In this document: one piece after another, positions 1 to 64,000 of the stretch
Numbering within the stretch: position 1 is the first letter of the stretch
Layout: each line of letters opens with the position of its first letter
Source of the DNA: Acidobacteriaceae bacterium
GTDB taxonomy: Bacteria > Acidobacteriota > Terriglobia > Terriglobales > Acidobacteriaceae
Direction of reading: 5' to 3'
NCBI GenBank assembly: GCA_035944135.1
Contig: DASZBM010000002.1
Location: 248,001 to 312,000 of the forward strand
Length of the DNA stretch: 64,000 bases
The notes under the pieces: model-generated
The model's database searches: none
Told to the model about the DNA's origin: nothing
The model's input: the letters and a program-made list of their open reading frames with translations, nothing else
Program-made: the position numbers and the translations under genes

Positions 1-36
1 CCAAAGCCAGATTGTTCCTCCACTTCGGCAGACGGC

Positions 37-52
37 AGTGATCAAGGTCACA
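37..52. promoter_or_regulatory. CRP/FNR-type palindromic site
   Basis: The sequence AGTGATCAAGGTCACA has the form GTGA-N6-TCAC, matching the core of the Crp-family consensus. Any target gene would lie outside the window or would be the relic to the right. This is a sequence match only; binding is inferred. Confidence 0.35.
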
Positions 53-105
53 AGCTTTCGTGACCGAAAATGCAGCACCAGTGCGCATTTGTTCCTACGC
101 TCTCC

Positions 106-204
106 CTAGATCCGCAGGATCGGAGGAGCAAACGCTCTTGCGCAAACCTGCCAGTCCAGTTCATCTTGAACGTGCTGACGCAATTGCAGATCGCTGCTCA
201 TCAT
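106..204 (-). pseudogene. Truncated BON-domain protein relic
   Basis: Reading leftward from ATG at 204 gives 32 codons. The first roughly 19 residues (MMSSDLQLRQHVQDELDWQ) resemble the N-terminus of BON/OsmY-type periplasmic proteins, which commonly start with a D-L-Q-L-R-x-x-V-x-x-E-L-x-W pattern. The similarity stops there and a TAG follows shortly after. The rest of a BON domain (about 60 more residues) is not found in any frame. It is most likely a decayed gene start, but the match is short and chance is possible. Confidence 0.3.
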
Positions 205-435
205 TTCATTTCTCAGTTATGTCCAATGCTATTGGCACTCGCCCGAGTGAAAACCGGGACGTCTTCTGGCTGCTCGCAGGTGCCAGATAGCGCATCACGT
301 CCTTGAGGTCCGATGGCGGGGGTCTTCAGCCCAAGTTGCGCAGGTCAAGTAGGGGAATCTTTCTCGCCATGGCTAATTAGTTCAAGGACGCCCTGGATGA
401 AGCCCTTGACGCTGTTGGTCCTCGGAAGCGTAGCG

Positions 436-822
436 TCACGATTCATCGGCCTGCAGAAACGCTCCTCGCAGTACCGAAACCAGATGTTCAACTCTGATTG
501 GGTAGCTCAGGAAAGAAACTGCGCCGAGATCCATGGCGTGAGTTCTGGCCGATTGAGTGTCATGCGTCGCTGAATGGAAGATGACAGGGACCGACTTGGT
601 CTGTGGATCGCTTTTCAACTTCTGACAAACATCAAAGCCGGTCATATCCGGCAGATTAATGTCCAACAGGACTGCATCCGGGCGACGCGAAGCGGCCATT
701 TTCAGCGCCTCCGAGCCGGTTGTGGCCTGCATGACCTCGAAACCAGACCCCTCGAGATGTTTCCCGAGCGCGTATTGATGAGTTTGATTGTCATCGACGA
801 CCAGGATGATTCGATGATCCAA
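436..822 (-). CDS. Stand-alone response-regulator receiver protein
   Basis: The 128-residue protein is a single CheY-like receiver domain with no output domain. The acidic pocket is at residues 10-11 (VVDD), the phospho-acceptor aspartate is Asp54 in VLLDINLPD, and the conserved threonine/serine is in the FHSAT strand. It is divergent from the stressosome operon that begins at 978. It is therefore a natural candidate phosphate acceptor or shuttle for the two hybrid kinases of that operon. The canonical lysine of the last strand appears replaced (FLSYPI), a mild departure from typical receivers. Identification as a receiver is firm; its partner is inferred from position. Confidence 0.9.
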   Translation of the reverse strand: MDHRIILVVDDNQTHQYALGKHLEGSGFEVMQATTGSEALKMAASRRPDAVLLDINLPDMTGFDVCQKLKSDPQTKSVPVIFHSATHDTQSARTHAMDLGAVSFLSYPIRVEHLVSVLRGAFLQADES

Positions 823-977
823 GGCTCCCTTTCCCTCCGTATCTGTAAGGATCGATCTTAATGTAAGTGAGCCGGTTCGTCGCTATGGACCGAGTTCGCA
901 CGCAAACATAACATCTGAACGCCGAGCTATCGCTATACTGGGTGTTCCGTTAGAACCATATACCAGAAGAGGTCCGT

Positions 978-1841
978 GTGAGCACATCGAAAATTCCCGA
1001 AATTCTTCGCCAGCATGAAGGAACCCTCCTGGACGACTGGACGCGAGAGCAGGGTCAGATCAAGGATTCGAGCAATCGCCTATCCGATGCAGAGGTGAGG
1101 TCACAATCCAGACGCTTCCTTCAACTGGTGCAGGAGGCAGCCACAAGGGGCAACGTGGTCGACGTCGAGGGGGATAATTACAGAGAGGTACGTAAATTCC
1201 TCGAAGAGATATCTTCGAGCCGTGCGGCTCTGGGGTTCAGCCCGAAGGACACAGCGCTTTTTATTTTCTCGTTCAAGCAGCCTCTATTCGCACAGATTCG
1301 CACCTCCCTGCCGAAGGCGGAGGAACAGGTTGCCGAGATATGGAATGCGACGCTGCTGCTCGACAGGCTGGGTCTGTTTACGACAGAGATGTATCAGAAG
1401 TCCCGCGAAGCCGTCATTCTCCGCCAGCAGGAGGAGATGCTGGAGCTCTCGACGCCTGTTGTGAAACTGTGGGATGGGGTTCTGGCGCTGCCCATTATCG
1501 GCACGCTGGACTCAAGCCGCACGCAGACGATCATGGAGAATCTTCTGGCGAGAATCGTTGAGACGGGATCGGAGCTCGCAATTATCGACATTACCGGCGT
1601 TCCCACGGTGGACACGCTCACGGCACAACATCTTTTGAAGACGGTCACGGCGGCGCGTCTGATGGGAGCGGAGTGCATTATCAGCGGTATACGTCCGCAG
1701 ATTGCTCAGACGATCGTGCACCTCGGCGTTGAGCTGGGGGACATTGTGACGAAGGCAAGTCTTGCCGACGCCTTCCGCGTCGCGATGCAGCGCACAGGTC
1801 ACACCGTAGTCCGTAGAGCCCTCGTTGCGGGCAAGGCATAA
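978..1841 (+). CDS. rsbR: RsbR-type stressosome scaffold protein (STAS)
   Basis: The 287-residue protein has an N-terminal helical, globin-like sensor region (about 1-150) and a C-terminal STAS domain (about 160-275). Two threonines match the RsbRA sites phosphorylated by RsbT: Thr213 in GVPTVDT and Thr245 in GIRPQIAQT. In the known system RsbR and RsbS form the 1.8-MDa stressosome that holds RsbT. The start is GTG at 978, preceded by AGAAGAGG at 965-972. It is the first gene of a tightly packed run with rsbS and rsbT. What signal the N-terminal domain senses cannot be told from sequence. Confidence 0.92.
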   Translation: MSTSKIPEILRQHEGTLLDDWTREQGQIKDSSNRLSDAEVRSQSRRFLQLVQEAATRGNVVDVEGDNYREVRKFLEEISSSRAALGFSPKDTALFIFSFKQPLFAQIRTSLPKAEEQVAEIWNATLLLDRLGLFTTEMYQKSREAVILRQQEEMLELSTPVVKLWDGVLALPIIGTLDSSRTQTIMENLLARIVETGSELAIIDITGVPTVDTLTAQHLLKTVTAARLMGAECIISGIRPQIAQTIVHLGVELGDIVTKASLADAFRVAMQRTGHTVVRRALVAGKA

Positions 1842-1855
1842 TTCAGGAGCGATTC

Positions 1856-2266
1856 ATGGAACATATACCTATTCTGCGGATGGGCGAGTTTCTCCTGATT
1901 ACTGTGCAGGTAGACATGCACGACCGGCTTGCCATGCAGTTGCAGGACGATCTCACAGAGCAGATTGTGCGCTGCGGTTCACGCGGCGTTCTCATCGACA
2001 TCTCGGCACTTGAGGTGGTGGATTCCTTCATTGGCCGAATGCTGGGAAATATTGCGTCGATGTCACGTGTGCTTGACGCGCAGACCGTCGTTGTTGGCAT
2101 GCGTCCGGCAGTCGCGATCACGCTGGTGGAGCTGGGCATGTCTTTGCCAGGAATTCGGACCGCCCTGACGGTTGAACGCGGCATGGAGATTCTGCGCGCC
2201 GACGTATCTCGTGCTAATGAGGAGCTCGAAGCGGAGGAGTTAGCAGATGGAAGTTCTGAAATCTGA
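1856..2266 (+). CDS. rsbS: RsbS-type STAS protein
   Basis: This 136-residue protein consists of one STAS domain without a sensor extension, as in RsbS. Ser57 in LEVVDSFIG corresponds to Ser59 of Bacillus subtilis RsbS, the residue phosphorylated by RsbT when the stressosome is activated. It begins 14 bases after rsbR and its end overlaps the start of rsbT by 20 bases, implying co-translation. By family knowledge it is the core partner of RsbR and sequesters RsbT in unstressed cells. Confidence 0.92.
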   Translation: MEHIPILRMGEFLLITVQVDMHDRLAMQLQDDLTEQIVRCGSRGVLIDISALEVVDSFIGRMLGNIASMSRVLDAQTVVVGMRPAVAITLVELGMSLPGIRTALTVERGMEILRADVSRANEELEAEELADGSSEI

Positions 2267-2654
2267 GACACTCGCCGTTCGAACGTCTGAGGATGTGGTG
2301 ACGGTTCGCACTTCGGTGCGCAAGTTGGCGGCCGACCTTCGTTTCGGCATCGTCGATCAGACCAAAATCGTTACTGCGGCGAGCGAGATTGCCCGCAACA
2401 CAATCGATTACGGGCATGGGGGAAACCTTCGCATGGACGTCCTTAATAACGGTCTGAAGAGAGGCCTCCGGCTGATTTTCGCGGATCAGGGGCCTGGAAT
2501 AAAAGACATCCAGCAGGCCATGACGGATGGATTTACGAGTGGAAGCGGTATGGGGCTGGGGCTCGGCGGTACCCGTCGTCTGATGGATGAATTCGACATT
2601 GCATCCAAGCTAAACGAAGGGACAACCGTCACCATCACAAAATGGAGCCGCTAA
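2247..2654 (+). CDS. rsbT: RsbT-type serine/threonine kinase (GHKL ATPase)
   Basis: The 135-residue protein is a single GHKL ATPase domain. It shows the N box (SEIARNTIDYG), the G1 box (DQGPGI) and the G2 box (SGMGLGLGG). RsbT phosphorylates RsbR and RsbS and is then released to act on a downstream partner. The ATG lies inside rsbS behind a GGAGGAG ribosome site, and its 3' end overlaps the next gene by 13 bases. The classical target RsbU and a sigma-B-like factor are absent from the window, so its free form may act on a neighbouring hybrid kinase (inference). Confidence 0.93.
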   Translation: MEVLKSETLAVRTSEDVVTVRTSVRKLAADLRFGIVDQTKIVTAASEIARNTIDYGHGGNLRMDVLNNGLKRGLRLIFADQGPGIKDIQQAMTDGFTSGSGMGLGLGGTRRLMDEFDIASKLNEGTTVTITKWSR

Positions 2655-3622
2655 AGCAAACCACGATCGTTCCTATTCAGGATTCGTCGCAAGTCGCACT
2701 CGCACGCCGGACAGCCAATGAGCTTGCGTCTGTGGCGGGTCTGGACGAACAGCGCCGCTCTGCAGTCAACGTTGTCACAGTAGAGCTGGCGAACAACATC
2801 CTGCAGCATGCGGGTTCCGGCCAACTGCTTTTTCAATACATCCAGAAGACCGGGGCGTTCGACATCATAGCCGTCGATCATGGCCCCGGGATGGTGGACG
2901 TGGAGCGTTGTCTCGAAGACGGCTTTAGTACAAAATCGACTCCGGGATTAGGGCTCGGTGCGGTACAGCGCTTCGCCATACGATATGGGGCGTTTTCAGT
3001 GCCGGAGCGCACTACTGTCGTGACCGCGCGTATGGCTGAACGAGCTCCCGAGCCCGACTTTTCCGTGATCTGCACTGCTATTCATGGCGAGACACTCAGC
3101 GGAGACGGGTGGGATGTTTCTGCGGATGGGCGCAGCTTCTGCGTTGTCGATGGCTTAGGCCACGGCATGCTGGCCGCAGAGGCTGCAAAGGTGGCTATCG
3201 AGATCTTACATAAGCATCCTGGAATCTCACCGGCGGCCTGCCTTGAGAAGATGCACGCGGCAATGAGATCCACTCGCGGAGCTGCAGGAGCTGTGGTACG
3301 AGTGAATCCTGAGACTGGTACTCTGGATTTCGCCGGAATCGGCAACATCAGCTGCGTTCTGATGGCGGACGAAAAGAACCAAAGTCTTGTCTCTTATAAC
3401 GGCACTCTTGGGCATCAGCTTCGCCGTGTCCAGGAGTTTTCTTATCCGTACAAACGCCGTGACCTGCTTTTGATGCACTCAGATGGTCTGACCACGCAAG
3501 CGAAGCTAGGCATCCCCTCTTTGCTGCTCTCGCAAGCGCCGAACGTGATTGGGCCCTTTCTCTTTTCCGAGCAGCTTCGAGGTCGCGATGACGCGACCCT
3601 CCTGGTGAGCCGCCTTGCATAG
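2642..3622 (+). CDS. RsbT-like ATPase fused to RsbX/SpoIIE-type phosphatase
   Basis: The 326-residue protein has two parts. Residues 1 to about 135 form a second GHKL ATPase with N box VELANNILQHAG, G1 box DHGPGM and G2 box PGLGLGA. Residues about 145-326 form a PP2C-like phosphatase with the acidic motif VVDGLGHG and the later motif LMHSDGLT. In Bacillus, RsbX dephosphorylates RsbR and RsbS and resets the stressosome. Here that role is fused to an ATPase or anti-sigma-like domain. The ATG overlaps rsbT. The domain calls are strong; the reset function is inferred from family and context. Confidence 0.85.
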   Translation: MEPLKQTTIVPIQDSSQVALARRTANELASVAGLDEQRRSAVNVVTVELANNILQHAGSGQLLFQYIQKTGAFDIIAVDHGPGMVDVERCLEDGFSTKSTPGLGLGAVQRFAIRYGAFSVPERTTVVTARMAERAPEPDFSVICTAIHGETLSGDGWDVSADGRSFCVVDGLGHGMLAAEAAKVAIEILHKHPGISPAACLEKMHAAMRSTRGAAGAVVRVNPETGTLDFAGIGNISCVLMADEKNQSLVSYNGTLGHQLRRVQEFSYPYKRRDLLLMHSDGLTTQAKLGIPSLLLSQAPNVIGPFLFSEQLRGRDDATLLVSRLA

Positions 3623-5396
3623 AAACAGCTCAAGCCGGTTGCTCTGCGTTACGCTCGCTGTCGAGACGGACTTCCTGCTCGCGCGCCAACGTGCGAAGCA
3701 GATCGCCCATATTCTCGGATTCGACGGACAGGACCAGACGCGGATTGCCACGGCAGTTTCCGAAATTGCGCGCAACGCGTTCGAATATGCGGCGGGCGGT
3801 ACCGTCGAATTCTATTTAGACCGCGACGATCGCCCGTCGTTTCGGATCATCGTCACGGACAAGGGCAGAGGGATCAAGAATCTCGAGGACATCTGGGACG
3901 GGACGTTCGTATCTGCATCAGGTATGGGCGTGGGCATAGCCGGCTCTCGGCGGCTGTTGGACGATCTGAAGATCGAGAGCTCTGACACCGGAACAACCGT
4001 AGTTATGCTCAAGTATCTTCCACGCGGGCGGCCCGTCCCGGCACAGAAAATAATCGCCGACCACCTTGCGGCACTCGGTCCACAGGATGCAAGTTCCGCT
4101 CTGCACGCGCAGAATCACGAGATGATGCGCCTTCTCAACGAGCTACGCGAACGCGAGCGCGAGCTCAGCCAGCTAAATCAGGAGTTGAAGGAGACCAATC
4201 GCGGCGTCATGGTTCTGTACGCGGAACTCGAGGACCGCGCGCAGGAGCTGCAGCAAGCCTCAGAGATGAAATCGCGTTTTATCTCGGGAGTGACCCATGA
4301 GCTGCGCACGCCGCTCAACTCCATCGTTTCATTGGCCGGACTACTGATTCGGCGAATCGATGGCGAGTTGAGCGCGGAACAAGAGAAGCAGGTGCTCTTC
4401 ATTCAGCGCTCTGCGCAGAACCTGACGGAGATGGTCAACGATCTTCTCGACCTGGCGAAGATTGAAGCGGGCAAAGTCACGCCACGGCCATCCGAGTTCA
4501 CGATCGCCGAGTTCTTCGCCGCGTTGCGCGGTATGTTTCGCCCACTCGCCATGAACGAGAATGTCCAGCTCATCATCGAAGACAGTCCCATAGTGTCAAC
4601 CCGCCTCTACACGGACGAAGGCAAACTGGCGCAGATACTTCGGAACTTCATCTCCAATGCACTCAAGTTCACTGAGCGGGGCACGGTTCATGTAAGAGCG
4701 AACCTCACGCGCGATGGCGGTGTTCGCTTCTCGGTGAGGGACACGGGGATCGGCATCGCGCCGGAACACGCAGAACTCGTCTGGCAGGAGTGGGGACAGG
4801 TTGAAAGCGATCAGCGGCCCCGCCATAAGGGCAGCGGTCTCGGCCTTCCGCTGTCGCGCCAGCTTGCTGGGCTGTTGGGCGGGAAGACCTGGCTTGAATC
4901 CACTCTCGGCGAAGGCTCGACCTTTTATGTTGAGATCCCGACGGCAGTAAAATCATCAACTGTTCGGCCCGAGCCGGTTAAGAGCGAGGCAACGATGCTC
5001 ATCATCGACGACGATGAGGTCTCGCGGTACATCCTTCGTCGCACACTCGTTACGCTGACCAGTGCGAAGCTCCTCGAGGCATCTTCTCTCGTCGAAGCTC
5101 GCCGCTGCCTGGCAACATATCATCCCAGCGTCATCTTCCTGGACATCGTCATGCCAGAGGAGAACGGACTTGCTTTCGCCGAGGAACTGGGAGAGAACGA
5201 AGACACCGCTGAACTGCCAATCGTGCTCGTCAGCTCCAAGGTGCTAACGCCCGAGGAAGAGGCGTACATCCAGCGCCGTTCGCTCGTTTACATCAATAAG
5301 GATCACGGCGACGCAGAAGATCAACGCGTAGCTTTGGAGCGCGTGCTCCTGAACCTCGGCATGAGCGATCTTCACGAATCGAGGGAGGCGCATTGA
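3615..5396 (+). CDS. RsbT-like ATPase / hybrid histidine kinase / receiver fusion
   Basis: This 593-residue protein has an RsbT-like GHKL domain at about 1-140 (N box SEIARNAFEYA, G1 DKGRGI, G2 SGMGVGI). A coiled coil follows at about 165-220. Next come a HisKA domain with His228 in VTHELRTPLN, a catalytic HATPase domain at about 325-445 (GSGLGL), and a C-terminal receiver with Asp510 in VIFLDIVMP. No membrane segment is seen, so it is cytoplasmic. The start is a TTG at 3615 overlapping the previous gene by 8 bases. Two different ATPase domains in one chain are unusual. They suggest that stressosome-type switching is coupled to phosphorelay signalling. Confidence 0.88.
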   Translation: MHRNSSSRLLCVTLAVETDFLLARQRAKQIAHILGFDGQDQTRIATAVSEIARNAFEYAAGGTVEFYLDRDDRPSFRIIVTDKGRGIKNLEDIWDGTFVSASGMGVGIAGSRRLLDDLKIESSDTGTTVVMLKYLPRGRPVPAQKIIADHLAALGPQDASSALHAQNHEMMRLLNELRERERELSQLNQELKETNRGVMVLYAELEDRAQELQQASEMKSRFISGVTHELRTPLNSIVSLAGLLIRRIDGELSAEQEKQVLFIQRSAQNLTEMVNDLLDLAKIEAGKVTPRPSEFTIAEFFAALRGMFRPLAMNENVQLIIEDSPIVSTRLYTDEGKLAQILRNFISNALKFTERGTVHVRANLTRDGGVRFSVRDTGIGIAPEHAELVWQEWGQVESDQRPRHKGSGLGLPLSRQLAGLLGGKTWLESTLGEGSTFYVEIPTAVKSSTVRPEPVKSEATMLIIDDDEVSRYILRRTLVTLTSAKLLEASSLVEARRCLATYHPSVIFLDIVMPEENGLAFAEELGENEDTAELPIVLVSSKVLTPEEEAYIQRRSLVYINKDHGDAEDQRVALERVLLNLGMSDLHESREAH

Positions 5397-6877
5397 TACA
5401 TCACAAGAAGCGGCCGATCCTCTACGTGGACGATACCGTCGAGCAGCGCTACGCCATGCGTCGGATCCTCGAGACGGAGGGTTTTGACGTGCTCGAGGCT
5501 GGAACAGGCAAGGAAGCCCTCAAACTAATGGAAAGGGACCCGGCGCTTGCGGTCGTGGACGTCAGACTTCCCGACATCAGCGGATATGAGCTATCGCGGC
5601 AGATGAAAGAGATGTCGCCTCATCTCCAGGTGCTGCAGGTATCGGCAAGCTTCAGCGATCCCGAGTTGCGAGTCTCGGGGCTGTCTGGAGGCGCTGACGC
5701 TTACCTCGCTCAGCCGGTGTATCCCTCCGAACTTGTCACTTTGATTCGCCGCATGCTGCGCACAGCGGACGCGGAAGAGGCACTTCGTTTTCTCGCAACC
5801 ATCGGCACGCGCCTGAGCGAATCGCTGTCCATTTCGGATACCGCAACCAACATCTGCGAGGCGATCGTTCCGCGGTTCGCAGACCGATGCCGGATATTCC
5901 TGGAGAAGTCTCCCGGACGCGCAGCGTCTTACTTCCCGATAGGGAAACGCGACGATGAGGACCTGATTGCGGCAATGAAGCCGCATTCGGCAATAACAAC
6001 CGTCTGCATGGCAAATAGTCGGTTGCTTGTGGCACCGCTTTCGAGTGGTACGAGGTCCATCGGTTTGATCGCATTTCAATTGGATCAGGATCGCGAGTAC
6101 ACGGAGTCAGACCTCATCCTGGCCGATGATCTCGCGAACAGAGCAGCCTTGGCTCTGCAGAACTGCATCCTGTTTTCTTCCGAGCAACTGACCCGCTCTG
6201 CTCTGGTTCAATCCGAGAAACTCGCGACTGCGGGACGAATGGCCGCTGCCATAGCACACGAGATTAACAACCCGCTCGAAGCTCTCACCAATTTGCTCTA
6301 CATCGTTGAAAGTTCGAATGGAGCGACCGAATCGATTCGAGAGACGGCCGGTGCTGCTCTCGCAGAGGTGACCCGTATTGCTCACATTACACGGCAGACA
6401 TTGAGCTTTTATAGGGACATGCGAACGCCGATGACTCTGAACCTCTCCCAGAGTGTCTCGGACACGCTCCAGCTCTACATCAGGCGATTCACAGACAAAA
6501 GGATTGCGATCGAGCTCAAACTCGACGAGAAGGTTCAGATCAAAGGCGTAAAGGGAGAGATACGACAGGTTGTCGCGAACCTGTTGACGAATGCAGTTGA
6601 GGCGATGGAGCCCGACGGGAACATGCAGCTCGCGGTCTTCGAAGACCAACAGGACGCGGTTCTTTCTGTCTCCGATTCGGGGCCCGGCATAAGCGAGGAG
6701 CTGATCGGAAAGATCTTTGAGCCGTTCTTCACAACCAAACAGGGAACGGGAACCGGTCTGGGGCTCTGGATCACGCAGACGATTGTCGAAAAGCATGGGG
6801 GCAAGATTCGGGTCTCAACCAAGCGGGGCATCACGGATCATGGAGCGTCGTTTGAGGTCAGGTTCGCGAAGGCGTAG
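5393..6877 (+). CDS. Hybrid sensor histidine kinase (receiver-GAF-HisKA-HATPase)
   Basis: The 494-residue protein starts with a receiver domain (Asp56 in AVVDVRLPD). A GAF-like region follows at about 135-260. Then comes a HisKA domain with His289 in AIAHEINNPLE, and a HATPase domain at about 385-490 with N box NLLTNAVEAM, G1 DSGPGI and G2 GTGTGLGL. There is no membrane helix. The TTG start overlaps the stop of the preceding kinase by 4 bases (TTGA), so the two are surely co-translated. The N-terminal receiver could accept phosphate from the preceding kinase and gate the C-terminal kinase (inference). It is the last gene of the stressosome operon. Confidence 0.9.
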   Translation: MIHHKKRPILYVDDTVEQRYAMRRILETEGFDVLEAGTGKEALKLMERDPALAVVDVRLPDISGYELSRQMKEMSPHLQVLQVSASFSDPELRVSGLSGGADAYLAQPVYPSELVTLIRRMLRTADAEEALRFLATIGTRLSESLSISDTATNICEAIVPRFADRCRIFLEKSPGRAASYFPIGKRDDEDLIAAMKPHSAITTVCMANSRLLVAPLSSGTRSIGLIAFQLDQDREYTESDLILADDLANRAALALQNCILFSSEQLTRSALVQSEKLATAGRMAAAIAHEINNPLEALTNLLYIVESSNGATESIRETAGAALAEVTRIAHITRQTLSFYRDMRTPMTLNLSQSVSDTLQLYIRRFTDKRIAIELKLDEKVQIKGVKGEIRQVVANLLTNAVEAMEPDGNMQLAVFEDQQDAVLSVSDSGPGISEELIGKIFEPFFTTKQGTGTGLGLWITQTIVEKHGGKIRVSTKRGITDHGASFEVRFAKA

Positions 6878-7148
6878 CTCGTGAGTTCATCGGCTGAACG
6901 GCTGTAAAAGCGTATGCCACCGATATTTGGCGAGACGTAATCGACGAGTTGACCCGAAGCCTGGGCGAGCGAAGACAAAACTTGCGTCGAGAAAACAAAG
7001 AACCCGATCGCTTTTATTCATGTTGGGCGATGGATGCGGGCGCGCAATCGAAGACAGCATAGTGTTGCGGTGCGGAAGATGAGACGCGGCCATATTGCGG
7101 GAAAAAATCGGCCTCGTCGAGCCTCGGAAAAGAGGCCGCTCGTGAAAT

Positions 7149-7166
7149 TAGGAACCCGTTTTCCTA
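7149..7166. promoter_or_regulatory. Inverted repeat, possible operator
   Basis: TAGGAA and TTCCTA form a perfect 6-base inverted repeat separated by CCCGTT. It lies about 75 bases upstream of the promoter -35 box of the TonB receptor gene. The form fits a dimeric repressor or activator site, but the binding protein is unknown. Confidence 0.35.
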
Positions 7167-7217
7167 AGGCGATAGAGGCGTGTCTGTAAGATGTTCATAA
7201 TAGACGTCTTATTTTTA

Positions 7218-7229
7218 GTGACCGTTCTC
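7218..7229. promoter_or_regulatory. Degenerate ACCGGT-type operator
   Basis: GTGACCGTTCTC differs at two positions from the perfect palindrome at 50263-50274. It sits just upstream of the -35 box of the receptor promoter. It may place the receptor in the same regulon as the glycosidases, but the central ACCGGT core is broken, so this is weak. Confidence 0.3.
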
Positions 7230-7240
7230 TCGGATTTTGT

Positions 7241-7270
7241 TTGACACCCTTGAAATTGTTCGCCTAAGAT
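7241..7270 (+). promoter_or_regulatory. Sigma-70-like promoter of the TonB receptor
   Basis: A consensus -35 box TTGACA at 7241-7246 and a near-consensus -10 box TAAGAT at 7265-7270 are separated by 18 bases. The leader to the ATG at 7331 would be about 55 bases and contains the AGGAG ribosome site at 7319-7323. Confidence 0.65.
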
Positions 7271-7330
7271 TGCGGGCGAACTCAAAAACACATCGTTGGT
7301 GAAGTCAGGCTAACGAGCAGGAGTACTTTG

Positions 7331-10300
7331 ATGGCCAGTCAATCGATTGCAATCAACTCAGACCCAATAGCGAAAGTTCACAGGGACGTGACAAGAGCTC
7401 GTTCTGTCACGCGGGCCATCTGGAGCAGCTTAATCCTGACGCTGGCTGTGATCGGTTTGCTGAGCCCGCGTACAGCGGTGGCGCAGGTGGATCAGGGTGC
7501 CATCATCGGCGTGGTCACGGACTCGAGCGGCGCAGTGATCCCGAATGCCCAAGTGACGGTTACGGAGACGGACACCGGGCTGGTGCTGAAGGCGAAGACG
7601 AACGGCAGCGGAAATTACTTCTTCTCGCCGATCAAGATTGGAAACTACACGGTTAGCGCCTCGGCACCGGGCTTTCAAACGACCGAGGAGAAAAACGTCG
7701 CCGTTCACGTTCAGGACCGGCTGAACATTCCTCTCCATCTGCAGCCGGGCAAGGTGAATGAGACCGTTGTTGTCACTTCGACGGCGCCGCTAATGCAAAC
7801 GCAAACGGCTGAAGTGGCCATGGACGTCGACTCGAAATTCCTGAACGATGCACCGCTGGCGAATCGCAACTGGATCTTTATCGCGCAGGAAGCTCCGGGC
7901 ATCACCCCGGAGATAGGCCGCGGCGCCGGCAATGGTGACTTTTCATCGAACGGCCAGCACGAGGAACAGAACAACTACCAGCTTGACGGCGTCGATAACA
8001 ACGTTGCGAACAGCGACTATATCAATGGATCGTCGTACAATCTGGCTCCCCCGCCGGATGCCATTCAGGAGTTCAAGCTCGAGACCAGCAACTATAGCGC
8101 GGAGCTCGGGCGCGGCCATGGCGCGGTGTTCAACGCCACCACCAAGTCCGGCACCAACCAGTTTCACGGTGATCTCTGGGAGTATGTGCGAAACACAGCC
8201 TTCGACTCACTCGTCTGGAACCAGGCCCCGGGCTCGAAGGTTGCGGTATTCCATATGAACCAATTTGGTGCTACGCTCGGTGGCCCGATCATCAAGAATC
8301 ACTTGTTCTTCTTTGGAGACGTTCAGGAGCAGCGCTTCGTGAACGGAGCGAATCCCACCACGTATAGCGTGCCCACGCCGCGCGAGCGTCGTGGCGACTT
8401 CAGCGAACTGCTGAATCCGACATGGGGCAATGGTACCTGCCCCATAGTGCTGTACGTGCCTAACACCAACGGCGGCAACGGCCAAGACAGCAACAACTAC
8501 TATAAGTGTGCAAGCAACTCCGTATCCCACGGGCCTACGGGCAGCCTGCAGCAGTATGGCAATTCGCAGTACACGTATTCCGGGTATACGTTTGCACCGG
8601 GCCAGAACGTTTTCTCGCCAACGCAAATCGACCCGGTCGCCCAGAAACTGCTTCAGGAGTACCCCTGCCCGAACTATGCTTCTGCCGGCCAACCGAATTT
8701 TGGGAAGCCTAATGGCGGATGGAGTACGGGAGACTGCAATTCTACGAGCGATGTGGACCAGGGACCGACCTCCAACAACTACCAGACGAATCTGACGACG
8801 ACATCGGATCCAATTAATTGGGATGGGAAGCTCGACTGGAACATCAGCAGCCGCGACCTGGCCACCTTCCGCGTGGACTACGCGCACTTCATTCAGACGA
8901 ATCCCTCCCCACTCGGCCCGATCCTTGACGGCTACCCGAACTACGCGGGCCATAACCAGAGTTACCTGAGCGAGAACTTCATGCTCAGCGAGACCCATAC
9001 CTTCTCACAGTCGCTGATCAACGAATTCCGCTTTGGGTTTAACTACGGCAACGATTCGAACCTGCAGTACAACTACAACGCGAACATTGCGGCTACTCTG
9101 GGACTGAACGGGGTACCCGTCAATCTAGCTAACCAGGAAGGCGGCCTGCCCTCGGTAGCGGACGGCTTCACAACCTTCGGAACTCACGGCAACGACCCAG
9201 CCCATGAGGGCATGAACATCTACCAGTTCCTGGACAACGTCACCAAGGTGATTGGGAACCACTCGCTGAAGGCCGGTGTCGAAATCAATCCCGGGCGCTG
9301 GTACAGCACGAACGCCGGACAGCCCCTCGGAAGCTACAGCTATAACGGCCAGTTTACCGGTGTGACCGCAGCAGGCGGACCCACTGGAAATGGCGCCGCC
9401 GATTTCCTAGCCCTCGGCACATTAGCGGGCGGCGGATACACCAACACAAACAACATGGCCAGCGGCCAACTCACCACCTTCGTGTACACGCACTTCGTGC
9501 AAAAATACAATGCCGCCTACGCGCAGGACGACTGGAAGGTGACGCCCAAACTTACCCTGAACCTTGGGCTCAGGTACGAATACTTCACGCCCAAGAGGGA
9601 GCAGGCCAACCAGCTAGCGAACTTCGTCCAACTGGGCAGCATGATGACGTCGAATGGCGCGGTTTCCTCAGCGGAACTGGTGATGCCGCAAGCCGATTCG
9701 AGCCAAACGCTTCCAGCGAACTTCCTGGCGCTGCTCAACGCGGATAACGTGAAGGTGGTCTACACCAGCAACCCGTACCTGACGTCCTTCCCCAAATTCA
9801 ACTGGTCGCCAAGGGTTGGCGCCGCGTACCAATTCAGCCCGCAGACAGTGGGGCGTATCGGTGGCGGCCTCTTCATGGGCGGTTTTGAGCCGGGCGGGGG
9901 CGCTGCCAATATCCTTAATCCGCCCTTCATCGTGACCGCCGCCACAGCCGCCTTGCCGTCCTGCTCGCAGGGAAGTTATTGTGAATCGCAATATGCGTTC
10001 GGCAATACGCTGGAGGGCGGTCTCGGGCAGTTCATGGGGCCGGGCGGAGTGGCGAACCACGCTGCCTTCCCGCAGGTCTCGGAAGAAGACCCGAACATGC
10101 ATATGCCCTACACCATCAACTACAACGTGAGCGTGGAACAGGTGCTTACGCCCACAACCACGATGACGCTGAGCTACGTGGGCAGCCTCGGACGCCACCT
10201 GGTGACGAGCACCGGCCCCAACCTGCCAATGGCGATTACCGTCGGCGGCGAGCAGCCGAACGGGTTCCAGCAGTTCCCGCATCTTGGTGGGTACGCTTAC

Positions 10301-11344
10301 ATGCAGTGGACAGCCGCGAGCAATTACAACTCGCTGCAGGCACAGGTGCAGAAACGCTACGCCAGCGGGCTCGCCTTTTTGGCCACCTATACCTGGGCCC
10401 ATGGCTTCAGTGACGAAAGCGATCTACTGGGCGGAGACGTCGGGTACAAGTCACCCTACATCATCCCTATCAGGAACGAGTACACCCAGTCGGGACAAGA
10501 TATCCGGAACCGCGCTGTGATCAACGTCGACTATGACCTGCCGTTCGGCGAAGGCAGGCGCTTTGTAAATCAGAACCGTATTCTGGACAAAATCATCGGG
10601 GGATGGAAGACCGACATGGAATGGTGGGGCCAGACCGGTCAGCCGTTTACGATCGGCATCAACAGAATCTCAGGCTGGGGGAACGCCAACGGTGGCACGG
10701 CCAACAGCGCCATCAAAATCGCCAACCCATTCTCAACGGGCCTGCCGGCGCCAAACGTAGGCGGCGATCCGGCTCGACAGAGCGGCATCACCAACGGGAC
10801 GCCGTCCAATACAGCCGCGAATGTTTGCGCTGCGCAGACTCACACCAGGACGCGCTGGTACAACCCTTGTGCCTTTGAAGACCCGATAGGTGTGATGAGT
10901 AACAACGCGGCTGGGTACGCTGCCCTGGCGCCGTACGCAACGGGGTACTTCAGCTATTATTCCCCGGCCATCGGCCCCGATTCAGCGCTGAACGACGGAG
11001 CCTACAACAACAATGGGACACTCAACACCCTTGGGCCGGCGCCTTACGTGACGGGCTATCCGAATGTGGCGCCGTTCTTTGGCAGCACGAGGAACGATCT
11101 TTCCGGTCCGGGCAACTGGAGGCTTAATGCGTCGATCTTCAAGGACTTCAAGGTGTGGCGCGAGGGCACCTATCTGGAGCTCCGCGCGGACGCGTTCAAC
11201 GTGCTGAACCACCCCAGCTTCGGCAACCCTGGCGGCGGCACGAACATAGGTGCCAACTCAGTCGCGCTTACCGGGCCGGGATCTAACCAGGCCAACACTA
11301 TCGACTCGCGCTTCCTCCAGTTCTCAGGGAAGTTCGTGTTCTAA
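7331..11344 (+). CDS. TonB-dependent receptor with carboxypeptidase-regulatory domain
   Basis: The protein has 1337 residues. After a long N-terminal signal (hydrophobic stretch ending near AVAQ) comes a carboxypeptidase-regulatory-like beta-sandwich (about 55-145, with GAIIGVVTDSSGAVIPNAQV). A TonB plug follows (about 150-290, with NNYQLDGVDNN). The rest is a large outer-membrane beta-barrel ending in an aromatic residue (KFVF). This Oar-like architecture is typical of acidobacterial receptors and replaces SusC in their sugar loci. ATG 7331 is preferred over TTG 7328 because AGGAG at 7319-7323 is then 7 bases away. It lies next to glycosidase genes and probably imports their oligosaccharide products (inference). 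The substrate cannot be read from sequence. Confidence 0.93.
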   Translation: MASQSIAINSDPIAKVHRDVTRARSVTRAIWSSLILTLAVIGLLSPRTAVAQVDQGAIIGVVTDSSGAVIPNAQVTVTETDTGLVLKAKTNGSGNYFFSPIKIGNYTVSASAPGFQTTEEKNVAVHVQDRLNIPLHLQPGKVNETVVVTSTAPLMQTQTAEVAMDVDSKFLNDAPLANRNWIFIAQEAPGITPEIGRGAGNGDFSSNGQHEEQNNYQLDGVDNNVANSDYINGSSYNLAPPPDAIQEFKLETSNYSAELGRGHGAVFNATTKSGTNQFHGDLWEYVRNTAFDSLVWNQAPGSKVAVFHMNQFGATLGGPIIKNHLFFFGDVQEQRFVNGANPTTYSVPTPRERRGDFSELLNPTWGNGTCPIVLYVPNTNGGNGQDSNNYYKCASNSVSHGPTGSLQQYGNSQYTYSGYTFAPGQNVFSPTQIDPVAQKLLQEYPCPNYASAGQPNFGKPNGGWSTGDCNSTSDVDQGPTSNNYQTNLTTTSDPINWDGKLDWNISSRDLATFRVDYAHFIQTNPSPLGPILDGYPNYAGHNQSYLSENFMLSETHTFSQSLINEFRFGFNYGNDSNLQYNYNANIAATLGLNGVPVNLANQEGGLPSVADGFTTFGTHGNDPAHEGMNIYQFLDNVTKVIGNHSLKAGVEINPGRWYSTNAGQPLGSYSYNGQFTGVTAAGGPTGNGAADFLALGTLAGGGYTNTNNMASGQLTTFVYTHFVQKYNAAYAQDDWKVTPKLTLNLGLRYEYFTPKREQANQLANFVQLGSMMTSNGAVSSAELVMPQADSSQTLPANFLALLNADNVKVVYTSNPYLTSFPKFNWSPRVGAAYQFSPQTVGRIGGGLFMGGFEPGGGAANILNPPFIVTAATAALPSCSQGSYCESQYAFGNTLEGGLGQFMGPGGVANHAAFPQVSEEDPNMHMPYTINYNVSVEQVLTPTTTMTLSYVGSLGRHLVTSTGPNLPMAITVGGEQPNGFQQFPHLGGYAYMQWTAASNYNSLQAQVQKRYASGLAFLATYTWAHGFSDESDLLGGDVGYKSPYIIPIRNEYTQSGQDIRNRAVINVDYDLPFGEGRRFVNQNRILDKIIGGWKTDMEWWGQTGQPFTIGINRISGWGNANGGTANSAIKIANPFSTGLPAPNVGGDPARQSGITNGTPSNTAANVCAAQTHTRTRWYNPCAFEDPIGVMSNNAAGYAALAPYATGYFSYYSPAIGPDSALNDGAYNNNGTLNTLGPAPYVTGYPNVAPFFGSTRNDLSGPGNWRLNASIFKDFKVWREGTYLELRADAFNVLNHPSFGNPGGGTNIGANSVALTGPGSNQANTIDSRFLQFSGKFVF

Positions 11345-11367
11345 CGTAGTTCGATTCAGCCAACCAC

Positions 11368-11402
11368 AGGGCTCTGAGCATGTTGGATATGCTCAGAGCC
11401 CT
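11368..11402. terminator. Perfect 14-bp hairpin after the receptor gene
   Basis: AGGGCTCTGAGCAT at 11368-11381 is exactly complementary to 11389-11402, with a 7-base loop. It starts 24 bases after the receptor stop codon. There is no strong T run behind it, so it may act as a factor-assisted terminator or mRNA stabiliser. Confidence 0.6.
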
Positions 11403-11523
11403 ATGTGCTTAACTTCGCCCAACTGAATCACGGCTGAGCAGGCATGTGAGGCGAAGACAAACGCAGGCCTGCGGATCAAAGATGTTTTGTAATTCAACGC
11501 AGCCGCAGCTACGGAATGTCATG

Positions 11524-11549
11524 TATAGTGTTGCAGAGACCGGTATCTC
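11524..11549 (+). promoter_or_regulatory. -10 box and ACCGGT operator
   Basis: A TATAGT -10-like box at 11524-11529 is followed by the operator-like GAGACCGGTATCTC at 11536-11549. The operator would overlap the transcription start, a typical repressor position. The 12-base core differs by one base from the perfect palindrome at 50263-50274, which lies before a related gene. Confidence 0.5.
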
Positions 11550-11562
11550 AAGGAGATGAGAG

Positions 11563-13794
11563 TTGAAAGAGGGAATCAGTCGCAGGACGTTTGGGAAGCT
11601 CGCGGGTCTGGCGACGTTTGGTGCGCTGGGTAGCGGCAGCGAGTTAGCGGCACAGGACCAAGAGTCGCGACCGATTGCGCCGATGAAACTCGGCGAGGAG
11701 GTTGTGCTCGAAGACGCGCAGGTTCATTTAGCGTTCGACAGCCTTTCGGGTGCGCTCGTGCGGATGGAGCGCAAGTCAGGAACCTGGGTGATCGAACGGC
11801 GGCCGGAGCTTGGCGCGTCATTCCGCCTGTTTGTTCCGTTAAGCAAACGACGCGATAACTTCATCATTGGAACGAAGCAGAAGGCGATTAGTGTTCAGAA
11901 AATTGCGCCGAACAAGGTGCGTATGCGCTGGGAAAATTTGCTCAGCGAACATGGCGGCGTCATGCCGATCGCGTTCACCGGCACTGTGACGCTCGAGAAC
12001 GGCAAGCTGACGTTCGACGCGGAGTTGGAGAACAACTCCGACTGTTTTGTCGAAGCGGTGGACTACCCGTACTTCGGCGACTTCAATCCGCCCTCGCGCG
12101 ACAGCGTTGTTGAGGCACACCACATGTGGGTTGGGGCGCTTTCCACGGATTCGATCTATCCGCGATTCGATAATGCGAAGGGTTATTGGGGAGTTCGGTG
12201 GCCGACGCGAACGATCGAATCGAGCCAGAGCCAGTACTGTCTGCTGCAGGCTATACAGCCGGGAACTGCGGCACAGCCGGGTGCTGCCGCGGAGCAGGGA
12301 ATCTATGTGGCCATCGAAGATCCGGAGATTCGCTATCTGATGGAATTCACGTTCGAGCAGCATCCGGGGGTGGTGGACTGGACGTATGACGATGTGCCGA
12401 AGGAGGATGAGATCTCCGGATGGCCGGTGCATCTCGAATTCCGAACGTGTCACTTTGTGTTCGCGCATCCGCATTCGAAAGTGCAGTTTGCGCCGATCGT
12501 CATGCGGACCTATGACGGAGATTGGCATGCGGGGCTCGATGTGTACAAGCAGTGGCGAGAGACATGGTTCAAGAAGCCGCGCATTGCGCCCTGGGCGCAG
12601 GATGTGCACTCGTGGCTGCAATTGCGCGTGGACGGCGCAGAGCAGGATTACAGCGTTCCGTACCGCGACCTGGTGAAGTATGGAACGGAGTGTGCGGAGA
12701 ACGGGGTCGCGGCGATTCAGTTGGTGGGATGGAATAAGGGTGGACAGGATGGCGGCGATCCATCGCTGGATACTGACCCGGGACTCGGGACTTGGCAGGA
12801 ATTGCACGACGCGGTGGCGGAGCTGCAGGCCAAGGGCGTGCACATGATTTTGTTCGGCAAGCCGATCTTCGCGGACATGTCGACGGATTACTACAAGAAG
12901 GAGCTTTATAAGTACGAGGCTGTTGATCCGTACGGTAATAAGTATGAGTCGGGCGGATATGCGTATACGACGCCGACGCAACTGGCGGGGATCAATCAGC
13001 GGCGCCGAGCGATTATGGATGTCTGTTCCCCGGCATATCGCGAGATCGCAACGCACGAGTTCGAGAAGATCCTCGCGCTCGGGGCCCACGGATGGCTGTT
13101 TGACGAGGTGATGCAGCACAATGGCGTTCTGTACAACTTCGCGCAGGGGCATGGCTATACTGCTCCGGGTTATCTGTTCAGCGCCGATATCCCGCTGGTT
13201 AAGCAGTTTCGCGCAGCTGCAGATAAGGTGAATCCGGACTTTCTTTTTGCGGGTGAAGGGCCAGGCGACTGGCTGATGCCGTACTACTTTCTGGGCTATT
13301 ACCGGATCGGAACGGCGACGCGTCATGCACTGCGTTACCTCGATTCCCAGGCGCCGCTGATGGCTGCCGTGCGGGGTTTCAATGCGCGCGAGGAGGTAAA
13401 TCTCTGTTTGTTGTACCGGTACATCATCAGCTACGAGCCATTCAACTTCAAGGGGCATGTCACAGACTTCCCGCTAACGCTTGACTATGGCAAGAAAGTC
13501 GATGCTCTGCGGCGAAAGTATCGCAAGTTTCTGTGGGATGCAGAGTTCCGCGACACGCTGGACGGCAGCGCGTCAGCGAATGGGCTGTTCAAATACAGCG
13601 TGTTTATCGCAAACGATAAGAAGAGGGCGGTGGTTGTGATGAACCTCGAAGAGGCTCGCCCAATCACGGTAAACGTCGCTGTGCCGGGAGTCACGAACTT
13701 CGTTGTGGCCACCCCGGAAGATCAGGATGCACAACCAAACTCCGGGACGCTGACGGTGCCTGCACGTTCCGCGGCTGTCTTCATGGAAGCTTAG
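11563..13794 (+). CDS. Putative Tat-exported glycoside hydrolase (DUF6259-like)
   Basis: The 743-residue protein starts with a Tat signal (SRRTFGK followed by a hydrophobic stretch ending near LAAQ). An N-terminal beta-sandwich (to about residue 330) is followed by a (beta/alpha)8-barrel-like region and a C-terminal beta domain. The barrel contains acidic strand ends such as GWLFDEV that could hold catalytic residues. I place it near the DUF6259 and alpha-galactosidase-like glycosidases; the exact activity is unknown. It is a clear paralogue of the protein at 52518-54677, sharing long stretches. The start is TTG at 11563, seven bases after AGGAG. An ACCGGT operator lies just upstream. Confidence 0.75.
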   Translation: MKEGISRRTFGKLAGLATFGALGSGSELAAQDQESRPIAPMKLGEEVVLEDAQVHLAFDSLSGALVRMERKSGTWVIERRPELGASFRLFVPLSKRRDNFIIGTKQKAISVQKIAPNKVRMRWENLLSEHGGVMPIAFTGTVTLENGKLTFDAELENNSDCFVEAVDYPYFGDFNPPSRDSVVEAHHMWVGALSTDSIYPRFDNAKGYWGVRWPTRTIESSQSQYCLLQAIQPGTAAQPGAAAEQGIYVAIEDPEIRYLMEFTFEQHPGVVDWTYDDVPKEDEISGWPVHLEFRTCHFVFAHPHSKVQFAPIVMRTYDGDWHAGLDVYKQWRETWFKKPRIAPWAQDVHSWLQLRVDGAEQDYSVPYRDLVKYGTECAENGVAAIQLVGWNKGGQDGGDPSLDTDPGLGTWQELHDAVAELQAKGVHMILFGKPIFADMSTDYYKKELYKYEAVDPYGNKYESGGYAYTTPTQLAGINQRRRAIMDVCSPAYREIATHEFEKILALGAHGWLFDEVMQHNGVLYNFAQGHGYTAPGYLFSADIPLVKQFRAAADKVNPDFLFAGEGPGDWLMPYYFLGYYRIGTATRHALRYLDSQAPLMAAVRGFNAREEVNLCLLYRYIISYEPFNFKGHVTDFPLTLDYGKKVDALRRKYRKFLWDAEFRDTLDGSASANGLFKYSVFIANDKKRAVVVMNLEEARPITVNVAVPGVTNFVVATPEDQDAQPNSGTLTVPARSAAVFMEA

Positions 13795-13812
13795 CCGCTT
13801 TGCAGCTATTGG

Positions 13813-13839
13813 AGCGTGCAGCGGATTATGCTGCACGCT
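13813..13839. terminator. Bidirectional hairpin terminator
   Basis: AGCGTGCAGC at 13813-13822 pairs perfectly with 13830-13839 across a 7-base loop. It lies between the convergent ends of the DUF6259-like gene and the leftward GH92 gene, so it can serve both. Confidence 0.65.
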
Positions 13840-16110
13840 TCAGCTTTTCAGCGGGTGATCCTGCATGGAAAATTCGATTCTTCCGCCGCGCATGACAGTC
13901 TCGTGGGGGAGATACGGAGATTTTTGAGGCGTTCCGTTGACGGTAAGGCTAGAGACGTAAACCGCGGTTTCGCTTTGGTCCCGGGCCTCGATCTCAAGCG
14001 TCTTGTTCATCGGGAGATGCAGCGTAACTTTTTCAAAGAGCGGGCTGCCGAATACGTACTCCGCCTTACCCGGGCATAGCGGATAGAAACCAATCGCGCT
14101 GAGAATGTACCAGGCGGCCATGGAGCCTGTATCTTCGTCGCCGGGAAAGTCGTCGGGACTGTAGAGCTTGTTGAGCACCTGACGGACCCAGTACTGCGTG
14201 CGATCTGGCCGGCTGGCCACTGCATAGATGTACAGCAGGTGATGCACGGGCTGGTTGCTTTGCGCATACTGTCCGAAATCGACGGCTGCCATTTCGGACA
14301 TCTCGTGGATCTCCTGGCCGTAGACACCGACATGAAAGGTCGGCGGCAGCGACAACATACGATCGAGTGCAGCGACAGCACTCGCTTGGCCGCCCATTTG
14401 ACTGATGAGTGCGGCGATTTCATGAGGCGCATCCCACCGATGTTGCCATGCCGAGCCTTCTACGTAGGGCGAGCCCCACTGGAATTCGTCGAAGGGCTCA
14501 AGCCATGTGCCGTCCTCATGTTTGCCGCGAAAAAACCCCGTCTTCGGATCAAACACGCGGCGCCAGTTGCGTGATCTCTCGAGGAACATGCGGGCGTCGT
14601 CATTCTGTCCGAGCGCAGTTGCTACCTGAGATATGCAGAAGTCGCCATAGGCGGCATCGACGGTCTCGGCGACGGACTGGCTTACGGATTCAACGGGAAC
14701 ATAGCCGAGTTTCAGATAACTCTCGATCCCACGACGCCCATATCCCTTTTCCGGATCGCCGGGTTGTGTCGCGTGTTTCTTTAGGCCCTCATACGCGGTC
14801 TTCAGATCAAATCCAGGGATGCCTTTCGCAGCCGCGTCCCCGAAGACGGCGTCGATGAGGCTGCCGGTCATGCAGGCGCGGTAACCGGGACAAGGGAATT
14901 GGGGGAGCCAGCCTCCTTCACGGTAGGCATTCACCCAGCTCTCGAGGATTTCGCCGAGTTTCTCCGGCCAGAGAATCGACATGAGTGGATACCAGGCGCG
15001 ATACACATCCCAATAACCATGATCCGCATACATCACGCCAGTATGAACTTTGCCATCGTAGGGGCTGAAGTGTTGCGGTTGGCCGCTTGCGTCGAACTCG
15101 TGCCAGGTGTGAGGGAAGAGCAATGCGCGATAAAGGCAGGAGTAGAAGGTCTTTCGCTGGTGGTCTGTTCCGCCCGTGATCTCTATCCGGTTTGCGTAGC
15201 TGTCCCACTGCTTCTCTGCGCGTTCGCGGTTCTGGTCGACACTTTGACTGCCGAGCTCAGCCGCGAGATTGCGTGCGCACTGCTCGTATGAGATGAACGA
15301 GGTTGCGATGCGCGCGGCGATCTTGCGAGGACCCGCGTCACCAAAGCTGATGAGAGCGGCTGTGCCAGCACTTGTTTCCAGGGTTTGTACGTGTTCCCAA
15401 GGTTGGTCGAACTGAACGATGTAATAGGTTGCAAAGTTCTCCGGAACGCCACCGTGATTCGAGCGAGATTGAAAACGAATAGTGGTGTGGTTGGAGTCTT
15501 GCTGGAATGTGACATCGTGCCCTGGAACTTCGATTATGAATCCGGGGGTTTCCTTGCTGTGGTAGCTCGAACTGATGAGGGCACAGCGTTCCGTCGGAAC
15601 CAACTCCGCATCAATCTGATAGCGCATCAGCTCCAACTCGAAAGAGAACGGCTGGAGGCGAGCTTGCTCGGGACGCCATGAGGACGATCGCGATTCCGCG
15701 TCCAGCTTCGGCGCGCCGGCGCAAGGAAGGAAAACTGCATGGCCGTAGTCGGCGAGCCAAGGGCTTAACTGATGTGTGCAGCGAAATCCCTGAAGGCGGC
15801 GGCTTGATGGATCAAACATCCACGCGGTTCCTTCTGCCGATTGAAGTGTCCAGTGCGCCATGCCAAAGGGGAGAGCGGCGATTGGAAGGGTGTTGCCGCG
15901 CGAAAATCGGTATGTGGAATTTGTTCCCTGTAGGGGATTCGCATTGCCGATATTGGCCGAAGAAGGCGGAGAGGTGCTTAGATCGTCGCCCGCCTGCTGG
16001 GCATCGGCCGCGTTATTGTCCAGCGCCACGCCGACGATTACCGCGGCCGAAGACTTAAGAAAATCCCGACGTCCGAGGGGAAGACGCTTTGTCATGTTTG
16101 GATCATCCAT
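13840..16110 (-). CDS. GH92 alpha-mannosidase, Tat-exported
   Basis: The 756-residue protein has a Tat signal (GRRDFLKSS, arginines 14-15) and the GH92 layout of an N-terminal beta-sandwich and an (alpha/alpha)6 barrel. Family motifs include GDEDTGSMAAW followed by GFYPLCPG near the C-terminus, and YVEGSAWQ, whose glutamate is the likely general acid by comparison with the family. GH92 enzymes are calcium-dependent exo-acting alpha-mannosidases. The motif usually written GNEP reads SNQP here, so linkage preference may differ from the second GH92 at 23420-25876. It is downstream of the GH125 gene by 52 bases and probably co-transcribed with it. Confidence 0.9.
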   Translation of the reverse strand: MDDPNMTKRLPLGRRDFLKSSAAVIVGVALDNNAADAQQAGDDLSTSPPSSANIGNANPLQGTNSTYRFSRGNTLPIAALPFGMAHWTLQSAEGTAWMFDPSSRRLQGFRCTHQLSPWLADYGHAVFLPCAGAPKLDAESRSSSWRPEQARLQPFSFELELMRYQIDAELVPTERCALISSSYHSKETPGFIIEVPGHDVTFQQDSNHTTIRFQSRSNHGGVPENFATYYIVQFDQPWEHVQTLETSAGTAALISFGDAGPRKIAARIATSFISYEQCARNLAAELGSQSVDQNRERAEKQWDSYANRIEITGGTDHQRKTFYSCLYRALLFPHTWHEFDASGQPQHFSPYDGKVHTGVMYADHGYWDVYRAWYPLMSILWPEKLGEILESWVNAYREGGWLPQFPCPGYRACMTGSLIDAVFGDAAAKGIPGFDLKTAYEGLKKHATQPGDPEKGYGRRGIESYLKLGYVPVESVSQSVAETVDAAYGDFCISQVATALGQNDDARMFLERSRNWRRVFDPKTGFFRGKHEDGTWLEPFDEFQWGSPYVEGSAWQHRWDAPHEIAALISQMGGQASAVAALDRMLSLPPTFHVGVYGQEIHEMSEMAAVDFGQYAQSNQPVHHLLYIYAVASRPDRTQYWVRQVLNKLYSPDDFPGDEDTGSMAAWYILSAIGFYPLCPGKAEYVFGSPLFEKVTLHLPMNKTLEIEARDQSETAVYVSSLTVNGTPQKSPYLPHETVMRGGRIEFSMQDHPLKS

Positions 16111-16162
16111 TGAACACCCTTGAACATTTCCGCATGATTCATAGATCTGGCAGCGCAGGAGG

Positions 16163-17623
16163 TCAGATTGATTCGCGCAGGAGGTGAGGTTTTTTCTGCA
16201 GGAGGTTAAGGATCAGCTCCCCAAAAAGAGTGTTCACCCAAGCGAACCATGGTCGCGTGAAATTTGACGCATCGTCTTTGTTGAACGACTCATGCATGAA
16301 TTTGGTGCCCGCTGTTGTGTCACGCAGCCAGCGGAGGCACTGTCGAATTTCCTGATCATCATTCGACGTCATCGCCTGAACGATGATTCCCATCGGCCAA
16401 ATGTTGGACTGGCCGGCATGCGGGCTGCCGACTCCGTCAGCGGCGGTTCCTTTGATGAAATACGGGTTGTCCGAGCTAAGTACGAAGCGCCGGGTGCGTT
16501 GATAGAGCGGGTCATTCGACGCGCAGCAGCCAAGGTAGGGAAGGCTGAGAAGGCTGGGCACTCCGGCATCATCCATCATCAATGCATTACCGTAGCCGTC
16601 GACCTCATACGCCCATATGTTGCCGAGCGTGCCGTGCTGTATAGTGCCATGCGCCGTGAGTGCAGATCGTACTTCACGGGACAGATCGTCGCAGGCTTGT
16701 GCGAGGCGCTCATCCTGCGCGGCCTTGTGGGCAAGTTCGGAGAGGAGCGACAGTGCTTGCACGGCGAACAGGTTTGCCGGAATAAACAGCGGGAAGATAC
16801 AGGCGTCATCGGACGGCCGGAACATGGAGAAGATGAGGCCCACAGGCCTTGCGGGGTTTCCGTAGCCGCCGAGGGGCAGAGTGTCCGTGGGGATGCGGGA
16901 GGAACGCTGGAACTCGTAGGGTCCATTCCCGTTCTTGCGTTGTTGTTCGCGGAAGGTCTGTACGATCTTCCATGCGCTCGCCTTCCACGTAGCGTCGAAC
17001 GGTGTGGTGTCCCCCGTGTTCTGCCAGTAGCCATGGGCGAGCCGGGCCACATGGCAGAGCGAATCGACCTCCCATTTGCGCTCAGCGACGCCGGGAAACA
17101 TCGTGGTATCGTCATGCACTGCCCAGCTCAGCGGTGGATCAGCGGCTGTCCGCATGAAGGCGTTTGCATAAGGGTCGATCAGAACCAAGCGCGCATGCCG
17201 TCGTACAACGCCCTGCAGCATGGCTTGGAGGCGAGCGTCCTGTCGGGCGAACGGAAGATAGGGCCAGACCTGCGAGGAGGAATCGCGAAGCCACATTGCG
17301 TCGATGTCGCCGGTAATAATGAAGGTATCGGGCGGTCTGCTCTGCTGGTCGAAGAAAACAGTTGTGTCGAGAGTGTTCGGGAAGCACTGTTCGAACATCG
17401 CAGCGAGCTGGGGATCGGCAATGCGGCGGCTCGTCTCCCTGATGACGGATTCAATAGCCGGGCTGGAGAAGCGGCGCTCGGAAGGCGCGGGCCGTCCGGC
17501 CAAAGCCTGTGCCTGTGCCGGGGCCGCCAGTGGATGAACGGCCGACTGCACGACTGCGGCGCCCCCTGCGAGAAGCATCGATCGTCTGGAGATCCGGGGC
17601 AATATGGCCTCGCGTCTGAGCAT
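16163..17623 (-). CDS. GH125 exo-alpha-1,6-mannosidase
   Basis: The protein (486 residues from the chosen start) belongs to the metal-independent GH125 family, formerly DUF1237. Clear motifs are MWLRDSSSQVWPY, DDTTMF, WEVDSLCH and SPHAGQSNIWPMG. GH125 enzymes remove alpha-1,6-linked mannose from non-reducing ends. The frame is open to 17695, but ATG 17623 is preferred. It begins just before a Tat-like signal (ISRRSMLLAGG), and the longer form would place the operator at 17668-17679 inside the coding region. It is the first gene of a leftward pair with GH92. The two enzymes could act in sequence on N-glycan-like or yeast-type mannan. Confidence 0.88.
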   Translation of the reverse strand: MLRREAILPRISRRSMLLAGGAAVVQSAVHPLAAPAQAQALAGRPAPSERRFSSPAIESVIRETSRRIADPQLAAMFEQCFPNTLDTTVFFDQQSRPPDTFIITGDIDAMWLRDSSSQVWPYLPFARQDARLQAMLQGVVRRHARLVLIDPYANAFMRTAADPPLSWAVHDDTTMFPGVAERKWEVDSLCHVARLAHGYWQNTGDTTPFDATWKASAWKIVQTFREQQRKNGNGPYEFQRSSRIPTDTLPLGGYGNPARPVGLIFSMFRPSDDACIFPLFIPANLFAVQALSLLSELAHKAAQDERLAQACDDLSREVRSALTAHGTIQHGTLGNIWAYEVDGYGNALMMDDAGVPSLLSLPYLGCCASNDPLYQRTRRFVLSSDNPYFIKGTAADGVGSPHAGQSNIWPMGIIVQAMTSNDDQEIRQCLRWLRDTTAGTKFMHESFNKDDASNFTRPWFAWVNTLFGELILNLLQKKPHLLRESI

Positions 17624-17667
17624 TCCCGCTGCACGGCTAGAAAAATGATAGAAGACAGCGGCTTCAA

Positions 17668-17679
17668 TATACCGGTCAC
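17668..17679. promoter_or_regulatory. ACCGGT operator before the GH125-GH92 pair
   Basis: TATACCGGTCAC with flanks forms a 16-base block (AATATACCGGTCACTC) that occurs identically at 28688-28703, upstream of the first LacI gene. It is 45 bases upstream of the chosen GH125 start. Confidence 0.55.
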
Positions 17680-17803
17680 TCACATCAATGTGCAACGCTA
17701 TTCAAGCTTTGCCCGGCTCCATAAATGTCTCCACGTAGCTCTTTGATTCTGCGGGTCGCTCTGATATCGTTCTTGTAATTCTGGATTGAGACAATTAACC
17801 CCA

Positions 17804-17815
17804 GAGACCGGTTTC
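17804..17815. promoter_or_regulatory. ACCGGT operator before the GH42-GH35 run
   Basis: GAGACCGGTTTC is one base away from the perfect palindrome GAGACCGGTCTC at 50263. It lies 50 bases before the GH42 start, in the divergent control region shared with GH125. Confidence 0.55.
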
Positions 17816-17865
17816 CTAAAATGCTCCCTTCATTTTCGATTAGGTGCGGGGGAAGGACAACGTAG

Positions 17866-20031
17866 ATGAATCGGCGAACCTTTGCGAAGACTGTCGGTTT
17901 GTCCGGCCTGGGCGCTCTGCTTCCCAAGCCAATTCGCGCGACAAACTTGTTTGAATCAGATCCTCCCGGCAGTTCTGCCCTCGCCGCTTCTCCATGGGAT
18001 GTCTATCGCCTGGGAGCTTCCTATTATCCCGAGTGGTGGGACCCCTCTGAGTGGGAGCCCGATTTTGCCGGGATGCAGGCACTTGGTGTGAACACAGTTC
18101 GTATGGGCGAGTTTGCGTGGTCGTCCTTTGAACCGCAAGAAGGAAAGTTTGTTTTCGACTGGATGGATCATGCGATTGAAATCGCAAATCGGCATGGCAT
18201 CAAGGTCCTCTTGGGCACACCCACTGCTGCCGTGCCGCCATGGCTGTATCAGCTTCATCCGGATGTGCTGGGCGCCAGCGCAATCGGCCCCTACACGTAC
18301 GGAGGGCGCAAGGGATATTGCACGAACAGCCCGAACTATCTCGCAGCGAGCGCTCGAATCACACAGGCGCTTGCCGAGCACTACGGCTCGCATCCTGGAG
18401 TTATCGGGTGGCAGCTCGATAACGAGCCGGGAATTCCTTTCGAGTGCTACGACCTGAACTGCGAGCATGCATTTCAGCGGTGGCTTCAGAAGCGGTATGG
18501 CAGTCTCGATGAGTTGAACCGTACGTGGAACGGGGCGTTCTGGAGCAACCACTATACGGACTGGTCACAAATTCACTTCCCGAAGAATTCCGGTGAAGGC
18601 GGATGGCAGCCGGCGATCAGTCTTAACTATCGCGAGTTCTTTTCGGATTCCTACCTCAATCATCTTCGTCGTCAGGCGGACATTCTTCATCAGGTTACGA
18701 AGCATCAGTTCGTGTACACCAATTGGCCAAGCACCACATGGTCGGTTGATGTGCACAAAGCTGGCGCCGAGTTTCTGGATGCGACGGCCTGGGATAACTA
18801 CGTAAGCGCCCCGGGCCTGACGGAGTATCAGCATCAGTACATTTCCTGCTTGAATCACGACCTTGCGCGCTGTGCCAGCCACGAGCAACGGTTCTTCTGC
18901 GCGGAACAGATCGCGTATCTGCCGCCGAATGCACTCGACGAAGGTCTGCGGATGCAGGCTTATCTGAATTTGGCACACGGAAGTCGCGGCCATATCTACT
19001 TCGAGTGGCGCAGGCCAGTTGCGGGCGGAGAGCAAGCCCGGCCTTCGTTCATCAAGGGATTCGACGGCAAGTTGACCCCGCAGGGGCCAATTCTCGAACG
19101 CATTGGACGCGAGTTCGGCGAGCTCGGTCCTGCGCTTGCTAATGCCACGACGAACGCCGACGTTGGTCTTTTGTACGATTTCACGAATGAGTTCGCGCAA
19201 GGCTTCTGGTCGGTCGGCGACCGCACGGATCGTTATGACGCCGAGTGTTCGCGCTTTTACGCTGGGTTGAAGTCGTTGCAGCGCAACATTGATATCGTTC
19301 CTCTCACGGCCGAACTCGATCGGTACAAGCTGATTGCTGCTCCGAACCTACGGTTGATCGATGATGTGGTGGCGGACAAGCTGAAAGCGTATGTCGCGCG
19401 TGGCGGTGTGCTGATCCTCACTTACCGCGTCGGCACTCAGCATACTGACGCCAGCATGCGCCACATCCTGTCGCCCGGAGTGTTCGCTGACATCGCGGGC
19501 GTGTCCGCGATCGCAAGGCTGGATCTGGTTGAATACAGCTCCGCACGCGGACAGATGGACAGCGCGCATGAGACGCAACTGGGCGTCGTGTTCAACGGCA
19601 GTTCCGAGGTTTTCAAGCCACGGACGATCATGGAGTCTTTGCAACTGCATGGTGCTGAGCCGGTCGCATCCTTCCGCGGGGGTCGTATGGAAGGCTTACC
19701 CGCCGTGACGCGTCACCGCTACGAGAAGGGATGGGTCATCTATGCAGGGACCGACAGCGGAGAGCACGGCTTCCACGAGGGGCTCGCGAGTCTGGCCGCA
19801 GCTGCTGCCGGTGTTAAGCCACTGCTGGAAGTGCCGCGCGGCGTTGCGGTGACCACTCGTGAAGACCAGCACCGTGTCTACTACTTTCTGCTGAATTTGA
19901 CGGAGACGCCACACGACAACATCGCACTACCCCGTCCGATGGAGAACTGGACGGAGAATCGCCGGAGCGTGTCGAGCGTTCGCCTGGAGCCGGTGGGCGT
20001 CGCTCTCTTGGCTGCTGCAAAGAACGCGTGA
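17866..20031 (+). CDS. GH42 beta-galactosidase, Tat-exported
   Basis: The 721-residue protein carries a Tat signal (NRRTFAK) and the three GH42 parts: a TIM barrel (about 45-420), a trimerisation domain (about 430-640) and a C-terminal beta domain. Glu187 in WQLDNEPG is the expected acid/base, and the glutamate in FFCAEQIAY is a candidate nucleophile. GH42 enzymes release terminal beta-galactose. The ATG at 17866 follows a GGAAGGA ribosome site. It is the first gene of a rightward run with GH38, GH92 and GH35 (gaps 45, 37 and 37 bases), probably one operon. Confidence 0.9.
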   Translation: MNRRTFAKTVGLSGLGALLPKPIRATNLFESDPPGSSALAASPWDVYRLGASYYPEWWDPSEWEPDFAGMQALGVNTVRMGEFAWSSFEPQEGKFVFDWMDHAIEIANRHGIKVLLGTPTAAVPPWLYQLHPDVLGASAIGPYTYGGRKGYCTNSPNYLAASARITQALAEHYGSHPGVIGWQLDNEPGIPFECYDLNCEHAFQRWLQKRYGSLDELNRTWNGAFWSNHYTDWSQIHFPKNSGEGGWQPAISLNYREFFSDSYLNHLRRQADILHQVTKHQFVYTNWPSTTWSVDVHKAGAEFLDATAWDNYVSAPGLTEYQHQYISCLNHDLARCASHEQRFFCAEQIAYLPPNALDEGLRMQAYLNLAHGSRGHIYFEWRRPVAGGEQARPSFIKGFDGKLTPQGPILERIGREFGELGPALANATTNADVGLLYDFTNEFAQGFWSVGDRTDRYDAECSRFYAGLKSLQRNIDIVPLTAELDRYKLIAAPNLRLIDDVVADKLKAYVARGGVLILTYRVGTQHTDASMRHILSPGVFADIAGVSAIARLDLVEYSSARGQMDSAHETQLGVVFNGSSEVFKPRTIMESLQLHGAEPVASFRGGRMEGLPAVTRHRYEKGWVIYAGTDSGEHGFHEGLASLAAAAAGVKPLLEVPRGVAVTTREDQHRVYYFLLNLTETPHDNIALPRPMENWTENRRSVSSVRLEPVGVALLAAAKNA

Positions 20032-20076
20032 CCCAGTCTCTCGTTCGCTCGCTTTCCTTTTGAAAGGTTCACCTAG

Positions 20077-23000
20077 ATGAAGAAGACAAGATTCACGACG
20101 GCAGCCGCAGTACTGGCATTTTGTGCAGCACGGCCGGGCGTAGGCACCGCGCAGGCAGGGCAGGCGATTGCGACATTTCCTCCGACCGCGGAGACCACAC
20201 TCAACCGCCTGTCCGGTCTCGATCATCTTGACAGCGGAACCTGGCGCTATCACGCGGCGGACATGCCCCACGGCGAAGACCCAAATCTGGATGACTCAGC
20301 ATGGCCGGTGGCGGAATCTAATCGGGATCTCGGAACGGAGGCAATATGGTTTCGGCGTTGGATCGAGGTTCCCAAATCTCTGGATGGTTACGATCTGACT
20401 GGCACGGCAATCTGGTTCCATGCCTCGATCGATGCCCACCTTCCACTTACGCAAATCATCTACGTCAACGGCCGCCGCATCGCAATGGGAGACAACATTG
20501 AGCCTGTGGAACTGCTGGCGCACGTCACGGCGGGCGAGAAGATACTTGTCGCAGTGAAGGCGCTTGCGACTGTACTGCCGAAGCGTTTCAACGGAACACA
20601 GATCACAATCCACTTCTCACCGGACCGCCCGAATCCAGTTGATCTGCGAGATGAGGTGCTGTCGGCGGCCATCCTTCTCCCGTCGGTGGAAGCAGATGCG
20701 TCTGCGGATAGAAAGGTGTTGGAGAGGGCCGTCGATGAGATCGACATCAAGGCATTGGACACAAATGATCAGAAAAGGTTCGATGCATCGCTTCGTGAGG
20801 CGCAGTCCACGCTTGAGCCGCTAAGACCTACGATGCAGAAGGTGCAGGTATCTCTCGATGGCGATGCACATATTGATGCGGCATGGTTGTGGCCCTGGAC
20901 TGAATCCGTCGACGTCGTGCGGCGTACCTTCTCCACGGCACTGCAATTGATGGATGAATATCCGGGATATGTGTTTACGCAGTCCGCGGCTGCGTACAAC
21001 GAGTGGATGGCCGAGAAGTATCCGGACATCAACGATGAGATTGCAAGGCGGATCAAGGAAGGCCGGTGGGAGGTCGTTGGAGGTATGTGGGTCGAGCCCG
21101 ACCTGAACATGCCCGATGGTGAGTCGACCGCTCGGTCGCTGCTCATCGGAAAACGCTGGTATCAACAGCACTATGGTGTGGATGTGCGAGTCGGCTGGAA
21201 TCCTGATTCCTTTGGGTACAACTGGCAGTTGCCGCAGATCTACAAGAAGTCCGGCGTCGATTATTTCGTCACGCAGAAGATGAGCTGGAACGACACGAAC
21301 CAGTTACCACTGAAACTCTTCTGGTGGGAGTCGCCAGACGGCAGCAAGGTGCTGACCTATTTCCCAAGAGGCTATGGGAATCGCGACGTAGGCCCCGTGC
21401 GGTTGTCTGCAAACATGGTGCAGGCGCGCCAACAAGCCCCAGGCATGACGGATATGTTGGACTTGTATGGCGTGGGTGACCACGGTGGTGGGCCGACACG
21501 CGTCATTCTCGATCAGGCCTCGCGCTGGATGCAGCCCGGCAAGGTTGCGCCGCAGATGCACTTCGGCACAGCGAATGCTTACTTCGAATCTGTCGAGAAG
21601 CAGATCGCGAAGGACTCGCCGGTCTGGAACTATCAGAGCATCGCGGAGGGATATCACCCACCCGAGCCGCAGTCCGGTTCGGTTGTGATTCCAACGTGGA
21701 AAGATGAGCTCTACCTCGAGACCCATCGAGGCGTGTTCACAACTCAGGCCAATCAGAAGCGCAACCTTCGCAAAGCGCCGGAGGCAACGCTGAATGCGGA
21801 GAAGTTTGCATCGCTGGCGTGGCTGGATGGCGACTCATATCCTGGAGTGGAACTGACGGAGGCATGGAAGAAGATCGCCTTCAATGGCTTTCATGATCTC
21901 GCCGCAGGCTCCGGCATCGCCCAGGTCTACCGGGATGCACAGAAGGATTTCGACGAAGTCCGACGGATTGATGATGAGGTAAGTCGCAAGGCGCTTGAGA
22001 CGGTTTCTGCCCGCATTGATACGCGAGCTCCTCAGGGCGTTCCCGTCATCGTGTTCAATCCGCTCGCGTGGAACCGGTCTGGATTTGTCAATGTAAACGT
22101 GCAGCTGCCAAACGCTACCGCAGACGTATCGGTATTCGATGGTAGTGGACAAGTGCTGCCGTCAGAGGTGATCTCACATGATGCGACGACGAACAGGTTT
22201 GTAATTCGGCTGTTCGCACGCGAGATTCCATCCATGGGCTACAGCGTTTTCCGCGTTGTGCCGGGGCGCCGCACCTTCAAGAGTGATCTTGAGGCGCATG
22301 GAACAACGATTGAAAATGCATCTCTTCGGGTGACCGTTGATCCGAAGACGGGTTGCATTACGAGTCTCTATGACAAGCGTGCGAACTTTGAAACGCTCGC
22401 GCGGGGAAGCTGTGGGAACGAACTGCAGGCGTTCAAGGATACGCCGAAGATCTACGATGCCTGGAACATCGATCCCGGCACACTCGATCAACCGCCCACG
22501 CGCCTCGACCATGCCGAATCAGTGAAGCTCGTCAGCAACACGCCTCTCCGCGCCGTTGTGCGTGTAACGCGTTCCTGGCAGAGTTCGAAGTTCGTGCAGG
22601 ATATTGAGCTCGACGCTGGATCTGACGAAGTGCTGGTCAATAACAACATTGACTGGCACGAAACGCACGTGCTGCTCAAGGCTGCATTTCCGCTGGCTGC
22701 AACCGCACCGTTCGCAACCTATGAGATCCCCTACGGGACGATCCAGCGTCCTACAACGCGCAACAATTCCTTTGAGAAGGCTCGCTTCGAGGTGCCAGCC
22801 CAAAAGTGGGCGGACCTGGGCGACACGAAGCAGGGTTTCAGTCTCATAAACGAGAGCAAGTTCGGTTACGATGCTGTCGGAAATCTCCTTCGGCTCACCT
22901 TGCTTCGGTCGCCTGTCTATCCGGACCCCAACGCGGATCGTGGGCCAAATCACTTTCGGTATGCGCTCTATCCCCATGCCGGCAGCTGGAAAAATGCGCT

Positions 23001-23382
23001 CACTGTCCGAAAAGGATTTGAATTCAACTATCCGCTGATTGCTATGCAAGTAGCCCCGCATAGTGGCCCGATGCCGTCGGAGCATTCGTTTCTGCGACCC
23101 GCATCAGACAACGTTGTCATAACGGCGATGAAGAAGGCCGAGGACACACATTCCATCATCGTTCACCTGTATGAGTGGAAGGGCGAGGATCACGACGTTG
23201 ATATCGATGTCCCCGCCGGTACGACCGCTGCAACGGAGACCAATCTGATGGAGAAGCCCGAAGGTGAAAGTCTCCCACTGAAAGGAAATCGCGTAACGCT
23301 CCACGTGCATCCGTTCGAGATTGTCTCGTTCCGTTTGGACTACCCGGACAGGTCAGACGTACGATCGGGCGCGGCGGAGTGA
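20077..23382 (+). CDS. GH38 alpha-mannosidase
   Basis: The 1101-residue protein has an N-terminal Sec-type signal (hydrophobic stretch ending near GTAQ). An N-terminal domain of about 250 residues precedes the GH38 catalytic barrel. Zinc ligands His265 and Asp267 are in DAHIDAAWLW. Asp377 in GWNPDSFGYN is the predicted nucleophile and also a zinc ligand, and a further histidine is in GVGDHGGGPTR. A middle three-helix bundle and beta-sandwich C-terminal domains follow. GH38 enzymes are retaining alpha-mannosidases, many acting on N-glycans or oligomannose. Position between GH42 and GH92 supports a glycan-trimming role outside the cytoplasm. Confidence 0.92.
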   Translation: MKKTRFTTAAAVLAFCAARPGVGTAQAGQAIATFPPTAETTLNRLSGLDHLDSGTWRYHAADMPHGEDPNLDDSAWPVAESNRDLGTEAIWFRRWIEVPKSLDGYDLTGTAIWFHASIDAHLPLTQIIYVNGRRIAMGDNIEPVELLAHVTAGEKILVAVKALATVLPKRFNGTQITIHFSPDRPNPVDLRDEVLSAAILLPSVEADASADRKVLERAVDEIDIKALDTNDQKRFDASLREAQSTLEPLRPTMQKVQVSLDGDAHIDAAWLWPWTESVDVVRRTFSTALQLMDEYPGYVFTQSAAAYNEWMAEKYPDINDEIARRIKEGRWEVVGGMWVEPDLNMPDGESTARSLLIGKRWYQQHYGVDVRVGWNPDSFGYNWQLPQIYKKSGVDYFVTQKMSWNDTNQLPLKLFWWESPDGSKVLTYFPRGYGNRDVGPVRLSANMVQARQQAPGMTDMLDLYGVGDHGGGPTRVILDQASRWMQPGKVAPQMHFGTANAYFESVEKQIAKDSPVWNYQSIAEGYHPPEPQSGSVVIPTWKDELYLETHRGVFTTQANQKRNLRKAPEATLNAEKFASLAWLDGDSYPGVELTEAWKKIAFNGFHDLAAGSGIAQVYRDAQKDFDEVRRIDDEVSRKALETVSARIDTRAPQGVPVIVFNPLAWNRSGFVNVNVQLPNATADVSVFDGSGQVLPSEVISHDATTNRFVIRLFAREIPSMGYSVFRVVPGRRTFKSDLEAHGTTIENASLRVTVDPKTGCITSLYDKRANFETLARGSCGNELQAFKDTPKIYDAWNIDPGTLDQPPTRLDHAESVKLVSNTPLRAVVRVTRSWQSSKFVQDIELDAGSDEVLVNNNIDWHETHVLLKAAFPLAATAPFATYEIPYGTIQRPTTRNNSFEKARFEVPAQKWADLGDTKQGFSLINESKFGYDAVGNLLRLTLLRSPVYPDPNADRGPNHFRYALYPHAGSWKNALTVRKGFEFNYPLIAMQVAPHSGPMPSEHSFLRPASDNVVITAMKKAEDTHSIIVHLYEWKGEDHDVDIDVPAGTTAATETNLMEKPEGESLPLKGNRVTLHVHPFEIVSFRLDYPDRSDVRSGAAE

Positions 23383-23419
23383 GCGTTCGGCGCATGCCTG
23401 GAGAGAGGGTGAGATCACG

Positions 23420-25876
23420 ATGAAAATTGTTCGGCCTACTTCACAGCCACGGCGAGCGTTTCTCAAATCCTGCGTTGGTCTTTCGGCGGCACAGATCGTT
23501 TCATACTCGTCACTGTTGTCGATGTTTGATGGAAACGCCGCTGCGCAGCAAGCATCCACGAAGACACCTGAAGCTGTCTCGTCTGCAAATCCGATGGTTG
23601 GCACTGGCTGGCGTGGCCACATGTTTCCAGGGGCGACGCAGCCGTTCGGTCTGGTGCAACTCAGTCCGGACAGCAGCGGCCCTCCGGAGCCGCATTGGAA
23701 TGTTCAGGGTGACTGGTACGAGTGGCAACATTGCTCCGGATACAACTATCGCGACAATGTCATTAATGGCTTCAGTCATACACACGTTCAGGGCACAGGA
23801 GGCATAGACCTCGGCGATGTTCTGATCATGCCGATGGTGGAGGGTCTCAACTGGTCTTGGGACGCTGGCCGGATCCAGCCTCTAACCGAGATGCAGATCG
23901 TGGCACTCGGGACGGACTCCGGGATTGTGTTCTCGCCGTCCGAGCTTGGCTACCGGTCCTTCTTTTCGCACGAACGAGAGATCGCGCGCCCTGGTTATTA
24001 CAGCGTTCATCTGGATACACCGAAGGTGCAGGCTGAGCTGACTGCCACAACGCGCTGCGGCATGCACCGGTATCGCTACATGAGCAGTATTGGCCGGCAG
24101 GGACTTATGGTGGATCTTGTTCACGGACTCAACTGCCGTGTTCAGGATGCCGAGCTCACGATTGAGAGCAATGGGAGCATCACGGGCCGTCGATCGACTA
24201 CAGGATGGGCGCATGACCGCGCCGTTTTCTTTGCGCTGGATCTTTCAGATGTTGCGGAAGCCATCGATGTAAGCGTGGATGGAACGATAACGAAGGCCAG
24301 GGTCGGCGATCGGTTTACGGGCAAGGAGATTAAAGTGATCTTCACTCGCCGCCCGTCGCAGGAGCCACTCATCGCTCGCGTGGGCATCTCGCCGGTCAGC
24401 ATCGAAGGCGCCAGAAAGAATCTTCGCCGTGAGATTCCCGAATGGGGCTTCGATGCTGTTGCACAACGAGCGAGCGACAATTGGAATGAGCTTCTCTCCG
24501 GGCTGAATGCCGAGTCCTTCGACCCTGAAATCGAAAAGACCTTTTATTCTGACGCGTACCACTCGTTTGTTGCACCGGCTACCTACAACGATGCCGATGG
24601 CACCTTCCGCGGGCAAGACCTGAAGACTCACTCGAACCCAGGCTTCACGAAGTACACGACGCTCTCGATATGGGATATCTATCGCGGCCAGTTCCCATTT
24701 CTTACGATCACGCAGCCGAATCGCATCAACGACATTGTCCGCACGCTGCTGACGGACTATGACCAACTCGGGCAGCATGCGCTGCCCATGTGGCCCCTAT
24801 GGGCGAATGAAACCTGGAGCATGGTTGGGTTTCATGCCGCGGCGATGATTCTTGGTGCCTACGTTCGCGGCTTTCGAGACTTCGACATTCAAGCCGCTTA
24901 CGCTGCTGTTCGCGACACTGCGCTTGTGGGTGCCGAAGCACGTGGTAATCGCGAGTTGCAGGCGATGTTCCGGCAGTACGGGTATGTGCCATATGATCTT
25001 CATCCCGGCAGTGTCTCCTCGACGCTTGATCTCTCCTACGACTACTGGTGCGCGGGTGCTCTCGCACGGCTGCTTGGCAAAACCGAAGACAGCCAGATGT
25101 TCGCCAAGCTTGGCCAGAACTATCGGAACGTTTTCAATCCCTCAACGGGGTTTATGCAAGCCAGGTCAAAGGATGGTGCGTGGCGCATGCCGTTCCGTCC
25201 TGACCAGGAAACGAACGATTACGTGGAAACGGATGCCTGGCAGGCGAGCTTCAGCGTGCCCCACGATATCCAGGGCCTCATCCAACTCTATGGCGGTGAC
25301 GAGGCGTTCATCGAGAAACTGGATGGCCTCTTCACTGCGCCATCCACAGTCCTCGACGCACGCCCTGACATCACGGGTATCGTCGGACAGGATGCGCAAG
25401 GCAATGAGCCCAGCAATCACCATCCCTACTTGTTCTCCTTTGCAGGAGCACCGTGGAAGACACAGTACTGGACTCGCACGGTCGCCGCGCTGTATAACGC
25501 AACGCCGGCGGGGATCCCCGGGAATGATGATTGCGGTCAGCTTGCGAGCTGGTTTGTTTTCGCGGCATTGGGCTTTTACCCCGTGAATGCGGCGAATGGA
25601 GTGTATGTGCTGGGCAGTCCGCTGGTGAATCGTGCTGCCATTCGCAACCCGGCAAACGGCTCGACCTTTACGATCGTCGCGGACAATAACAGCGCCGCGA
25701 ATATGTACATTCACCAGGCCCACTTGAATGGAGAAGAGCTTCATCGATCATGGATATCGCATCAGCAGATCACAGCTGGAGGAGAACTGCGGCTGCGTAT
25801 GGGCTCATCGCCAAACAAATCGTGGGGTTCCGCTTTGTCCGATAGACCACCCTCTGAATTGTTGTCTGAAAAATAG
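23420..25876 (+). CDS. GH92 alpha-mannosidase (second copy)
   Basis: The 818-residue protein has a Tat signal (PRRAFLKSC). The start is ATG 23420; an open stretch back to 23321 would overlap GH38 and precede the signal. GH92 motifs are intact: YVETDAWQ with the probable acid glutamate, QGNEPSNHHPYLF, and GNDDCGQLASW followed by GFYPVN. Unlike the copy at 13840-16110 it keeps the standard GNEP motif, so the two probably cut different alpha-mannosidic linkages (inference). It lies 37 bases after GH38 in the same run. Confidence 0.9.
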   Translation: MKIVRPTSQPRRAFLKSCVGLSAAQIVSYSSLLSMFDGNAAAQQASTKTPEAVSSANPMVGTGWRGHMFPGATQPFGLVQLSPDSSGPPEPHWNVQGDWYEWQHCSGYNYRDNVINGFSHTHVQGTGGIDLGDVLIMPMVEGLNWSWDAGRIQPLTEMQIVALGTDSGIVFSPSELGYRSFFSHEREIARPGYYSVHLDTPKVQAELTATTRCGMHRYRYMSSIGRQGLMVDLVHGLNCRVQDAELTIESNGSITGRRSTTGWAHDRAVFFALDLSDVAEAIDVSVDGTITKARVGDRFTGKEIKVIFTRRPSQEPLIARVGISPVSIEGARKNLRREIPEWGFDAVAQRASDNWNELLSGLNAESFDPEIEKTFYSDAYHSFVAPATYNDADGTFRGQDLKTHSNPGFTKYTTLSIWDIYRGQFPFLTITQPNRINDIVRTLLTDYDQLGQHALPMWPLWANETWSMVGFHAAAMILGAYVRGFRDFDIQAAYAAVRDTALVGAEARGNRELQAMFRQYGYVPYDLHPGSVSSTLDLSYDYWCAGALARLLGKTEDSQMFAKLGQNYRNVFNPSTGFMQARSKDGAWRMPFRPDQETNDYVETDAWQASFSVPHDIQGLIQLYGGDEAFIEKLDGLFTAPSTVLDARPDITGIVGQDAQGNEPSNHHPYLFSFAGAPWKTQYWTRTVAALYNATPAGIPGNDDCGQLASWFVFAALGFYPVNAANGVYVLGSPLVNRAAIRNPANGSTFTIVADNNSAANMYIHQAHLNGEELHRSWISHQQITAGGELRLRMGSSPNKSWGSALSDRPPSELLSEK

Positions 25877-25913
25877 GCGTCGCAATCTAACAACGGAGTT
25901 TATACAACCACAT

Positions 25914-27566
25914 ATGATCAGCTGCGCCGCACCAGGTCGTGCATCAATCTGCTCGCGAGGAGTGAAGCTCGCGCTTGCATTTGCGCTGCTTCTTCTATCG
26001 CTGATTTGTAATCCACTCCGCCTTCGGGCGCAGGCGATTCCGACTGTCGAGAAATCGGACGGGCACTTTCATCTGCTTGTTGACGGCAAGCCATTTTTTG
26101 TCCTTGGCGCGCAGGTGCACAATTCCAGCGGCTGGCCGACAGCGCTCGATCAGGCCTGGCCTGTGTTGACGGCGATGCGCTGCAACACCGTGTCGGTCCC
26201 GGTGTACTGGGAGGCAATCGAGCCTGAAGAGGGCCGCTTTGACTTCAGCGCAGTCGATGCGATCGTGCTGGGCGCCCGTGCACACAATCTGCATGTTCTT
26301 CTCTCGTGGTTCGGTACATGGAAGAACGGTGCAATGACGTATGTGCCCGCCTGGGTCAAAGAAAATCCCAGGAAGTACCCACCCGTCCTTGATTCCGCGC
26401 AGCAGCCCGTGGAGGCCCTGAGCCCTCTTGGCGATGCGAGCCGCGAAGCAGACCGCAAGGCGTTCGCCGCGCTGATGGCCCACCTCAAATCCAGTGATGG
26501 CACACAGCACACGGTCATCCTTGTGCAAGTCGAGAACGAAGCCGGTGTTCTTGGGGCCGATCGCGACTACTCCGCTCAAGGGAACGCCCGCTTCCACGAG
26601 CAGGTCCCAACCGAAGTCTTAGCGTCGCTCGGCAGGACCAATGAACATGGCACATGGTCTGAGGTGTTCGCAGAACGCGCACCGGAAGCGTTCATGTCCT
26701 ACTGGACCATGCGCTGCATCGACTCTGTCGCCGAGGCAGGGAAGAGCGTCTATCCGTTGCCCATGTACGTCAATGTGTGGCCGCGCGAGCAACCGGGACT
26801 GCTGCGCCCCGGCTTCTCGTCGCCGAGCGGAGGTGCCGTTGCCTGGCTGCTGCCGATGTGGAAACGCCTCGCACCGCACATCGATGTCATTTGTCCGGAT
26901 ATCTATGACGAGGATGAGGACTCTTATGAAACTCTGTTGAGTCTCTACAGCCGCCCCGACAATCCTCTCTATGTACCGGAGACTGGCGGTTCGATCGCAC
27001 ACGCGAAGAACATGTTCCTGACCTTTGCGTCACCGAACTCTCTAGGTATCTCCATCTTCGGAGTGGACGGCGCGTCTGCACAGGATCTGGAATCCTTCAA
27101 GGGCTGGGGCAGTGAAGTCGCAATGAACTTCGCGCTGTTCGGCCCAGCGTCCAGCGCGTTTCGGTCTCTCAGCGATGCAGGGCACTTGAAAGCAGCGGTG
27201 GAAGAGGAGGGTCTTGCCAATCCCGGAATGAGCTTCGATCAGTTTGATGTTGCTGTGCGCTTCGGCCCAGTCCTGAACGGCTACGGTGGCCCTCGCGGCC
27301 GCGGAAATTCTCAGCGGAACGGCCGTGTGCTTGTCGGTCAGATCAGCCCGGATGAGTTCCTCATCGGCGGCATGAACGCGAATATCATCTTCGCACCGAA
27401 GCTTGGATCAGAAATGACACACGCAATGCTTGTGACTGTCGAGGAAGGCCATTTCGAAGCTGGGGTATGGCAAACGGAACGACTGCTCAATGGTGATGAG
27501 ACAGCTTTCGGGCTCACGCTGAAGCCGCATGGCAGTCTACTGAAGGTAAAGGTGCGCGCCTACTGA
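25914..27566 (+). CDS. GH35-like beta-galactosidase (DUF5597 type)
   Basis: From ATG 25914 the protein has 550 residues with an N-terminal hydrophobic signal (about 18-40). The frame continues upstream to 25728 but would overlap GH92, and that extension shows no signal. The TIM barrel has Glu209 in VQVENEAG as acid/base and the glutamate in LYVPETGG as probable nucleophile, both in the GH35 arrangement. The C-terminal part resembles DUF5597 found behind such catalytic domains. It closes the GH42-GH38-GH92 run and would remove beta-galactose. Galactose specificity is inferred and fits the galK/galT operon nearby. Confidence 0.82.
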   Translation: MISCAAPGRASICSRGVKLALAFALLLLSLICNPLRLRAQAIPTVEKSDGHFHLLVDGKPFFVLGAQVHNSSGWPTALDQAWPVLTAMRCNTVSVPVYWEAIEPEEGRFDFSAVDAIVLGARAHNLHVLLSWFGTWKNGAMTYVPAWVKENPRKYPPVLDSAQQPVEALSPLGDASREADRKAFAALMAHLKSSDGTQHTVILVQVENEAGVLGADRDYSAQGNARFHEQVPTEVLASLGRTNEHGTWSEVFAERAPEAFMSYWTMRCIDSVAEAGKSVYPLPMYVNVWPREQPGLLRPGFSSPSGGAVAWLLPMWKRLAPHIDVICPDIYDEDEDSYETLLSLYSRPDNPLYVPETGGSIAHAKNMFLTFASPNSLGISIFGVDGASAQDLESFKGWGSEVAMNFALFGPASSAFRSLSDAGHLKAAVEEEGLANPGMSFDQFDVAVRFGPVLNGYGGPRGRGNSQRNGRVLVGQISPDEFLIGGMNANIIFAPKLGSEMTHAMLVTVEEGHFEAGVWQTERLLNGDETAFGLTLKPHGSLLKVKVRAY

Positions 27567-27591
27567 AGGCTGCTCCCAAACGTAGCCGGGC

Positions 27592-28608
27592 TTATCTGGG
27601 AGTCTGTACGCGGGGTGCGCCTGTCGAGTCGCGGAGCACGAACCTTGTCTTGTACTCGTACTCGTGGCGCACCTTGTCTTGCCGGATGTCTTCGAGAAGC
27701 GCCCGGAAGGCGAGGCTGGCAAGTTCGCTCGGTGAGAAGCGGATCGTCGTCAGAGAAGGCTGAGTAAAGCTGCAGAGCGGAAGATCGTCGAAGCCGATCA
27801 ACGAGAGATCGCGACCGGCCACGATGGACCGCGTGCTCATCGTCTTGAGCGCTCCCATACCCGCCATGTCATTGCAGCACATCACCGCAGTCGGCGGTTT
27901 GGGCAGAGAAAGCAGCTTTGCCATCCCCTCTGCCCCGCCTTCCAAAGTGTGGTTGCACTCGATGACAAGCTCCTTCTGGAGCGGGAGGCCCGCCGAGCGC
28001 ATGGCCTTGCGAAGCGCCTCATAGCGCATCTGCATACTGCTCCAATCCAGGTTGCCGCTGAGATATCCGATCCGCTTGTGCCCGAACTCAGCCAGATGTT
28101 TCACGGCATCGCGAAAGCCAGTTTGATAGTTAACACGGATGTTCCGGATGCCGTTCAACTGCCGATCCGCACCGGCATAGACCATCGGCAGCTTTCCACT
28201 ATCGGCGTGCAGGCTTTGCTCCATGCCGAATGTCAGGACAGCAATGCCTTCCACCCGGCGCTCCTTCAGTCGGTCTGCGCAGACTGCAATGTGATTGGGA
28301 TCGGTCTCTGTATCGGCAAAGCTGATGAGCACTTCGAAGCCATTTTCAACGGCGCAGCGCTCGAAATAGAGGATGATTTCAGCAAAGAACGGATTCCCAC
28401 CGCTGATCTCCGAAACGATGAGGCCAACCGTGTGGCTGCGTCCTCGGGCAAGCGCCCGCGCCTGATAATTTGGCCGGTAGCCAACCTCTTCGATGACCGC
28501 CTGAACCCGCTTAGCAAGTTTGGCGTCGACGGTTGGAACGTTATTTATGACTCGGGAGACCGTCGAGTGCGAAACTTTGGCCCTGCGTGCAATTTCACGA
28601 ATGTCCAA
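27592..28608 (-). CDS. LacI-family regulator of the glycan locus
   Basis: The 338-residue protein has a LacI-type helix-turn-helix at residues 1-25 (DIREIARRAKVSHSTVSRV), a hinge (NYQARALARG) and a periplasmic-binding-protein-like sugar domain. The start is a TTG at 28608 with a GAAAGG ribosome site six bases ahead. Three ACCGGT-type sites lie 80-160 bases upstream, suggesting autoregulation. The same palindrome occurs before the GH125, GH42 and DUF6259-like genes. It is therefore the best candidate for the protein that controls them, with a sugar such as mannose, galactose or an oligosaccharide as inducer (inference). Confidence 0.9.
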   Translation of the reverse strand: MDIREIARRAKVSHSTVSRVINNVPTVDAKLAKRVQAVIEEVGYRPNYQARALARGRSHTVGLIVSEISGGNPFFAEIILYFERCAVENGFEVLISFADTETDPNHIAVCADRLKERRVEGIAVLTFGMEQSLHADSGKLPMVYAGADRQLNGIRNIRVNYQTGFRDAVKHLAEFGHKRIGYLSGNLDWSSMQMRYEALRKAMRSAGLPLQKELVIECNHTLEGGAEGMAKLLSLPKPPTAVMCCNDMAGMGALKTMSTRSIVAGRDLSLIGFDDLPLCSFTQPSLTTIRFSPSELASLAFRALLEDIRQDKVRHEYEYKTRFVLRDSTGAPRVQTPR

Positions 28609-28689
28609 AGGTAGCCTTTCGTTGCCAGTGACCAGCCGACAGCATTGTCGGCAACAGTGTTACATCATTCGAAAAAGATTGCCACTGAA

Positions 28690-28768
28690 TATACCGGTCA
28701 CTCTACTAACTCGGCAACCGGTCAGGATGGGTCGAAGTCGCTATATTCGCGGAAGAAGGACCGGTTAC
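28690..28768. promoter_or_regulatory. Cluster of three ACCGGT operator sites
   Basis: Sites TATACCGGTCAC (28690-28701), GCAACCGGTCAG (28714-28725) and AGGACCGGTTAC (28757-28768) lie in the 189-base gap between the alcohol dehydrogenase end and the LacI start. Centre-to-centre spacings are 24 and 43 bases. The layout fits repressor binding to several sites for autoregulation of the LacI gene. Confidence 0.55.
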
Positions 28769-28797
28769 CAAACGGCGAACATGACTTTCGATCTGGT

Positions 28798-29805
28798 TCA
28801 TGGAACGATCACTGCCGAACTCGATACCTCGTCGGATTTGACCGCGAGGAGCGCTTCGTTGGCCTGTTCAAGAGGAAACGTCTGCACCCGCGGTGAGATT
28901 GAGATCTCCGCTGCAAGTTGCAGAAAGTCCCGGGCATCCTGTCGCGTCATATTGGTGACACTGCGAATCTGCCGTTCACCCCAAAGTAGCGTGTCATAGT
29001 CAAACTGCGGGATGCCGTCCAGATGAATAGCGTTGATCGCGAGGATGCTTCCTTTGTCCAGCGAACGCAGCGCGGCGAGGACCACTTCGCCTGCTGGAGC
29101 GAAAGTGATCGCAGCATCGAGCTTCCGCGGCGGAGTTGCGAGTGCATCGCCCACCCACTTCGCACCGAGTTCACTCGCAATCGCCTGGTGTCGCTTGTCT
29201 CGGGTCGAGACGTAGATTTCGCAGTTCCATGCGGTTAGCACTCGCATAAGAATTTGTGCGGAAGAGCCAAAGCCGAAAAGGCCAACCCGCATGCCCGGCT
29301 GAACACCGGCGATACGAACGCTTCGAAAGCCAATGATGCCGGCGCATAGCAACGGAGCAGCATCGGTGTCGGACAGTTTGTCGGGCAGCGGAAGGAGAAA
29401 ATCAGTACGGGCCGTGGTGAACTCGGCATAGCCTCCGTTGTGGGAGTAGCCCGTGTAGGTAGGGTCATCGCAGAGGTTTTCGCGATTGGAGCGACAGAAC
29501 CGGCAGGTGCCGTCGGTTCCGCCGACCCACGAGACTCCCACGCGTTGGCCGGGTGCAAAGGCGGGATCCGGCGAAGTGACCACCTCCGCCACAATCTGGT
29601 GGCCGGGAATAAGCATGTCCAGCTTCGGAGGAAGTTCACCTTCGACGATATGCAGATCGGTCCTGCAAACGCCGCAGGCAAGCACCTTCAGAAGCGCAGA
29701 GTTTTCATTCGGCTTCGGGACCGGGACCGTCTCGATCGCGAGGGGTCTGTCGCGTACAGCCGCGGTATGTCGGAGCACCGCGGCGCGCATGCTCGTGGAC
29801 TCCAT
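28798..29805 (-). CDS. Zinc-dependent alcohol dehydrogenase family protein
   Basis: The 335-residue protein is a medium-chain dehydrogenase. It has a GroES-like domain with the catalytic zinc region CGVCRTDLH and PGHQIV, and a Rossmann domain with GLFGFGSSA. The structural zinc loop reads DGTCRFCRSNRENLC, so one of the four usual cysteines is replaced by aspartate. It has a strong AAGGAGG ribosome site and follows galT by 26 bases, the last gene of the galactose operon. The substrate is unknown; oxidation of a sugar alcohol or aldose is possible but not shown. Confidence 0.85.
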   Translation of the reverse strand: MESTSMRAAVLRHTAAVRDRPLAIETVPVPKPNENSALLKVLACGVCRTDLHIVEGELPPKLDMLIPGHQIVAEVVTSPDPAFAPGQRVGVSWVGGTDGTCRFCRSNRENLCDDPTYTGYSHNGGYAEFTTARTDFLLPLPDKLSDTDAAPLLCAGIIGFRSVRIAGVQPGMRVGLFGFGSSAQILMRVLTAWNCEIYVSTRDKRHQAIASELGAKWVGDALATPPRKLDAAITFAPAGEVVLAALRSLDKGSILAINAIHLDGIPQFDYDTLLWGERQIRSVTNMTRQDARDFLQLAAEISISPRVQTFPLEQANEALLAVKSDEVSSSAVIVP

Positions 29806-29831
29806 GAGCGCCTCCTTGTGAACTGACTGCG

Positions 29832-30869
29832 CTAGAGCGACATTACTCGTCGAAGCGTCTCTGCAGCGGATTCTGGCGTGATGTCGCGCTGCGGAGAGCC
29901 TAAGAGCTCAAAGCCGACCATAAACTTCCTGATCGTGGCTGACCGTAATAGCGGCGGATAGAAATGTGCGTGGAGCTGCCACTCTTTGTGCTCGTTTGAG
30001 TCGCACGGAGCGCCGTGAAATCCCATAGAGTACGGAAACGGCGCGTTGAACACGCGGTTGTAACCCGCTGTGACCGTTTTCAAAATCGATGCCAACCCAT
30101 CGCGTCCCGCATCGCCAAGTGCGTTGATGTTCCGGACCTGACTACGCGGCAGCACCAGCGTTTCAAACGGCCACACCGCCCAGAACGGTACCAGCGCGAC
30201 CCACGATTCATTCTCCGCAACGATACGCTGGCGCTGCTGCAACTCTAGTTCGACATAGTCCATCAGGAGCAAGCGCCCGTGCTTTGTGAAGTACTCGGCC
30301 TGTGACAGTAGCTCGGCGGTCGGATCGTTCGGGATGTGCTCGGTCGCCCAGATCTGTCCATGCGGATGCGGATTGCTTGCACCCATCAGTGCGCCGCGGT
30401 TCTCAAAAATCTGGACATAACGAATGTCATCTCTGGCGGAGAGTTCGTCCTCCTGCTCAGCCCAAACATCGACAACTCGCCGGATCGCGCTGACATCCAT
30501 CGTCGCAAGCGTGAGATCATGCCGAGGGTCGAAGCAAAGTACACGGCAGACCCCGCGCTCAGTTGTGGCACGCAGGAGGCCTGCATCGTTGAGGTCGAAC
30601 TCTGCGGGAGGAACATCGCTCTTCAGCGCCGCGAAATCATTGTCAAAGACATAGGTCGCTGCGTAGACGGGTGTGTGATGTCCGCCCGCTCGTGTGTTTC
30701 CCGGGCAGAGGTAACACTCCGGGTCATACTGTTTTGCAGCCGCGGTGGCAGTCTCTTCGGTTTGGCCTTGCCATGGGCGCTGCGTCCGATGCGGCGACAC
30801 GACAACCCACTCGCGGCGCAGCGGATTCCATCGCCGGTGTGGCGATTCTTTGAACAATTCGAGCATCAC
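29832..30869 (-). CDS. galT: Galactose-1-phosphate uridylyltransferase
   Basis: The 345-residue protein is a HIT-superfamily GalT. It swaps UMP between UDP-glucose and galactose-1-phosphate in the Leloir pathway. The catalytic HPH motif is in SNPHPHGQIWA, and metal-site features include CYLCPGN near the N-terminus and the late QLHAHFYPP segment. The length is normal. The ATG overlaps the galK stop by 4 bases. No galE or galM is seen in the window, so UDP-glucose epimerisation must be encoded elsewhere. Confidence 0.95.
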   Translation of the reverse strand: MMLELFKESPHRRWNPLRREWVVVSPHRTQRPWQGQTEETATAAAKQYDPECYLCPGNTRAGGHHTPVYAATYVFDNDFAALKSDVPPAEFDLNDAGLLRATTERGVCRVLCFDPRHDLTLATMDVSAIRRVVDVWAEQEDELSARDDIRYVQIFENRGALMGASNPHPHGQIWATEHIPNDPTAELLSQAEYFTKHGRLLLMDYVELELQQRQRIVAENESWVALVPFWAVWPFETLVLPRSQVRNINALGDAGRDGLASILKTVTAGYNRVFNAPFPYSMGFHGAPCDSNEHKEWQLHAHFYPPLLRSATIRKFMVGFELLGSPQRDITPESAAETLRRVMSL

Positions 30870-32041
30870 CGCGCCTCCTCGGATCTATTAAGCTGTGTAG
30901 CGTTCCGTGCCAGCACACCGTCAACCGCCTCGCAAACGTATGTTTCCAGATCCAGCGAAAATCTGTCGCGGTAAGCGAACTGAAGCGCGGTGATGAAATC
31001 GCTCACGTCACTGGTATTCACAAGGTTCACCGTGCAGCCTCCGAAGCCTCCGCCAGTGAGCCGGGCGCCGAAACATCCGCGAAGCCCGACCGCGGTGTCG
31101 ACGAGAAAATCGATCTCTTCGATGCTGCATTCGAAGTCATCACGTTCACTCGCGTGCGCAGCCGTCATGACCGAGCCCAGCCGCACCGGATCACCAGCAA
31201 GCATGGCCTCGCGAGCTTCGCGGACCCGTTCGTTCTCGCTGATGATATGGCGGCAACGCTTCACACTGGCTGCCGGAAGCTCGTGCTCGCACGCAGCGAG
31301 CTGCATCAATGTCGCGTCTCCCAGATCGCGCAGGTCTGGGAATCGCTCGCGTAGCTTTGCCTGTCCGGCCTCGACCTCGCGGCGGCGAATCCCATAATCT
31401 CCGCCTGCGATCGAGTGCTTTACACCAGAATTCGCTACAACGACTCGGCAGTTCGCAAGCCCTTTGTTATTCATTGGCAAGAGCTCGAACGTGAGATCGC
31501 GCGTGTTGAGAAGCAGGGCATGATCCTTCGCGGCTGCTGTGACGACAAACTGATCCATGATCCCGCATGGAGATCCCACGTAGTTATTCTCGGCGCTCTG
31601 ACATAGCCGCGCGATGGCCTCCGCCGGAAGTGTAGCGTTCGCATGCGCCAGCAGCGCAATCGCGGTAACCACTTCAATCGAGGCCGAAGAGGATAGCCCT
31701 GCCCCGAGCGGCACATTGCCGCTCAGGTGAAGCGCGAATGGTGGAATTTGAATGCCTCGGAGTTCGAGTTCGTGCAGAACACCGACTGGATAGTCGCTCC
31801 ACTCGCCGGTGCGAGGACACGGGCCATACGGCACAATCGAGCGGGTATTTGGAAAGATATCGCTGGAAAACGTGTATCGGCCGTCTGTTGCAGCGTGCAG
31901 GTGCGCCACTGTCGTGAAGGGAATTGCCATGGGCATTACCAGTCCGCCGGTGTAATCGGTGTGTTCTCCGATCAGGTTCACGCGGGCAGGCGCAACAAAA
32001 TCTACTTGCTGTCTCACAGACGTTTGTTCAGAAGGTCTCAT
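30866..32041 (-). CDS. galK: Galactokinase
   Basis: The 391-residue GHMP-family kinase phosphorylates galactose at C1 with ATP. The galactokinase signature is near the N-terminus (RVNLIGEHTDYTGG), the GHMP ATP motif is PLGAGLSSSASIEV, and the third motif is GGFGGCTVNLV with GARLTGG before it. It is preceded by a sugar symporter gene (63-base gap) and overlaps galT, forming a galactose uptake and activation operon. Confidence 0.95.
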   Translation of the reverse strand: MRPSEQTSVRQQVDFVAPARVNLIGEHTDYTGGLVMPMAIPFTTVAHLHAATDGRYTFSSDIFPNTRSIVPYGPCPRTGEWSDYPVGVLHELELRGIQIPPFALHLSGNVPLGAGLSSSASIEVVTAIALLAHANATLPAEAIARLCQSAENNYVGSPCGIMDQFVVTAAAKDHALLLNTRDLTFELLPMNNKGLANCRVVVANSGVKHSIAGGDYGIRRREVEAGQAKLRERFPDLRDLGDATLMQLAACEHELPAASVKRCRHIISENERVREAREAMLAGDPVRLGSVMTAAHASERDDFECSIEEIDFLVDTAVGLRGCFGARLTGGGFGGCTVNLVNTSDVSDFITALQFAYRDRFSLDLETYVCEAVDGVLARNATQLNRSEEAR

Positions 32042-32104
32042 TCATTCGCTTTCCACTGCTTTACCACTCTATCGCTCAGGCGGTTACATGCTTCTTACTT
32101 TCGA

Positions 32105-33676
32105 TTATCTCCAAACTGCATTCAACCCGACGCAAGCGAATATCAAAAGGATTGAAAGCAGCCACAACAACCGAGGTGTGCCTCGCAACGAGAAATCCAT
32201 TTGTAGCCGCACCCCAGCAGTAATACCCGCGGGACCCCGCACGCTTGTTATCCATGCCACGAGAACCGCCGCGCCAAACGCATACATCGCGGCATAGAAG
32301 TTTGCGCTCATCACGCTGCCGTAATGCAGCCAGCCGAGGCTGAATGCTGCGAGATGCAGGAGCGCGATGGCCGTGCCGCTCAGGAATCCGATGATCGCGC
32401 CGCGCTCGGTAGTTCGACGTGTGGTCATGCCAAGCAGAAAGATTGCGAAGAATGGCGCGCCGAAGACAGAAAAGATCATCTGTACGTGCTCCATCAAATC
32501 GGAGAACAAGAAGCTGAAGTATGACGCGAGGATGCTAACCAGAACTGCGGTGACGGTCGCGACACGCCCCATGATCAAATAGTGACGGTCAGGCTTTTGT
32601 CTGACCAGGTGTGCTTGATAGATGTCCTCCGTCCACAACGCAGCGAACGCGGACACATTGGCGGCCAATGCAGACATGAGGCTTGCCGCGATCGCGGTGA
32701 GACCGAGGCCAAGCAGGGAGGGACCGTACGACTGTCTCATCAACGCCGGTAGCGCCTGATCGAACCGCTGCGAATGTCCCAGTTCTGGGAGCAATCGGTG
32801 TGCCGCCAGGCCAGGCACCACAACGAGCATCGAGAAGCCGAGTTTCCCAAAGCCTGCCCACAGCGGAACCTGGCGCGCCGCGTCATCCGTGCGCGCGGCG
32901 AATGCCCGCTGCATCAGCACGAAATCCGTACACCAGTAGCCGAAACTGAGCACGAACCCGAGGCCGACGATAATTCCCAGCGCATCCATCGGGGCCATGT
33001 GCGAAACCACCGGCAGGCCGCGCCACATATGGTCGCGCCGCTCGTCGGAAACCCATGCCCCGTAGCTCCAATATCGAATTGTCAGTGGAAGTAGGCCGGC
33101 GATCATTACTCCAAGCTGAAGGACCTGGTTGTAGATCGTTGCGCGAACACCGCCCAGCAAAACATATACAAGCACCACGCCCCCGGCGACGAGAGCACTT
33201 GCAGCAAACCTGATTCCAGCGACCACCTGAAGCACCTGCGCGATGGCATAGAGGCTGATTCCCGCGAAGAGCAGGGAAGTCACGGCCAGCACACAGGCGT
33301 TTACGAGACGAATGCCGGCGCCGTAGCGGTATTCAAGATACTCAGGAACGCTTCGGATTCCGCTGCGTCGATAGACGGGCATCATCCAGATGGAGAGAAA
33401 GATCATCGCCGGAATCGCGCCGATGCAATAGAAGTGGAAGGCCTCTGCTCCGTACTGCGCGGCCATTGCGCTCATCCCCACGACCTCGAGCGCCCCGCAG
33501 TTGGCTGCGAGAAACGCCGCGGTCACAAGCGGAAGTGGGAGAGCGCGGCTCGCATTCAAAAACGCGTTGGCGCTGCCGCTGCTGCGGCGTCGCGTGAGCC
33601 AGCCGATCAAGATTGTCGTCGCGAAATAAGCCGGAAGAATTGCGATCCCGAGAGACGCGCGAAAGAAGTTCGGCAT
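32105..33676 (-). CDS. Sodium:sugar symporter of the SSS family
   Basis: The 523-residue protein is strongly hydrophobic, with about 13-14 predicted membrane helices, the usual number for vSGLT-like transporters. SSS hallmarks include RRSSGSANAFLNASRALP near the N-terminus and the helix region around VPEYLEYRYG. Its place directly before galK and galT suggests inner-membrane import of galactose with sodium. It is divergent from the second LacI gene, with 148 bases between, and is likely controlled by it. ATG 33676 has a GAGG ribosome site. Confidence 0.9.
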   Translation of the reverse strand: MPNFFRASLGIAILPAYFATTILIGWLTRRRSSGSANAFLNASRALPLPLVTAAFLAANCGALEVVGMSAMAAQYGAEAFHFYCIGAIPAMIFLSIWMMPVYRRSGIRSVPEYLEYRYGAGIRLVNACVLAVTSLLFAGISLYAIAQVLQVVAGIRFAASALVAGGVVLVYVLLGGVRATIYNQVLQLGVMIAGLLPLTIRYWSYGAWVSDERRDHMWRGLPVVSHMAPMDALGIIVGLGFVLSFGYWCTDFVLMQRAFAARTDDAARQVPLWAGFGKLGFSMLVVVPGLAAHRLLPELGHSQRFDQALPALMRQSYGPSLLGLGLTAIAASLMSALAANVSAFAALWTEDIYQAHLVRQKPDRHYLIMGRVATVTAVLVSILASYFSFLFSDLMEHVQMIFSVFGAPFFAIFLLGMTTRRTTERGAIIGFLSGTAIALLHLAAFSLGWLHYGSVMSANFYAAMYAFGAAVLVAWITSVRGPAGITAGVRLQMDFSLRGTPRLLWLLSILLIFACVGLNAVWR

Positions 33677-33824
33677 CAGTGCTGCCTCATCGCTCCGGTT
33701 GCGGCGCGTACGCAGTGATCTCGAAGGGTCGCGTCTTCATACCCGTACTATACGCAGGGACCGATGGTCGGGTGACTTAGCGCAACCCAAAGCCGCGCGT
33801 TGGTGATAAAACTATTGCCACCTC

Positions 33825-34943
33825 ATGAGCCGCAACTCCAACGGAAGCGGTGAAGACCGCCCTATAAGCCTGAAGGGACTCGCAGAGCACCTCGGGCTGT
33901 CGCCTGCAACCGTGTCGCTGGTTGTGAACAACGCGCCGGGGGCAAAGACGATCGCGCCCAAGACACGAGAGCGCGTGCTTGCTGCGGCGCAGAAGCTGAA
34001 CTATCGGCCAAATTTCCTCGCTCGCTCTTTGCGTACGCGGCAGACGTTCACAATTGGCGTGATCGTGCCGGAGTTCAGTGAGGGTTATTTCACGATGGTG
34101 ATGAATGGCGTCGAAGAGCATCTGCTGCAGGCCGGCTATCTGCACTTCGTCGTCAGCCATCAGGGGCGCCCGGATTTGCTTGAGGGCTATCCGCGTGTGC
34201 TGACGGAGCGCGCCGTCGACGGCTTCATTCTCGTGAATACCATGCTGACCGAGTCTGTTAATGTTCCCGTGGTTTCCATCTCGGGACACAAGCGGATGCG
34301 CGGCGTGACCAACGTGATGCTCGATCATGACCACTCCGCATCGCTGGCACTCCAGCACCTTTACGATCTCGGCCATCGCGATATCGCCTTCATGAAGGGC
34401 CAGCCGCATGCGCTCGACTCCGAATCGCGCTGGCAAAGCATCCGCCAGATCGCCGAGCGTATCGGCATCCGCATGCGCCCGGAGCTTTGCGTGCACATAC
34501 GGAATAATTCCTGGTCACCGGAGCTAGGCTATCCCGTGGTGAAAGATCTGCTCGCATCCGGCCATCACTTCACCGCGATCTTCTGCTTCAACGATATCGC
34601 CGCGATCGGGGCCATTCGCGCCATCAAAGATGCCGGCCTGCGCTGTCCCGAGGATATTTCCGTCGTTGGCTTCGACGACATTTCCAGCGCGGCTTACCAC
34701 ACGCCCAGCCTGACGACGATCCGGCAGCCGCTACGCCGCATGGGAGAGATGGCTGCGCAGCAATTGCTGAAGCGCATCCAGAATCCGAATGAAGCGTTCC
34801 CCGACACCATTATGTTTGAGCCCGAGTTGATGCAGCGCGAGTCCACAATGGCAATCTCTGCTGCATCCAGTGCGAAAAAGCGCAGCACTACCGCGGAGGC
34901 TAAGCCAACCCGCCGCGGGCGATCACGTCGCGATAGAACATAG
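33825..34943 (+). CDS. LacI-family regulator, divergent from the galactose operon
   Basis: The 372-residue protein has a LacI helix-turn-helix (ISLKGLAEHLGLSPATVSLV) and hinge (NFLARSLRTR), then a sugar-binding core. The C-terminal about 40 residues are basic (ending TRRGRSRRDRT) and exceed the normal family length. That tail is encoded partly by DNA shared with the convergent GH1 gene (44-base overlap). Its divergent position next to the symporter-galK-galT-dehydrogenase operon makes it the likely local regulator. No ACCGGT site is seen in this promoter region; GACCGATGGTC at 33759-33769 is a possible operator. Confidence 0.9.
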   Translation: MSRNSNGSGEDRPISLKGLAEHLGLSPATVSLVVNNAPGAKTIAPKTRERVLAAAQKLNYRPNFLARSLRTRQTFTIGVIVPEFSEGYFTMVMNGVEEHLLQAGYLHFVVSHQGRPDLLEGYPRVLTERAVDGFILVNTMLTESVNVPVVSISGHKRMRGVTNVMLDHDHSASLALQHLYDLGHRDIAFMKGQPHALDSESRWQSIRQIAERIGIRMRPELCVHIRNNSWSPELGYPVVKDLLASGHHFTAIFCFNDIAAIGAIRAIKDAGLRCPEDISVVGFDDISSAAYHTPSLTTIRQPLRRMGEMAAQQLLKRIQNPNEAFPDTIMFEPELMQRESTMAISAASSAKKRSTTAEAKPTRRGRSRRDRT

Positions 34944-36354
34944 CACTCATCTTTGGCGTCCGCTTTTGCGTGGCGTAATCCACGTAAACAATCCCGAAAC
35001 GCTTCCCGTAGCCGTCCGCCCACTCGAAGTTGTCCAGCAGACTCCAGACGAAATACCCCTTCACAGGCACACCCTCCGCGATCGCCCGATGGAGCTGCCC
35101 CAGATAATTGCGTAGATACATGATGCGATCCGAGTCGACGACCATGCCGTCACTCTGCGGCACATCAGACGAAGAGGCGCCATTCTCTGTGATGTAAAGT
35201 TCCTCCGGGCTCCAGAGCTGGTTCACAAGCCGCGTAGCCCAGTAGATCGACTCCGGCCCGACGTACAGCCACGGGCTGTACATATGCGGGAACGATGCCG
35301 GCGGCGTGACAACCGCATAGCCAGATTCGGAGTCATCGGCACGCACGTAAGTCGGCTGATAAATGTTCAGGCCAACGAAATCCAGCGGCGACGAAATGAT
35401 CTTCATCTCCTCCGCGGTGAACTTCGGCGCGTCAGGGCCAAGCCGCCGCAGATACGCATCCGTATATTTCCCCTCGCGAATCACCGTCAGATATTGCGCG
35501 TTTTGCTCGCGCATCGCGCGTGTTGCGGCCTGAATGTGAGGTGCCGTTTCAATCAGCGGAGTCGTCGCCTGCACGTTGTCCGCGATGCCAACCTGCGTTC
35601 CCGGGCGCGCAGCCGCGCGAATCGCGCACACAGCCATCCCGTGCCCAAGCACGGCATAGTGGTTCAGTTGGGCGACTCGCGCCGGGCTCAGCTTCAGTCC
35701 CGGAGCATGCGTACCCTGCTGATATCCCAGCTCCACAAACGAGCGAATCTCGTTCATCGTCATGAACCGATGAATGCGGTCAGAGAGCTTGCCCGTGACG
35801 TATCCCGCGTAATCCGCAAATGCCTTCGCTGTGTCGCGGTTCTCCCACCCGCCCTTGTCCTGCAGAGCCTGAGGCAGGTCCCAGTGGTAAAGCGTGCAGA
35901 ACGGTTCAATTCCGTTCGCTAGCAGCTCGTCAACGACATGGCTATAGAAGTCCAACCCCTTTGGATTCGGCGCTCCGGTGCCCGCCGGGAAAATGCGCGA
36001 CCACGCAATCGAAAACCGGTAGCTGCGTAGTCCGAGTTCCTTCATCAGCGCAATATCCTGCTTGTACCGATGGTAGTAATCGGTCGAAACATCGCCCGTG
36101 TCGCCCGCAGCCACGGCCCCAGCCATGTGGCAGAAGGTATCCCAGATCGTCGGTCCGCGACCGTCCTCACGAACAGCGCCCTCCACCTGATACGAAGCTG
36201 TAGCTGAACCCCAGAGGAACCCCTGCGGGAAGGGCATGCGCGCCGGTGCAGCCGACTCGGGCCTCGCTTCAGCCATCAACGGCGACGCCGATGCTGAACC
36301 AACAGCAGCGGCAACGAGACGCGCGAAGGTGCGCCTGGAAAATGAATTCTTCAA
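34900..36354 (-). CDS. GH1 beta-glycosidase, Tat-exported
   Basis: The 484-residue protein has a Tat signal (FSRRTFARLV), then a complete GH1 TIM barrel starting FPQGFLWGSATASYQVEG. The nucleophile is in YITENGAS and the acid/base in TMNEI, where the usual proline after the glutamate is isoleucine. GH1 enzymes of this kind are beta-glucosidases, often also acting on beta-galactosides. The start is TTG 36354 behind GAGGTGA. An exported GH1 enzyme is less common than a cytoplasmic one. It fits a periplasmic set of glycosidases. The 3' end overlaps the LacI gene by 44 bases, tail to tail. Confidence 0.9.
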   Translation of the reverse strand: MKNSFSRRTFARLVAAAVGSASASPLMAEARPESAAPARMPFPQGFLWGSATASYQVEGAVREDGRGPTIWDTFCHMAGAVAAGDTGDVSTDYYHRYKQDIALMKELGLRSYRFSIAWSRIFPAGTGAPNPKGLDFYSHVVDELLANGIEPFCTLYHWDLPQALQDKGGWENRDTAKAFADYAGYVTGKLSDRIHRFMTMNEIRSFVELGYQQGTHAPGLKLSPARVAQLNHYAVLGHGMAVCAIRAAARPGTQVGIADNVQATTPLIETAPHIQAATRAMREQNAQYLTVIREGKYTDAYLRRLGPDAPKFTAEEMKIISSPLDFVGLNIYQPTYVRADDSESGYAVVTPPASFPHMYSPWLYVGPESIYWATRLVNQLWSPEELYITENGASSSDVPQSDGMVVDSDRIMYLRNYLGQLHRAIAEGVPVKGYFVWSLLDNFEWADGYGKRFGIVYVDYATQKRTPKMSAMFYRDVIARGGLA

Positions 36355-36554
36355 ACATTCACCTCGGACCGAGCATTATTTGCGCGTTCTCAAAAACAGG
36401 CTGAAAGTGTGCACAGAATCCTTTACTAAATCGATTAGCCTGATGGCAAGAATAATCTGCATTCCTATTCGATTTTGACGTCCGGATAGGTGCGTTGGTC
36501 CATAGGCTGTTGACCTGGACGACCTACCGGCGCCCCTGCGATAAACTTCGAGCG

Positions 36555-37742
36555 ATGAACCGAAGAGAATTTCTGGCGGCCTCCGCCGCAGCCGTGTGGA
36601 GTCTCCGATCGTCTGCGCAGCGCCACAGCTATGCCACGACAATCGACGTCGCAAGGGTCGATCGCAGTCGCATCCTTAGCGCCGCAAACCGATATCTCGA
36701 CGAGCAGCCGAAGACCATCACCTGCGTGCGGGCCACACGCAGCGAAGGAGGACCGCACGACTACTTCTCCGAAGGAGACTACTGGTGGCCCGACCCCAGC
36801 AGCCCGAACGGCCCCTACATCCGTCGCGATGGCATGTCCAACCCGGCAAACTTCAATGATCATCGCGAGCTGCTCATTCGCCTCAGTCTGCAGGTGCCGG
36901 CCCTGACGGCCGCCTGGGCGATCACAAAGAAGACTCTGTACGCCGCAAAAGCCGCTGACCACCTCCGCGCCTGGTTCGTGAACCCTGACACTCGCATGAA
37001 CCCTGATCTGCAATATGCGCAGGCCATTCACGGAATCACTCCTGGCCGCGGCACGGGCATCATCGACACGCTTCATCTCGTCGAGGTCGCCCGCTCAGCC
37101 TCGTGGCTCGAGCCCTCTGGCTCGCTCAAGCCCGCCGAAATAAACGCCATCCGCCGCTGGTTCGCCGACTACACCACGTGGATGACCACCTCAAAGAACG
37201 GCCTCGAGGAGAAGGCCGCCAAGAACAATCACGGCACCTGCTGGGTCGCGCAGGTCGCGGAGTTCGCGCGCTTCACGCACGACGACTCAAAGGTCGCAGA
37301 GTGCCGCGAACTCTTCCGAACCAAGCTGGTTCCGGACCAGATCGCACCCGACGGCCGTCTTCCGCTCGAGCTCGCGCGCACGAAGCCTTACAGTTACTCG
37401 CTGTTCGACATGGACGCACTCTCCGCGATCTGCCAGATCGCCAGCGCCCCGGGGGACAACCTTTGGACTTTTGCCACACCCGATGGCCGCGGCATCCGCA
37501 AGACCATCGACTTCATGTTCCCGTTCATTCAGAACAAATCGAAGTGGTCGTTCCCGCATGACGTCGAGTACTTCGACGATCTGCCGGTGCGGCAGCCCAG
37601 CCTGCTCTTCGCCGGCCTCGCCTACAAGGACGACGCGTACATCGCACTCTGGCGGACGCTCAATCCCGATCCCGCTGTCCCTGAGATCATCCGCAACTTT
37701 CCGATTCGACAGCCCGTGCTCTGGGTCAACGAGCCTGCATAA
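36555..37742 (+). CDS. Alginate-lyase-family protein (PL5-like), exported
   Basis: From ATG 36555 the protein has 395 residues with a Tat-like signal (NRREFLAASAAAV). The rest matches the alginate lyase family Pfam fold, an (alpha/alpha) barrel, with NNHGTCWVAQVAEF and PYSYSLFDMDALS in the usual places. Family members cleave uronic-acid polysaccharides by beta-elimination, but many relatives in soil bacteria have unknown substrates. A TAAACT -10-like box lies only 7 bases before the ATG, so the mRNA may be leaderless. It is divergent from the GH1 gene. Confidence 0.8.
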   Translation: MNRREFLAASAAAVWSLRSSAQRHSYATTIDVARVDRSRILSAANRYLDEQPKTITCVRATRSEGGPHDYFSEGDYWWPDPSSPNGPYIRRDGMSNPANFNDHRELLIRLSLQVPALTAAWAITKKTLYAAKAADHLRAWFVNPDTRMNPDLQYAQAIHGITPGRGTGIIDTLHLVEVARSASWLEPSGSLKPAEINAIRRWFADYTTWMTTSKNGLEEKAAKNNHGTCWVAQVAEFARFTHDDSKVAECRELFRTKLVPDQIAPDGRLPLELARTKPYSYSLFDMDALSAICQIASAPGDNLWTFATPDGRGIRKTIDFMFPFIQNKSKWSFPHDVEYFDDLPVRQPSLLFAGLAYKDDAYIALWRTLNPDPAVPEIIRNFPIRQPVLWVNEPA

Positions 37743-37750
37743 CGCGGCTC

Positions 37751-38917
37751 CTACTGCATCGTTCCCGAATTCAGCACCAGGGCGACAGCGCTCCGCAGTC
37801 GCGCCGAACCACCGTCGTAAGCAGGCCGCAGCACAGCGCCGGAGCTCAGCGCGTGCCGCCGCATCTCGGCCTCAATCGTCGGCCCGAATCTGTACCACGC
37901 CGAGGTGAAGTCCCCGACAATCACGATCTCTTTCGGCGCCAGCGCAGTTGCAATCATGCGCAGCCCACGGCCCAGGTTGATGGACATCCTCTCCAGCGCG
38001 GCAATCGCGATCGCGTCGCCGGCATGCGCGGCGGACAGCAGAGTGCCGAAGGTTGTCCCTGCAGCTCCGCCTGACTCCACGAAGTGACGCAGTGCCGCGC
38101 GGTTGGACGCGAGCGTCTCCCAGCAACCGTTGTTTCCGCACCCGCATGGCGGCCCGTCCGGGTCAAGCTGCACATGGCCGAATTCGCCCGCCATTCCTTT
38201 GTCTCCGCGAATCAGGCGGCCATTCGCAAGAATGCCTGTGCCGATACCCTCGGAGACATTGACGACGACGAGATCATGCGCGCCATCGCTCTCGCCGAAC
38301 CAAACCTCGGCCAGCGCGCATGCATTCGCCACGTTATCCATCTCCACCCGCAGCCCGGTTGCCTTCGCGATGCGCTTGCGGATGTCCCGGAAAGGGAAGT
38401 GAAGGTTTGGTGCGAAGATGGGGTCCTCTCGCACGGGATCCGTACGGCCGGGCAGGCACACGCCGATTCCATCAAAGGCCTTCTGCTTGTGCTCCGTAAT
38501 CATCTTCTTGATGGCCGAAACAATCGCTGCCACGGAGCGCTGGCTCTCTGGAATGTCGACCAGCTTCTGGGCCAGAATCTTGCCGCCGAGGTCCGAGATG
38601 GCAAGCGTGATCTGTTCCGGATGAATATCGAGCGCGAGCACCGCGCGCTGTGAGTTCAACTGCAGAAACGTCGGTCGGCGTCCGCGCGGCAATCTCCCCG
38701 TCGGCCCCTCCACCACCAGCCGATCGGCAATAAGCTCTTCGATAATCAGCGAAACAGTGCTTCGCTGCAGCCCGGAGACGCGCGCCAGGTCCGCCCGTGA
38801 GATCGGCTGCTGCTTCCGCACAAGATTCAAAATCAGATTGCGGTTGATCTGGCGCGGAGTCCGGTTCGAGGCACTCTGGCGTTCCGAAGGAAGAAGGTAC
38901 TGTCGCGTAATGGGCAA
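37751..38917 (-). CDS. ROK-family transcriptional regulator
   Basis: The protein has an N-terminal winged helix (ISRADLARVSGLQRSTVSLI) and a ROK sugar-kinase-like domain with the zinc motif CGCGNNGCWE. Such proteins (NagC, XylR and Mlc types) repress sugar genes and release DNA on binding a sugar. The frame is open back to a TTG at 39013, but that extension is cysteine-rich and unlike the family. TTG 38917 gives 388 residues, a normal length; the start remains uncertain. It converges with the PL5-like gene, eight bases apart, and may control this end of the carbohydrate locus. Confidence 0.85.
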   Translation of the reverse strand: MPITRQYLLPSERQSASNRTPRQINRNLILNLVRKQQPISRADLARVSGLQRSTVSLIIEELIADRLVVEGPTGRLPRGRRPTFLQLNSQRAVLALDIHPEQITLAISDLGGKILAQKLVDIPESQRSVAAIVSAIKKMITEHKQKAFDGIGVCLPGRTDPVREDPIFAPNLHFPFRDIRKRIAKATGLRVEMDNVANACALAEVWFGESDGAHDLVVVNVSEGIGTGILANGRLIRGDKGMAGEFGHVQLDPDGPPCGCGNNGCWETLASNRAALRHFVESGGAAGTTFGTLLSAAHAGDAIAIAALERMSINLGRGLRMIATALAPKEIVIVGDFTSAWYRFGPTIEAEMRRHALSSGAVLRPAYDGGSARLRSAVALVLNSGTMQ

Positions 38918-39105
38918 ACTTACCGCCGGATTCCAGCACGCTCGTGCAGTTGGTATAAAAGGCGGAATTAGTCTACAGCATGAGCAAAATACTGTCAGCG
39001 CTATGCCATTCAACTACATGGAACAACAGAGACCTATGGGCTGGCGTTGCTGCTCGGGTCCGTTGGCAAGCAGACTTTGTTCACGCCCTCGAACTTTATT
39101 GCGAA

Positions 39106-39285
39106 CTATCTTGCAGGAGGATGGGCAATCCGCTTTTCTCCGCGCAGACGCATATAAACCTTGCGTTGGCACACGCGGCACTCCCACGGAAACAGCCCAA
39201 GCAATGGCAGGACGGAGCGTTCAAACACGCCCTCGCGCGGCAGGCGCCGAAATTCTTGATGACCACAACCGGGACACAGCCGCAA
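39106..39285 (-). CDS. Small zinc-ribbon protein
   Basis: A 59-residue protein is read leftward from TTG 39285 to TAG at 39106-39108. It begins MRLCPGCGHQEFRR and has a second pair in FPWECRVCQRK, giving two CxxC motifs at residues 4-7 and 36-39 as in a treble-clef or zinc-ribbon fold. The second half is basic (RKVYMRLRGEKR). A stop codon lies three codons upstream of the start, and GAGGT sits six bases ahead, supporting the start. Small proteins of this pattern are frequent in acidobacteria. The function is unknown; nucleic-acid binding is possible. Confidence 0.6.
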   Translation of the reverse strand: MRLCPGCGHQEFRRLPREGVFERSVLPLLGLFPWECRVCQRKVYMRLRGEKRIAHPPAR

Positions 39286-39417
39286 CGGAATACCTCAAAG
39301 GCCTGAAAGACGGGCTAGCTCTGCAATTCAAACGGCAGGATAACCTAATCTTAGGCCTCGCGCTCGGTACGTCCGTGCACCCAACGGTTTGCCAAGAGCC
39401 GGCGCCCGCCGCGACAC

Positions 39418-40527
39418 ATGGTAATCCGGAATTCAGACCGCGAGTGGATCAGCCAGCGGGCTCACGAAGCAGGCTTCGACCTCGCCGGGATTGCCGCCGT
39501 TCCCGAAGCCGGAACGGCGGCTAATGCACAATCCAGCAACCGCTTTGCCGCCTGGATCGCTTCCGGTCATGCCGGTGAGATGGAGTGGCTCAAGCGCACA
39601 GACAGCACCGGCGAGCTTGTGCGTGGCGATCTCCGGCGGTCTATCCCGTGGGCCCACTCCGTCATCGTCTGCGCGATTAACTACAACCCCGACGCCCCGC
39701 GCTCCACTGATGCTGCACCCGCTGATGCTGGCTGGATTGCACGCTACGCCTGGAGCGGCCGCGCTCACGACACTTATCCCGGCAGCGACTACCACGATGT
39801 CCTGCTCGAAAAGCTGCGAACCGTCGAACAGAGCCTGCACGAACGCTTCGGCGCGGACCTCCAGACGCGCTGCTACGTCGATACGGGGCCCATCGTTGAG
39901 CGGGAATACGCCCACCGGGCCGGCATCGGTTGGATCGGCAAGAACGCCTGCCTGCTGAACCAGAGCCTCGGCTCCTGGCTCCTGCTCGGCGTTATCATCA
40001 CCTCGCTCGATCTGCCGCGCGAAGCGTGGGCCCTCCCCGCCGCAGACCGGTGCGGCACCTGCACCCGCTGCATCGACGCCTGCCCAACCAACGCACTCAT
40101 CGCACCGCGTCAGATGGACGCCTCGCTCTGCATCTCCTATCTCACGATCGAGAAGAAGGGAAGCATCGACGAGCCTTTGCGCCCGCTGATGGGCCGCAAC
40201 GTCTTCGGCTGCGACATCTGCCAGGACGTCTGTCCCTGGAACCGCCGCGCTCCTGTCGCAGCATCCGACTCGCTCCCCGCAAGACCCGAACTCATCAATC
40301 CCTCACTCGATCGGCTCGGCTCGATGGACGGCCGCACCTTCAATCTCACCTTCCGCGGTTCGCCTCTCGAGCGGACTGGCCGCAAGCGCCTGCAGCGCAA
40401 CGTCGCCATCGCGATGGGCAACAGCGGCGACTCGCGTTACATCCCGAAGCTCCGCGAATGGTCCAAAGGTGACGACCCTGTGCTCGCCGACGCTGCAACT
40501 TGGGGACTCGATAAACTGAACGAATGA
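39418..40527 (+). CDS. queG: Epoxyqueuosine reductase
   Basis: The 369-residue protein carries out the last step of queuosine tRNA modification, reducing epoxyqueuosine with cobalamin and two [4Fe-4S] clusters. Cluster ligands are in CGTCTRCIDACPTNAL and CDICQDVCPWN. The catalytic aspartate region is YVDTGPIVEREYA, followed by GIGWIGKNACLL. The C-terminus has a HEAT-like repeat (GDSRYIPKLREW). The length is normal for QueG. It overlaps the following yihY-type gene by 4 bases. No obvious ribosome site precedes ATG 39418. Confidence 0.95.
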   Translation: MVIRNSDREWISQRAHEAGFDLAGIAAVPEAGTAANAQSSNRFAAWIASGHAGEMEWLKRTDSTGELVRGDLRRSIPWAHSVIVCAINYNPDAPRSTDAAPADAGWIARYAWSGRAHDTYPGSDYHDVLLEKLRTVEQSLHERFGADLQTRCYVDTGPIVEREYAHRAGIGWIGKNACLLNQSLGSWLLLGVIITSLDLPREAWALPAADRCGTCTRCIDACPTNALIAPRQMDASLCISYLTIEKKGSIDEPLRPLMGRNVFGCDICQDVCPWNRRAPVAASDSLPARPELINPSLDRLGSMDGRTFNLTFRGSPLERTGRKRLQRNVAIAMGNSGDSRYIPKLREWSKGDDPVLADAATWGLDKLNE

Positions 40528-41522
40528 CATCCCCGCAGGAGACCGCAGCGAAACCGGATCCCAGCGGCCGCGAAATCAAAACCGAATCCTCGCCTGAACC
40601 GAAGAAGGCCGGCGAGGAGTCCGTCTCACCCAAGCTCGACAGCGCGCCTGCCGTCCCCGTCAGCGGCACTTCCGACCAGCTAAAAGCGCTCGGCCGCTAT
40701 CTGCTGAAGACCGAGGTACACACCTACGCCTTCTCGGTCGCCGCGCAGGCCATTCTGTCGTTGTTTCCATTCATCGTTCTTCTGCTCACGCTTTCGCAGC
40801 GGGTCTTCCACTCGGCCCGCATGGCCGACGTCGTTGGCGAAATGATGTCCAACTTCCTGCCCAACCATCAGGACTTCGTCATGCGCAACATGCGCGTGCT
40901 CGCCTTCTCACATGCGAAGGTGAGGATTGTCTCCATCGTCATGCTGCTGATCACCGCAACTGGCGTCTTCCTCCCGCTCGAGGTCGCGTTGAACAGCGTC
41001 TGGGGCGTCAAAAAGAACCGCTCCTACCTGCAGAACCAGATCGTCTCCATCGCGCTTGCAATCGGCGTCGCCCTGCTCGCGATGGCCTCCGTCGCACTCA
41101 CCGCAGCGCAGCGCACTGTGCTCGAGTGGGTCTTCTTCGGTCACACGCAGAACGCGTTCTTCGCGCTTATCGGACGCGGATTTCTTCAGATCGTCGCCCT
41201 TATTGCGAGCATTGGGCTCTTCTTCCTCATCTACTGGACGCTGCCGGCGCGCAAGATCCCCGCCCGCGCCGTTCTCCCCACTGCCATCGTCATGGGCATT
41301 CTCTGGACAGCGGCCAAGTACGTCTACATCCTTGTGCTTCCGCACCTTGATTTTCGCGCTGTCTACGGCCCCTTCGAAGTCTCCGTCGGCCTCATCACCT
41401 GGGCCTTCATCTCCGGCCTTCTACTACTCGGCGGAGCATACGTTTCCGCAACACGCCAGGCACTCCGCGAAACCCGCGAAGCCGAGCTGAAGAAAAACGA
41501 GCAGCAGTTTGAATCAACTTAA
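40524..41522 (+). CDS. YihY/UPF0761 family membrane protein
   Basis: The 332-residue protein has a hydrophilic N-terminal tail (about 50 residues, Pro/Glu/Lys-rich) and about six membrane helices of the YihY family, once called BrkB or ribonuclease BN. Typical features are the YAFSVAAQAILSLFPFIVLL segment and PARKIPARAVLP. The biochemical role of the family is not established. ATG overlaps the queG stop (ATGA), so the two are co-translated. Its stop overlaps the end of the leftward beta-propeller gene by 4 bases. Confidence 0.88.
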   Translation: MTSPQETAAKPDPSGREIKTESSPEPKKAGEESVSPKLDSAPAVPVSGTSDQLKALGRYLLKTEVHTYAFSVAAQAILSLFPFIVLLLTLSQRVFHSARMADVVGEMMSNFLPNHQDFVMRNMRVLAFSHAKVRIVSIVMLLITATGVFLPLEVALNSVWGVKKNRSYLQNQIVSIALAIGVALLAMASVALTAAQRTVLEWVFFGHTQNAFFALIGRGFLQIVALIASIGLFFLIYWTLPARKIPARAVLPTAIVMGILWTAAKYVYILVLPHLDFRAVYGPFEVSVGLITWAFISGLLLLGGAYVSATRQALRETREAELKKNEQQFEST

Positions 41523-42745
41523 TGACGCAGCGTCGGCCGCGTCCGGAACGACTTCACCGCAATGTCGTTCGGATGGTCTCCTGCCGGCAGCATCGTCACC
41601 AGTGACGGCCCATCCTTGCTCTGCATCCGGATCACCGCCACGTCCGACGAGCCCGCATCCACTGCCAGCAGCAGGTGTTCATCCGCCGAGAACGCCAGCG
41701 CATCCGGCCGCGATCCTGTACGCGCCGACGCTACGATTCGCCCATCGTCACTCGAATACAAACTCACCGAATCCGCGCCGAAGTTCGTCACGGCAAGCGT
41801 CGTATCATCGTGGCTGAAAATCCCACGCGACGGCTTCGCCCCGATCACATACGTGCCCAGCACCTCATTCGTCCACGTCGTGATCTCCGTGATCGAATCC
41901 GAGTCGAAGTTTGTCGTGAATACCTCGTATCCGTCCGGCTTCATCGCAATATGTGTCGGCGTCTTGCCCACATCCAGTAGCGTCAGCAGCTGGTCATGCT
42001 GCAGCGCAGGATCCTGCTTTCCGCGCCACGAATCCGGCGCCGCTGCCAGCCATATCGCCATCACCTGGTGACCGCCCGAGCACGCAACAAACGCCTTCGA
42101 AGAGTCCGGCAGAATCGCGATGTCCGTCGCACCCGGGCACCCTGGAAACGCATTTCGCAGCGTCAACGGCGCACCCGACGCATTGATCGAGTACACCGAA
42201 ACGCTTCCCGCCTGCCCGTTCGACACAACCAGCGTGCGATTATCCGGGGACACTCGCGCCACGCCCGGCCCTTCACCCGTCGCAGCCACCGCAATCTGCC
42301 GCCGCGCGTCCAGGTCGATCACGCTCACTGTGTTCGATCCCGAGTTCGGCACATACGCGCGCTTGCCATCCGGCGAGACCGCAATGAAGTATGGCCGCTG
42401 GCGCACGCCAATCGTGGCCACCACCGTGTTCGTCACTGCATCAATCACCGTGACCGAGTTTGAACCCGTGTTGACCGCATAAACTTCGTTGCGTACCGGG
42501 TTCACCGCCAGCCCCGTCGGATTCCGCCCCACCTGCAGCACGCGGTCGCGCCGCAGATACACCAGGTCCAGCACGGTCACGGTGTTCGACGCACCGCCGG
42601 TCACATACGCAAACTCGTGATAGTTCGCGGGATACTCAGGGAATCCGCTATGACCGCAGCCCGCGAGCAGAAAACTCGCGCTCGCAAAGAGCGCTGCCAG
42701 CACGCGAACGGTTCGACCTCTGCCATCTTGTCCGATAAGGAACAC
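41519..42745 (-). CDS. YncE-like beta-propeller lipoprotein
   Basis: The protein is a string of about seven roughly 45-residue repeats with the pattern G-x-x-P-x-x-x-A-V-x-P-D-G-x-x-x-Y-V and N-x-V-x-V-I-D, typical of YVTN/NHL-like beta-propellers. A lipobox (LLAGC) after a hydrophobic stretch predicts attachment to the outer face of a membrane. The frame is open to 42808. GTG 42745 puts the signal close to the start and is preferred, but this is uncertain. It is downstream of the ccm genes on the same strand. The binding partner is unknown. Confidence 0.78.
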   Translation of the reverse strand: MFLIGQDGRGRTVRVLAALFASASFLLAGCGHSGFPEYPANYHEFAYVTGGASNTVTVLDLVYLRRDRVLQVGRNPTGLAVNPVRNEVYAVNTGSNSVTVIDAVTNTVVATIGVRQRPYFIAVSPDGKRAYVPNSGSNTVSVIDLDARRQIAVAATGEGPGVARVSPDNRTLVVSNGQAGSVSVYSINASGAPLTLRNAFPGCPGATDIAILPDSSKAFVACSGGHQVMAIWLAAAPDSWRGKQDPALQHDQLLTLLDVGKTPTHIAMKPDGYEVFTTNFDSDSITEITTWTNEVLGTYVIGAKPSRGIFSHDDTTLAVTNFGADSVSLYSSDDGRIVASARTGSRPDALAFSADEHLLLAVDAGSSDVAVIRMQSKDGPSLVTMLPAGDHPNDIAVKSFRTRPTLRH

Positions 42746-42894
42746 GTCTCCCGAGTCTATGGGCCGCGTCGCGCAGCCGCAACGTGGAAGAAATTTTTGC
42801 GCAACCAATTCCGAAACCGCGGGTTCACGAAAGGGACGAGGCAGCCATGCTGAGCAGCCCGTCGTACGCTACTCCTCGGACCAACGGATCAAGG

Positions 42895-43050
42895 CTACCC
42901 GCTTTGCTCCGTTGTTTTTTTGCTGCCAGGTTGCCTGCCGCTCCGGCGCCACTGGACCGCCAGCCATGTGCCATAGCCGAACTGCAGAATCCACACCGCG
43001 CAGTACGCATAAACCAGGTGCCGGTCCGAAAGCGTAGAGAAGGGAATCAT
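42895..43050 (-). CDS. ccmD: CcmD-like small membrane protein
   Basis: A 51-residue protein starts with ATG at 43050, overlapping the ccmC stop (ATGA). It has one predicted membrane helix (about residues 11-33, HLVYAYCAVWILQFGYGTWL) and a basic tail (QWRRSGRQPGSKK). Size, topology and place directly after ccmC fit CcmD, which helps release holo-CcmE from the CcmABC complex. CcmD proteins are poorly conserved, so the call rests mainly on context. It is too small to be seen easily and an unrelated frame overlaps it. Confidence 0.7.
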   Translation of the reverse strand: MIPFSTLSDRHLVYAYCAVWILQFGYGTWLAVQWRRSGRQPGSKKTTEQSG

Positions 43051-43796
43051 CGAACCTCCAGCACCGGCATAGGCGTTCCGCTCGGTACAACCGCCATAGC
43101 TTCTCCCGGCTCACGCTGCCGCCGGCGCTCGATTGCATAGCGTAGTCCCAGTGCAAATGCTCCCCACATCGCCCACGCCGCCAGGTTCCAGAAAACGGCC
43201 GGAAGCATATGCGGATCGATCCCCGAGTCCGCTCCTCCGCCAAAGACCGGTGCCGGATGCTGCGTCCTCCACCACCGAATTGACATGAAGCAGATTGGAA
43301 TATCGATCGCCGCAAAGATCGCGAGCACTGCGGATAACACCGCCTTCTGATCCCCGCTCGTCAGCCGCCGCAGCAACAGGTAGCTCACATACAGCAACCA
43401 CAGCAGAAGATACGTTGTTAGCCGCGGGTCCCACGTCCACCAGATTCCCCACGCCGCGCGTCCCCACAGCATCCCGGTCGCCAGGCCCACCGATGCATAC
43501 AGCACCGTCAATTCCGCCGAAGCCAGCGCAAAGGCATCCGCCTTCAGTGCGCGCTGCGAATTGCTCCTTCGCCAGAAGAGAAACAGGAATGCCGCCACGC
43601 AGTTCATGTACGGAAACAGGAAACTCAGGATCGTGTGCGGGAAATGATAGAAGAAGACGCGGTAGAGGTTTCCCATCGTCGCCTCTTTGGGCGCCGTCAT
43701 GGCCTCAAAGAATCCAATCGCCAGCACGGCGAACGTGAGCGCGAGATAGAGGCTCGCCCAGAGAGGGAACCTTTGGCTTTGGCTGCGATTATTCAC
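43047..43796 (-). CDS. ccmC: Heme exporter / cytochrome c maturation protein CcmC
   Basis: The 249-residue protein has six predicted membrane helices and the tryptophan-rich heme-handling motif WGIWWTWDPRLT. Conserved histidines occur in FFYHFPH and in the late periplasmic loop (RTQHPAP). CcmC passes heme to CcmE on the periplasmic side. It follows ccmB by 49 bases and overlaps ccmD. The C-terminal tail after the last helix is longer than in short CcmC proteins and is basic. Confidence 0.92.
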   Translation of the reverse strand: MNNRSQSQRFPLWASLYLALTFAVLAIGFFEAMTAPKEATMGNLYRVFFYHFPHTILSFLFPYMNCVAAFLFLFWRRSNSQRALKADAFALASAELTVLYASVGLATGMLWGRAAWGIWWTWDPRLTTYLLLWLLYVSYLLLRRLTSGDQKAVLSAVLAIFAAIDIPICFMSIRWWRTQHPAPVFGGGADSGIDPHMLPAVFWNLAAWAMWGAFALGLRYAIERRRQREPGEAMAVVPSGTPMPVLEVR

Positions 43797-43845
43797 TTCT
43801 CGTCAATTTTATCGCGATAACTAGCAATCCTGACGGATATTGCGC

Positions 43846-44529
43846 TCAATCTGCTGCGTTCAGAACTGTCTCGAAGAGGAGCACGCTCGCGATTGTGAAT
43901 ACAACGTCATAGCCCAGGAGCAGCTTGATCCACAACGACGGCGGGTAGTCCGCGGTCAGCACATTCGTCGTCGCCTGGATCATTGCCAGCAGCGCCGGCA
44001 TCGCAATCGGACAGAGCACCAGCGGCAGCAGGAGCTCACGATTCCGCGTGCGCAGGCTCAGCGCGGCGAAAAAGGTTCCATTCACCGTCAACGCCCACGT
44101 GCCCAACGGAAGAATCAGCAGCAGCAGCCATGCATTTCCCAGCGGATGCAGGTCGTAGAAGATCGCAAACACCGGCGCCATTACCAGCTCGATAAAGCTG
44201 ACGAAGATGAAATTCGCCAGCGCCTTGCCGGTGAACAGCGCCGACGCCGGAGCAGGCGCTAGCCGCTGCGCGTCGAGCACGTTGTTATGCATCTCACGCG
44301 ACCAACTCTGATTCAGTGCGGTTATCGATGCGAACAGCAATCCCACCCACAACAGGCCGCCGCTGATCTGCCGCGCGATCGTCGGATACGCCGTCGGATC
44401 GAACGCCAGCGAGAAGACCACTACCACCAACAGCGCAAAAAATAGCATGCCGTTGATCAGCTCTCGCGCACGCCACTCGAGCTGCAGGTCCTTCTTCAGA
44501 TGAGTGAGCACGTATCCCGCGTAGCTCAT
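43846..44529 (-). CDS. ccmB: Heme exporter protein CcmB
   Basis: The 227-residue protein has about six membrane helices and is the permease partner of CcmA in the ABC complex that releases holo-CcmE. The N-terminal cytoplasmic segment (KKDLQLEWRARELINGMLFF) and the middle QSWSREMHNNVLD segment are typical of CcmB. ATG 44529 overlaps the end of ybaK by 4 bases (ATGA). Confidence 0.92.
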   Translation of the reverse strand: MSYAGYVLTHLKKDLQLEWRARELINGMLFFALLVVVVFSLAFDPTAYPTIARQISGGLLWVGLLFASITALNQSWSREMHNNVLDAQRLAPAPASALFTGKALANFIFVSFIELVMAPVFAIFYDLHPLGNAWLLLLILPLGTWALTVNGTFFAALSLRTRNRELLLPLVLCPIAMPALLAMIQATTNVLTADYPPSLWIKLLLGYDVVFTIASVLLFETVLNAAD

Positions 44530-45023
44530 CCGTGCGTCCCCTTGGCAGGTGGCGCAGCCTTCGTCAGATCCGCAACCGTCGCTTCCGTCGCGCGCAGATA
44601 ATCCGCAGGCGCCAGCACGATCTGCTGCCCGCGCTGCCCAGCCGAGATCGAAATCTGATCGAACAGCTCGATCGTTTCGTCCGCAAACGCGCGAAACGGC
44701 TTCTTTGCCGCCAGAACCGTCACTCCTCCACGCACATACCCGGTCAGCGGCTCAACCTCCTTCAGCGCAGCAAGCTCCGCCTTGCGCGCACCGGCGGCCG
44801 CTGCCAGTTTCTTCAGGTCGAGCTCATCGCCACCGGGAATCACCGCAAACAGGTGCTCTCCATCGGAGGTGTGTGTCAGCAGCGTCTTGAACACCTGTTC
44901 GATCGGCATATCGATCTTGCGCGCAACCGAGATTGCCGTCAGGTCCTCAGGGTCGACCTCATACGTTCGAATCTCATAAGCGATGCCGAGTTTGTCGAGC
45001 AGCCGTGCCGCGTTCGTCTTCAT
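44526..45023 (-). CDS. ybaK: YbaK-type Cys-tRNA(Pro)/Cys-tRNA(Cys) deacylase
   Basis: The 165-residue protein is a YbaK/EbsC editing enzyme that hydrolyses mischarged Cys-tRNA(Pro). Family features are KTNAARLLDKLGI at the N-terminus, VFKTLLTH with the conserved lysine, and GYVRGGVTVLAAKKPF. It sits between ccmA (6-base gap) and ccmB (4-base overlap), an unusual insertion into a cytochrome c maturation operon. A link through cysteine supply or CxxCH apocytochrome synthesis is possible but speculative. Confidence 0.92.
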   Translation of the reverse strand: MKTNAARLLDKLGIAYEIRTYEVDPEDLTAISVARKIDMPIEQVFKTLLTHTSDGEHLFAVIPGGDELDLKKLAAAAGARKAELAALKEVEPLTGYVRGGVTVLAAKKPFRAFADETIELFDQISISAGQRGQQIVLAPADYLRATEATVADLTKAAPPAKGTHG

Positions 45024-45029
45024 GTGTTG

Positions 45030-45695
45030 TCAGTTCTGCGCCGTAAGCTGGCCCGCGTGGAGCACAAGCGTCGTGGTTGCGAGCGGACGCGCAAGGTCCG
45101 CCTGATGTGTCGTCAGGAACAGGGTGCGCGCCGAACCGTTGCGTCCCGGCTGTGCAAGAAATGCCCGCAGACGCGTGAGCATCATCTGCGCCGAGCCCGT
45201 GTCCATGTTCGAGAATGGCTCATCCAGCAGCAGCAGATCGGGCTCCAGCATCAGCACACGCGCCAGCGACGCGCGCTGCCGCATGCCCTGCGAATATTCG
45301 CCGACATGCTTTGACATCTTCGGGTCCAGTCCGACATCGCGCAGCGCCTGCTCGGCTTTCGCACCATCGACCCCGTAAAGTGAACCAAAGTAGCGCAGGT
45401 TTTCGACACCCGTGAGTTCCTCGTACAACATCGGCGCATGGCTCATGAACGCAACACGGTCGCGTTCACTGCGCGCCGTCCCTCCCAGCACCGCCAGCTT
45501 TCCTTCACTCGGTGAGATGAGCCCGGCGATGAGCCGCAGCAGCGTCGATTTGCCCGCGCCGTTCTCGCCCAGCAGCAGAACCGCGGCGCCCGCATGCACC
45601 CGCATGGAAATGTCTCGCAGCGCGGCGAAGCTGCCAAATCGGCGCGAAACGCCGGAGAGTTCGACTGCGGGCTGATTGCGTAGAGTTGCGGGCAT
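45030..45695 (-). CDS. ccmA: Heme exporter ATP-binding protein CcmA
   Basis: From ATG 45695 the protein has 221 residues, a normal CcmA length. The open frame extends to 45887, but that part is basic and unlike the family. It has Walker A GENGAGKST, signature EYSQGMRQR, and Walker B LLLLDEPFSNMD, followed by the H loop in TTHQ. It powers the CcmAB complex. A TATACT -10-like box lies 12 bases ahead of the ATG. It is divergent from the M20 peptidase gene and heads the ccmA-ybaK-ccmB-ccmC-ccmD run. Confidence 0.9.
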   Translation of the reverse strand: MPATLRNQPAVELSGVSRRFGSFAALRDISMRVHAGAAVLLLGENGAGKSTLLRLIAGLISPSEGKLAVLGGTARSERDRVAFMSHAPMLYEELTGVENLRYFGSLYGVDGAKAEQALRDVGLDPKMSKHVGEYSQGMRQRASLARVLMLEPDLLLLDEPFSNMDTGSAQMMLTRLRAFLAQPGRNGSARTLFLTTHQADLARPLATTTLVLHAGQLTAQN

Positions 45696-45752
45696 CGCTG
45701 CTATGCGAGTATAGAGCCATAATTCTGTAGAAGAATTCAGATAAGAGAAGCC

Positions 45753-47216
45753 ATGAGAGGCAAGATGCGGGATACGAGAACGACTGTGCTCACGATTAGC
45801 GCTGCGAGCGCGTTGCTGTTGTGTGGTTTTCAGGCGCTCGCACAGACTGCGCCCGCACTGCCCGAACAGGATCGCGCCCTGGCTCATGACATCTTCAAGC
45901 AGCTCATCGAAACGAACACGCAGGATTCAAACGGAAGCGTAACTGCTGCCGCCGCGAAGATGCGTCAGCGTCTGCTCGACGCAGGATTTCCTGCCGAGGA
46001 CCTGGTCCTTGCCGGTCCAAACGATCGCAAGCAGAACCTCGTCGCGCGCTACCGCGGAAAGCCCGGCTCAACGCTAAAGCCGATCATCACGATCTGCCAT
46101 CTCGATGTTGTCGAGGCACGCAAAGCTGACTGGACGACAGATCCTTACCAGTTCGTTGAAAAGGATGGCTTCTTTTACGGACGCGGCACCCAGGACATCA
46201 AGGAAGAGGACGCCGCGCTCGTGGAGAGCTTCATCCGGATGAAGCGCGAGGGCTATGTGCCCGACCGGGATCTCGTTATTGCACTGACTGCGGATGAGGA
46301 GGGTGGAGCGTCGAATGGTGTCGCGTGGCTGCTCGAGCACCGGCCTGACCTGATGAGGGCGGACTTCGTGATCAATCCGGACGCGGGCGGCCTGGAGCTG
46401 CGCAGGGGCAAGCCGACGGAGCTCGATGTCGAGGCGACGGAGAAGCTCTATGCGGACTTTGAGGTGACGGCGACGAATCCGGGAGGGCACAGCTCGCAGC
46501 CGCGGCCCGACAATGCGATCTACGAGCTCGTGCACGCGCTGGCAAAGCTCGAGGCCTCGCCGTTTCCGGTGGAGCTGAACGCAGTCACGCGCGCCGAGCT
46601 GGAGGCGAAGGTCAAGATTGCAGACTCCGGACGCGCGGAGATCATTCGCGGCGTGCTGCGGAATCCTCCGGATCCGAAGGCCGTTGCGGAGTTCTCCAAA
46701 GACCCTACGGACAACTCAACGCTGCGGACGACCTGCGTGGCCACGATGGTCAACGCCGGGCACGCGCGCAATGCGCTGCCTGGCATGGCGAAGGCGAACG
46801 TGAACTGCAGAATCCTTCCAGGCCACTCACAGGAGGAGATTCGGCAGAGGCTGATCCAGATTTTTGGCGATCCGAAGCTAACGGTGAGCTATGTAAATGA
46901 CGCCGGCCAGACGGTGGGGTTGGGGTCGGCGAAGAAGAGCATGGAGCCGCCCCCGGCCCGCGAGGACGTGTATGGGCCGCTGCGGAGGGTGACCGAGGAG
47001 ATGTGGCCGGGGCTGCCGGTGATCCCGACGATGTCGACCGGAGCGAGCGACTCCATCATCACGATGGGGGCCGGAATTCCGAGCTATGGGATCAGCGGGA
47101 TGGGTGTGGACTTCGACGACGACCGCGCGCATGGACGGGATGAGCGGATTCGGACTGAAGCCTTCTACCAAGGCGTCGAGTTCCGCTATTTGTATATGAA
47201 GGCGCTGACGGAGTAA
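45753..47216 (+). CDS. Exported M20-family metallopeptidase
   Basis: The 487-residue protein has an N-terminal signal (hydrophobic stretch ending near ALAQ). Its two-zinc M20 peptidase core has ligands in ICHLDVVEA (His and Asp), GRGTQDIKEE and LTADEEGG, where the first glutamate of the EE pair is the expected catalytic base. The dimerisation (lid) domain starts near TNPGGHSSQP. Family members cleave dipeptides or remove acyl or N-terminal groups; the exact substrate cannot be told. It is transcribed away from ccmA. Confidence 0.9.
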   Translation: MRGKMRDTRTTVLTISAASALLLCGFQALAQTAPALPEQDRALAHDIFKQLIETNTQDSNGSVTAAAAKMRQRLLDAGFPAEDLVLAGPNDRKQNLVARYRGKPGSTLKPIITICHLDVVEARKADWTTDPYQFVEKDGFFYGRGTQDIKEEDAALVESFIRMKREGYVPDRDLVIALTADEEGGASNGVAWLLEHRPDLMRADFVINPDAGGLELRRGKPTELDVEATEKLYADFEVTATNPGGHSSQPRPDNAIYELVHALAKLEASPFPVELNAVTRAELEAKVKIADSGRAEIIRGVLRNPPDPKAVAEFSKDPTDNSTLRTTCVATMVNAGHARNALPGMAKANVNCRILPGHSQEEIRQRLIQIFGDPKLTVSYVNDAGQTVGLGSAKKSMEPPPAREDVYGPLRRVTEEMWPGLPVIPTMSTGASDSIITMGAGIPSYGISGMGVDFDDDRAHGRDERIRTEAFYQGVEFRYLYMKALTE

Positions 47217-47415
47217 GGGGTATCCCCCCCCTACTTTTTTGCGCAAAGTCTTCAGAACAGAGACTTTAGGTCTGGACTTTCTTAGCGCAGGCAAGTGTGA
47301 GGGCAGAAACAATACCCGGGGTTAAGGCAGAGCGTTGTCAAGTGCGGGCGGTCGTCTGGGGGATGCGGATTTCTCTTGATGCGATGGATGGTGTTCGCGT
47401 AGGCTGGCGGGCACT

Positions 47416-48000
47416 ATGTCCTTGTCCTACAACTATCCACCGCAAATGGCCTATCCGTCTGCCCCTCCGGTTTACCGCGCGCTTCCGGCTCCGCCGAGGC
47501 TGCACTGGGGATGGGTGCTGGCGTTGTCGATTGTGAGCATAGGCATCTTCGGAATCATCTGGGTGGCCGTGCAGAGTTATTGGGTGAAGAAGGCGACTAA
47601 GAATGGGAAGCCGTTCGCTTGGGCTCTGGCCTATGTGATCTTTCTGCCGTTCGTCGTTGTGATGGCGGGGACTGTTGGCGCGCTTTCAACAATGGGAAAG
47701 CTTGGGGATAGTGCGGCTAATCTCAATATTCTGGTCGACCTTTTCACACGACTGGGCGGCTTTGTACTGTATCTAGCGTCGGCATACACGCTGAAAGGTG
47801 CACTGGAAGCGGAGCCAATCGACATACCCCTGAGTGGAGTGATGACGTTTTTCTTCGCTAGCACGTATTTCCAGTACCACCTGTACGACTACAACGTGGA
47901 GGGCCGGGTGGGGGAGCAGTTGAGCGGGTTTGGGAAGCCCGCGGTGGCGGGTGCTCCCGCAGGCGTTGTGAACGCGCCGGAGGTTCCACCGCAGGCGTAA
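47416..48000 (+). CDS. Four-helix membrane protein, tandem copy 1
   Basis: The 194-residue protein has a proline- and tyrosine-rich N-terminal tail (SYNYPPQMAYPSAPPVYRA), about four predicted membrane helices starting at LHWGWVLALSIV, and a soluble C-terminal tail ending PPQA. I do not recognise a named family with certainty; the layout resembles DUF4234-like small membrane proteins. The next gene is a paralogue 15 bases on. The first 30 residues are nearly identical in both, pointing to recent duplication. Confidence 0.7.
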   Translation: MSLSYNYPPQMAYPSAPPVYRALPAPPRLHWGWVLALSIVSIGIFGIIWVAVQSYWVKKATKNGKPFAWALAYVIFLPFVVVMAGTVGALSTMGKLGDSAANLNILVDLFTRLGGFVLYLASAYTLKGALEAEPIDIPLSGVMTFFFASTYFQYHLYDYNVEGRVGEQLSGFGKPAVAGAPAGVVNAPEVPPQA

Positions 48001-48015
48001 CCGGGCCCACTCACC

Positions 48016-48585
48016 ATGTCGCTTTCGTACAACTATCCACCGCAGATTGCGTACCCGTCGGCGCCGCCGGTGTACCGGGCGTTTCCGGCCCCGCCTCGGC
48101 TGCACTGGGGGTGGGTGCTGGTGCTGTCGATTGTGACGCTGGGGATCTTCGTGCCGGTGTGGCTGTTCGTGCAGGCGCGTTGGGTTAAGAGGGCGACCGG
48201 CAAAATCAGACCATTCGCATGGACGACAGCGTATCTGATCTTTTATGGCCTGATTTTCGTGCTCGCCTTTGCGGCAAGTTTGTTCCTGACTCTCACCGGG
48301 CGGCATGAACTCTATGCCGTGATCAATGAGGAAGGGGTGTACCTGCAGCGCCTCGTAGGATTCGTGCTGTATGTCGCATCGGTTTATCTGCTGAAAAGCG
48401 CCCTGGAGGCGGCGCCGATCAAGATCCCGTTACAAGGACTGGCGACGTTCGTCTTTGGACCTGTGTATTTTCAGTGGTTTTTATGCAGGTACAAAGTGGA
48501 GGGGAAGTTGGGGGAGCAGTTGAGCGGATTTACGGACACCGCTCCAGCGGCGGTGGAGGCGGCGCAGATCCCGCCGCAGGCGTGA
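48016..48585 (+). CDS. Four-helix membrane protein, tandem copy 2
   Basis: The 189-residue paralogue of the preceding gene has the same tail, helix order and final PPQA. Similarity is strongest in the N-terminal 50 residues (LHWGWVLVLSIVTLGIF) and around KVEGKLGEQLSGF, and weaker in helices 2 and 3. That pattern suggests the loops between helices 2 and 3 have diverged after duplication. The function is unknown. Confidence 0.7.
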   Translation: MSLSYNYPPQIAYPSAPPVYRAFPAPPRLHWGWVLVLSIVTLGIFVPVWLFVQARWVKRATGKIRPFAWTTAYLIFYGLIFVLAFAASLFLTLTGRHELYAVINEEGVYLQRLVGFVLYVASVYLLKSALEAAPIKIPLQGLATFVFGPVYFQWFLCRYKVEGKLGEQLSGFTDTAPAAVEAAQIPPQA

Positions 48586-48600
48586 GGGTCTGAAACGCGT

Positions 48601-48666
48601 ATGGCGCGGCTAAAGCCGCGCCATATCAAATTTAGTAGACCGATCTGGCCCGTCTGAAGACGGGCC
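48601..48666. terminator. Two consecutive hairpins between convergent genes
   Basis: The first hairpin pairs ATGGCGCGGCT (48601-48611) with 48614-48624 across two bases. The second pairs GGCCCGTCT (48647-48655) with 48658-48666. They lie between the rightward tandem genes and the leftward ccmE and can end transcription from both sides. The forms GCGGCTAAAGCCGC and CGTCTGAAGACG also look like dispersed REP-like elements. Confidence 0.6.
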
Positions 48667-48673
48667 CTTCCGA

Positions 48674-49138
48674 TTAGCGGGCGACGGAGGCGGTGGTCAG
48701 GGGCGCGGTGTTGCCGGTGGGGGTGGTGGTGCCGGGTTTGGCAGGGGCGTACTTAGAGGCGCACTTGGCCTGGAGCTGGGTGGCGTGGAAGACGCCGTCG
48801 CGCCCGAAGGTGCCGATGGCCAGAGCCTGCGCGTTGTCCTTGAAGGTATCGGGCGGTGGCTCGGCGCCGTGGTAGTCGACTCGGAGAGTCTTGTCGAGCT
48901 CGACGAGGGTGAAGGTGGCGTTGGTGCCTTCGCGCTGGATGCTGCCGGGCTGGACGTTGCCGGCGACGCGCAGATTCTTGCTGTAGGCGCTGTGGCCCAT
49001 GCCCTGGAGCTCGGCGATGGTGACGTAATAGCTCTTGGCCTGGCTGCCGGCCGAGACGGCGAGCCAGACGATGACGGCAACGACGAGGGCGCCGGCGATG
49101 ACGAACTTGAGGGGAGAGCTCTGTTGCTGGACGGCCAT
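48674..49138 (-). CDS. ccmE: Cytochrome c maturation heme chaperone CcmE, CxxxY type
   Basis: The 154-residue protein has one N-terminal membrane helix (about 11-29) and an OB-fold periplasmic domain (about 35-125). The heme-attachment site reads QAKCASKY. Cys126 takes the place of the histidine found in the HxxxY motif of enterobacterial CcmE, and Tyr130 is kept. CxxxY forms are known from archaea and some anaerobic bacteria. It is separated from the other ccm genes by 3 kb. A TAAACT -10-like box lies 8 bases before the ATG, so it may be read from a leaderless mRNA. Confidence 0.88.
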   Translation of the reverse strand: MAVQQQSSPLKFVIAGALVVAVIVWLAVSAGSQAKSYYVTIAELQGMGHSAYSKNLRVAGNVQPGSIQREGTNATFTLVELDKTLRVDYHGAEPPPDTFKDNAQALAIGTFGRDGVFHATQLQAKCASKYAPAKPGTTTPTGNTAPLTTASVAR

Positions 49139-49173
49139 TTGGCTTTAGTTTATCGCGGAAGCCCTCACTCACA

Positions 49174-49190
49174 CGTGACATCGATCACCG
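49174..49190. promoter_or_regulatory. CRP/FNR-type palindrome 1
   Basis: CGTGACATCGATCACCG has the GTGA-N6-TCAC form. It lies just upstream of the ccmE -10 box (49147-49152, minus strand) and 63 bases, about six helical turns, from a second similar site. It could control ccmE, the VWFA-related gene, or both. Confidence 0.45.
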
Positions 49191-49236
49191 TGTTTCGCGG
49201 CGTGGAGCTCTCAGCAATCTCCGTGGAGTCCGGTTG

Positions 49237-49252
49237 TGTGACGTTGATCACG
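49237..49252. promoter_or_regulatory. CRP/FNR-type palindrome 2
   Basis: TGTGACGTTGATCACG matches the Crp consensus TGTGA-N6-TCACA in all but the last base. It lies 82 bases before the VWFA-related gene start. Confidence 0.5.
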
Positions 49253-49333
49253 GGGAAGCCGGGTCGCCGCGCCTATGATCTTTCGCCAGAAGACCTTAGG
49301 TGTTGAGCGGGAAGCCTTCGACGGAGGATCGGG

Positions 49334-50254
49334 ATGCATAAGATCAGCGGATGGGTATCACTTGTGTTTGCCTGCTCGCTCTCGTTGCAGGGGCAGGGAA
49401 CGGTTCCTGCACGAATGATCGTGACCACGGGCCACGTTTATGGCCAGGAACCGCCTATGCTTATGGCGAAGGATCTGGTTGTCACGCAGAACGATCGCCC
49501 GGTGAAGGTCACAGCTTTGCTTCCCCTTCGCGGCGATCGCGCGGGTCTTGAGCTATATGTCCTGGTGGACAATTGCTCAAATTGCGAGGCGGGGCCACAG
49601 TTTGAGGAATTGGCGAGGTTTATACAGACGCAGCCAGCGACCACCTCCGTGGGAGTCGCCTACATTCAGAACGGAAAGCTGGAGGTTGCTCTGGAGCCGA
49701 CTTCAGATCACGCGCGGGCTGTAAAAGCTCTCAGTGCTCCGGAGGGAAGTAAACCGTCGAGCCCTTATGACGCGCTTGCCGATTTGATCAAGGGGTGGAA
49801 GCAAGGTTCAGCGCGCCGTGCAGTGCTCATGATTTCCACGGGGATTGATCCGGCCGAGACGAATCCCGAGTCGGCACAGAGTAAGTCCGCTGAGGCAGCG
49901 CTCCGGGCTGCGGAGCGCGCCGAGGTGACAATTTATGCGATCTATCACCCGAGCGCAGATTATCTATCGACGGACCTTTCGAAGATTCTGGCCGGACAGA
50001 TTCAACTTTCCCATGTGGCGAGCAACTCTGGAGGCGAGGCCTACTTTTTGAACTTCGGACCTTTACTCTCACTGGCGCCATTCCTCGGCGACGTGGATCA
50101 GCATCTGGCCAACCAGTACCTGTTGGAGTTTCCTGGGTACCGTGGAAGCTCACCTGGGGAACTTCAGACGGTACGGGTGAAGAGCACGGCAATGCCGGAG
50201 CTGGACTTGATGGCACCGGACAAAATCGTCGTGGGTGGGAGAACACCGCAATAA
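49334..50254 (+). CDS. Secreted VWFA-related protein
   Basis: The 306-residue protein has a signal peptide (ending near LQGQG) and an acidobacterial VWFA-related domain. The strand LELYVLVDN should hold the metal-binding DxSxS motif but reads DNCSN, so the MIDAS site is altered. A later strand is RRAVLMISTGIDP. Relatives are abundant secreted proteins of unknown function in acidobacteria. GGAGG precedes the ATG, and two Crp-type palindromes lie in the upstream gap. Confidence 0.78.
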   Translation: MHKISGWVSLVFACSLSLQGQGTVPARMIVTTGHVYGQEPPMLMAKDLVVTQNDRPVKVTALLPLRGDRAGLELYVLVDNCSNCEAGPQFEELARFIQTQPATTSVGVAYIQNGKLEVALEPTSDHARAVKALSAPEGSKPSSPYDALADLIKGWKQGSARRAVLMISTGIDPAETNPESAQSKSAEAALRAAERAEVTIYAIYHPSADYLSTDLSKILAGQIQLSHVASNSGGEAYFLNFGPLLSLAPFLGDVDQHLANQYLLEFPGYRGSSPGELQTVRVKSTAMPELDLMAPDKIVVGGRTPQ

Positions 50255-50262
50255 TACCGAGG

Positions 50263-50274
50263 GAGACCGGTCTC
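50263..50274. promoter_or_regulatory. Perfect ACCGGT palindrome operator
   Basis: GAGACCGGTCTC is a perfect 12-base palindrome 39 bases before the start of the following putative glycosidase. It is the best-conserved member of the site family also found near 11.5, 17.7, 17.8 and 28.7 kb. Confidence 0.6.
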
Positions 50275-50313
50275 TCAATTTTGGGGTAGGATGGCTTCGC
50301 GGAGGAGTTGGCT

Positions 50314-52497
50314 TTGAGCGAGGCGCTGAAGTTGTGTGGCCGGCTTGCGGTTTGTGCGGCGGTCGGGGTGGTGGGAGTTTCTTCGGGCGCGCAGGTGCGG
50401 ACGGTGGAGACGCCGGCGGTGACGATCCGGCTGGCGGAGCGCACGTGCGATCTGGTGGGACTGAAGTGGAAGAGCCCGGAGCTCGAGGTGATTGGAGAGC
50501 CGCGGCTGGGAGAGAACTTCCGGATCCTGGTGCCGCAGGAGCACTACCAGGCGAATTACTTCTACAGCCGCGAGCAGCAGGTGAGCCACATCGAGACGAC
50601 GAACGATGGCGCGGTGTGCACGTATGACGAACTGAAGAACAGCCGCGAGACGCTGCCGATTGGCGTGACGTACCGGATTCAGGTGGTGGGCGGGCAGGTG
50701 CAGTTTTCGATTGAGGTGAGGAACCCGACGGAGCGGAAGCTGGCGGAGGTGATGTACGGGATTGTGGGCGGGCAGAAGGGGATTGGAAGCCGGCTGGATA
50801 CGGAGTCGCTGGTGCCGGGGGCGAATGGGAATGCGGGCGCGAAGCTGTTTACGCGTTTTGGCGGCGGCGGCTATGGCGGCGGGAATCTGGGCATACGGTA
50901 TGACGCGGGTGCGTTCACGTATCCGGGCAGAATGTCGATGGGGTGGATGGATGTATGGAATCCGAAGCTGGGCGTGGGTTATTACTACGCGAACCAGGAC
51001 CCGGACACGCGGTTGTCGCTGATGGAGGTGGAACTGCGGCCGTTTTCAAAGAGCGCGAGCGTGGAGGATGTTTGGCCGAGCGAGGAAGAGGCCCAGGGCG
51101 AGCCAAGGGGCCTGACGATTGGCTGGGTCGACATGCCGTACGCGGGCAAGGGAACCTTCAAGGCCGGACCTGTGGCGCTGGAGGCACACACGGGTGACTG
51201 GCATACGGCGAGTGGACTGTATCGCGCGTGGTTCGATCAGCACTTTACGGTGAAGCGGGCGGATCGAAATCCGGACTGGCTGCGGAAGGAGAACGCGTGG
51301 CAGTCGGTGATTCTGTCGAACAGCGAAGACGTGGTGGTGCATCGCTTTGATGAACTGCCGAAGATGGCGGCGGACGCGAAGAAGTATGGGATCACAACGT
51401 TCGAGATTCTGGGGTGGGATATTGGCGGGATCGATCGCGGGTATCCGCAGTACACGCCAGACCCACGGATGGGATCGCCGGAGGAGTTTTACAAGGCGCT
51501 GCGGGAGATGCGTGCGATGGGCGTGCATCCGCTGATCTTTTCGAACATTCAGGTTGCCGATACGGCCACGCCAATTTTCAGGGACCGGCTGAAGCAATAC
51601 GCGGTGGATGGGCGATGGGCGCCCGATTGGCGCATGAATGGATGGGGCGAAGGGACGATCAGCGCGCGCGCCGGCTTTACGAACTCCAACATGACGACGC
51701 TGAGCCCGTCGCATCCGGAGTTTCGGGAATATCTGATGAACCAATATCTGCAGCTCGTGCGCGAGGGCGCGGAGGGCTTTCAGTTTGACAAGGGAGGGGG
51801 CATCGTCAACATGGATTTCAATCCGACGGTTCCGGCGTCGCCCGACAAATCTCTCGTCGATGGAGTCTTAGGGACCTACGCGGAGGTGCTTCGCAAAGGA
51901 CGGGAGATCGATCCCAACCTGGCCATCGCTTCGGAGATGCTGTACGACCGCGCCTTTCCGTATCTCGACGTGTCCTATATGCGGATGGGCGGGATCGATA
52001 TGGACCCTGCGCTGCGTTATACGTTTCCGGAGTGGACGGGGACGATCTTCGGGGAGAGCCCGGGGGACTTTGGGCCGATGAATAACGGGATGCGCTATGG
52101 GCTGGTGTGGGACCTGGCGCCGCGACACTATAACGACTCCGTAGATGAAAAGCTGACGCAGCCACTGGCGAAGTATGTGAGTGAGCTGATTGATATTCGG
52201 AAGAGGTATGAGGAGCTGCTGTTCTTTGGGCGCTTCAATGACACGATGGGCGCGACGGTGACGGGCGGTACCTGGATCCGGTACTCGACCTTCACGACGT
52301 TTACGCCGAATGACGGCAAACGCGCGTGCGTGGTGGTGAACTTTGGTGACACGCCGGAGCAGGCTGCGGTGGCGCTGGATGGTGAGTCGGGCGAGGTGAC
52401 GATTGCGCGGCCAGGTGAGGCGGAGACGACGGCGCAACTGCCGGTGAAGCTGGAGATTCCGCCGCATCGGCTGGTGGTGGTGGTGAAGCAGAAGTAA
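50314..52497 (+). CDS. Putative glycoside hydrolase (DUF6259-like), divergent form
   Basis: The protein (727 residues) has a Sec-type signal ending near SSGAQ, an N-terminal beta-sandwich (about 30-320), and a barrel with acidic strand ends (ILGWDIGGID, GFQFDKGGG, ASEMLYD). A C-terminal beta domain follows. It is distantly related to the two DUF6259-like proteins at 11563-13794 and 52518-54677, and the aspartate in FQFDK aligns with that in WLFDE. TTG 50314 is preferred because GGAGGAG at 50301-50307 is six bases away. It is followed 20 bases later by its relative, forming an operon. The substrate is unknown. Confidence 0.72.
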   Translation: MSEALKLCGRLAVCAAVGVVGVSSGAQVRTVETPAVTIRLAERTCDLVGLKWKSPELEVIGEPRLGENFRILVPQEHYQANYFYSREQQVSHIETTNDGAVCTYDELKNSRETLPIGVTYRIQVVGGQVQFSIEVRNPTERKLAEVMYGIVGGQKGIGSRLDTESLVPGANGNAGAKLFTRFGGGGYGGGNLGIRYDAGAFTYPGRMSMGWMDVWNPKLGVGYYYANQDPDTRLSLMEVELRPFSKSASVEDVWPSEEEAQGEPRGLTIGWVDMPYAGKGTFKAGPVALEAHTGDWHTASGLYRAWFDQHFTVKRADRNPDWLRKENAWQSVILSNSEDVVVHRFDELPKMAADAKKYGITTFEILGWDIGGIDRGYPQYTPDPRMGSPEEFYKALREMRAMGVHPLIFSNIQVADTATPIFRDRLKQYAVDGRWAPDWRMNGWGEGTISARAGFTNSNMTTLSPSHPEFREYLMNQYLQLVREGAEGFQFDKGGGIVNMDFNPTVPASPDKSLVDGVLGTYAEVLRKGREIDPNLAIASEMLYDRAFPYLDVSYMRMGGIDMDPALRYTFPEWTGTIFGESPGDFGPMNNGMRYGLVWDLAPRHYNDSVDEKLTQPLAKYVSELIDIRKRYEELLFFGRFNDTMGATVTGGTWIRYSTFTTFTPNDGKRACVVVNFGDTPEQAAVALDGESGEVTIARPGEAETTAQLPVKLEIPPHRLVVVVKQK

Positions 52498-52517
52498 GTC
52501 GAGGAGTAAGTGGAAAG

Positions 52518-54677
52518 ATGGATAGAAGAGAATTTAGTAAGTTGGCGGGGTTGACGGCGATGGTTGCGTTGACTCGGGGCGGGGAATTAAAGGCGCAGCA
52601 ATTTGCTTCCGAGCACGAAGTGGTTTTAGAGGATGAGCAGTTGCTGGTTGCGTTTGATCAGGGATCAGGCGCTCTTACGCGGATGGAGCGAAAAGCGACG
52701 CAGTGGATGATTGAACGCCGGCCGGCTTTGGCGGCGTCATTTCGTCTGCTGGCGCCGCTGCCGAAGCGCCACGACAATTTTGTGCTTGGGCATAAGCAGC
52801 GTGCAGCGAGTGTGACGAAGATTTCGGCGAATCAGGTGCGGCTGCGGTGGGAGAACCTGGTCAGCGAACATGGTGGCGTGCTGCCGATTACGTTTACAGC
52901 GACGGTAACTCTGAAGGACGGGGCTGTTACTTTTGAGAGCGAGTTGGATAATCGGTCGTCGCTGTCGGTTGATTCGGTTGACTATCCGTATTTTGGCGAT
53001 CTGTGCTCACCCAACGCCGACACGGTGATGCAGGCTGAGCATATGGCGGATGGGGCGATCTGGGCGGGTGAGATCTATCCGCATTTTGCGAATGAGCAAG
53101 GGTACTGGGGTGTGAAGTATCCGCTGAAGAGGATCCGGTCGTGCGAAAGCCAACTATGTTTGCTTCAAACGCCGGACCAGGGTGTGTATGTAGGGATGCA
53201 TGACCCGGAGGTTCGCTACTATCTGGAGTTTACTTTTGAACAGCGTCCGGGACTGACGGATTGGGTGAACGCGGATGTCCCGCAGGAGGATGAGATTTCA
53301 GGGCTGCCGGTGCATCTGCAGTTCCGGTGCTGCCATTTTATTTTTGCTCATCCTAAGTCGACGGTGAATCTGGCTCCGATTGTTATGCGGAGTTATACGG
53401 GAGATTGGCACGCGGGAATTGATGTCTACAAGGAATGGCGGAAGACATGGTTTGTCGCGCCGAAGCTTGCGGATTGGAGCAGGGATGTTCATTCCTGGCT
53501 GCAGATTCAGATCGATGGATCAGAGCAGGACTTCACCATTCCGTATCGCGAGATTGTGAAATACGGCGAGGATTGTGCGCAGAATGGAGTTGCTGCGATT
53601 CAGTTGGTGGGATGGAGTATGGGAGGGCAGGACGGCGGGGATCCGTCGCTTGAGACCGATCCAGGATTAGGGACATGGCAGGAGTTACATGACGCCATTG
53701 CGCAGGTTCAGGCCAAGGGCGTGAAGATGATCCTGTTTGGAAAGCCGACGTTTGCGGTTCTTTCCAGTGATTTATATAAGAAAGAACTTTATAAGTATGC
53801 GGCGACGGATCCGTACGGAGATAACTACGAGCATGATGGATTCGGCTATAACACGACGACATCGCTAGCCAATATTAATTGCCGCCGGCGGGCGATTATG
53901 GATGTTTGTAGTCCGGCTTATCGCGATATTGCTACGCGTGAGTTTCAAAAGATCGTGGCGCTGGGCGCGGATGGCTGGCTGTTTGATGAGGTTCTTGAGC
54001 ACAATGGCGTGCTCTATTCCTTCAGCGAGGACCATGGCTATAAAGGGCCGGGATATTTATTCGGTGGAGACATGCCGTTGGCAAGGCAATTTCGCGCGGC
54101 AGCGGACAAGGTCAGCCCGGATTTCTTGTTTTCCGGCGAAGGGCCTCAGGACTGGATGATGCAGTATTATCCGCTGGGATATTACCGCATCGGCGCGGGG
54201 ACAAGGCACGTTTCGCGTTACATCGATTCGCAGGCTCCGCTGATGACGGCGATCCGGGGTTTCAATGCTCGTGAAGAGCTCAACCTGGTTCTTCTTTATC
54301 GCTACATCATTAGCTATGAGCCGTATAACTTCAAAGGCCGTTTGACGGATTTCCCGTTGACGCTGGCGTACGGCAAGAAGATCGATGCTCTGCGGCGGAA
54401 GTACCGGGAGTGGTTGTGGGATGCGGAGTTCCGCGACACGATGGGCGCAGAGGTGAGTGCGGATGGATCGCACCGGTACTCGGTTTACCGGACGGCTGCC
54501 GGGAAGAGAGCGGTTGTGATCGTGAGCTGGGAGAAGAAGAACACGATTACGGCGACGTTGAATCTGCCGAATGCCGGGAGGCTGGTGATGGCGACGCCTG
54601 AAGAGTTGGATAGTCGGGCGGTGACGGGAGCATTGCAGATTCCGCCACGGTCTGCGGTGGTGGTGATGGAGGAGTAA
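52518..54677 (+). CDS. Putative Tat-exported glycoside hydrolase (DUF6259-like)
   Basis: The 719-residue protein starts with a Tat signal (DRREFSKLAGL) and is a close paralogue of the 743-residue protein at 11563-13794. Shared blocks include ALRRKYR, LWDAEFRDT, GWLFDEV and GDWHAGIDVYKEWR. It has the same beta-sandwich, barrel and C-terminal beta domain order. The catalytic residues are not established; acidic strand ends in the barrel are candidates. It is co-transcribed with the upstream divergent relative, and both are probably controlled by the ACCGGT operator at 50263. Confidence 0.75.
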   Translation: MDRREFSKLAGLTAMVALTRGGELKAQQFASEHEVVLEDEQLLVAFDQGSGALTRMERKATQWMIERRPALAASFRLLAPLPKRHDNFVLGHKQRAASVTKISANQVRLRWENLVSEHGGVLPITFTATVTLKDGAVTFESELDNRSSLSVDSVDYPYFGDLCSPNADTVMQAEHMADGAIWAGEIYPHFANEQGYWGVKYPLKRIRSCESQLCLLQTPDQGVYVGMHDPEVRYYLEFTFEQRPGLTDWVNADVPQEDEISGLPVHLQFRCCHFIFAHPKSTVNLAPIVMRSYTGDWHAGIDVYKEWRKTWFVAPKLADWSRDVHSWLQIQIDGSEQDFTIPYREIVKYGEDCAQNGVAAIQLVGWSMGGQDGGDPSLETDPGLGTWQELHDAIAQVQAKGVKMILFGKPTFAVLSSDLYKKELYKYAATDPYGDNYEHDGFGYNTTTSLANINCRRRAIMDVCSPAYRDIATREFQKIVALGADGWLFDEVLEHNGVLYSFSEDHGYKGPGYLFGGDMPLARQFRAAADKVSPDFLFSGEGPQDWMMQYYPLGYYRIGAGTRHVSRYIDSQAPLMTAIRGFNAREELNLVLLYRYIISYEPYNFKGRLTDFPLTLAYGKKIDALRRKYREWLWDAEFRDTMGAEVSADGSHRYSVYRTAAGKRAVVIVSWEKKNTITATLNLPNAGRLVMATPEELDSRAVTGALQIPPRSAVVVMEE

Positions 54678-54704
54678 AGCTTCGGTGATTGAGAGATCTG
54701 TGAA

Positions 54705-54741
54705 CCCCACCCATGCGCGATGAGACTGCGCATGAATGGGG
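54705..54741. terminator. Bidirectional hairpin
   Basis: CCCCA (54705-54709) pairs with 54737-54741 and CATGCGC (54712-54718) pairs with 54728-54734, with a 2-base internal mismatch and 9-base loop. It lies between the convergent ends of the putative glycosidase and hldE. Confidence 0.55.
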
Positions 54742-54773
54742 CACCCAGGGTGGTGGTGGTTCGGGGCGGCCGG

Positions 54774-56261
54774 TTAGTTGGCGGTCTCGGTGAGTTTGCG
54801 GATGATGTTGGTGGTGGAGAAGCCTTCGACGGTGGGGACGATGGCGACGCGGCCGCCGGCGGCAAGGACGTCTTCGTGGCCGACGACTGTTTCGATGGTG
54901 TAGTCGCCGCCTTTGACGAGGACGTCAGGCTTGATCTCGCGGATGAGTTCGAGCGGCGTGTCTTCGGCGAAGAGGACGACCGCATCGACGGCGGCGAGTG
55001 CGGCCATGACGCGGGCGCGCTCGTTCTCGGCGACGATGGGGCGCGTGGGGCCTTTGAGGCGCGAGACGGAAGCGTCAGAGTTGAGGCCGAGGATGAGCTT
55101 CGTGCCGAACTTGCGGCAGTCTTCGAGGAGAGTGATGTGGCCGACGTGGAGGAGGTCGAAGCAGCCGTTGGTGAAGACGATGGTCTCGCCTGCGGCGCGC
55201 CAGTCCGCGATGCGCGCGGCGAGGTGCTGGCGATCGAGGATTTTTTCGGCTCCGCTGAGCGGGGTGGAAGGCGTGAGGAGCGCGACGAGCTCATGGTGCG
55301 CGATGGGCGCGGTGCCGACTTTGCCGACGACGATGCCGGCGGCGAGGTTGGCGAGGTCGGTGGCGGTTTCGACCTTGAGGCCTGCGGCCATTGAGGCCGC
55401 GAGCGTGGCGATGACGGTGTCGCCGGCGCCGGAGACGTCGAAGACCTCGCGCGCACGGGCGGGAGAGTGGAAGCTGCCGGAGGCGGAGAGAACGCGGATG
55501 CCGCGCTCGCTCATGGTGGCGGTGAGATAGTCGAAGCCGTGCTCGGCACGTTGCTGCTCGGCAGCGGCGAGGAGTTGGTCGAGGTGTTGTGAGGCGACGC
55601 CGGTGGCGAGCGAGAGCTCGCTGAGGTTGGGGCAGACCATGGTGGCGCCGGAGTATTTGGAGAGATCGGGCGTCTTGGGGTCGGCGAGGATGGGGATGCC
55701 TGCGCGGCGGGTGGCGCGGATGGCGGTGGCGCAGAGCTCATTGGTGAGCGCGCCTTTTGCGTAGTCGGAGAGGATGACGGCGTGAACCTTTTCGATGAGA
55801 CCGAGGACGCGATCGGTGAGGAAGGAGAGGTCTTCGGCGGACGGAGCTTCGCGGGACTCAATGTCGAGGCGGAGGAGCTGTTGGGTGCGGCCGACGATGC
55901 GGGTCTTGGAGATGGTGGGAAGTGATGAGGTGACGACGCCGGCGGTGTCGATCTGTGCGGCTTCGAGAAGAGTGGCAAGCTCGCGCTGCTCGGCGTCTGC
56001 GCCCCAGAGGCCGGCGAGGAACGGCTGGCAGCCGAGGCCGGCGAGGTTCATGGCGACGTTGGCCGCGCCGCCGGGACGCTGGTAGCGATGCGCGTGGCGG
56101 AGCACGGGCACGGGAGCTTCGGGGGAGATGCGGTCGACCTCGCCGAGGATGTAGCGGTCGAGCATGAGGTCGCCGACGACGAGGACGCGGATGTCGCGGA
56201 AGCCGCCTTCGAGGAGGCCGAGGACTGTGTGGAGTTCAGGAAGCATGGTCACTTGGAACAT
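54774..56261 (-). CDS. hldE: Bifunctional heptose-7-phosphate kinase / heptose-1-phosphate adenylyltransferase
   Basis: The protein has 495 residues from ATG 56261, or 490 from ATG 56246; both are acceptable. An N-terminal PfkB-like kinase (about 20-330) has GGAANVAMNLAGLG and DVSGAGDTVIA. A C-terminal nucleotidyltransferase (about 350-495) has FTNGCFDLLHVGH and ENERARVMAAL. It makes ADP-heptose for the lipopolysaccharide core. The open frame continues to 56693 but that part is arginine- and proline-rich antisense of the GT9 gene. It lies 44 bases after the GT9 gene on the same strand. Confidence 0.93.
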   Translation of the reverse strand: MFQVTMLPELHTVLGLLEGGFRDIRVLVVGDLMLDRYILGEVDRISPEAPVPVLRHAHRYQRPGGAANVAMNLAGLGCQPFLAGLWGADAEQRELATLLEAAQIDTAGVVTSSLPTISKTRIVGRTQQLLRLDIESREAPSAEDLSFLTDRVLGLIEKVHAVILSDYAKGALTNELCATAIRATRRAGIPILADPKTPDLSKYSGATMVCPNLSELSLATGVASQHLDQLLAAAEQQRAEHGFDYLTATMSERGIRVLSASGSFHSPARAREVFDVSGAGDTVIATLAASMAAGLKVETATDLANLAAGIVVGKVGTAPIAHHELVALLTPSTPLSGAEKILDRQHLAARIADWRAAGETIVFTNGCFDLLHVGHITLLEDCRKFGTKLILGLNSDASVSRLKGPTRPIVAENERARVMAALAAVDAVVLFAEDTPLELIREIKPDVLVKGGDYTIETVVGHEDVLAAGGRVAIVPTVEGFSTTNIIRKLTETAN

Positions 56262-56305
56262 CTTCGCAGATGTGAGGGAGTGAATGAGGCGCGAGAGACC
56301 CCAGG

Positions 56306-57439
56306 CTAAAGCCTCGGGGGACCTGGAAGCGATGCGTCGCTGCCTGATGTGCCTTGGATCCTCATCGCGGAGTGGATAGCGGCGAGGACTTCTTCGACGG
56401 TGATGGAGAGGATGCATTTCTTTTGTTGCTCGATGCAGGTTTCGAGGCCGCAGCCGGCGCACTCGACGCGGTGATAGAGGATGCGGTGGGCGGGGCCGTA
56501 GGGGAACCACTGGCGCGGGATGTTGCGTGCGGCGAAGATGGCGACGCAGGGTGTGCCGACGGCGGCGGCGAGGTGCATGGGGCCGGAGTCGTGGCCGATG
56601 AAGAGGCGCGCGCGGGCGAAGGCGGCGGCGGATTCGCGGGGCGTGAGGCGGCCGCAGAGGTTGATGACCGGGCCTCCGCCGGAGACCTGCCATTGCGAGG
56701 CCGCGAAGTCGGAGGCGTCGGATTCTTCGGGCGAGCCGGCGAGCAGGAGGGCGCGGTTGGGGAAGGCGCGGGCGAGGCGTGTGAGGAGGCCGCGCCAGTT
56801 GTCGCGGCCCCAGTCCTTGGACTGGACTTTGGTGCCGACGCTGACGGCGAGGATCTCGTGCTGGAGCGCTGTATGGCCGATGGCGCGGGCGGCCGTGGCG
56901 TGCTCGTTAGGCGTCAGGTGGAGGTCCCAGGAGGCGGGGTCGTCGAGGCGAGCGTCGCCGAGTTCGCGGAGATTGCGGGCGAGGCGGGAGGCTTCGGGCT
57001 CGAGATCGGCGTCGGGGGAAGCTGGAGTTTCGCCGCCGAAGAGGTTGAGCTGCGCAGCGGTGGTGAGCGGGACGCCGATCTGGCGAGTGATTCCGCAGAG
57101 GCGGAAGAATTTTGAGTCGCGGCGGGCGGACTCGAGACCGCGGGCGCCGGTGAGGTAGACGAGGACTTCGGGGCGGAAGCGGCGGATGTCGAGCGCGAGG
57201 CGCAGGAGCTCGCGGATGGAGCGCGTGCCGGTGGTGTAGCGCATGTAGCCGTGGATGAGGCCGGTATGGTCGAGCACGGCGGCGGCGGGCGGGGCCTTGG
57301 CGGCGACGGGGAGGTTGGTGAGGAGGCGGCGTTCGGCCTGCGGGAAGGCGCGGGCGATGAGATGGAAGGAGGGAAGAGCGATGAGGGTGTCGCCGAGGCT
57401 GCCGAGGCGGTAGACGAGGACGCGGTTCACGGGCGGCAT
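56306..57439 (-). CDS. GT9 heptosyltransferase-like glycosyltransferase
   Basis: The 377-residue protein has the GT9 N-terminal motif VLVYRLGSLGDTLIALPS and the C-terminal donor-site motif FIGHDSGPMHLAAAVGTPCVAIF. These are typical of ADP-heptose:LPS heptosyltransferases of the WaaC/WaaF/WaaQ type. It is upstream of hldE, which makes the likely donor. A cysteine-rich stretch (CAGCGLETCIEQQKKC) near the C-terminus may bind metal. A TACACT -10-like box is 8 bases ahead of the ATG. The acceptor is not known. Confidence 0.88.
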   Translation of the reverse strand: MPPVNRVLVYRLGSLGDTLIALPSFHLIARAFPQAERRLLTNLPVAAKAPPAAAVLDHTGLIHGYMRYTTGTRSIRELLRLALDIRRFRPEVLVYLTGARGLESARRDSKFFRLCGITRQIGVPLTTAAQLNLFGGETPASPDADLEPEASRLARNLRELGDARLDDPASWDLHLTPNEHATAARAIGHTALQHEILAVSVGTKVQSKDWGRDNWRGLLTRLARAFPNRALLLAGSPEESDASDFAASQWQVSGGGPVINLCGRLTPRESAAAFARARLFIGHDSGPMHLAAAVGTPCVAIFAARNIPRQWFPYGPAHRILYHRVECAGCGLETCIEQQKKCILSITVEEVLAAIHSAMRIQGTSGSDASLPGPPRL

Positions 57440-57450
57440 TGCTGTTAAGT

Positions 57451-57484
57451 GTAGAGGGTAGAGGATGGACGGTAGAGGGTAGAG
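57451..57484. repeat. Short direct repeat
   Basis: GTAGAGGGTAGAG occurs at 57451-57463 and again at 57472-57484, within a purine-rich stretch in the divergent promoter gap between the GT9 and DUF4254 genes. Confidence 0.7.
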
Positions 57485-57512
57485 CGTCGATCTTCGTTAT
57501 GCTTAGGGCTTG

Positions 57513-58103
57513 ATGATGGACGCGGCACATATCGTGAAGCTTCAGTCGGGTGCGACGCGCCGCTGGCATGAGCCGGCGGAGATGCCGGCTGCAGCGAGTG
57601 AGCTGGATGCGCTTGTAGTGGATCAACACCGGGCGAACTTCGACCTGTGGCATGAAGAGGACCAGGCTCGGGACCCGAAGGCGACCCCGGAGAAGATTGT
57701 GGAGATCAAGCGGGCGATCGACCGCCTGAACCAGCGGCGGAATGATCTGATGGAACGGATTGACCAGGCGCTGCTGGCGGCGGCGGGTGAGCAACGCGCG
57801 GAGGCCCCGCTGCACTCTGAGACGCCGGGAATGATGATTGACCGGCTGTCAATCCTCGACCTGAAGCGGTTTCATACTGAGGAAGAGATTGCGCGTGCGA
57901 ATGGCGATGAGCGGCATGCGCAGCGCAATCGGGAACGGCTGGCGGTGATTAAAGAGCAGCGCGATGATCTGCGGGATGCGCTGGACGCGCTGTGGGCCGA
58001 TGTGTCGGCTGGACGACGCAGGTTCAAGCTTTACCGGCAGATGAAGATGTATAACGATCCGGCACTGAATCCGGTGCTGTACAGGGCGCGAGGATCGACG
58101 TGA
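57513..58103 (+). CDS. DUF4254 family protein
   Basis: The protein (196 residues) matches the DUF4254 family, with the conserved core GMMIDRLSILDLKRFHTEEE and a helical, charged composition. Members often sit beside LPS glycosyltransferases, as here (divergent from the GT9 gene by 73 bases), but their role is unknown. Two ATG codons are adjacent (57513 and 57516). A TATGCT -10-like box 9 bases before the first suggests a leaderless transcript. Confidence 0.82.
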   Translation: MMDAAHIVKLQSGATRRWHEPAEMPAAASELDALVVDQHRANFDLWHEEDQARDPKATPEKIVEIKRAIDRLNQRRNDLMERIDQALLAAAGEQRAEAPLHSETPGMMIDRLSILDLKRFHTEEEIARANGDERHAQRNRERLAVIKEQRDDLRDALDALWADVSAGRRRFKLYRQMKMYNDPALNPVLYRARGST

Positions 58104-58225
58104 AGAGAAGAGGTATGCAAGGGTCCGATTTGACCGCGATAGGTGTGGAACCGTATAACCAGCAAGCAAGTTCCCAAATTGAAACGTAGGCTCCCCCCAA
58201 GCCCCCGACGTAACCAGAGAGCGCT

Positions 58226-58831
58226 ATGGCCACGAAGTCGGCACCCCCCGTTGCCCCGTCCAACAGTTCCCACCAACCCAAGAACGACGCGAAGTCGAGC
58301 AACCTGCGACGCATGCCCCGCACGCTAGCGGGCACGTCGCAGCCCGACGACGCTGCGCGCAAGCAGACGCTCGCGATGTATGAGAGCGCGCTGAAGCTGA
58401 TGCAGAGCGGAAAGTATGACAAGGCGCACCAGGCCTTCACGCAGATGCTGGAGACGGCACCGCAGGACCTGGCCGACCGCATCCGCGTGTACATCGCTGC
58501 GTGTGTGTCGCAGATCGAGAAGGGCTCGACGAAGTTCGAGTCCAACGAGGAGCGCTACGATTACGCGATCTCGCTGCTGAACCAAGGGCAGTATGACGAC
58601 GCGCGGCAGCACTTCGAGCAGATTCTGAAGCAGAATGACGCGGCGGACTATGCGTTCTACGGGCTGGCGCTGTTGGCCAGCATGACCGGCGATACGCAGG
58701 AGTGCATCGACAAGCTGCGTGAGGCGATCCGGCTGAACGGGCAGAACCGACTGCAGGCGCGCGCGGACTCGGACTTTGAGCCGGTCGCCGAAGACCCGCG
58801 GTTTACGGAGCTGCTGTACCCGGAGGCGTGA
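58226..58831 (+). CDS. TPR-repeat protein
   Basis: The 201-residue protein has a disordered, Ser/Pro-rich start (to about residue 45), then tetratricopeptide-like helix pairs (ALKLMQSGKYDKAHQAFTQM, LLNQGQYDDARQHFEQIL and YAFYGLALLASMTGD). It has no signal peptide, so it is probably a cytoplasmic adaptor. It is a single gene followed by a strong terminator. No specific partner can be named. Confidence 0.8.
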   Translation: MATKSAPPVAPSNSSHQPKNDAKSSNLRRMPRTLAGTSQPDDAARKQTLAMYESALKLMQSGKYDKAHQAFTQMLETAPQDLADRIRVYIAACVSQIEKGSTKFESNEERYDYAISLLNQGQYDDARQHFEQILKQNDAADYAFYGLALLASMTGDTQECIDKLREAIRLNGQNRLQARADSDFEPVAEDPRFTELLYPEA

Positions 58832-58832
58832 A

Positions 58833-58936
58833 GAATAGTGAATAGTGAATAGTGAATAACGCAAAAAGCAAAGGCCGTCTGCTCTCGGGCGGCCTTTGTT
58901 TTTGGTGTTGTCTTAATTCACTGCTCACTATTCACT
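58833..58936. repeat. GAATAGT heptamer array with inverted copy
   Basis: GAATAGT is repeated three times in a row at 58833-58853, with a partial fourth copy. A 12-base inverted copy (TCACTATTCACT, 58925-58936) lies on the other side of the terminator at 58870-58903, so the whole can fold into a long stem that encloses it. Confidence 0.75.
58870..58903 (+). terminator. Rho-independent terminator after the TPR gene
   Basis: AAAGGCCGTC (58870-58879) pairs with GGCGGCCTTT (58888-58897) across an 8-base loop, with one G-T pair, followed by GTTTTT. It is the clearest intrinsic terminator in the window. Confidence 0.85.
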
Positions 58937-58984
58937 TCTGCTGTGGAAGCTGCCGCCGCCTCACCGTCTACACTTAACGGACGC

Positions 58985-60049
58985 ATGTCCGATCCAGTTC
59001 TTCCTCAGCTACGCGTTGTGGCGATCGGTGGCGGCACGGGCCTCTCTACGTTGCTGTTGGGACTGAAGCGGTACGTTGCCACCCCGGGATCGCCAACCGG
59101 TTTTGACAGGCGCGGTGGTTCGCGTCGGCGCGCCAGTGTGGCGCCCTGTCCGGATGCGCCTTGCCTCATCCGGGACCTGGCAGCGGTGGTGACGGTGACG
59201 GACGACGGCGGATCGTCGGGCCGACTGCGGGAGGAGCTGCAGATGCTCCCGCCGGGCGACATTCGCAACTGCATGGTGGCGCTGAGCGAGGACGAGCACC
59301 TGCTGTCGCGGCTGTTTCAATATCGCTTCGAGCATGGCGATCTCGAGGGGCACAGCTTCGGCAATCTGTTTCTGGCGGCGCTGAATGGGATCTCGGGGGA
59401 TTTCGCGCAGGCCGTGCAGACCTCATCGCAGATTCTGGCGACGCGCGGACATATCTATCCGGCGACCACGGCCAATGCGACGTTGACGGCGCAGATGGAC
59501 GACGGGTCAGTGGTCCGCGGCGAGACGAACATCACTGCCTCAAAACGCTCCATTGTGGAACTGATGCTGGACCCGGCGTCCGTGGACCCGATGGCGGAGA
59601 CGCTCGAGGCGATCGCGCACGCGAACCTGATCACGCTTGGGCCGGGGTCGCTGTATACGTCGCTGATTACGAACCTGCTGGTGAAGGGAATTCCGGAGGC
59701 GATTGCGGCGTCGAAGGCGACGCGCGTGTATGTCTGCAACCTGATGACGCAGGCGAACGAGTCGCTGGGGCTGACGGCGTCGCAGCACATTGAGAAGATC
59801 GTGAACCACTGCGGCGGACAACGGATCTTCGATTACGCGCTGATCAACACGGCGCCGATCCGGCCGGAGACGCTGGCGAAGTACGCTCGTGAAGGACAGG
59901 CGCCGATTGAGGCCGATCTGGACCGGGTGCGGGCGCTTGGGGTGGAGCCGGTGGCGGGCAGCTTCGTCCATGAGGGCGATGTGCTGCGGCACGACTATGA
60001 GGCGGTAGCCCGAATGTTGCTGGAGCTGGCGCTGCCAAAGAGGGCATAG
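58985..60049 (+). CDS. YvcK/CofD-like gluconeogenesis factor with insertion
   Basis: From ATG 58985 the protein has 354 residues. It shows the YvcK signature: GGGTGLSTLLLGLKRY, DDGGSSGRLREE, PPGDIRNCMVAL and SLYTSLITNLLV. YvcK proteins bind UDP-sugars and help balance carbon metabolism and peptidoglycan synthesis. Residues about 32-64 (rich in Arg, Gly and Pro, with two cysteines) are inserted between the first two conserved blocks, which are normally nearly adjacent. An earlier start at 58943 is open but a TACACT -10-like box at 58969-58974 argues for 58985. Confidence 0.88.
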   Translation: MSDPVLPQLRVVAIGGGTGLSTLLLGLKRYVATPGSPTGFDRRGGSRRRASVAPCPDAPCLIRDLAAVVTVTDDGGSSGRLREELQMLPPGDIRNCMVALSEDEHLLSRLFQYRFEHGDLEGHSFGNLFLAALNGISGDFAQAVQTSSQILATRGHIYPATTANATLTAQMDDGSVVRGETNITASKRSIVELMLDPASVDPMAETLEAIAHANLITLGPGSLYTSLITNLLVKGIPEAIAASKATRVYVCNLMTQANESLGLTASQHIEKIVNHCGGQRIFDYALINTAPIRPETLAKYAREGQAPIEADLDRVRALGVEPVAGSFVHEGDVLRHDYEAVARMLLELALPKRA

Positions 60050-60324
60050 CACTAAAGAAGTACATGGGTGGGGTGCCGTCGAGGCGGCCGGTACGTTACG
60101 AAAGTGACCATGCGGCGGCCCGAAGCAGGCGTTGTGTGTGGAGCAGGATGAGGGCCATTTTGCGGCCCGAAACTGACGATACGGTTTCGTCTTTGTGTTA
60201 CTTAGGGTGCATTGACTGCCAAAAAGGGGGAACGTAGCCTCACGTTACCTGACAAGCACCATTGTGGGTCGTTTGCGGGAACTCCGGCTGGGGTGACGGA
60301 TTTCACCCGGAATTTGAGGCATGG
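60050..60324. other. Intergenic region before the bcs genes
   Basis: No gene is supported. GCGGCCCGAA occurs twice (60115-60124 and 60162-60171). GGGCC (60152-60156) can pair with GGCCC (60164-60168). A small hairpin GGGTGA/TCACCC at 60291-60308 lies just before the bcsQ-like ribosome site and could affect its translation. A clear promoter was not found. Confidence 0.5.
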
Positions 60325-62214
60325 ATGGACGGCCAGAAGCCGGAGGTAATTGAAGAGCAGTCGCGCACGGAAAACCCCGAGGATGTAGCGGTTCTGTACT
60401 CGTGGGCGAACCTGCAGGGCGCTCGATACCGGGACTTCTCGGGCGCTCGGCGGGAATCCCGTGCCCTGATGCGGCAGCGAGCGGCGCAGGAGGCGAAGGA
60501 TGCGGAGAGCCGGGCACAGGCGGAGGCGGAGGCCGCGGCCGCGGCTTCAGAACGTGCGGCTCGGGAGGCAGAGGAGATTGCGCGGCTGCACGAGAAGGCT
60601 GCGCGAAAGGCCGCTGAAGCCAAACAGCGGCGAGACCTGGAGCTGGAAGAGATCGCCCGGGCGCAGGCGATGCGGCAGGCGACGGAGCTAAGCCGCAAGG
60701 CTGCGGAGGAGCGCGTCCAGGCAGCGAAGAGAGCGGAGGCTGCAGCGGCTGCGGAGGCGGCGGAGCGGCGCGAAGCAAGAGAGATTACAGAGGCGAGGGC
60801 ATCGGCCGAGCGGCAGGCGCTGCGGTATGCCGAGGCCGAGATGCGTCGTCGCAAGCTGGCCGGGCCGCAGCCCGTGGCGAAACTGCCGGGAGAACTGACG
60901 GACCCATACCAGCACCAGCGACAGCCGGATCAGCCACCGCCGGAGAAGGTGTTTGCAACGCTCGTGACTCCTGAGCAGGACATGCGGCCGGCGAGATTTC
61001 CAGCGCGCGATGGGCGCTTTCGGCTGCCACCGATGGGAATCGCCGACGAGGCGGACACGATGGGATTCGTTGCCGACCCGATCACCGCGGCGTTTGCTGT
61101 TACGGAGCCCGAGCCGCTCCCGGAGACGCAGAGCTCGAACAGAAACGGACACGCTGCGATTTCGGGCGGACCTCCGAAGGAGCTGCAGGACTCGAACGGT
61201 ACGAAACAGGCCAGCGCCCAAGCTGTGCCTTCGGCGCCGACGGCTGGGGAGCATGCCCAGGCGCAGGCGGCGCTTCCGGCATGGCTTCAGGAAGAAGAGC
61301 ACCCGAAACGGCATGCTGAAGCGGCCGTGGACGCAACTCTTGGAGACACTTTGCAGCAGTCGCGGGAGCGCGTAGCCTCGCGATGGTTTGCGTTGCGTGA
61401 ACTGTTCGATCAGGGTCCGCAGGAGCAGGCTCCAGCGGAGCGAAAGTCCGCGACCGGCGAGGTGCCGGTGCTGGCGGTGTTCTCGCTAGCCGGCGGCGTA
61501 GGGAAGACCAGTTTGGTGGCCACGCTGGGGCGCGCGCTGGCCTCGAGTGGCGAAAAGGTGCTGCTGACCGATACGACCTCGCATGGGCTGCTGCCGTTTT
61601 ACTTTGGCGCGAGCGAGCTGAAGCCGGGCGTCGTGCGCACGTTTGCGCCGCCGGTGGGAAGTGCGGATGCGCCCATTCATCTGCTGAGCTTCGATCTGCT
61701 GGAGAAGGGTGGCGATCTCGAAGCGCAGGACTGGCTGGCTGAGGAACTGACGCGCAACAGCCAGGGTATGCAGCGCGTCCTGGTGGATCTTTCGCCTTCG
61801 GTTCCGTGGGTGCTCCGGAGACTGGCGCGCATGAACTCGATTGTGATGGTGCCGATGAAACCTGATATGAGCTCGGTGATCAGCTTGAACGTGGTGGAGA
61901 AGTTCTTTGCAGATGTGACGGATGGAAACGGAAAGCCATTGCATCCGCGATATGTGCTGAATGGATTTGACGCGTCGCAGCCGCTGCACCTGGATGTGCG
62001 CGAGGTGTTGCGCCAACAGTTGGGCGATCGTTTGCTGCCGTTTGTGATTCGCCGCTCGCCGGCGGTGTCGGAGGCGCTGGCGGAGGGTATGACGGTGATG
62101 GATTATGCGCCTGATACGGCTGTGGCGGGCGATGTGTTGAACCTGGCTTCGTGGCTGAGGACGCAGGCGGCGCCTGCCTCTGGCTTTAGAAAGGCGCGGT
62201 GGAGCGAGCAATGA
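60325..62214 (+). CDS. BcsQ-like ParA/MinD-family ATPase with long coiled-coil N-terminus
   Basis: From ATG 60325 (GAGG six bases ahead) the protein has 629 residues. Residues about 50-190 are an Ala/Glu/Arg-rich coiled coil, about 190-370 are low-complexity linker, and about 375-629 are a SIMIBI ATPase. The P-loop reads LAGGVGKTS, lacking the signature lysine of most ParA proteins, as in BcsQ. The later VLVDLSPSVPWVL and VMVPMKPD strands are normal. BcsQ helps place or assemble the cellulose synthase at the pole. Overlap with bcsA by 4 bases supports this role. The long coiled-coil extension is not a usual BcsQ feature. Confidence 0.8.
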   Translation: MDGQKPEVIEEQSRTENPEDVAVLYSWANLQGARYRDFSGARRESRALMRQRAAQEAKDAESRAQAEAEAAAAASERAAREAEEIARLHEKAARKAAEAKQRRDLELEEIARAQAMRQATELSRKAAEERVQAAKRAEAAAAAEAAERREAREITEARASAERQALRYAEAEMRRRKLAGPQPVAKLPGELTDPYQHQRQPDQPPPEKVFATLVTPEQDMRPARFPARDGRFRLPPMGIADEADTMGFVADPITAAFAVTEPEPLPETQSSNRNGHAAISGGPPKELQDSNGTKQASAQAVPSAPTAGEHAQAQAALPAWLQEEEHPKRHAEAAVDATLGDTLQQSRERVASRWFALRELFDQGPQEQAPAERKSATGEVPVLAVFSLAGGVGKTSLVATLGRALASSGEKVLLTDTTSHGLLPFYFGASELKPGVVRTFAPPVGSADAPIHLLSFDLLEKGGDLEAQDWLAEELTRNSQGMQRVLVDLSPSVPWVLRRLARMNSIVMVPMKPDMSSVISLNVVEKFFADVTDGNGKPLHPRYVLNGFDASQPLHLDVREVLRQQLGDRLLPFVIRRSPAVSEALAEGMTVMDYAPDTAVAGDVLNLASWLRTQAAPASGFRKARWSEQ

Positions 62215-64000
62215 CCCGATCGCCTCTGTGGCGGGAGTTCGAGTCGAGCGATGCGCTGCTTCCGCGGCTCCTGCGGTTTCTGATTGTCGCGGGCGGAACA
62301 CTGTTCCTGCTCGCGTCGGCTGCTGTGCCGCTGCCGTGGCCGCAGCAGGCTGTGCTGGGCGGGTTGCTGGTGCTGAGCGCCCTTTGGCTGCACCGCGGCT
62401 CGGGCTCGTATCTCACGACTCTGATGCTGGTGTTGCTGTCGTGTTTTGCGACAGTGCGGTATGGCATCTGGCGCGTTCATGCGGTCGAGCAGTACTTCCG
62501 GTTCCGCGATTCGACGTGGAACCATCTCAACGCGTTCTTTGTCGTCGTTGTCTTAGGCGCTGAAGCCTATGCATTCGTGGCACTGATCCTGGGCTACTTC
62601 CAGACATTGTGGCCGCTGCGCCGGACGCCGGTGCCGCTGCCGGACGATCCGGAGAAGTGGCCTGAGGTCGACCTGCTGATTACGACCTACAACGAACCGC
62701 TGCGGCTGGTGAAGTATACGGCGCTTGCGGCGACGAACATCGACTGGCCTGAGGGCAAGCTGAACGTTTATCTGCTCGATGACGGCCGGCGCGAGGAGTT
62801 TCGCGACTTCGCCGAGCAGGCGGGCATCGGCTACATGACCCGCCCCAACAACGAGAACGCGAAGGCGGGCAACATCAATGCAGCGCTGAAGCGGTTGAAT
62901 GCGCCATTCGTTGCGGTGTTCGATGCGGACCATGTGCCGACGCGCAGCTTTCTGCAGCTCACGATGGGGTGGTTCGACCGCGACGTGAACCTGGCGTTGC
63001 TGCAAACACCGCAGCACTTCTACTCGCCTGATCCGTTTGAACGAAACCTCGAGCAGTTCCGGCATATTCCGGCCGAGAACGAACTGTTTTACGGCGTGGT
63101 GCAGGATGGCAACGATCTCTGGAACGCGACGTCATTTTGCGGATCCTGCGCGGTGCTGCGCCGCAGGGCGCTGGATGAGATTGGCGGAATTGCGACGGAG
63201 ACGGTAACCGAAGACGCGCACACGTCGATCCGGCTGCAGAAGGCTGGGTGGAGCACGGCGTACATCAATATTCCGCAGGCCGCGGGGCTCGCAACCGAAC
63301 GGTTGAGCGGGCACATTCGCCAGCGCGTTCGCTGGGCGCGCGGCATGACGCAGATCCTGCGGGTCGAGAATCCGTTGTTCGGGCGCGGGCTGAAGCTGGT
63401 GCAGCGGCTGTGCTACCTGAATTCTGCAGCGCATTTCCTGTTTGCCCTGCCGCGGCTGGTCTTCCTGATGGCGCCGCTGATTTACCTGATCTATGGCGGC
63501 ACCAACCTGCCGGGCACCTGGCAGTTGATTCTGGCGTACGCCGCGCCGCACCTGGTGATGCTGTACCTGACACATCTTCGCATTCAGGGAAGGCATCGGC
63601 ACTCGTTCTGGAACGAGATCTATGAAACGGTGCTGGCGCCGTACGTTCTGCTGCCGACGATCGGCGCGTTCCTGTGGCCGCGCAAGCCGAAGTTCAACGT
63701 CACGCCCAAGGGGCAGGTGCTCTACTCGAGCTTCTTCGACCGCCGCATTGCGCGGCCGTTTCTGCTGATGCTGTTTGTGAACTTCATCGGTCTGCTGTGC
63801 GCGATTCCGCGGCTGCATCTGTTTGCCGCATCGAACGCACCCGGATGGCAGGGGCGGCTGCTGAGCGTGCCGCACCAGATGTATGACCCGAATCACCTCG
63901 GCACAATCGTGGTCAACGTGGTGTGGACGCTCTTCAACATGATGCTGCTCAGCGTCGCGACGGCTGTGGCGTGGGAGAACCAGCAGCGGCGCCGTGCGGT
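62211..64000 (+). CDS. bcsA: Cellulose synthase catalytic subunit (partial, runs off the end)
   Basis: The frame is open from ATG 62211 (ATGA overlap with the preceding gene) to the window end, about 596 residues. There are about four N-terminal membrane helices, then the GT2 domain. It has LLDDGRR (DDG 190-192), VFDADHVP (DAD 238-240), TED 333-335 and the QxxRW motif QRVRW at 371-375. More membrane helices follow. It polymerises UDP-glucose into beta-1,4-glucan and moves the chain across the inner membrane. The C-terminal PilZ domain expected in BcsA lies beyond the window, so c-di-GMP control cannot be checked. Confidence 0.95.
   Translation, partial: MTRSPLWREFESSDALLPRLLRFLIVAGGTLFLLASAAVPLPWPQQAVLGGLLVLSALWLHRGSGSYLTTLMLVLLSCFATVRYGIWRVHAVEQYFRFRDSTWNHLNAFFVVVVLGAEAYAFVALILGYFQTLWPLRRTPVPLPDDPEKWPEVDLLITTYNEPLRLVKYTALAATNIDWPEGKLNVYLLDDGRREEFRDFAEQAGIGYMTRPNNENAKAGNINAALKRLNAPFVAVFDADHVPTRSFLQLTMGWFDRDVNLALLQTPQHFYSPDPFERNLEQFRHIPAENELFYGVVQDGNDLWNATSFCGSCAVLRRRALDEIGGIATETVTEDAHTSIRLQKAGWSTAYINIPQAAGLATERLSGHIRQRVRWARGMTQILRVENPLFGRGLKLVQRLCYLNSAAHFLFALPRLVFLMAPLIYLIYGGTNLPGTWQLILAYAAPHLVMLYLTHLRIQGRHRHSFWNEIYETVLAPYVLLPTIGAFLWPRKPKFNVTPKGQVLYSSFFDRRIARPFLLMLFVNFIGLLCAIPRLHLFAASNAPGWQGRLLSVPHQMYDPNHLGTIVVNVVWTLFNMMLLSVATAVAWENQQRRRA

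Follow-up and report, generated by a model that had tools for sequence, protein, structure and literature searches.

A stressosome-type RsbRST module beside histidine kinases, one of them with an RsbT-like domain, in an Acidobacteriaceae bacterium

We identified six packed genes in a 64,000-nucleotide stretch of the genome of an Acidobacteriaceae bacterium (hereafter, the window; Table 1). They encode RsbR, RsbS, RsbT (T), a fusion of a GHKL domain with a PP2C phosphatase (tX), a hybrid histidine kinase that begins with an RsbT-like domain (tH; the whole protein, tH-HK) and a second kinase that begins with a receiver (REC-HK). The presence of an RsbRST-type stressosome module beside histidine kinases is confirmed at the level of the genes. 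Because a relative of RsbT is built into the kinase, the module appears to control that kinase directly. In the reading we favour, to which we give roughly even credence, the RsbT-like domain of the output kinase serves to dock it on the stressosome, and the kinase is a directly coupled output.

Table 1. Genes of the cluster and the neighbouring receiver (nucleotide positions in the window; Pfam E-values in brackets)
Feature	Position	Strand	Domains and remarks
RsbR	978..1841	+	RsbRD_N 993-1298 (4e-24); STAS 1461-1733 (2e-14)
RsbS	1856..2266	+	single STAS domain (2e-8); phospho-acceptor Ser57
RsbT	2247..2654	+	free GHKL serine kinase; HATPase_c_2 (1e-10)
tX	2642..3622	+	GHKL domain 2684-3019 (HATPase_c_2, 9e-11); RsbX-type PP2C 3059-3619 (SpoIIE/PP2C, 2e-12)
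tH-HK	3615..5396	+	RsbT-like tH 3615-4034 (HATPase_c_2, 4e-16); HisKA 4266-4472 (8e-18); HATPase_c 4614-4943 (8e-37); REC 4998-5306 (3e-13)
REC-HK	5393..6877	+	REC 5417-5746 (1e-19); GAF, Pfam stretch 6008-6163 (GAF_3, 4e-8); HisKA 6233-6415 (1e-6); HATPase_c 6557-6865 (4e-24)
Lone divergent receiver	436..822	-	REC (6e-26); 155 nt from rsbR

The first two genes are separated by 14 nt and all later neighbours overlap, by 20 nt (rsbS/rsbT), 13 nt (rsbT/tX), 8 nt (tX/tH-HK) and 4 nt (tH-HK/REC-HK). The coordinates of every open reading frame and the Pfam matches agree with the original prediction of an operon in which overlapping or abutting rsbR, rsbS and rsbT are followed by a phosphatase fusion and two kinases. 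That prediction described two hybrid kinases with overlapping starts; the overlap is present, but the second kinase has its receiver first and is not a classical hybrid. Likewise, an RsbT-like domain is found on the first kinase but not on the second. Both kinases start with TTG, which fits a related locus (L052) where the proteins have identical lengths of 593 and 494 amino acids. Promoter and terminator scans gave results within or below shuffled expectation, an Rfam search of the 64-kb window returned no match, and no tandem repeats were detected in the cluster region.

RsbR matches stressosome RsbR structures in the PDB (7o0i, 9o3o) and RsbS matches RsbS 6qcm; the RsbRD_N and STAS domains scored above cut-off in RsbR of the window and in all nine other RsbR proteins tested. 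To count conserved residues we reduced 131 loci to the 100 with T, tX, tH, RsbS and a histidine kinase, and these to 94 non-redundant loci, 93 of which have RsbR; since all parts were required, the counts describe complete modules. The phospho-sites of RsbR and RsbS were placed from PDB chains that differ at those sites and, in part, from what we take to be the B. subtilis numbering. The RsbS phospho-acceptor is Ser in 94/94 loci. The second RsbR site is Thr in the window and in all 93 complete modules, and the first site, Ser in the window, is Thr in none of them. In a wider set of 30 rows, Thr occupies the first site in one locus (L077), and Ala the second site in two loci that lack tH (L082 and L083). 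RsbT has a sequence match to SpoIIAB (3e-7), and its ATP site is intact, with Glu, Asn, Asp and Gly in 94/94 loci.

The GHKL domain of tX is of the RsbT/RsbW kind. The best PDB sequence matches of tX are 3zt9 and RsbX 3w40, and its AF2 model (pLDDT 90) has Foldseek matches to 3zt9, RsbX and SpoIIAB. Unlike RsbX, tX is not a single-domain protein, as both Pfam and the AF2 model place the GHKL domain at its N terminus. The phosphatase keeps its four metal-binding Asp residues in every readable row (94, 94, 93 and 92 rows), and the catalytic Glu and Asn of the GHKL domain are present in 94/94. With its active site intact, tX can be ruled out as a dead remnant.

The same is true of tH, because its catalytic Glu and Asn are present in 94/94 loci and its G1 Asp in 91/94. 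The histidine kinase part of tH-HK retains the phospho-acceptor His (94/94; His228 in the window, encoded at 4296-4298), the N-box Asn (92/92 readable) and the G1 Asp (90/90 readable). Its own receiver retains the conserved Lys, as do 60 of the 64 readable receivers (51 of 115 rows were unreadable). A single long helix is predicted at 4089-4349, leading into HisKA (AF2 helix 159-245, pTM 0.45), and a LYAEL motif in this linker lies at a constant spacing of 27 from the phospho-acceptor His (89/89 loci). In addition, an Arg lies 26 residues N-terminal of the catalytic Glu in T, tX and tH alike (94/94 each), and is absent from RsbW-like control rows. We regard it as a putative STAS-docking Arg. 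Asp20 and Asp23 of RsbS are present in all 92 readable rows, and this Arg/Asp pair resembles, by position and without structural alignment, that of the SypE-SypA model, in which SypE Arg22 (26 before Glu48) contacts SypA Asp20/Asp22 (PMC10120452, in excerpt).

Phylogenetic analysis placed all 94 tH domains in one pure clade (support 1.0). T, tH and unfused RsbT proteins from other clusters share one side of a split (support 0.99), and the 94 T sequences all fall, together with one additional RsbT, in a single clade (support 0.86). On the tree, tH belongs with RsbT rather than with RsbW. We had considered T, tX and tH as three separate clades of RsbT paralogues, and rejected this because all 94 tX domains fall with two RsbW-like outgroups, apart from T and tH; the tree establishes an RsbT-like character for tH but not for tX, and it is not clear that tX is an RsbT paralogue. 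The tH domain is also kept where the output is exchanged. It precedes a GGDEF cyclase in two genomes (L077 and L078), and a different histidine kinase profile scores the kinase best in a Sphingomonas plasmid and in L105, L136 and L154.

A search of related genomes for this gene order, which had been suggested with the original prediction, used the tH domain itself as query and found 398 relatives; in 67 of the best 80, from named genomes of several phyla, the order is RsbR, RsbS, RsbT, tX, tH. The genes of the module mostly overlap across loci. Because the order recurs in this way, we conclude that the arrangement is not due to chance. Not all of the 13 loci without the standard order are contig ends: the RsbRST genes are on the opposite strand in L115, one gene is inserted in L127 and L134, and tH-HK lies upstream of the rest in L145. 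Plasmid MP1 of Deinococcus radiodurans carries a complete six-gene module (DR_RS15570-DR_RS15595, which we equate by gene order with DR_B0024-DR_B0029). When 297 genomes of the phylum were instead searched for RsbS first, 27 had it, 10 of these with tH nearby. No tH was detected in the other 17, 10 of which were inspected: G266 has tX and the kinase but lacks tH, and in G395 tX lies at the end of its contig, which may explain the missing tH. A rearrangement at the RsbR/RsbS end was seen in G367. Distance correlations between components, from a set with phylum labels assigned by hand, were tried as a guide to the partner of tH; at 0.17-0.50 they gave no clear winner and did not single out RsbS-tH.

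A profile search of the genome for RsbU_N gave no match (a positive control matches in B. subtilis), and a search for a sigma factor of the SigB/F/G type gave 13 matches, none above cut-off. We found no sigma-B/RsbU set elsewhere in the genome, and on these two results we rejected a sigma-B output. Together with the gene order kept across phyla, they support the original prediction that kinases, not a sigma factor, are the probable partners of this stressosome. The genome does have other PP2C, STAS and RsbW-like genes, including a cluster at C10:611-617 kb, so RsbT may have another partner.

The original prediction also had a phosphorelay end at the divergent receiver, and this part is not supported. 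In the window, the conserved Lys of that protein is replaced by Tyr (FLSYPI). Related genes occur in three other loci, with Tyr (L052 and L053) or Leu (L055) at the Lys site, so that the window type is present in 4/93 loci and always Lys-less. Of the 93 loci, 7 have a divergent lone receiver of any type (a stricter count gives 5), and the three of a different type have the Lys; the upstream sequence available reaches 450 nt or more in 89 of the 93. We therefore rejected this receiver as a conserved end point or feature of the module; it is probably a lineage-specific neighbour outside the core. The N-terminal receiver of REC-HK also lacks the conserved Lys. No Lys was found in the 61 readable of 65 sixth-gene rows or in a family set (0/26), and the phospho-Asp is present in 63/63 readable rows.

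From the domain order, intact active sites, gene order, fixed linker and output swap read in the sequences, we infer how docking of tH and tX, the direction of switching, phosphotransfer and the final target might fit together. RsbR and RsbS would form the scaffold, for which three GHKL domains would compete: free RsbT, that of tX on the RsbX-type reset phosphatase, and tH on the histidine kinase. At rest, tH would be held on RsbS/RsbR by a contact of the SpoIIAB-SpoIIAA type. Under stress, phosphorylation of RsbS Ser57 and the RsbR Thr would release tH, and the change would be transmitted along the fixed-length helix into HisKA. The kinase may then signal by way of the partner kinase and of the receiver(s) it carries itself, while tX would carry the phosphatase to the scaffold for reset. 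Several observations count against this reading: one locus (L225) lacks tH, 17 of the 27 RsbS-bearing genomes are without it, the relation of tX to RsbT is uncertain, the distance correlations do not point to RsbS-tH, and tH differs from T at the residue discussed next.

In its classical role, RsbT is freed from the stressosome and acts as a messenger on RsbU. Free RsbT could act similarly here, leaving the scaffold to bind tH or the coiled-coil linker and switch HisKA on, with tH as its receptor; this seems to us unlikely, although it would match the classical role. The Asp at an alignment column that we take to be B. subtilis RsbT D92 is kept in T (92/94) and tX (92/94) and is aligned as Gly in tH (92/94), a pattern that suits free RsbT as activator just as well. 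The L225 kinase retains the linker without tH, with T still present, so tH is not indispensable. B. subtilis RsbT D92 is said to contact the RsbU linker, RsbT turns that linker into a coiled coil, related logic has been proposed for kinases and cyclases, and kinases with the RsbU N-terminal domain share operons with rsbT in some Proteobacteria (PMC12143880, in excerpt). Against such a messenger, neither the kinase nor the genome has RsbU_N, and the full catalytic site and putative docking Arg of tH would be unexpected in a mere receptor. Furthermore, RsbT and VvD1 of Vibrio gave no positive interaction (PMC9237108, an excerpt that mentions no RsbT-like domain for VvD1). The original prediction had named both free RsbT and the RsbT-like domains as possible switches of the kinases, and the latter is the better supported option, as a linker of constant length joins tH to the kinase in one protein.

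Alternatively, signals may flow in reverse, with tH and tX as serine kinases that determine how far RsbS/RsbR are phosphorylated and are tuned by the histidine kinase parts. The intact kinase sites of both domains are consistent with this, as is SypE, an RsbW-like kinase joined to a REC and a PP2C domain that acts on a STAS protein (PMC12826045, PMC10120452, in excerpt). However, the GGDEF cyclase replaces the domain after tH, which is the position of an effector, and the linker from tH enters HisKA at a fixed spacing, as it does from input domains; we consider this reading improbable. Co-expression alone, with stressosome and kinases acting in parallel without direct contact, would suit the variation of the sixth gene and divergent receiver among loci, but seems very unlikely given an RsbT relative fused to the kinase as a single clade across phyla and a gene order that is kept. 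Of these readings we favour tH as a stressosome-facing input domain.

Published examples already include stressosomes next to two-component genes, and even next to kinases with RsbU_N. As here, stressosome genes of other RST modules adjoin histidine kinases or receivers, including, in some Proteobacteria, kinases with the RsbU N-terminal domain (PMC12143880, PMC9237108, in excerpt) and a CheY-like protein next to the V. brasiliensis operon (PMC4976288). In those modules the kinase has RsbU_N as its receptor or is given no named coupling domain, whereas here it has an RsbT-like domain. The RSTX module of Vibrio vulnificus with VvD1/VvD2 is similar in that RsbR-S-T-X precede two-component genes, without sigma-B and without RsbU_N in the output (PMC9237108, PMC10014275, in excerpt). 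It differs in its globin-type RsbR (RsbRD_N here), an RsbX described as single-domain, an output tied to c-di-GMP and a kinase for which these excerpts mention no RsbT-like domain. SypE of Vibrio fischeri, like tX, joins an RsbW-like kinase to PP2C and has a STAS protein as its target, but also has REC, and the excerpts describe no stressosome or histidine kinase fusion.

The RsbRST-RsbU-RsbV-RsbW-SigB system of Bacillus subtilis and Listeria shares RsbR, RsbS, RsbT, the Ser and second Thr sites and an RsbX-type phosphatase with our module. In contrast, our module has no RsbU_N or SigB, its GHKL domains are fused to phosphatase and kinase, and, apart from L077, it lacks Thr at the first RsbR site. 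Work by Quin in 2012 reportedly placed a diguanylate cyclase under control of the Moorella thermoacetica stressosome. That system likewise has a signalling enzyme as output, and among structures its phosphatase (3zt9) matches tX best. The Moorella cyclase is described as receiving RsbT through an RsbU N-terminal domain (PMC12143880, in excerpt), whereas here an RsbT-like domain is fused to the histidine kinase or GGDEF protein. The Deinococcus radiodurans MP1 cluster is a member of the module and not a separate system. Co-regulation of DR_B0028 and DR_B0029 with an antisigma-regulation operon has been suggested (PMC6501615, citing Makarova 2001), in an excerpt that does not mention the RsbT-like part of the kinase. 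Among the literature matches listed we found no RsbT-like domain on a kinase; Pane-Farre 2005/2017 or Makarova 2001 may already describe the fusion.

In the Vibrio work no RsbU_N was detected in most downstream proteins, RsbT gave no positive interaction with the kinase, and the output route of stressosomes without RsbU and sigma-B was left open (PMC9237108, in excerpt). In a sizeable class of stressosomes the genes themselves may hold the answer, in the form of an RsbT relative fused to the effector, and the question of output therefore becomes directly testable, in the laboratory organism Deinococcus radiodurans. The tH fusion suggests that kinases and cyclases may share a modular input domain, and it suggests a testable wiring for stressosomes without a sigma factor. 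More tentatively, we suggest that the stressosome core could be a general plug-in scaffold, on which effectors dock by their own RsbT-like domain and the phosphatase by its own GHKL domain, and from which stress would switch each client through a fixed-length helix. The clients would include histidine kinases of two profile classes and a diguanylate cyclase, and, if this is true, RsbT of Bacillus would correspond to a client-docking domain in free form.

The window contains a run of six genes in which the first gap is 14 nt and the remaining four junctions overlap (see table). This gene run and its Pfam domains bear out the original prediction of a stressosome operon with a phosphatase fusion and two kinases: after RsbR, RsbS and RsbT come a GHKL ATPase joined to an RsbX-type PP2C (tX), a histidine kinase fused to an RsbT-like domain (tH; the fusion, tH-HK) and a second kinase. 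In sequence comparisons with the PDB, RsbR and RsbS matched stressosome proteins of known structure, RsbT matched SpoIIAB (3e-7) and the PP2C of tX matched 3zt9 and RsbX (3w40). The tH domain alone gave a best E of 0.012, to engineered proteins, and 0.019 to SpoIIAB. The fold matches of the AF2 model of tX (pLDDT 90) are 3zt9, RsbX and SpoIIAB. Judged by eye, the large protein that follows the operon (7328-11344) begins like a carboxypeptidase and resembles an outer-membrane receptor; there is no sign of its membership in the operon.

Features of the stressosome module in the window and of the related GGDEF fusions
Feature	Position	Strand	Domains (Pfam) and remarks
RsbR, gene 1	window 978-1841	+	RsbRD_N, STAS
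RsbS, gene 2			STAS
RsbT, gene 3			GHKL ATPase
tX, gene 4	GHKL domain, window 2684-3019		GHKL ATPase, PP2C
tH-HK, gene 5			RsbT-like ATPase, HisKA, HATPase_c, REC
Gene 6	N-terminal receiver, window 5417-5746		REC-GAF-HisKA-HATPase_c
Lone receiver	window 436-822		divergent to the operon
tH-GGDEF fusion	L077:6907-8037		operon position same as tH-HK
tH-GGDEF fusion	L078:7366-8496	minus	operon position same as tH-HK

With tH as query at E 0.001, matches were found in 98 of 150 genomes of the family, 29 of which reach 1.3e-34 or better; from their short match length and low identity, most of the weaker matches are other GHKL proteins. Among 30 loci taken from the 29 strong-match genomes, window included, 24 (again with the window, and with the tX domain of locus L058 assigned by profile) have the order RsbR-RsbS-RsbT-tX-tH-HK and two have GGDEF in place of the kinase. 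The others are cut by contig ends (two), carry tH and kinase in separate frames (one) or lack an adjoining RsbR-RsbS-RsbT set (one). Three contrast loci outside the 30 (L080, L082, L083) are without tH.

The original prediction proposed looking for this gene order in related genomes, and it is conserved there: a scan of named genomes with tH plus its linker found 398 relatives, and 67 of the best 80 loci keep the full order RsbR, RsbS, RsbT, tX, tH. Among the taxa named in record titles are Acidobacteria, Alpha-, Beta- and Gammaproteobacteria, Cyanobacteria, Nitrospira, Planctomycetota, Rokuibacteriota/Methylomirabilota, Gemmatimonadales and Anaeromyxobacter, whose module has one inserted gene. 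Matching plasmid records number 18, 17 of them from Deinococcus, and D. radiodurans MP1 (L243) has all six genes. The plasmid carries transposase and partition genes near the complete module, whose genes are annotated merely as STAS, anti-sigma regulatory factor and ATP-binding proteins. RsbR is doubled in tandem upstream of RsbS in L068 (oriented coordinates 3988-5964), and in L226 (2014-3579) RsbR and the start of RsbS run in the opposite orientation to the remainder of RsbS, through an inversion or an assembly fault. Because the named-genome scan began from tH, a second census was begun from RsbS (297 genomes of the host phylum, E 1e-15). RsbS was found in 27, with tH nearby in 10 (two as tH-GGDEF) and not seen in 17; other stressosome outputs are therefore common too.

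A tree of 297 GHKL domains included 94 each of RsbT, tX and tH from the non-redundant complete modules. All 94 tH domains group in a single pure clade (support 1.0); the 94 RsbT also group together (0.86), joined there by one further RsbT. RsbT, tH and the unfused RsbT from other clusters are set apart from tX by a split (support 0.99), and both RsbW-like outgroups, taken from the same genome, fall on the tX side. As a single pure clade on the RsbT side, tH is an old RsbT relative that was made once. The window's own tX GHKL domain was placed with RsbW-like sequences, not with RsbT and tH. RsbT, tX and tH all keep the catalytic Glu and Asn without exception. The G1 Asp is kept in 94/94 RsbT, 94/94 tX and 91/94 tH, and 94/94 of each have an Arg 26 positions ahead of the catalytic Glu, which the RsbW-like rows lack. 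RsbS has Asp20 and Asp23 in 92/92 readable rows; the modelled Arg/Asp contact of SypE-SypA (PMC10120452) is equated with these residues by position only.

In all 89 loci having both motifs, LYAEL in the linker precedes the HisKA His by exactly 27 residues; measured from the end of tH, the His is 94 residues away in 66 of 85. Spacing this constant is more in keeping with a signalling helix than with a loose tether. The AF2 model of tH-HK (pLDDT 82), whose best fold matches are histidine kinases, predicts a single helix (residues 159-245) reaching from the tH linker past the phospho-acceptor His228; domain placement is uncertain because pTM is 0.45. In a 2025 study, RsbT acts on RsbU by making its linker a coiled coil, and related logic is proposed for kinases and cyclases (PMC12143880); in the window module the RsbT-like domain is joined to such a linker. 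Outputs vary: tH precedes GGDEF in two genomes of one genus (by Pfam for L077), and the kinase is best scored by the other histidine kinase profile on a Sphingomonas plasmid and at a few loci of Alphaproteobacteria. The reverse of this output swap is a natural loss at L225:5403-6350, where the same kind of kinase retains the linker and lacks the RsbT-like domain.

In the sixth gene, the N-terminal receiver (homologues in L052-L165) keeps the phospho-Asp in 63/63 readable rows and the conserved Lys in 0/61 (of 65 rows), mostly replaced by Gln or Glu, and represents an unusual receiver class. Of the 115 tH-HK receivers 64 are readable, and 60 of these have the Lys. A divergent lone receiver upstream of RsbR occurs at 7/93 loci (five by a stricter count): four are of the window's type, all lacking the Lys, and three have it. 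The first B. subtilis-type RsbR Thr is present in 0/93 complete modules (Ala in 65) and the second in 93/93; the tH-GGDEF locus L077 has Thr at the first site.

No RsbU_N domain was found in the genome, and no SigB/F/G sigma factor over the cut-off. Counting the window's own, there are nine places with SpoIIE-type PP2C and eight with STAS. A separate, partner-switching-like cluster at 611-617 kb of contig C10 (L085:3477-9924) has the order PP2C, RsbW-like, STAS, RsbW-like, PP2C, and no sigma gene was seen among the genes listed for that stretch. RsbT may engage in cross-talk with the other PP2C, STAS and RsbW-like genes.

Stressosomes beside two-component genes are already published: eleven downstream types include kinase-receiver relays (PMC9237108), a CheY-like neighbour is described (PMC4976288) and a Vibrio stressosome with two-component genes has been characterised (PMC10014275). 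For Deinococcus, DR_B0026 is given as RsbT (PMC7143949), co-regulation of DR_B0028/29 with an antisigma operon is presumed, and DR_B0028 was more abundant after vacuum exposure (PMC6501615). Among the literature matches listed we recognised no description of a histidine kinase carrying a fused RsbT-like domain, and we do not claim the fusion to be unreported. Modules of RsbR, RsbS and RsbT with non-sigma output are already known, and wiring through an RsbT relative on the kinase is a new variant; the mechanism of coupling between stressosome and kinase is one that we infer. The original observation is real and extends beyond what was first described: the window module belongs to a stressosome variant of wide distribution, in which the output kinase bears a relative of RsbT.
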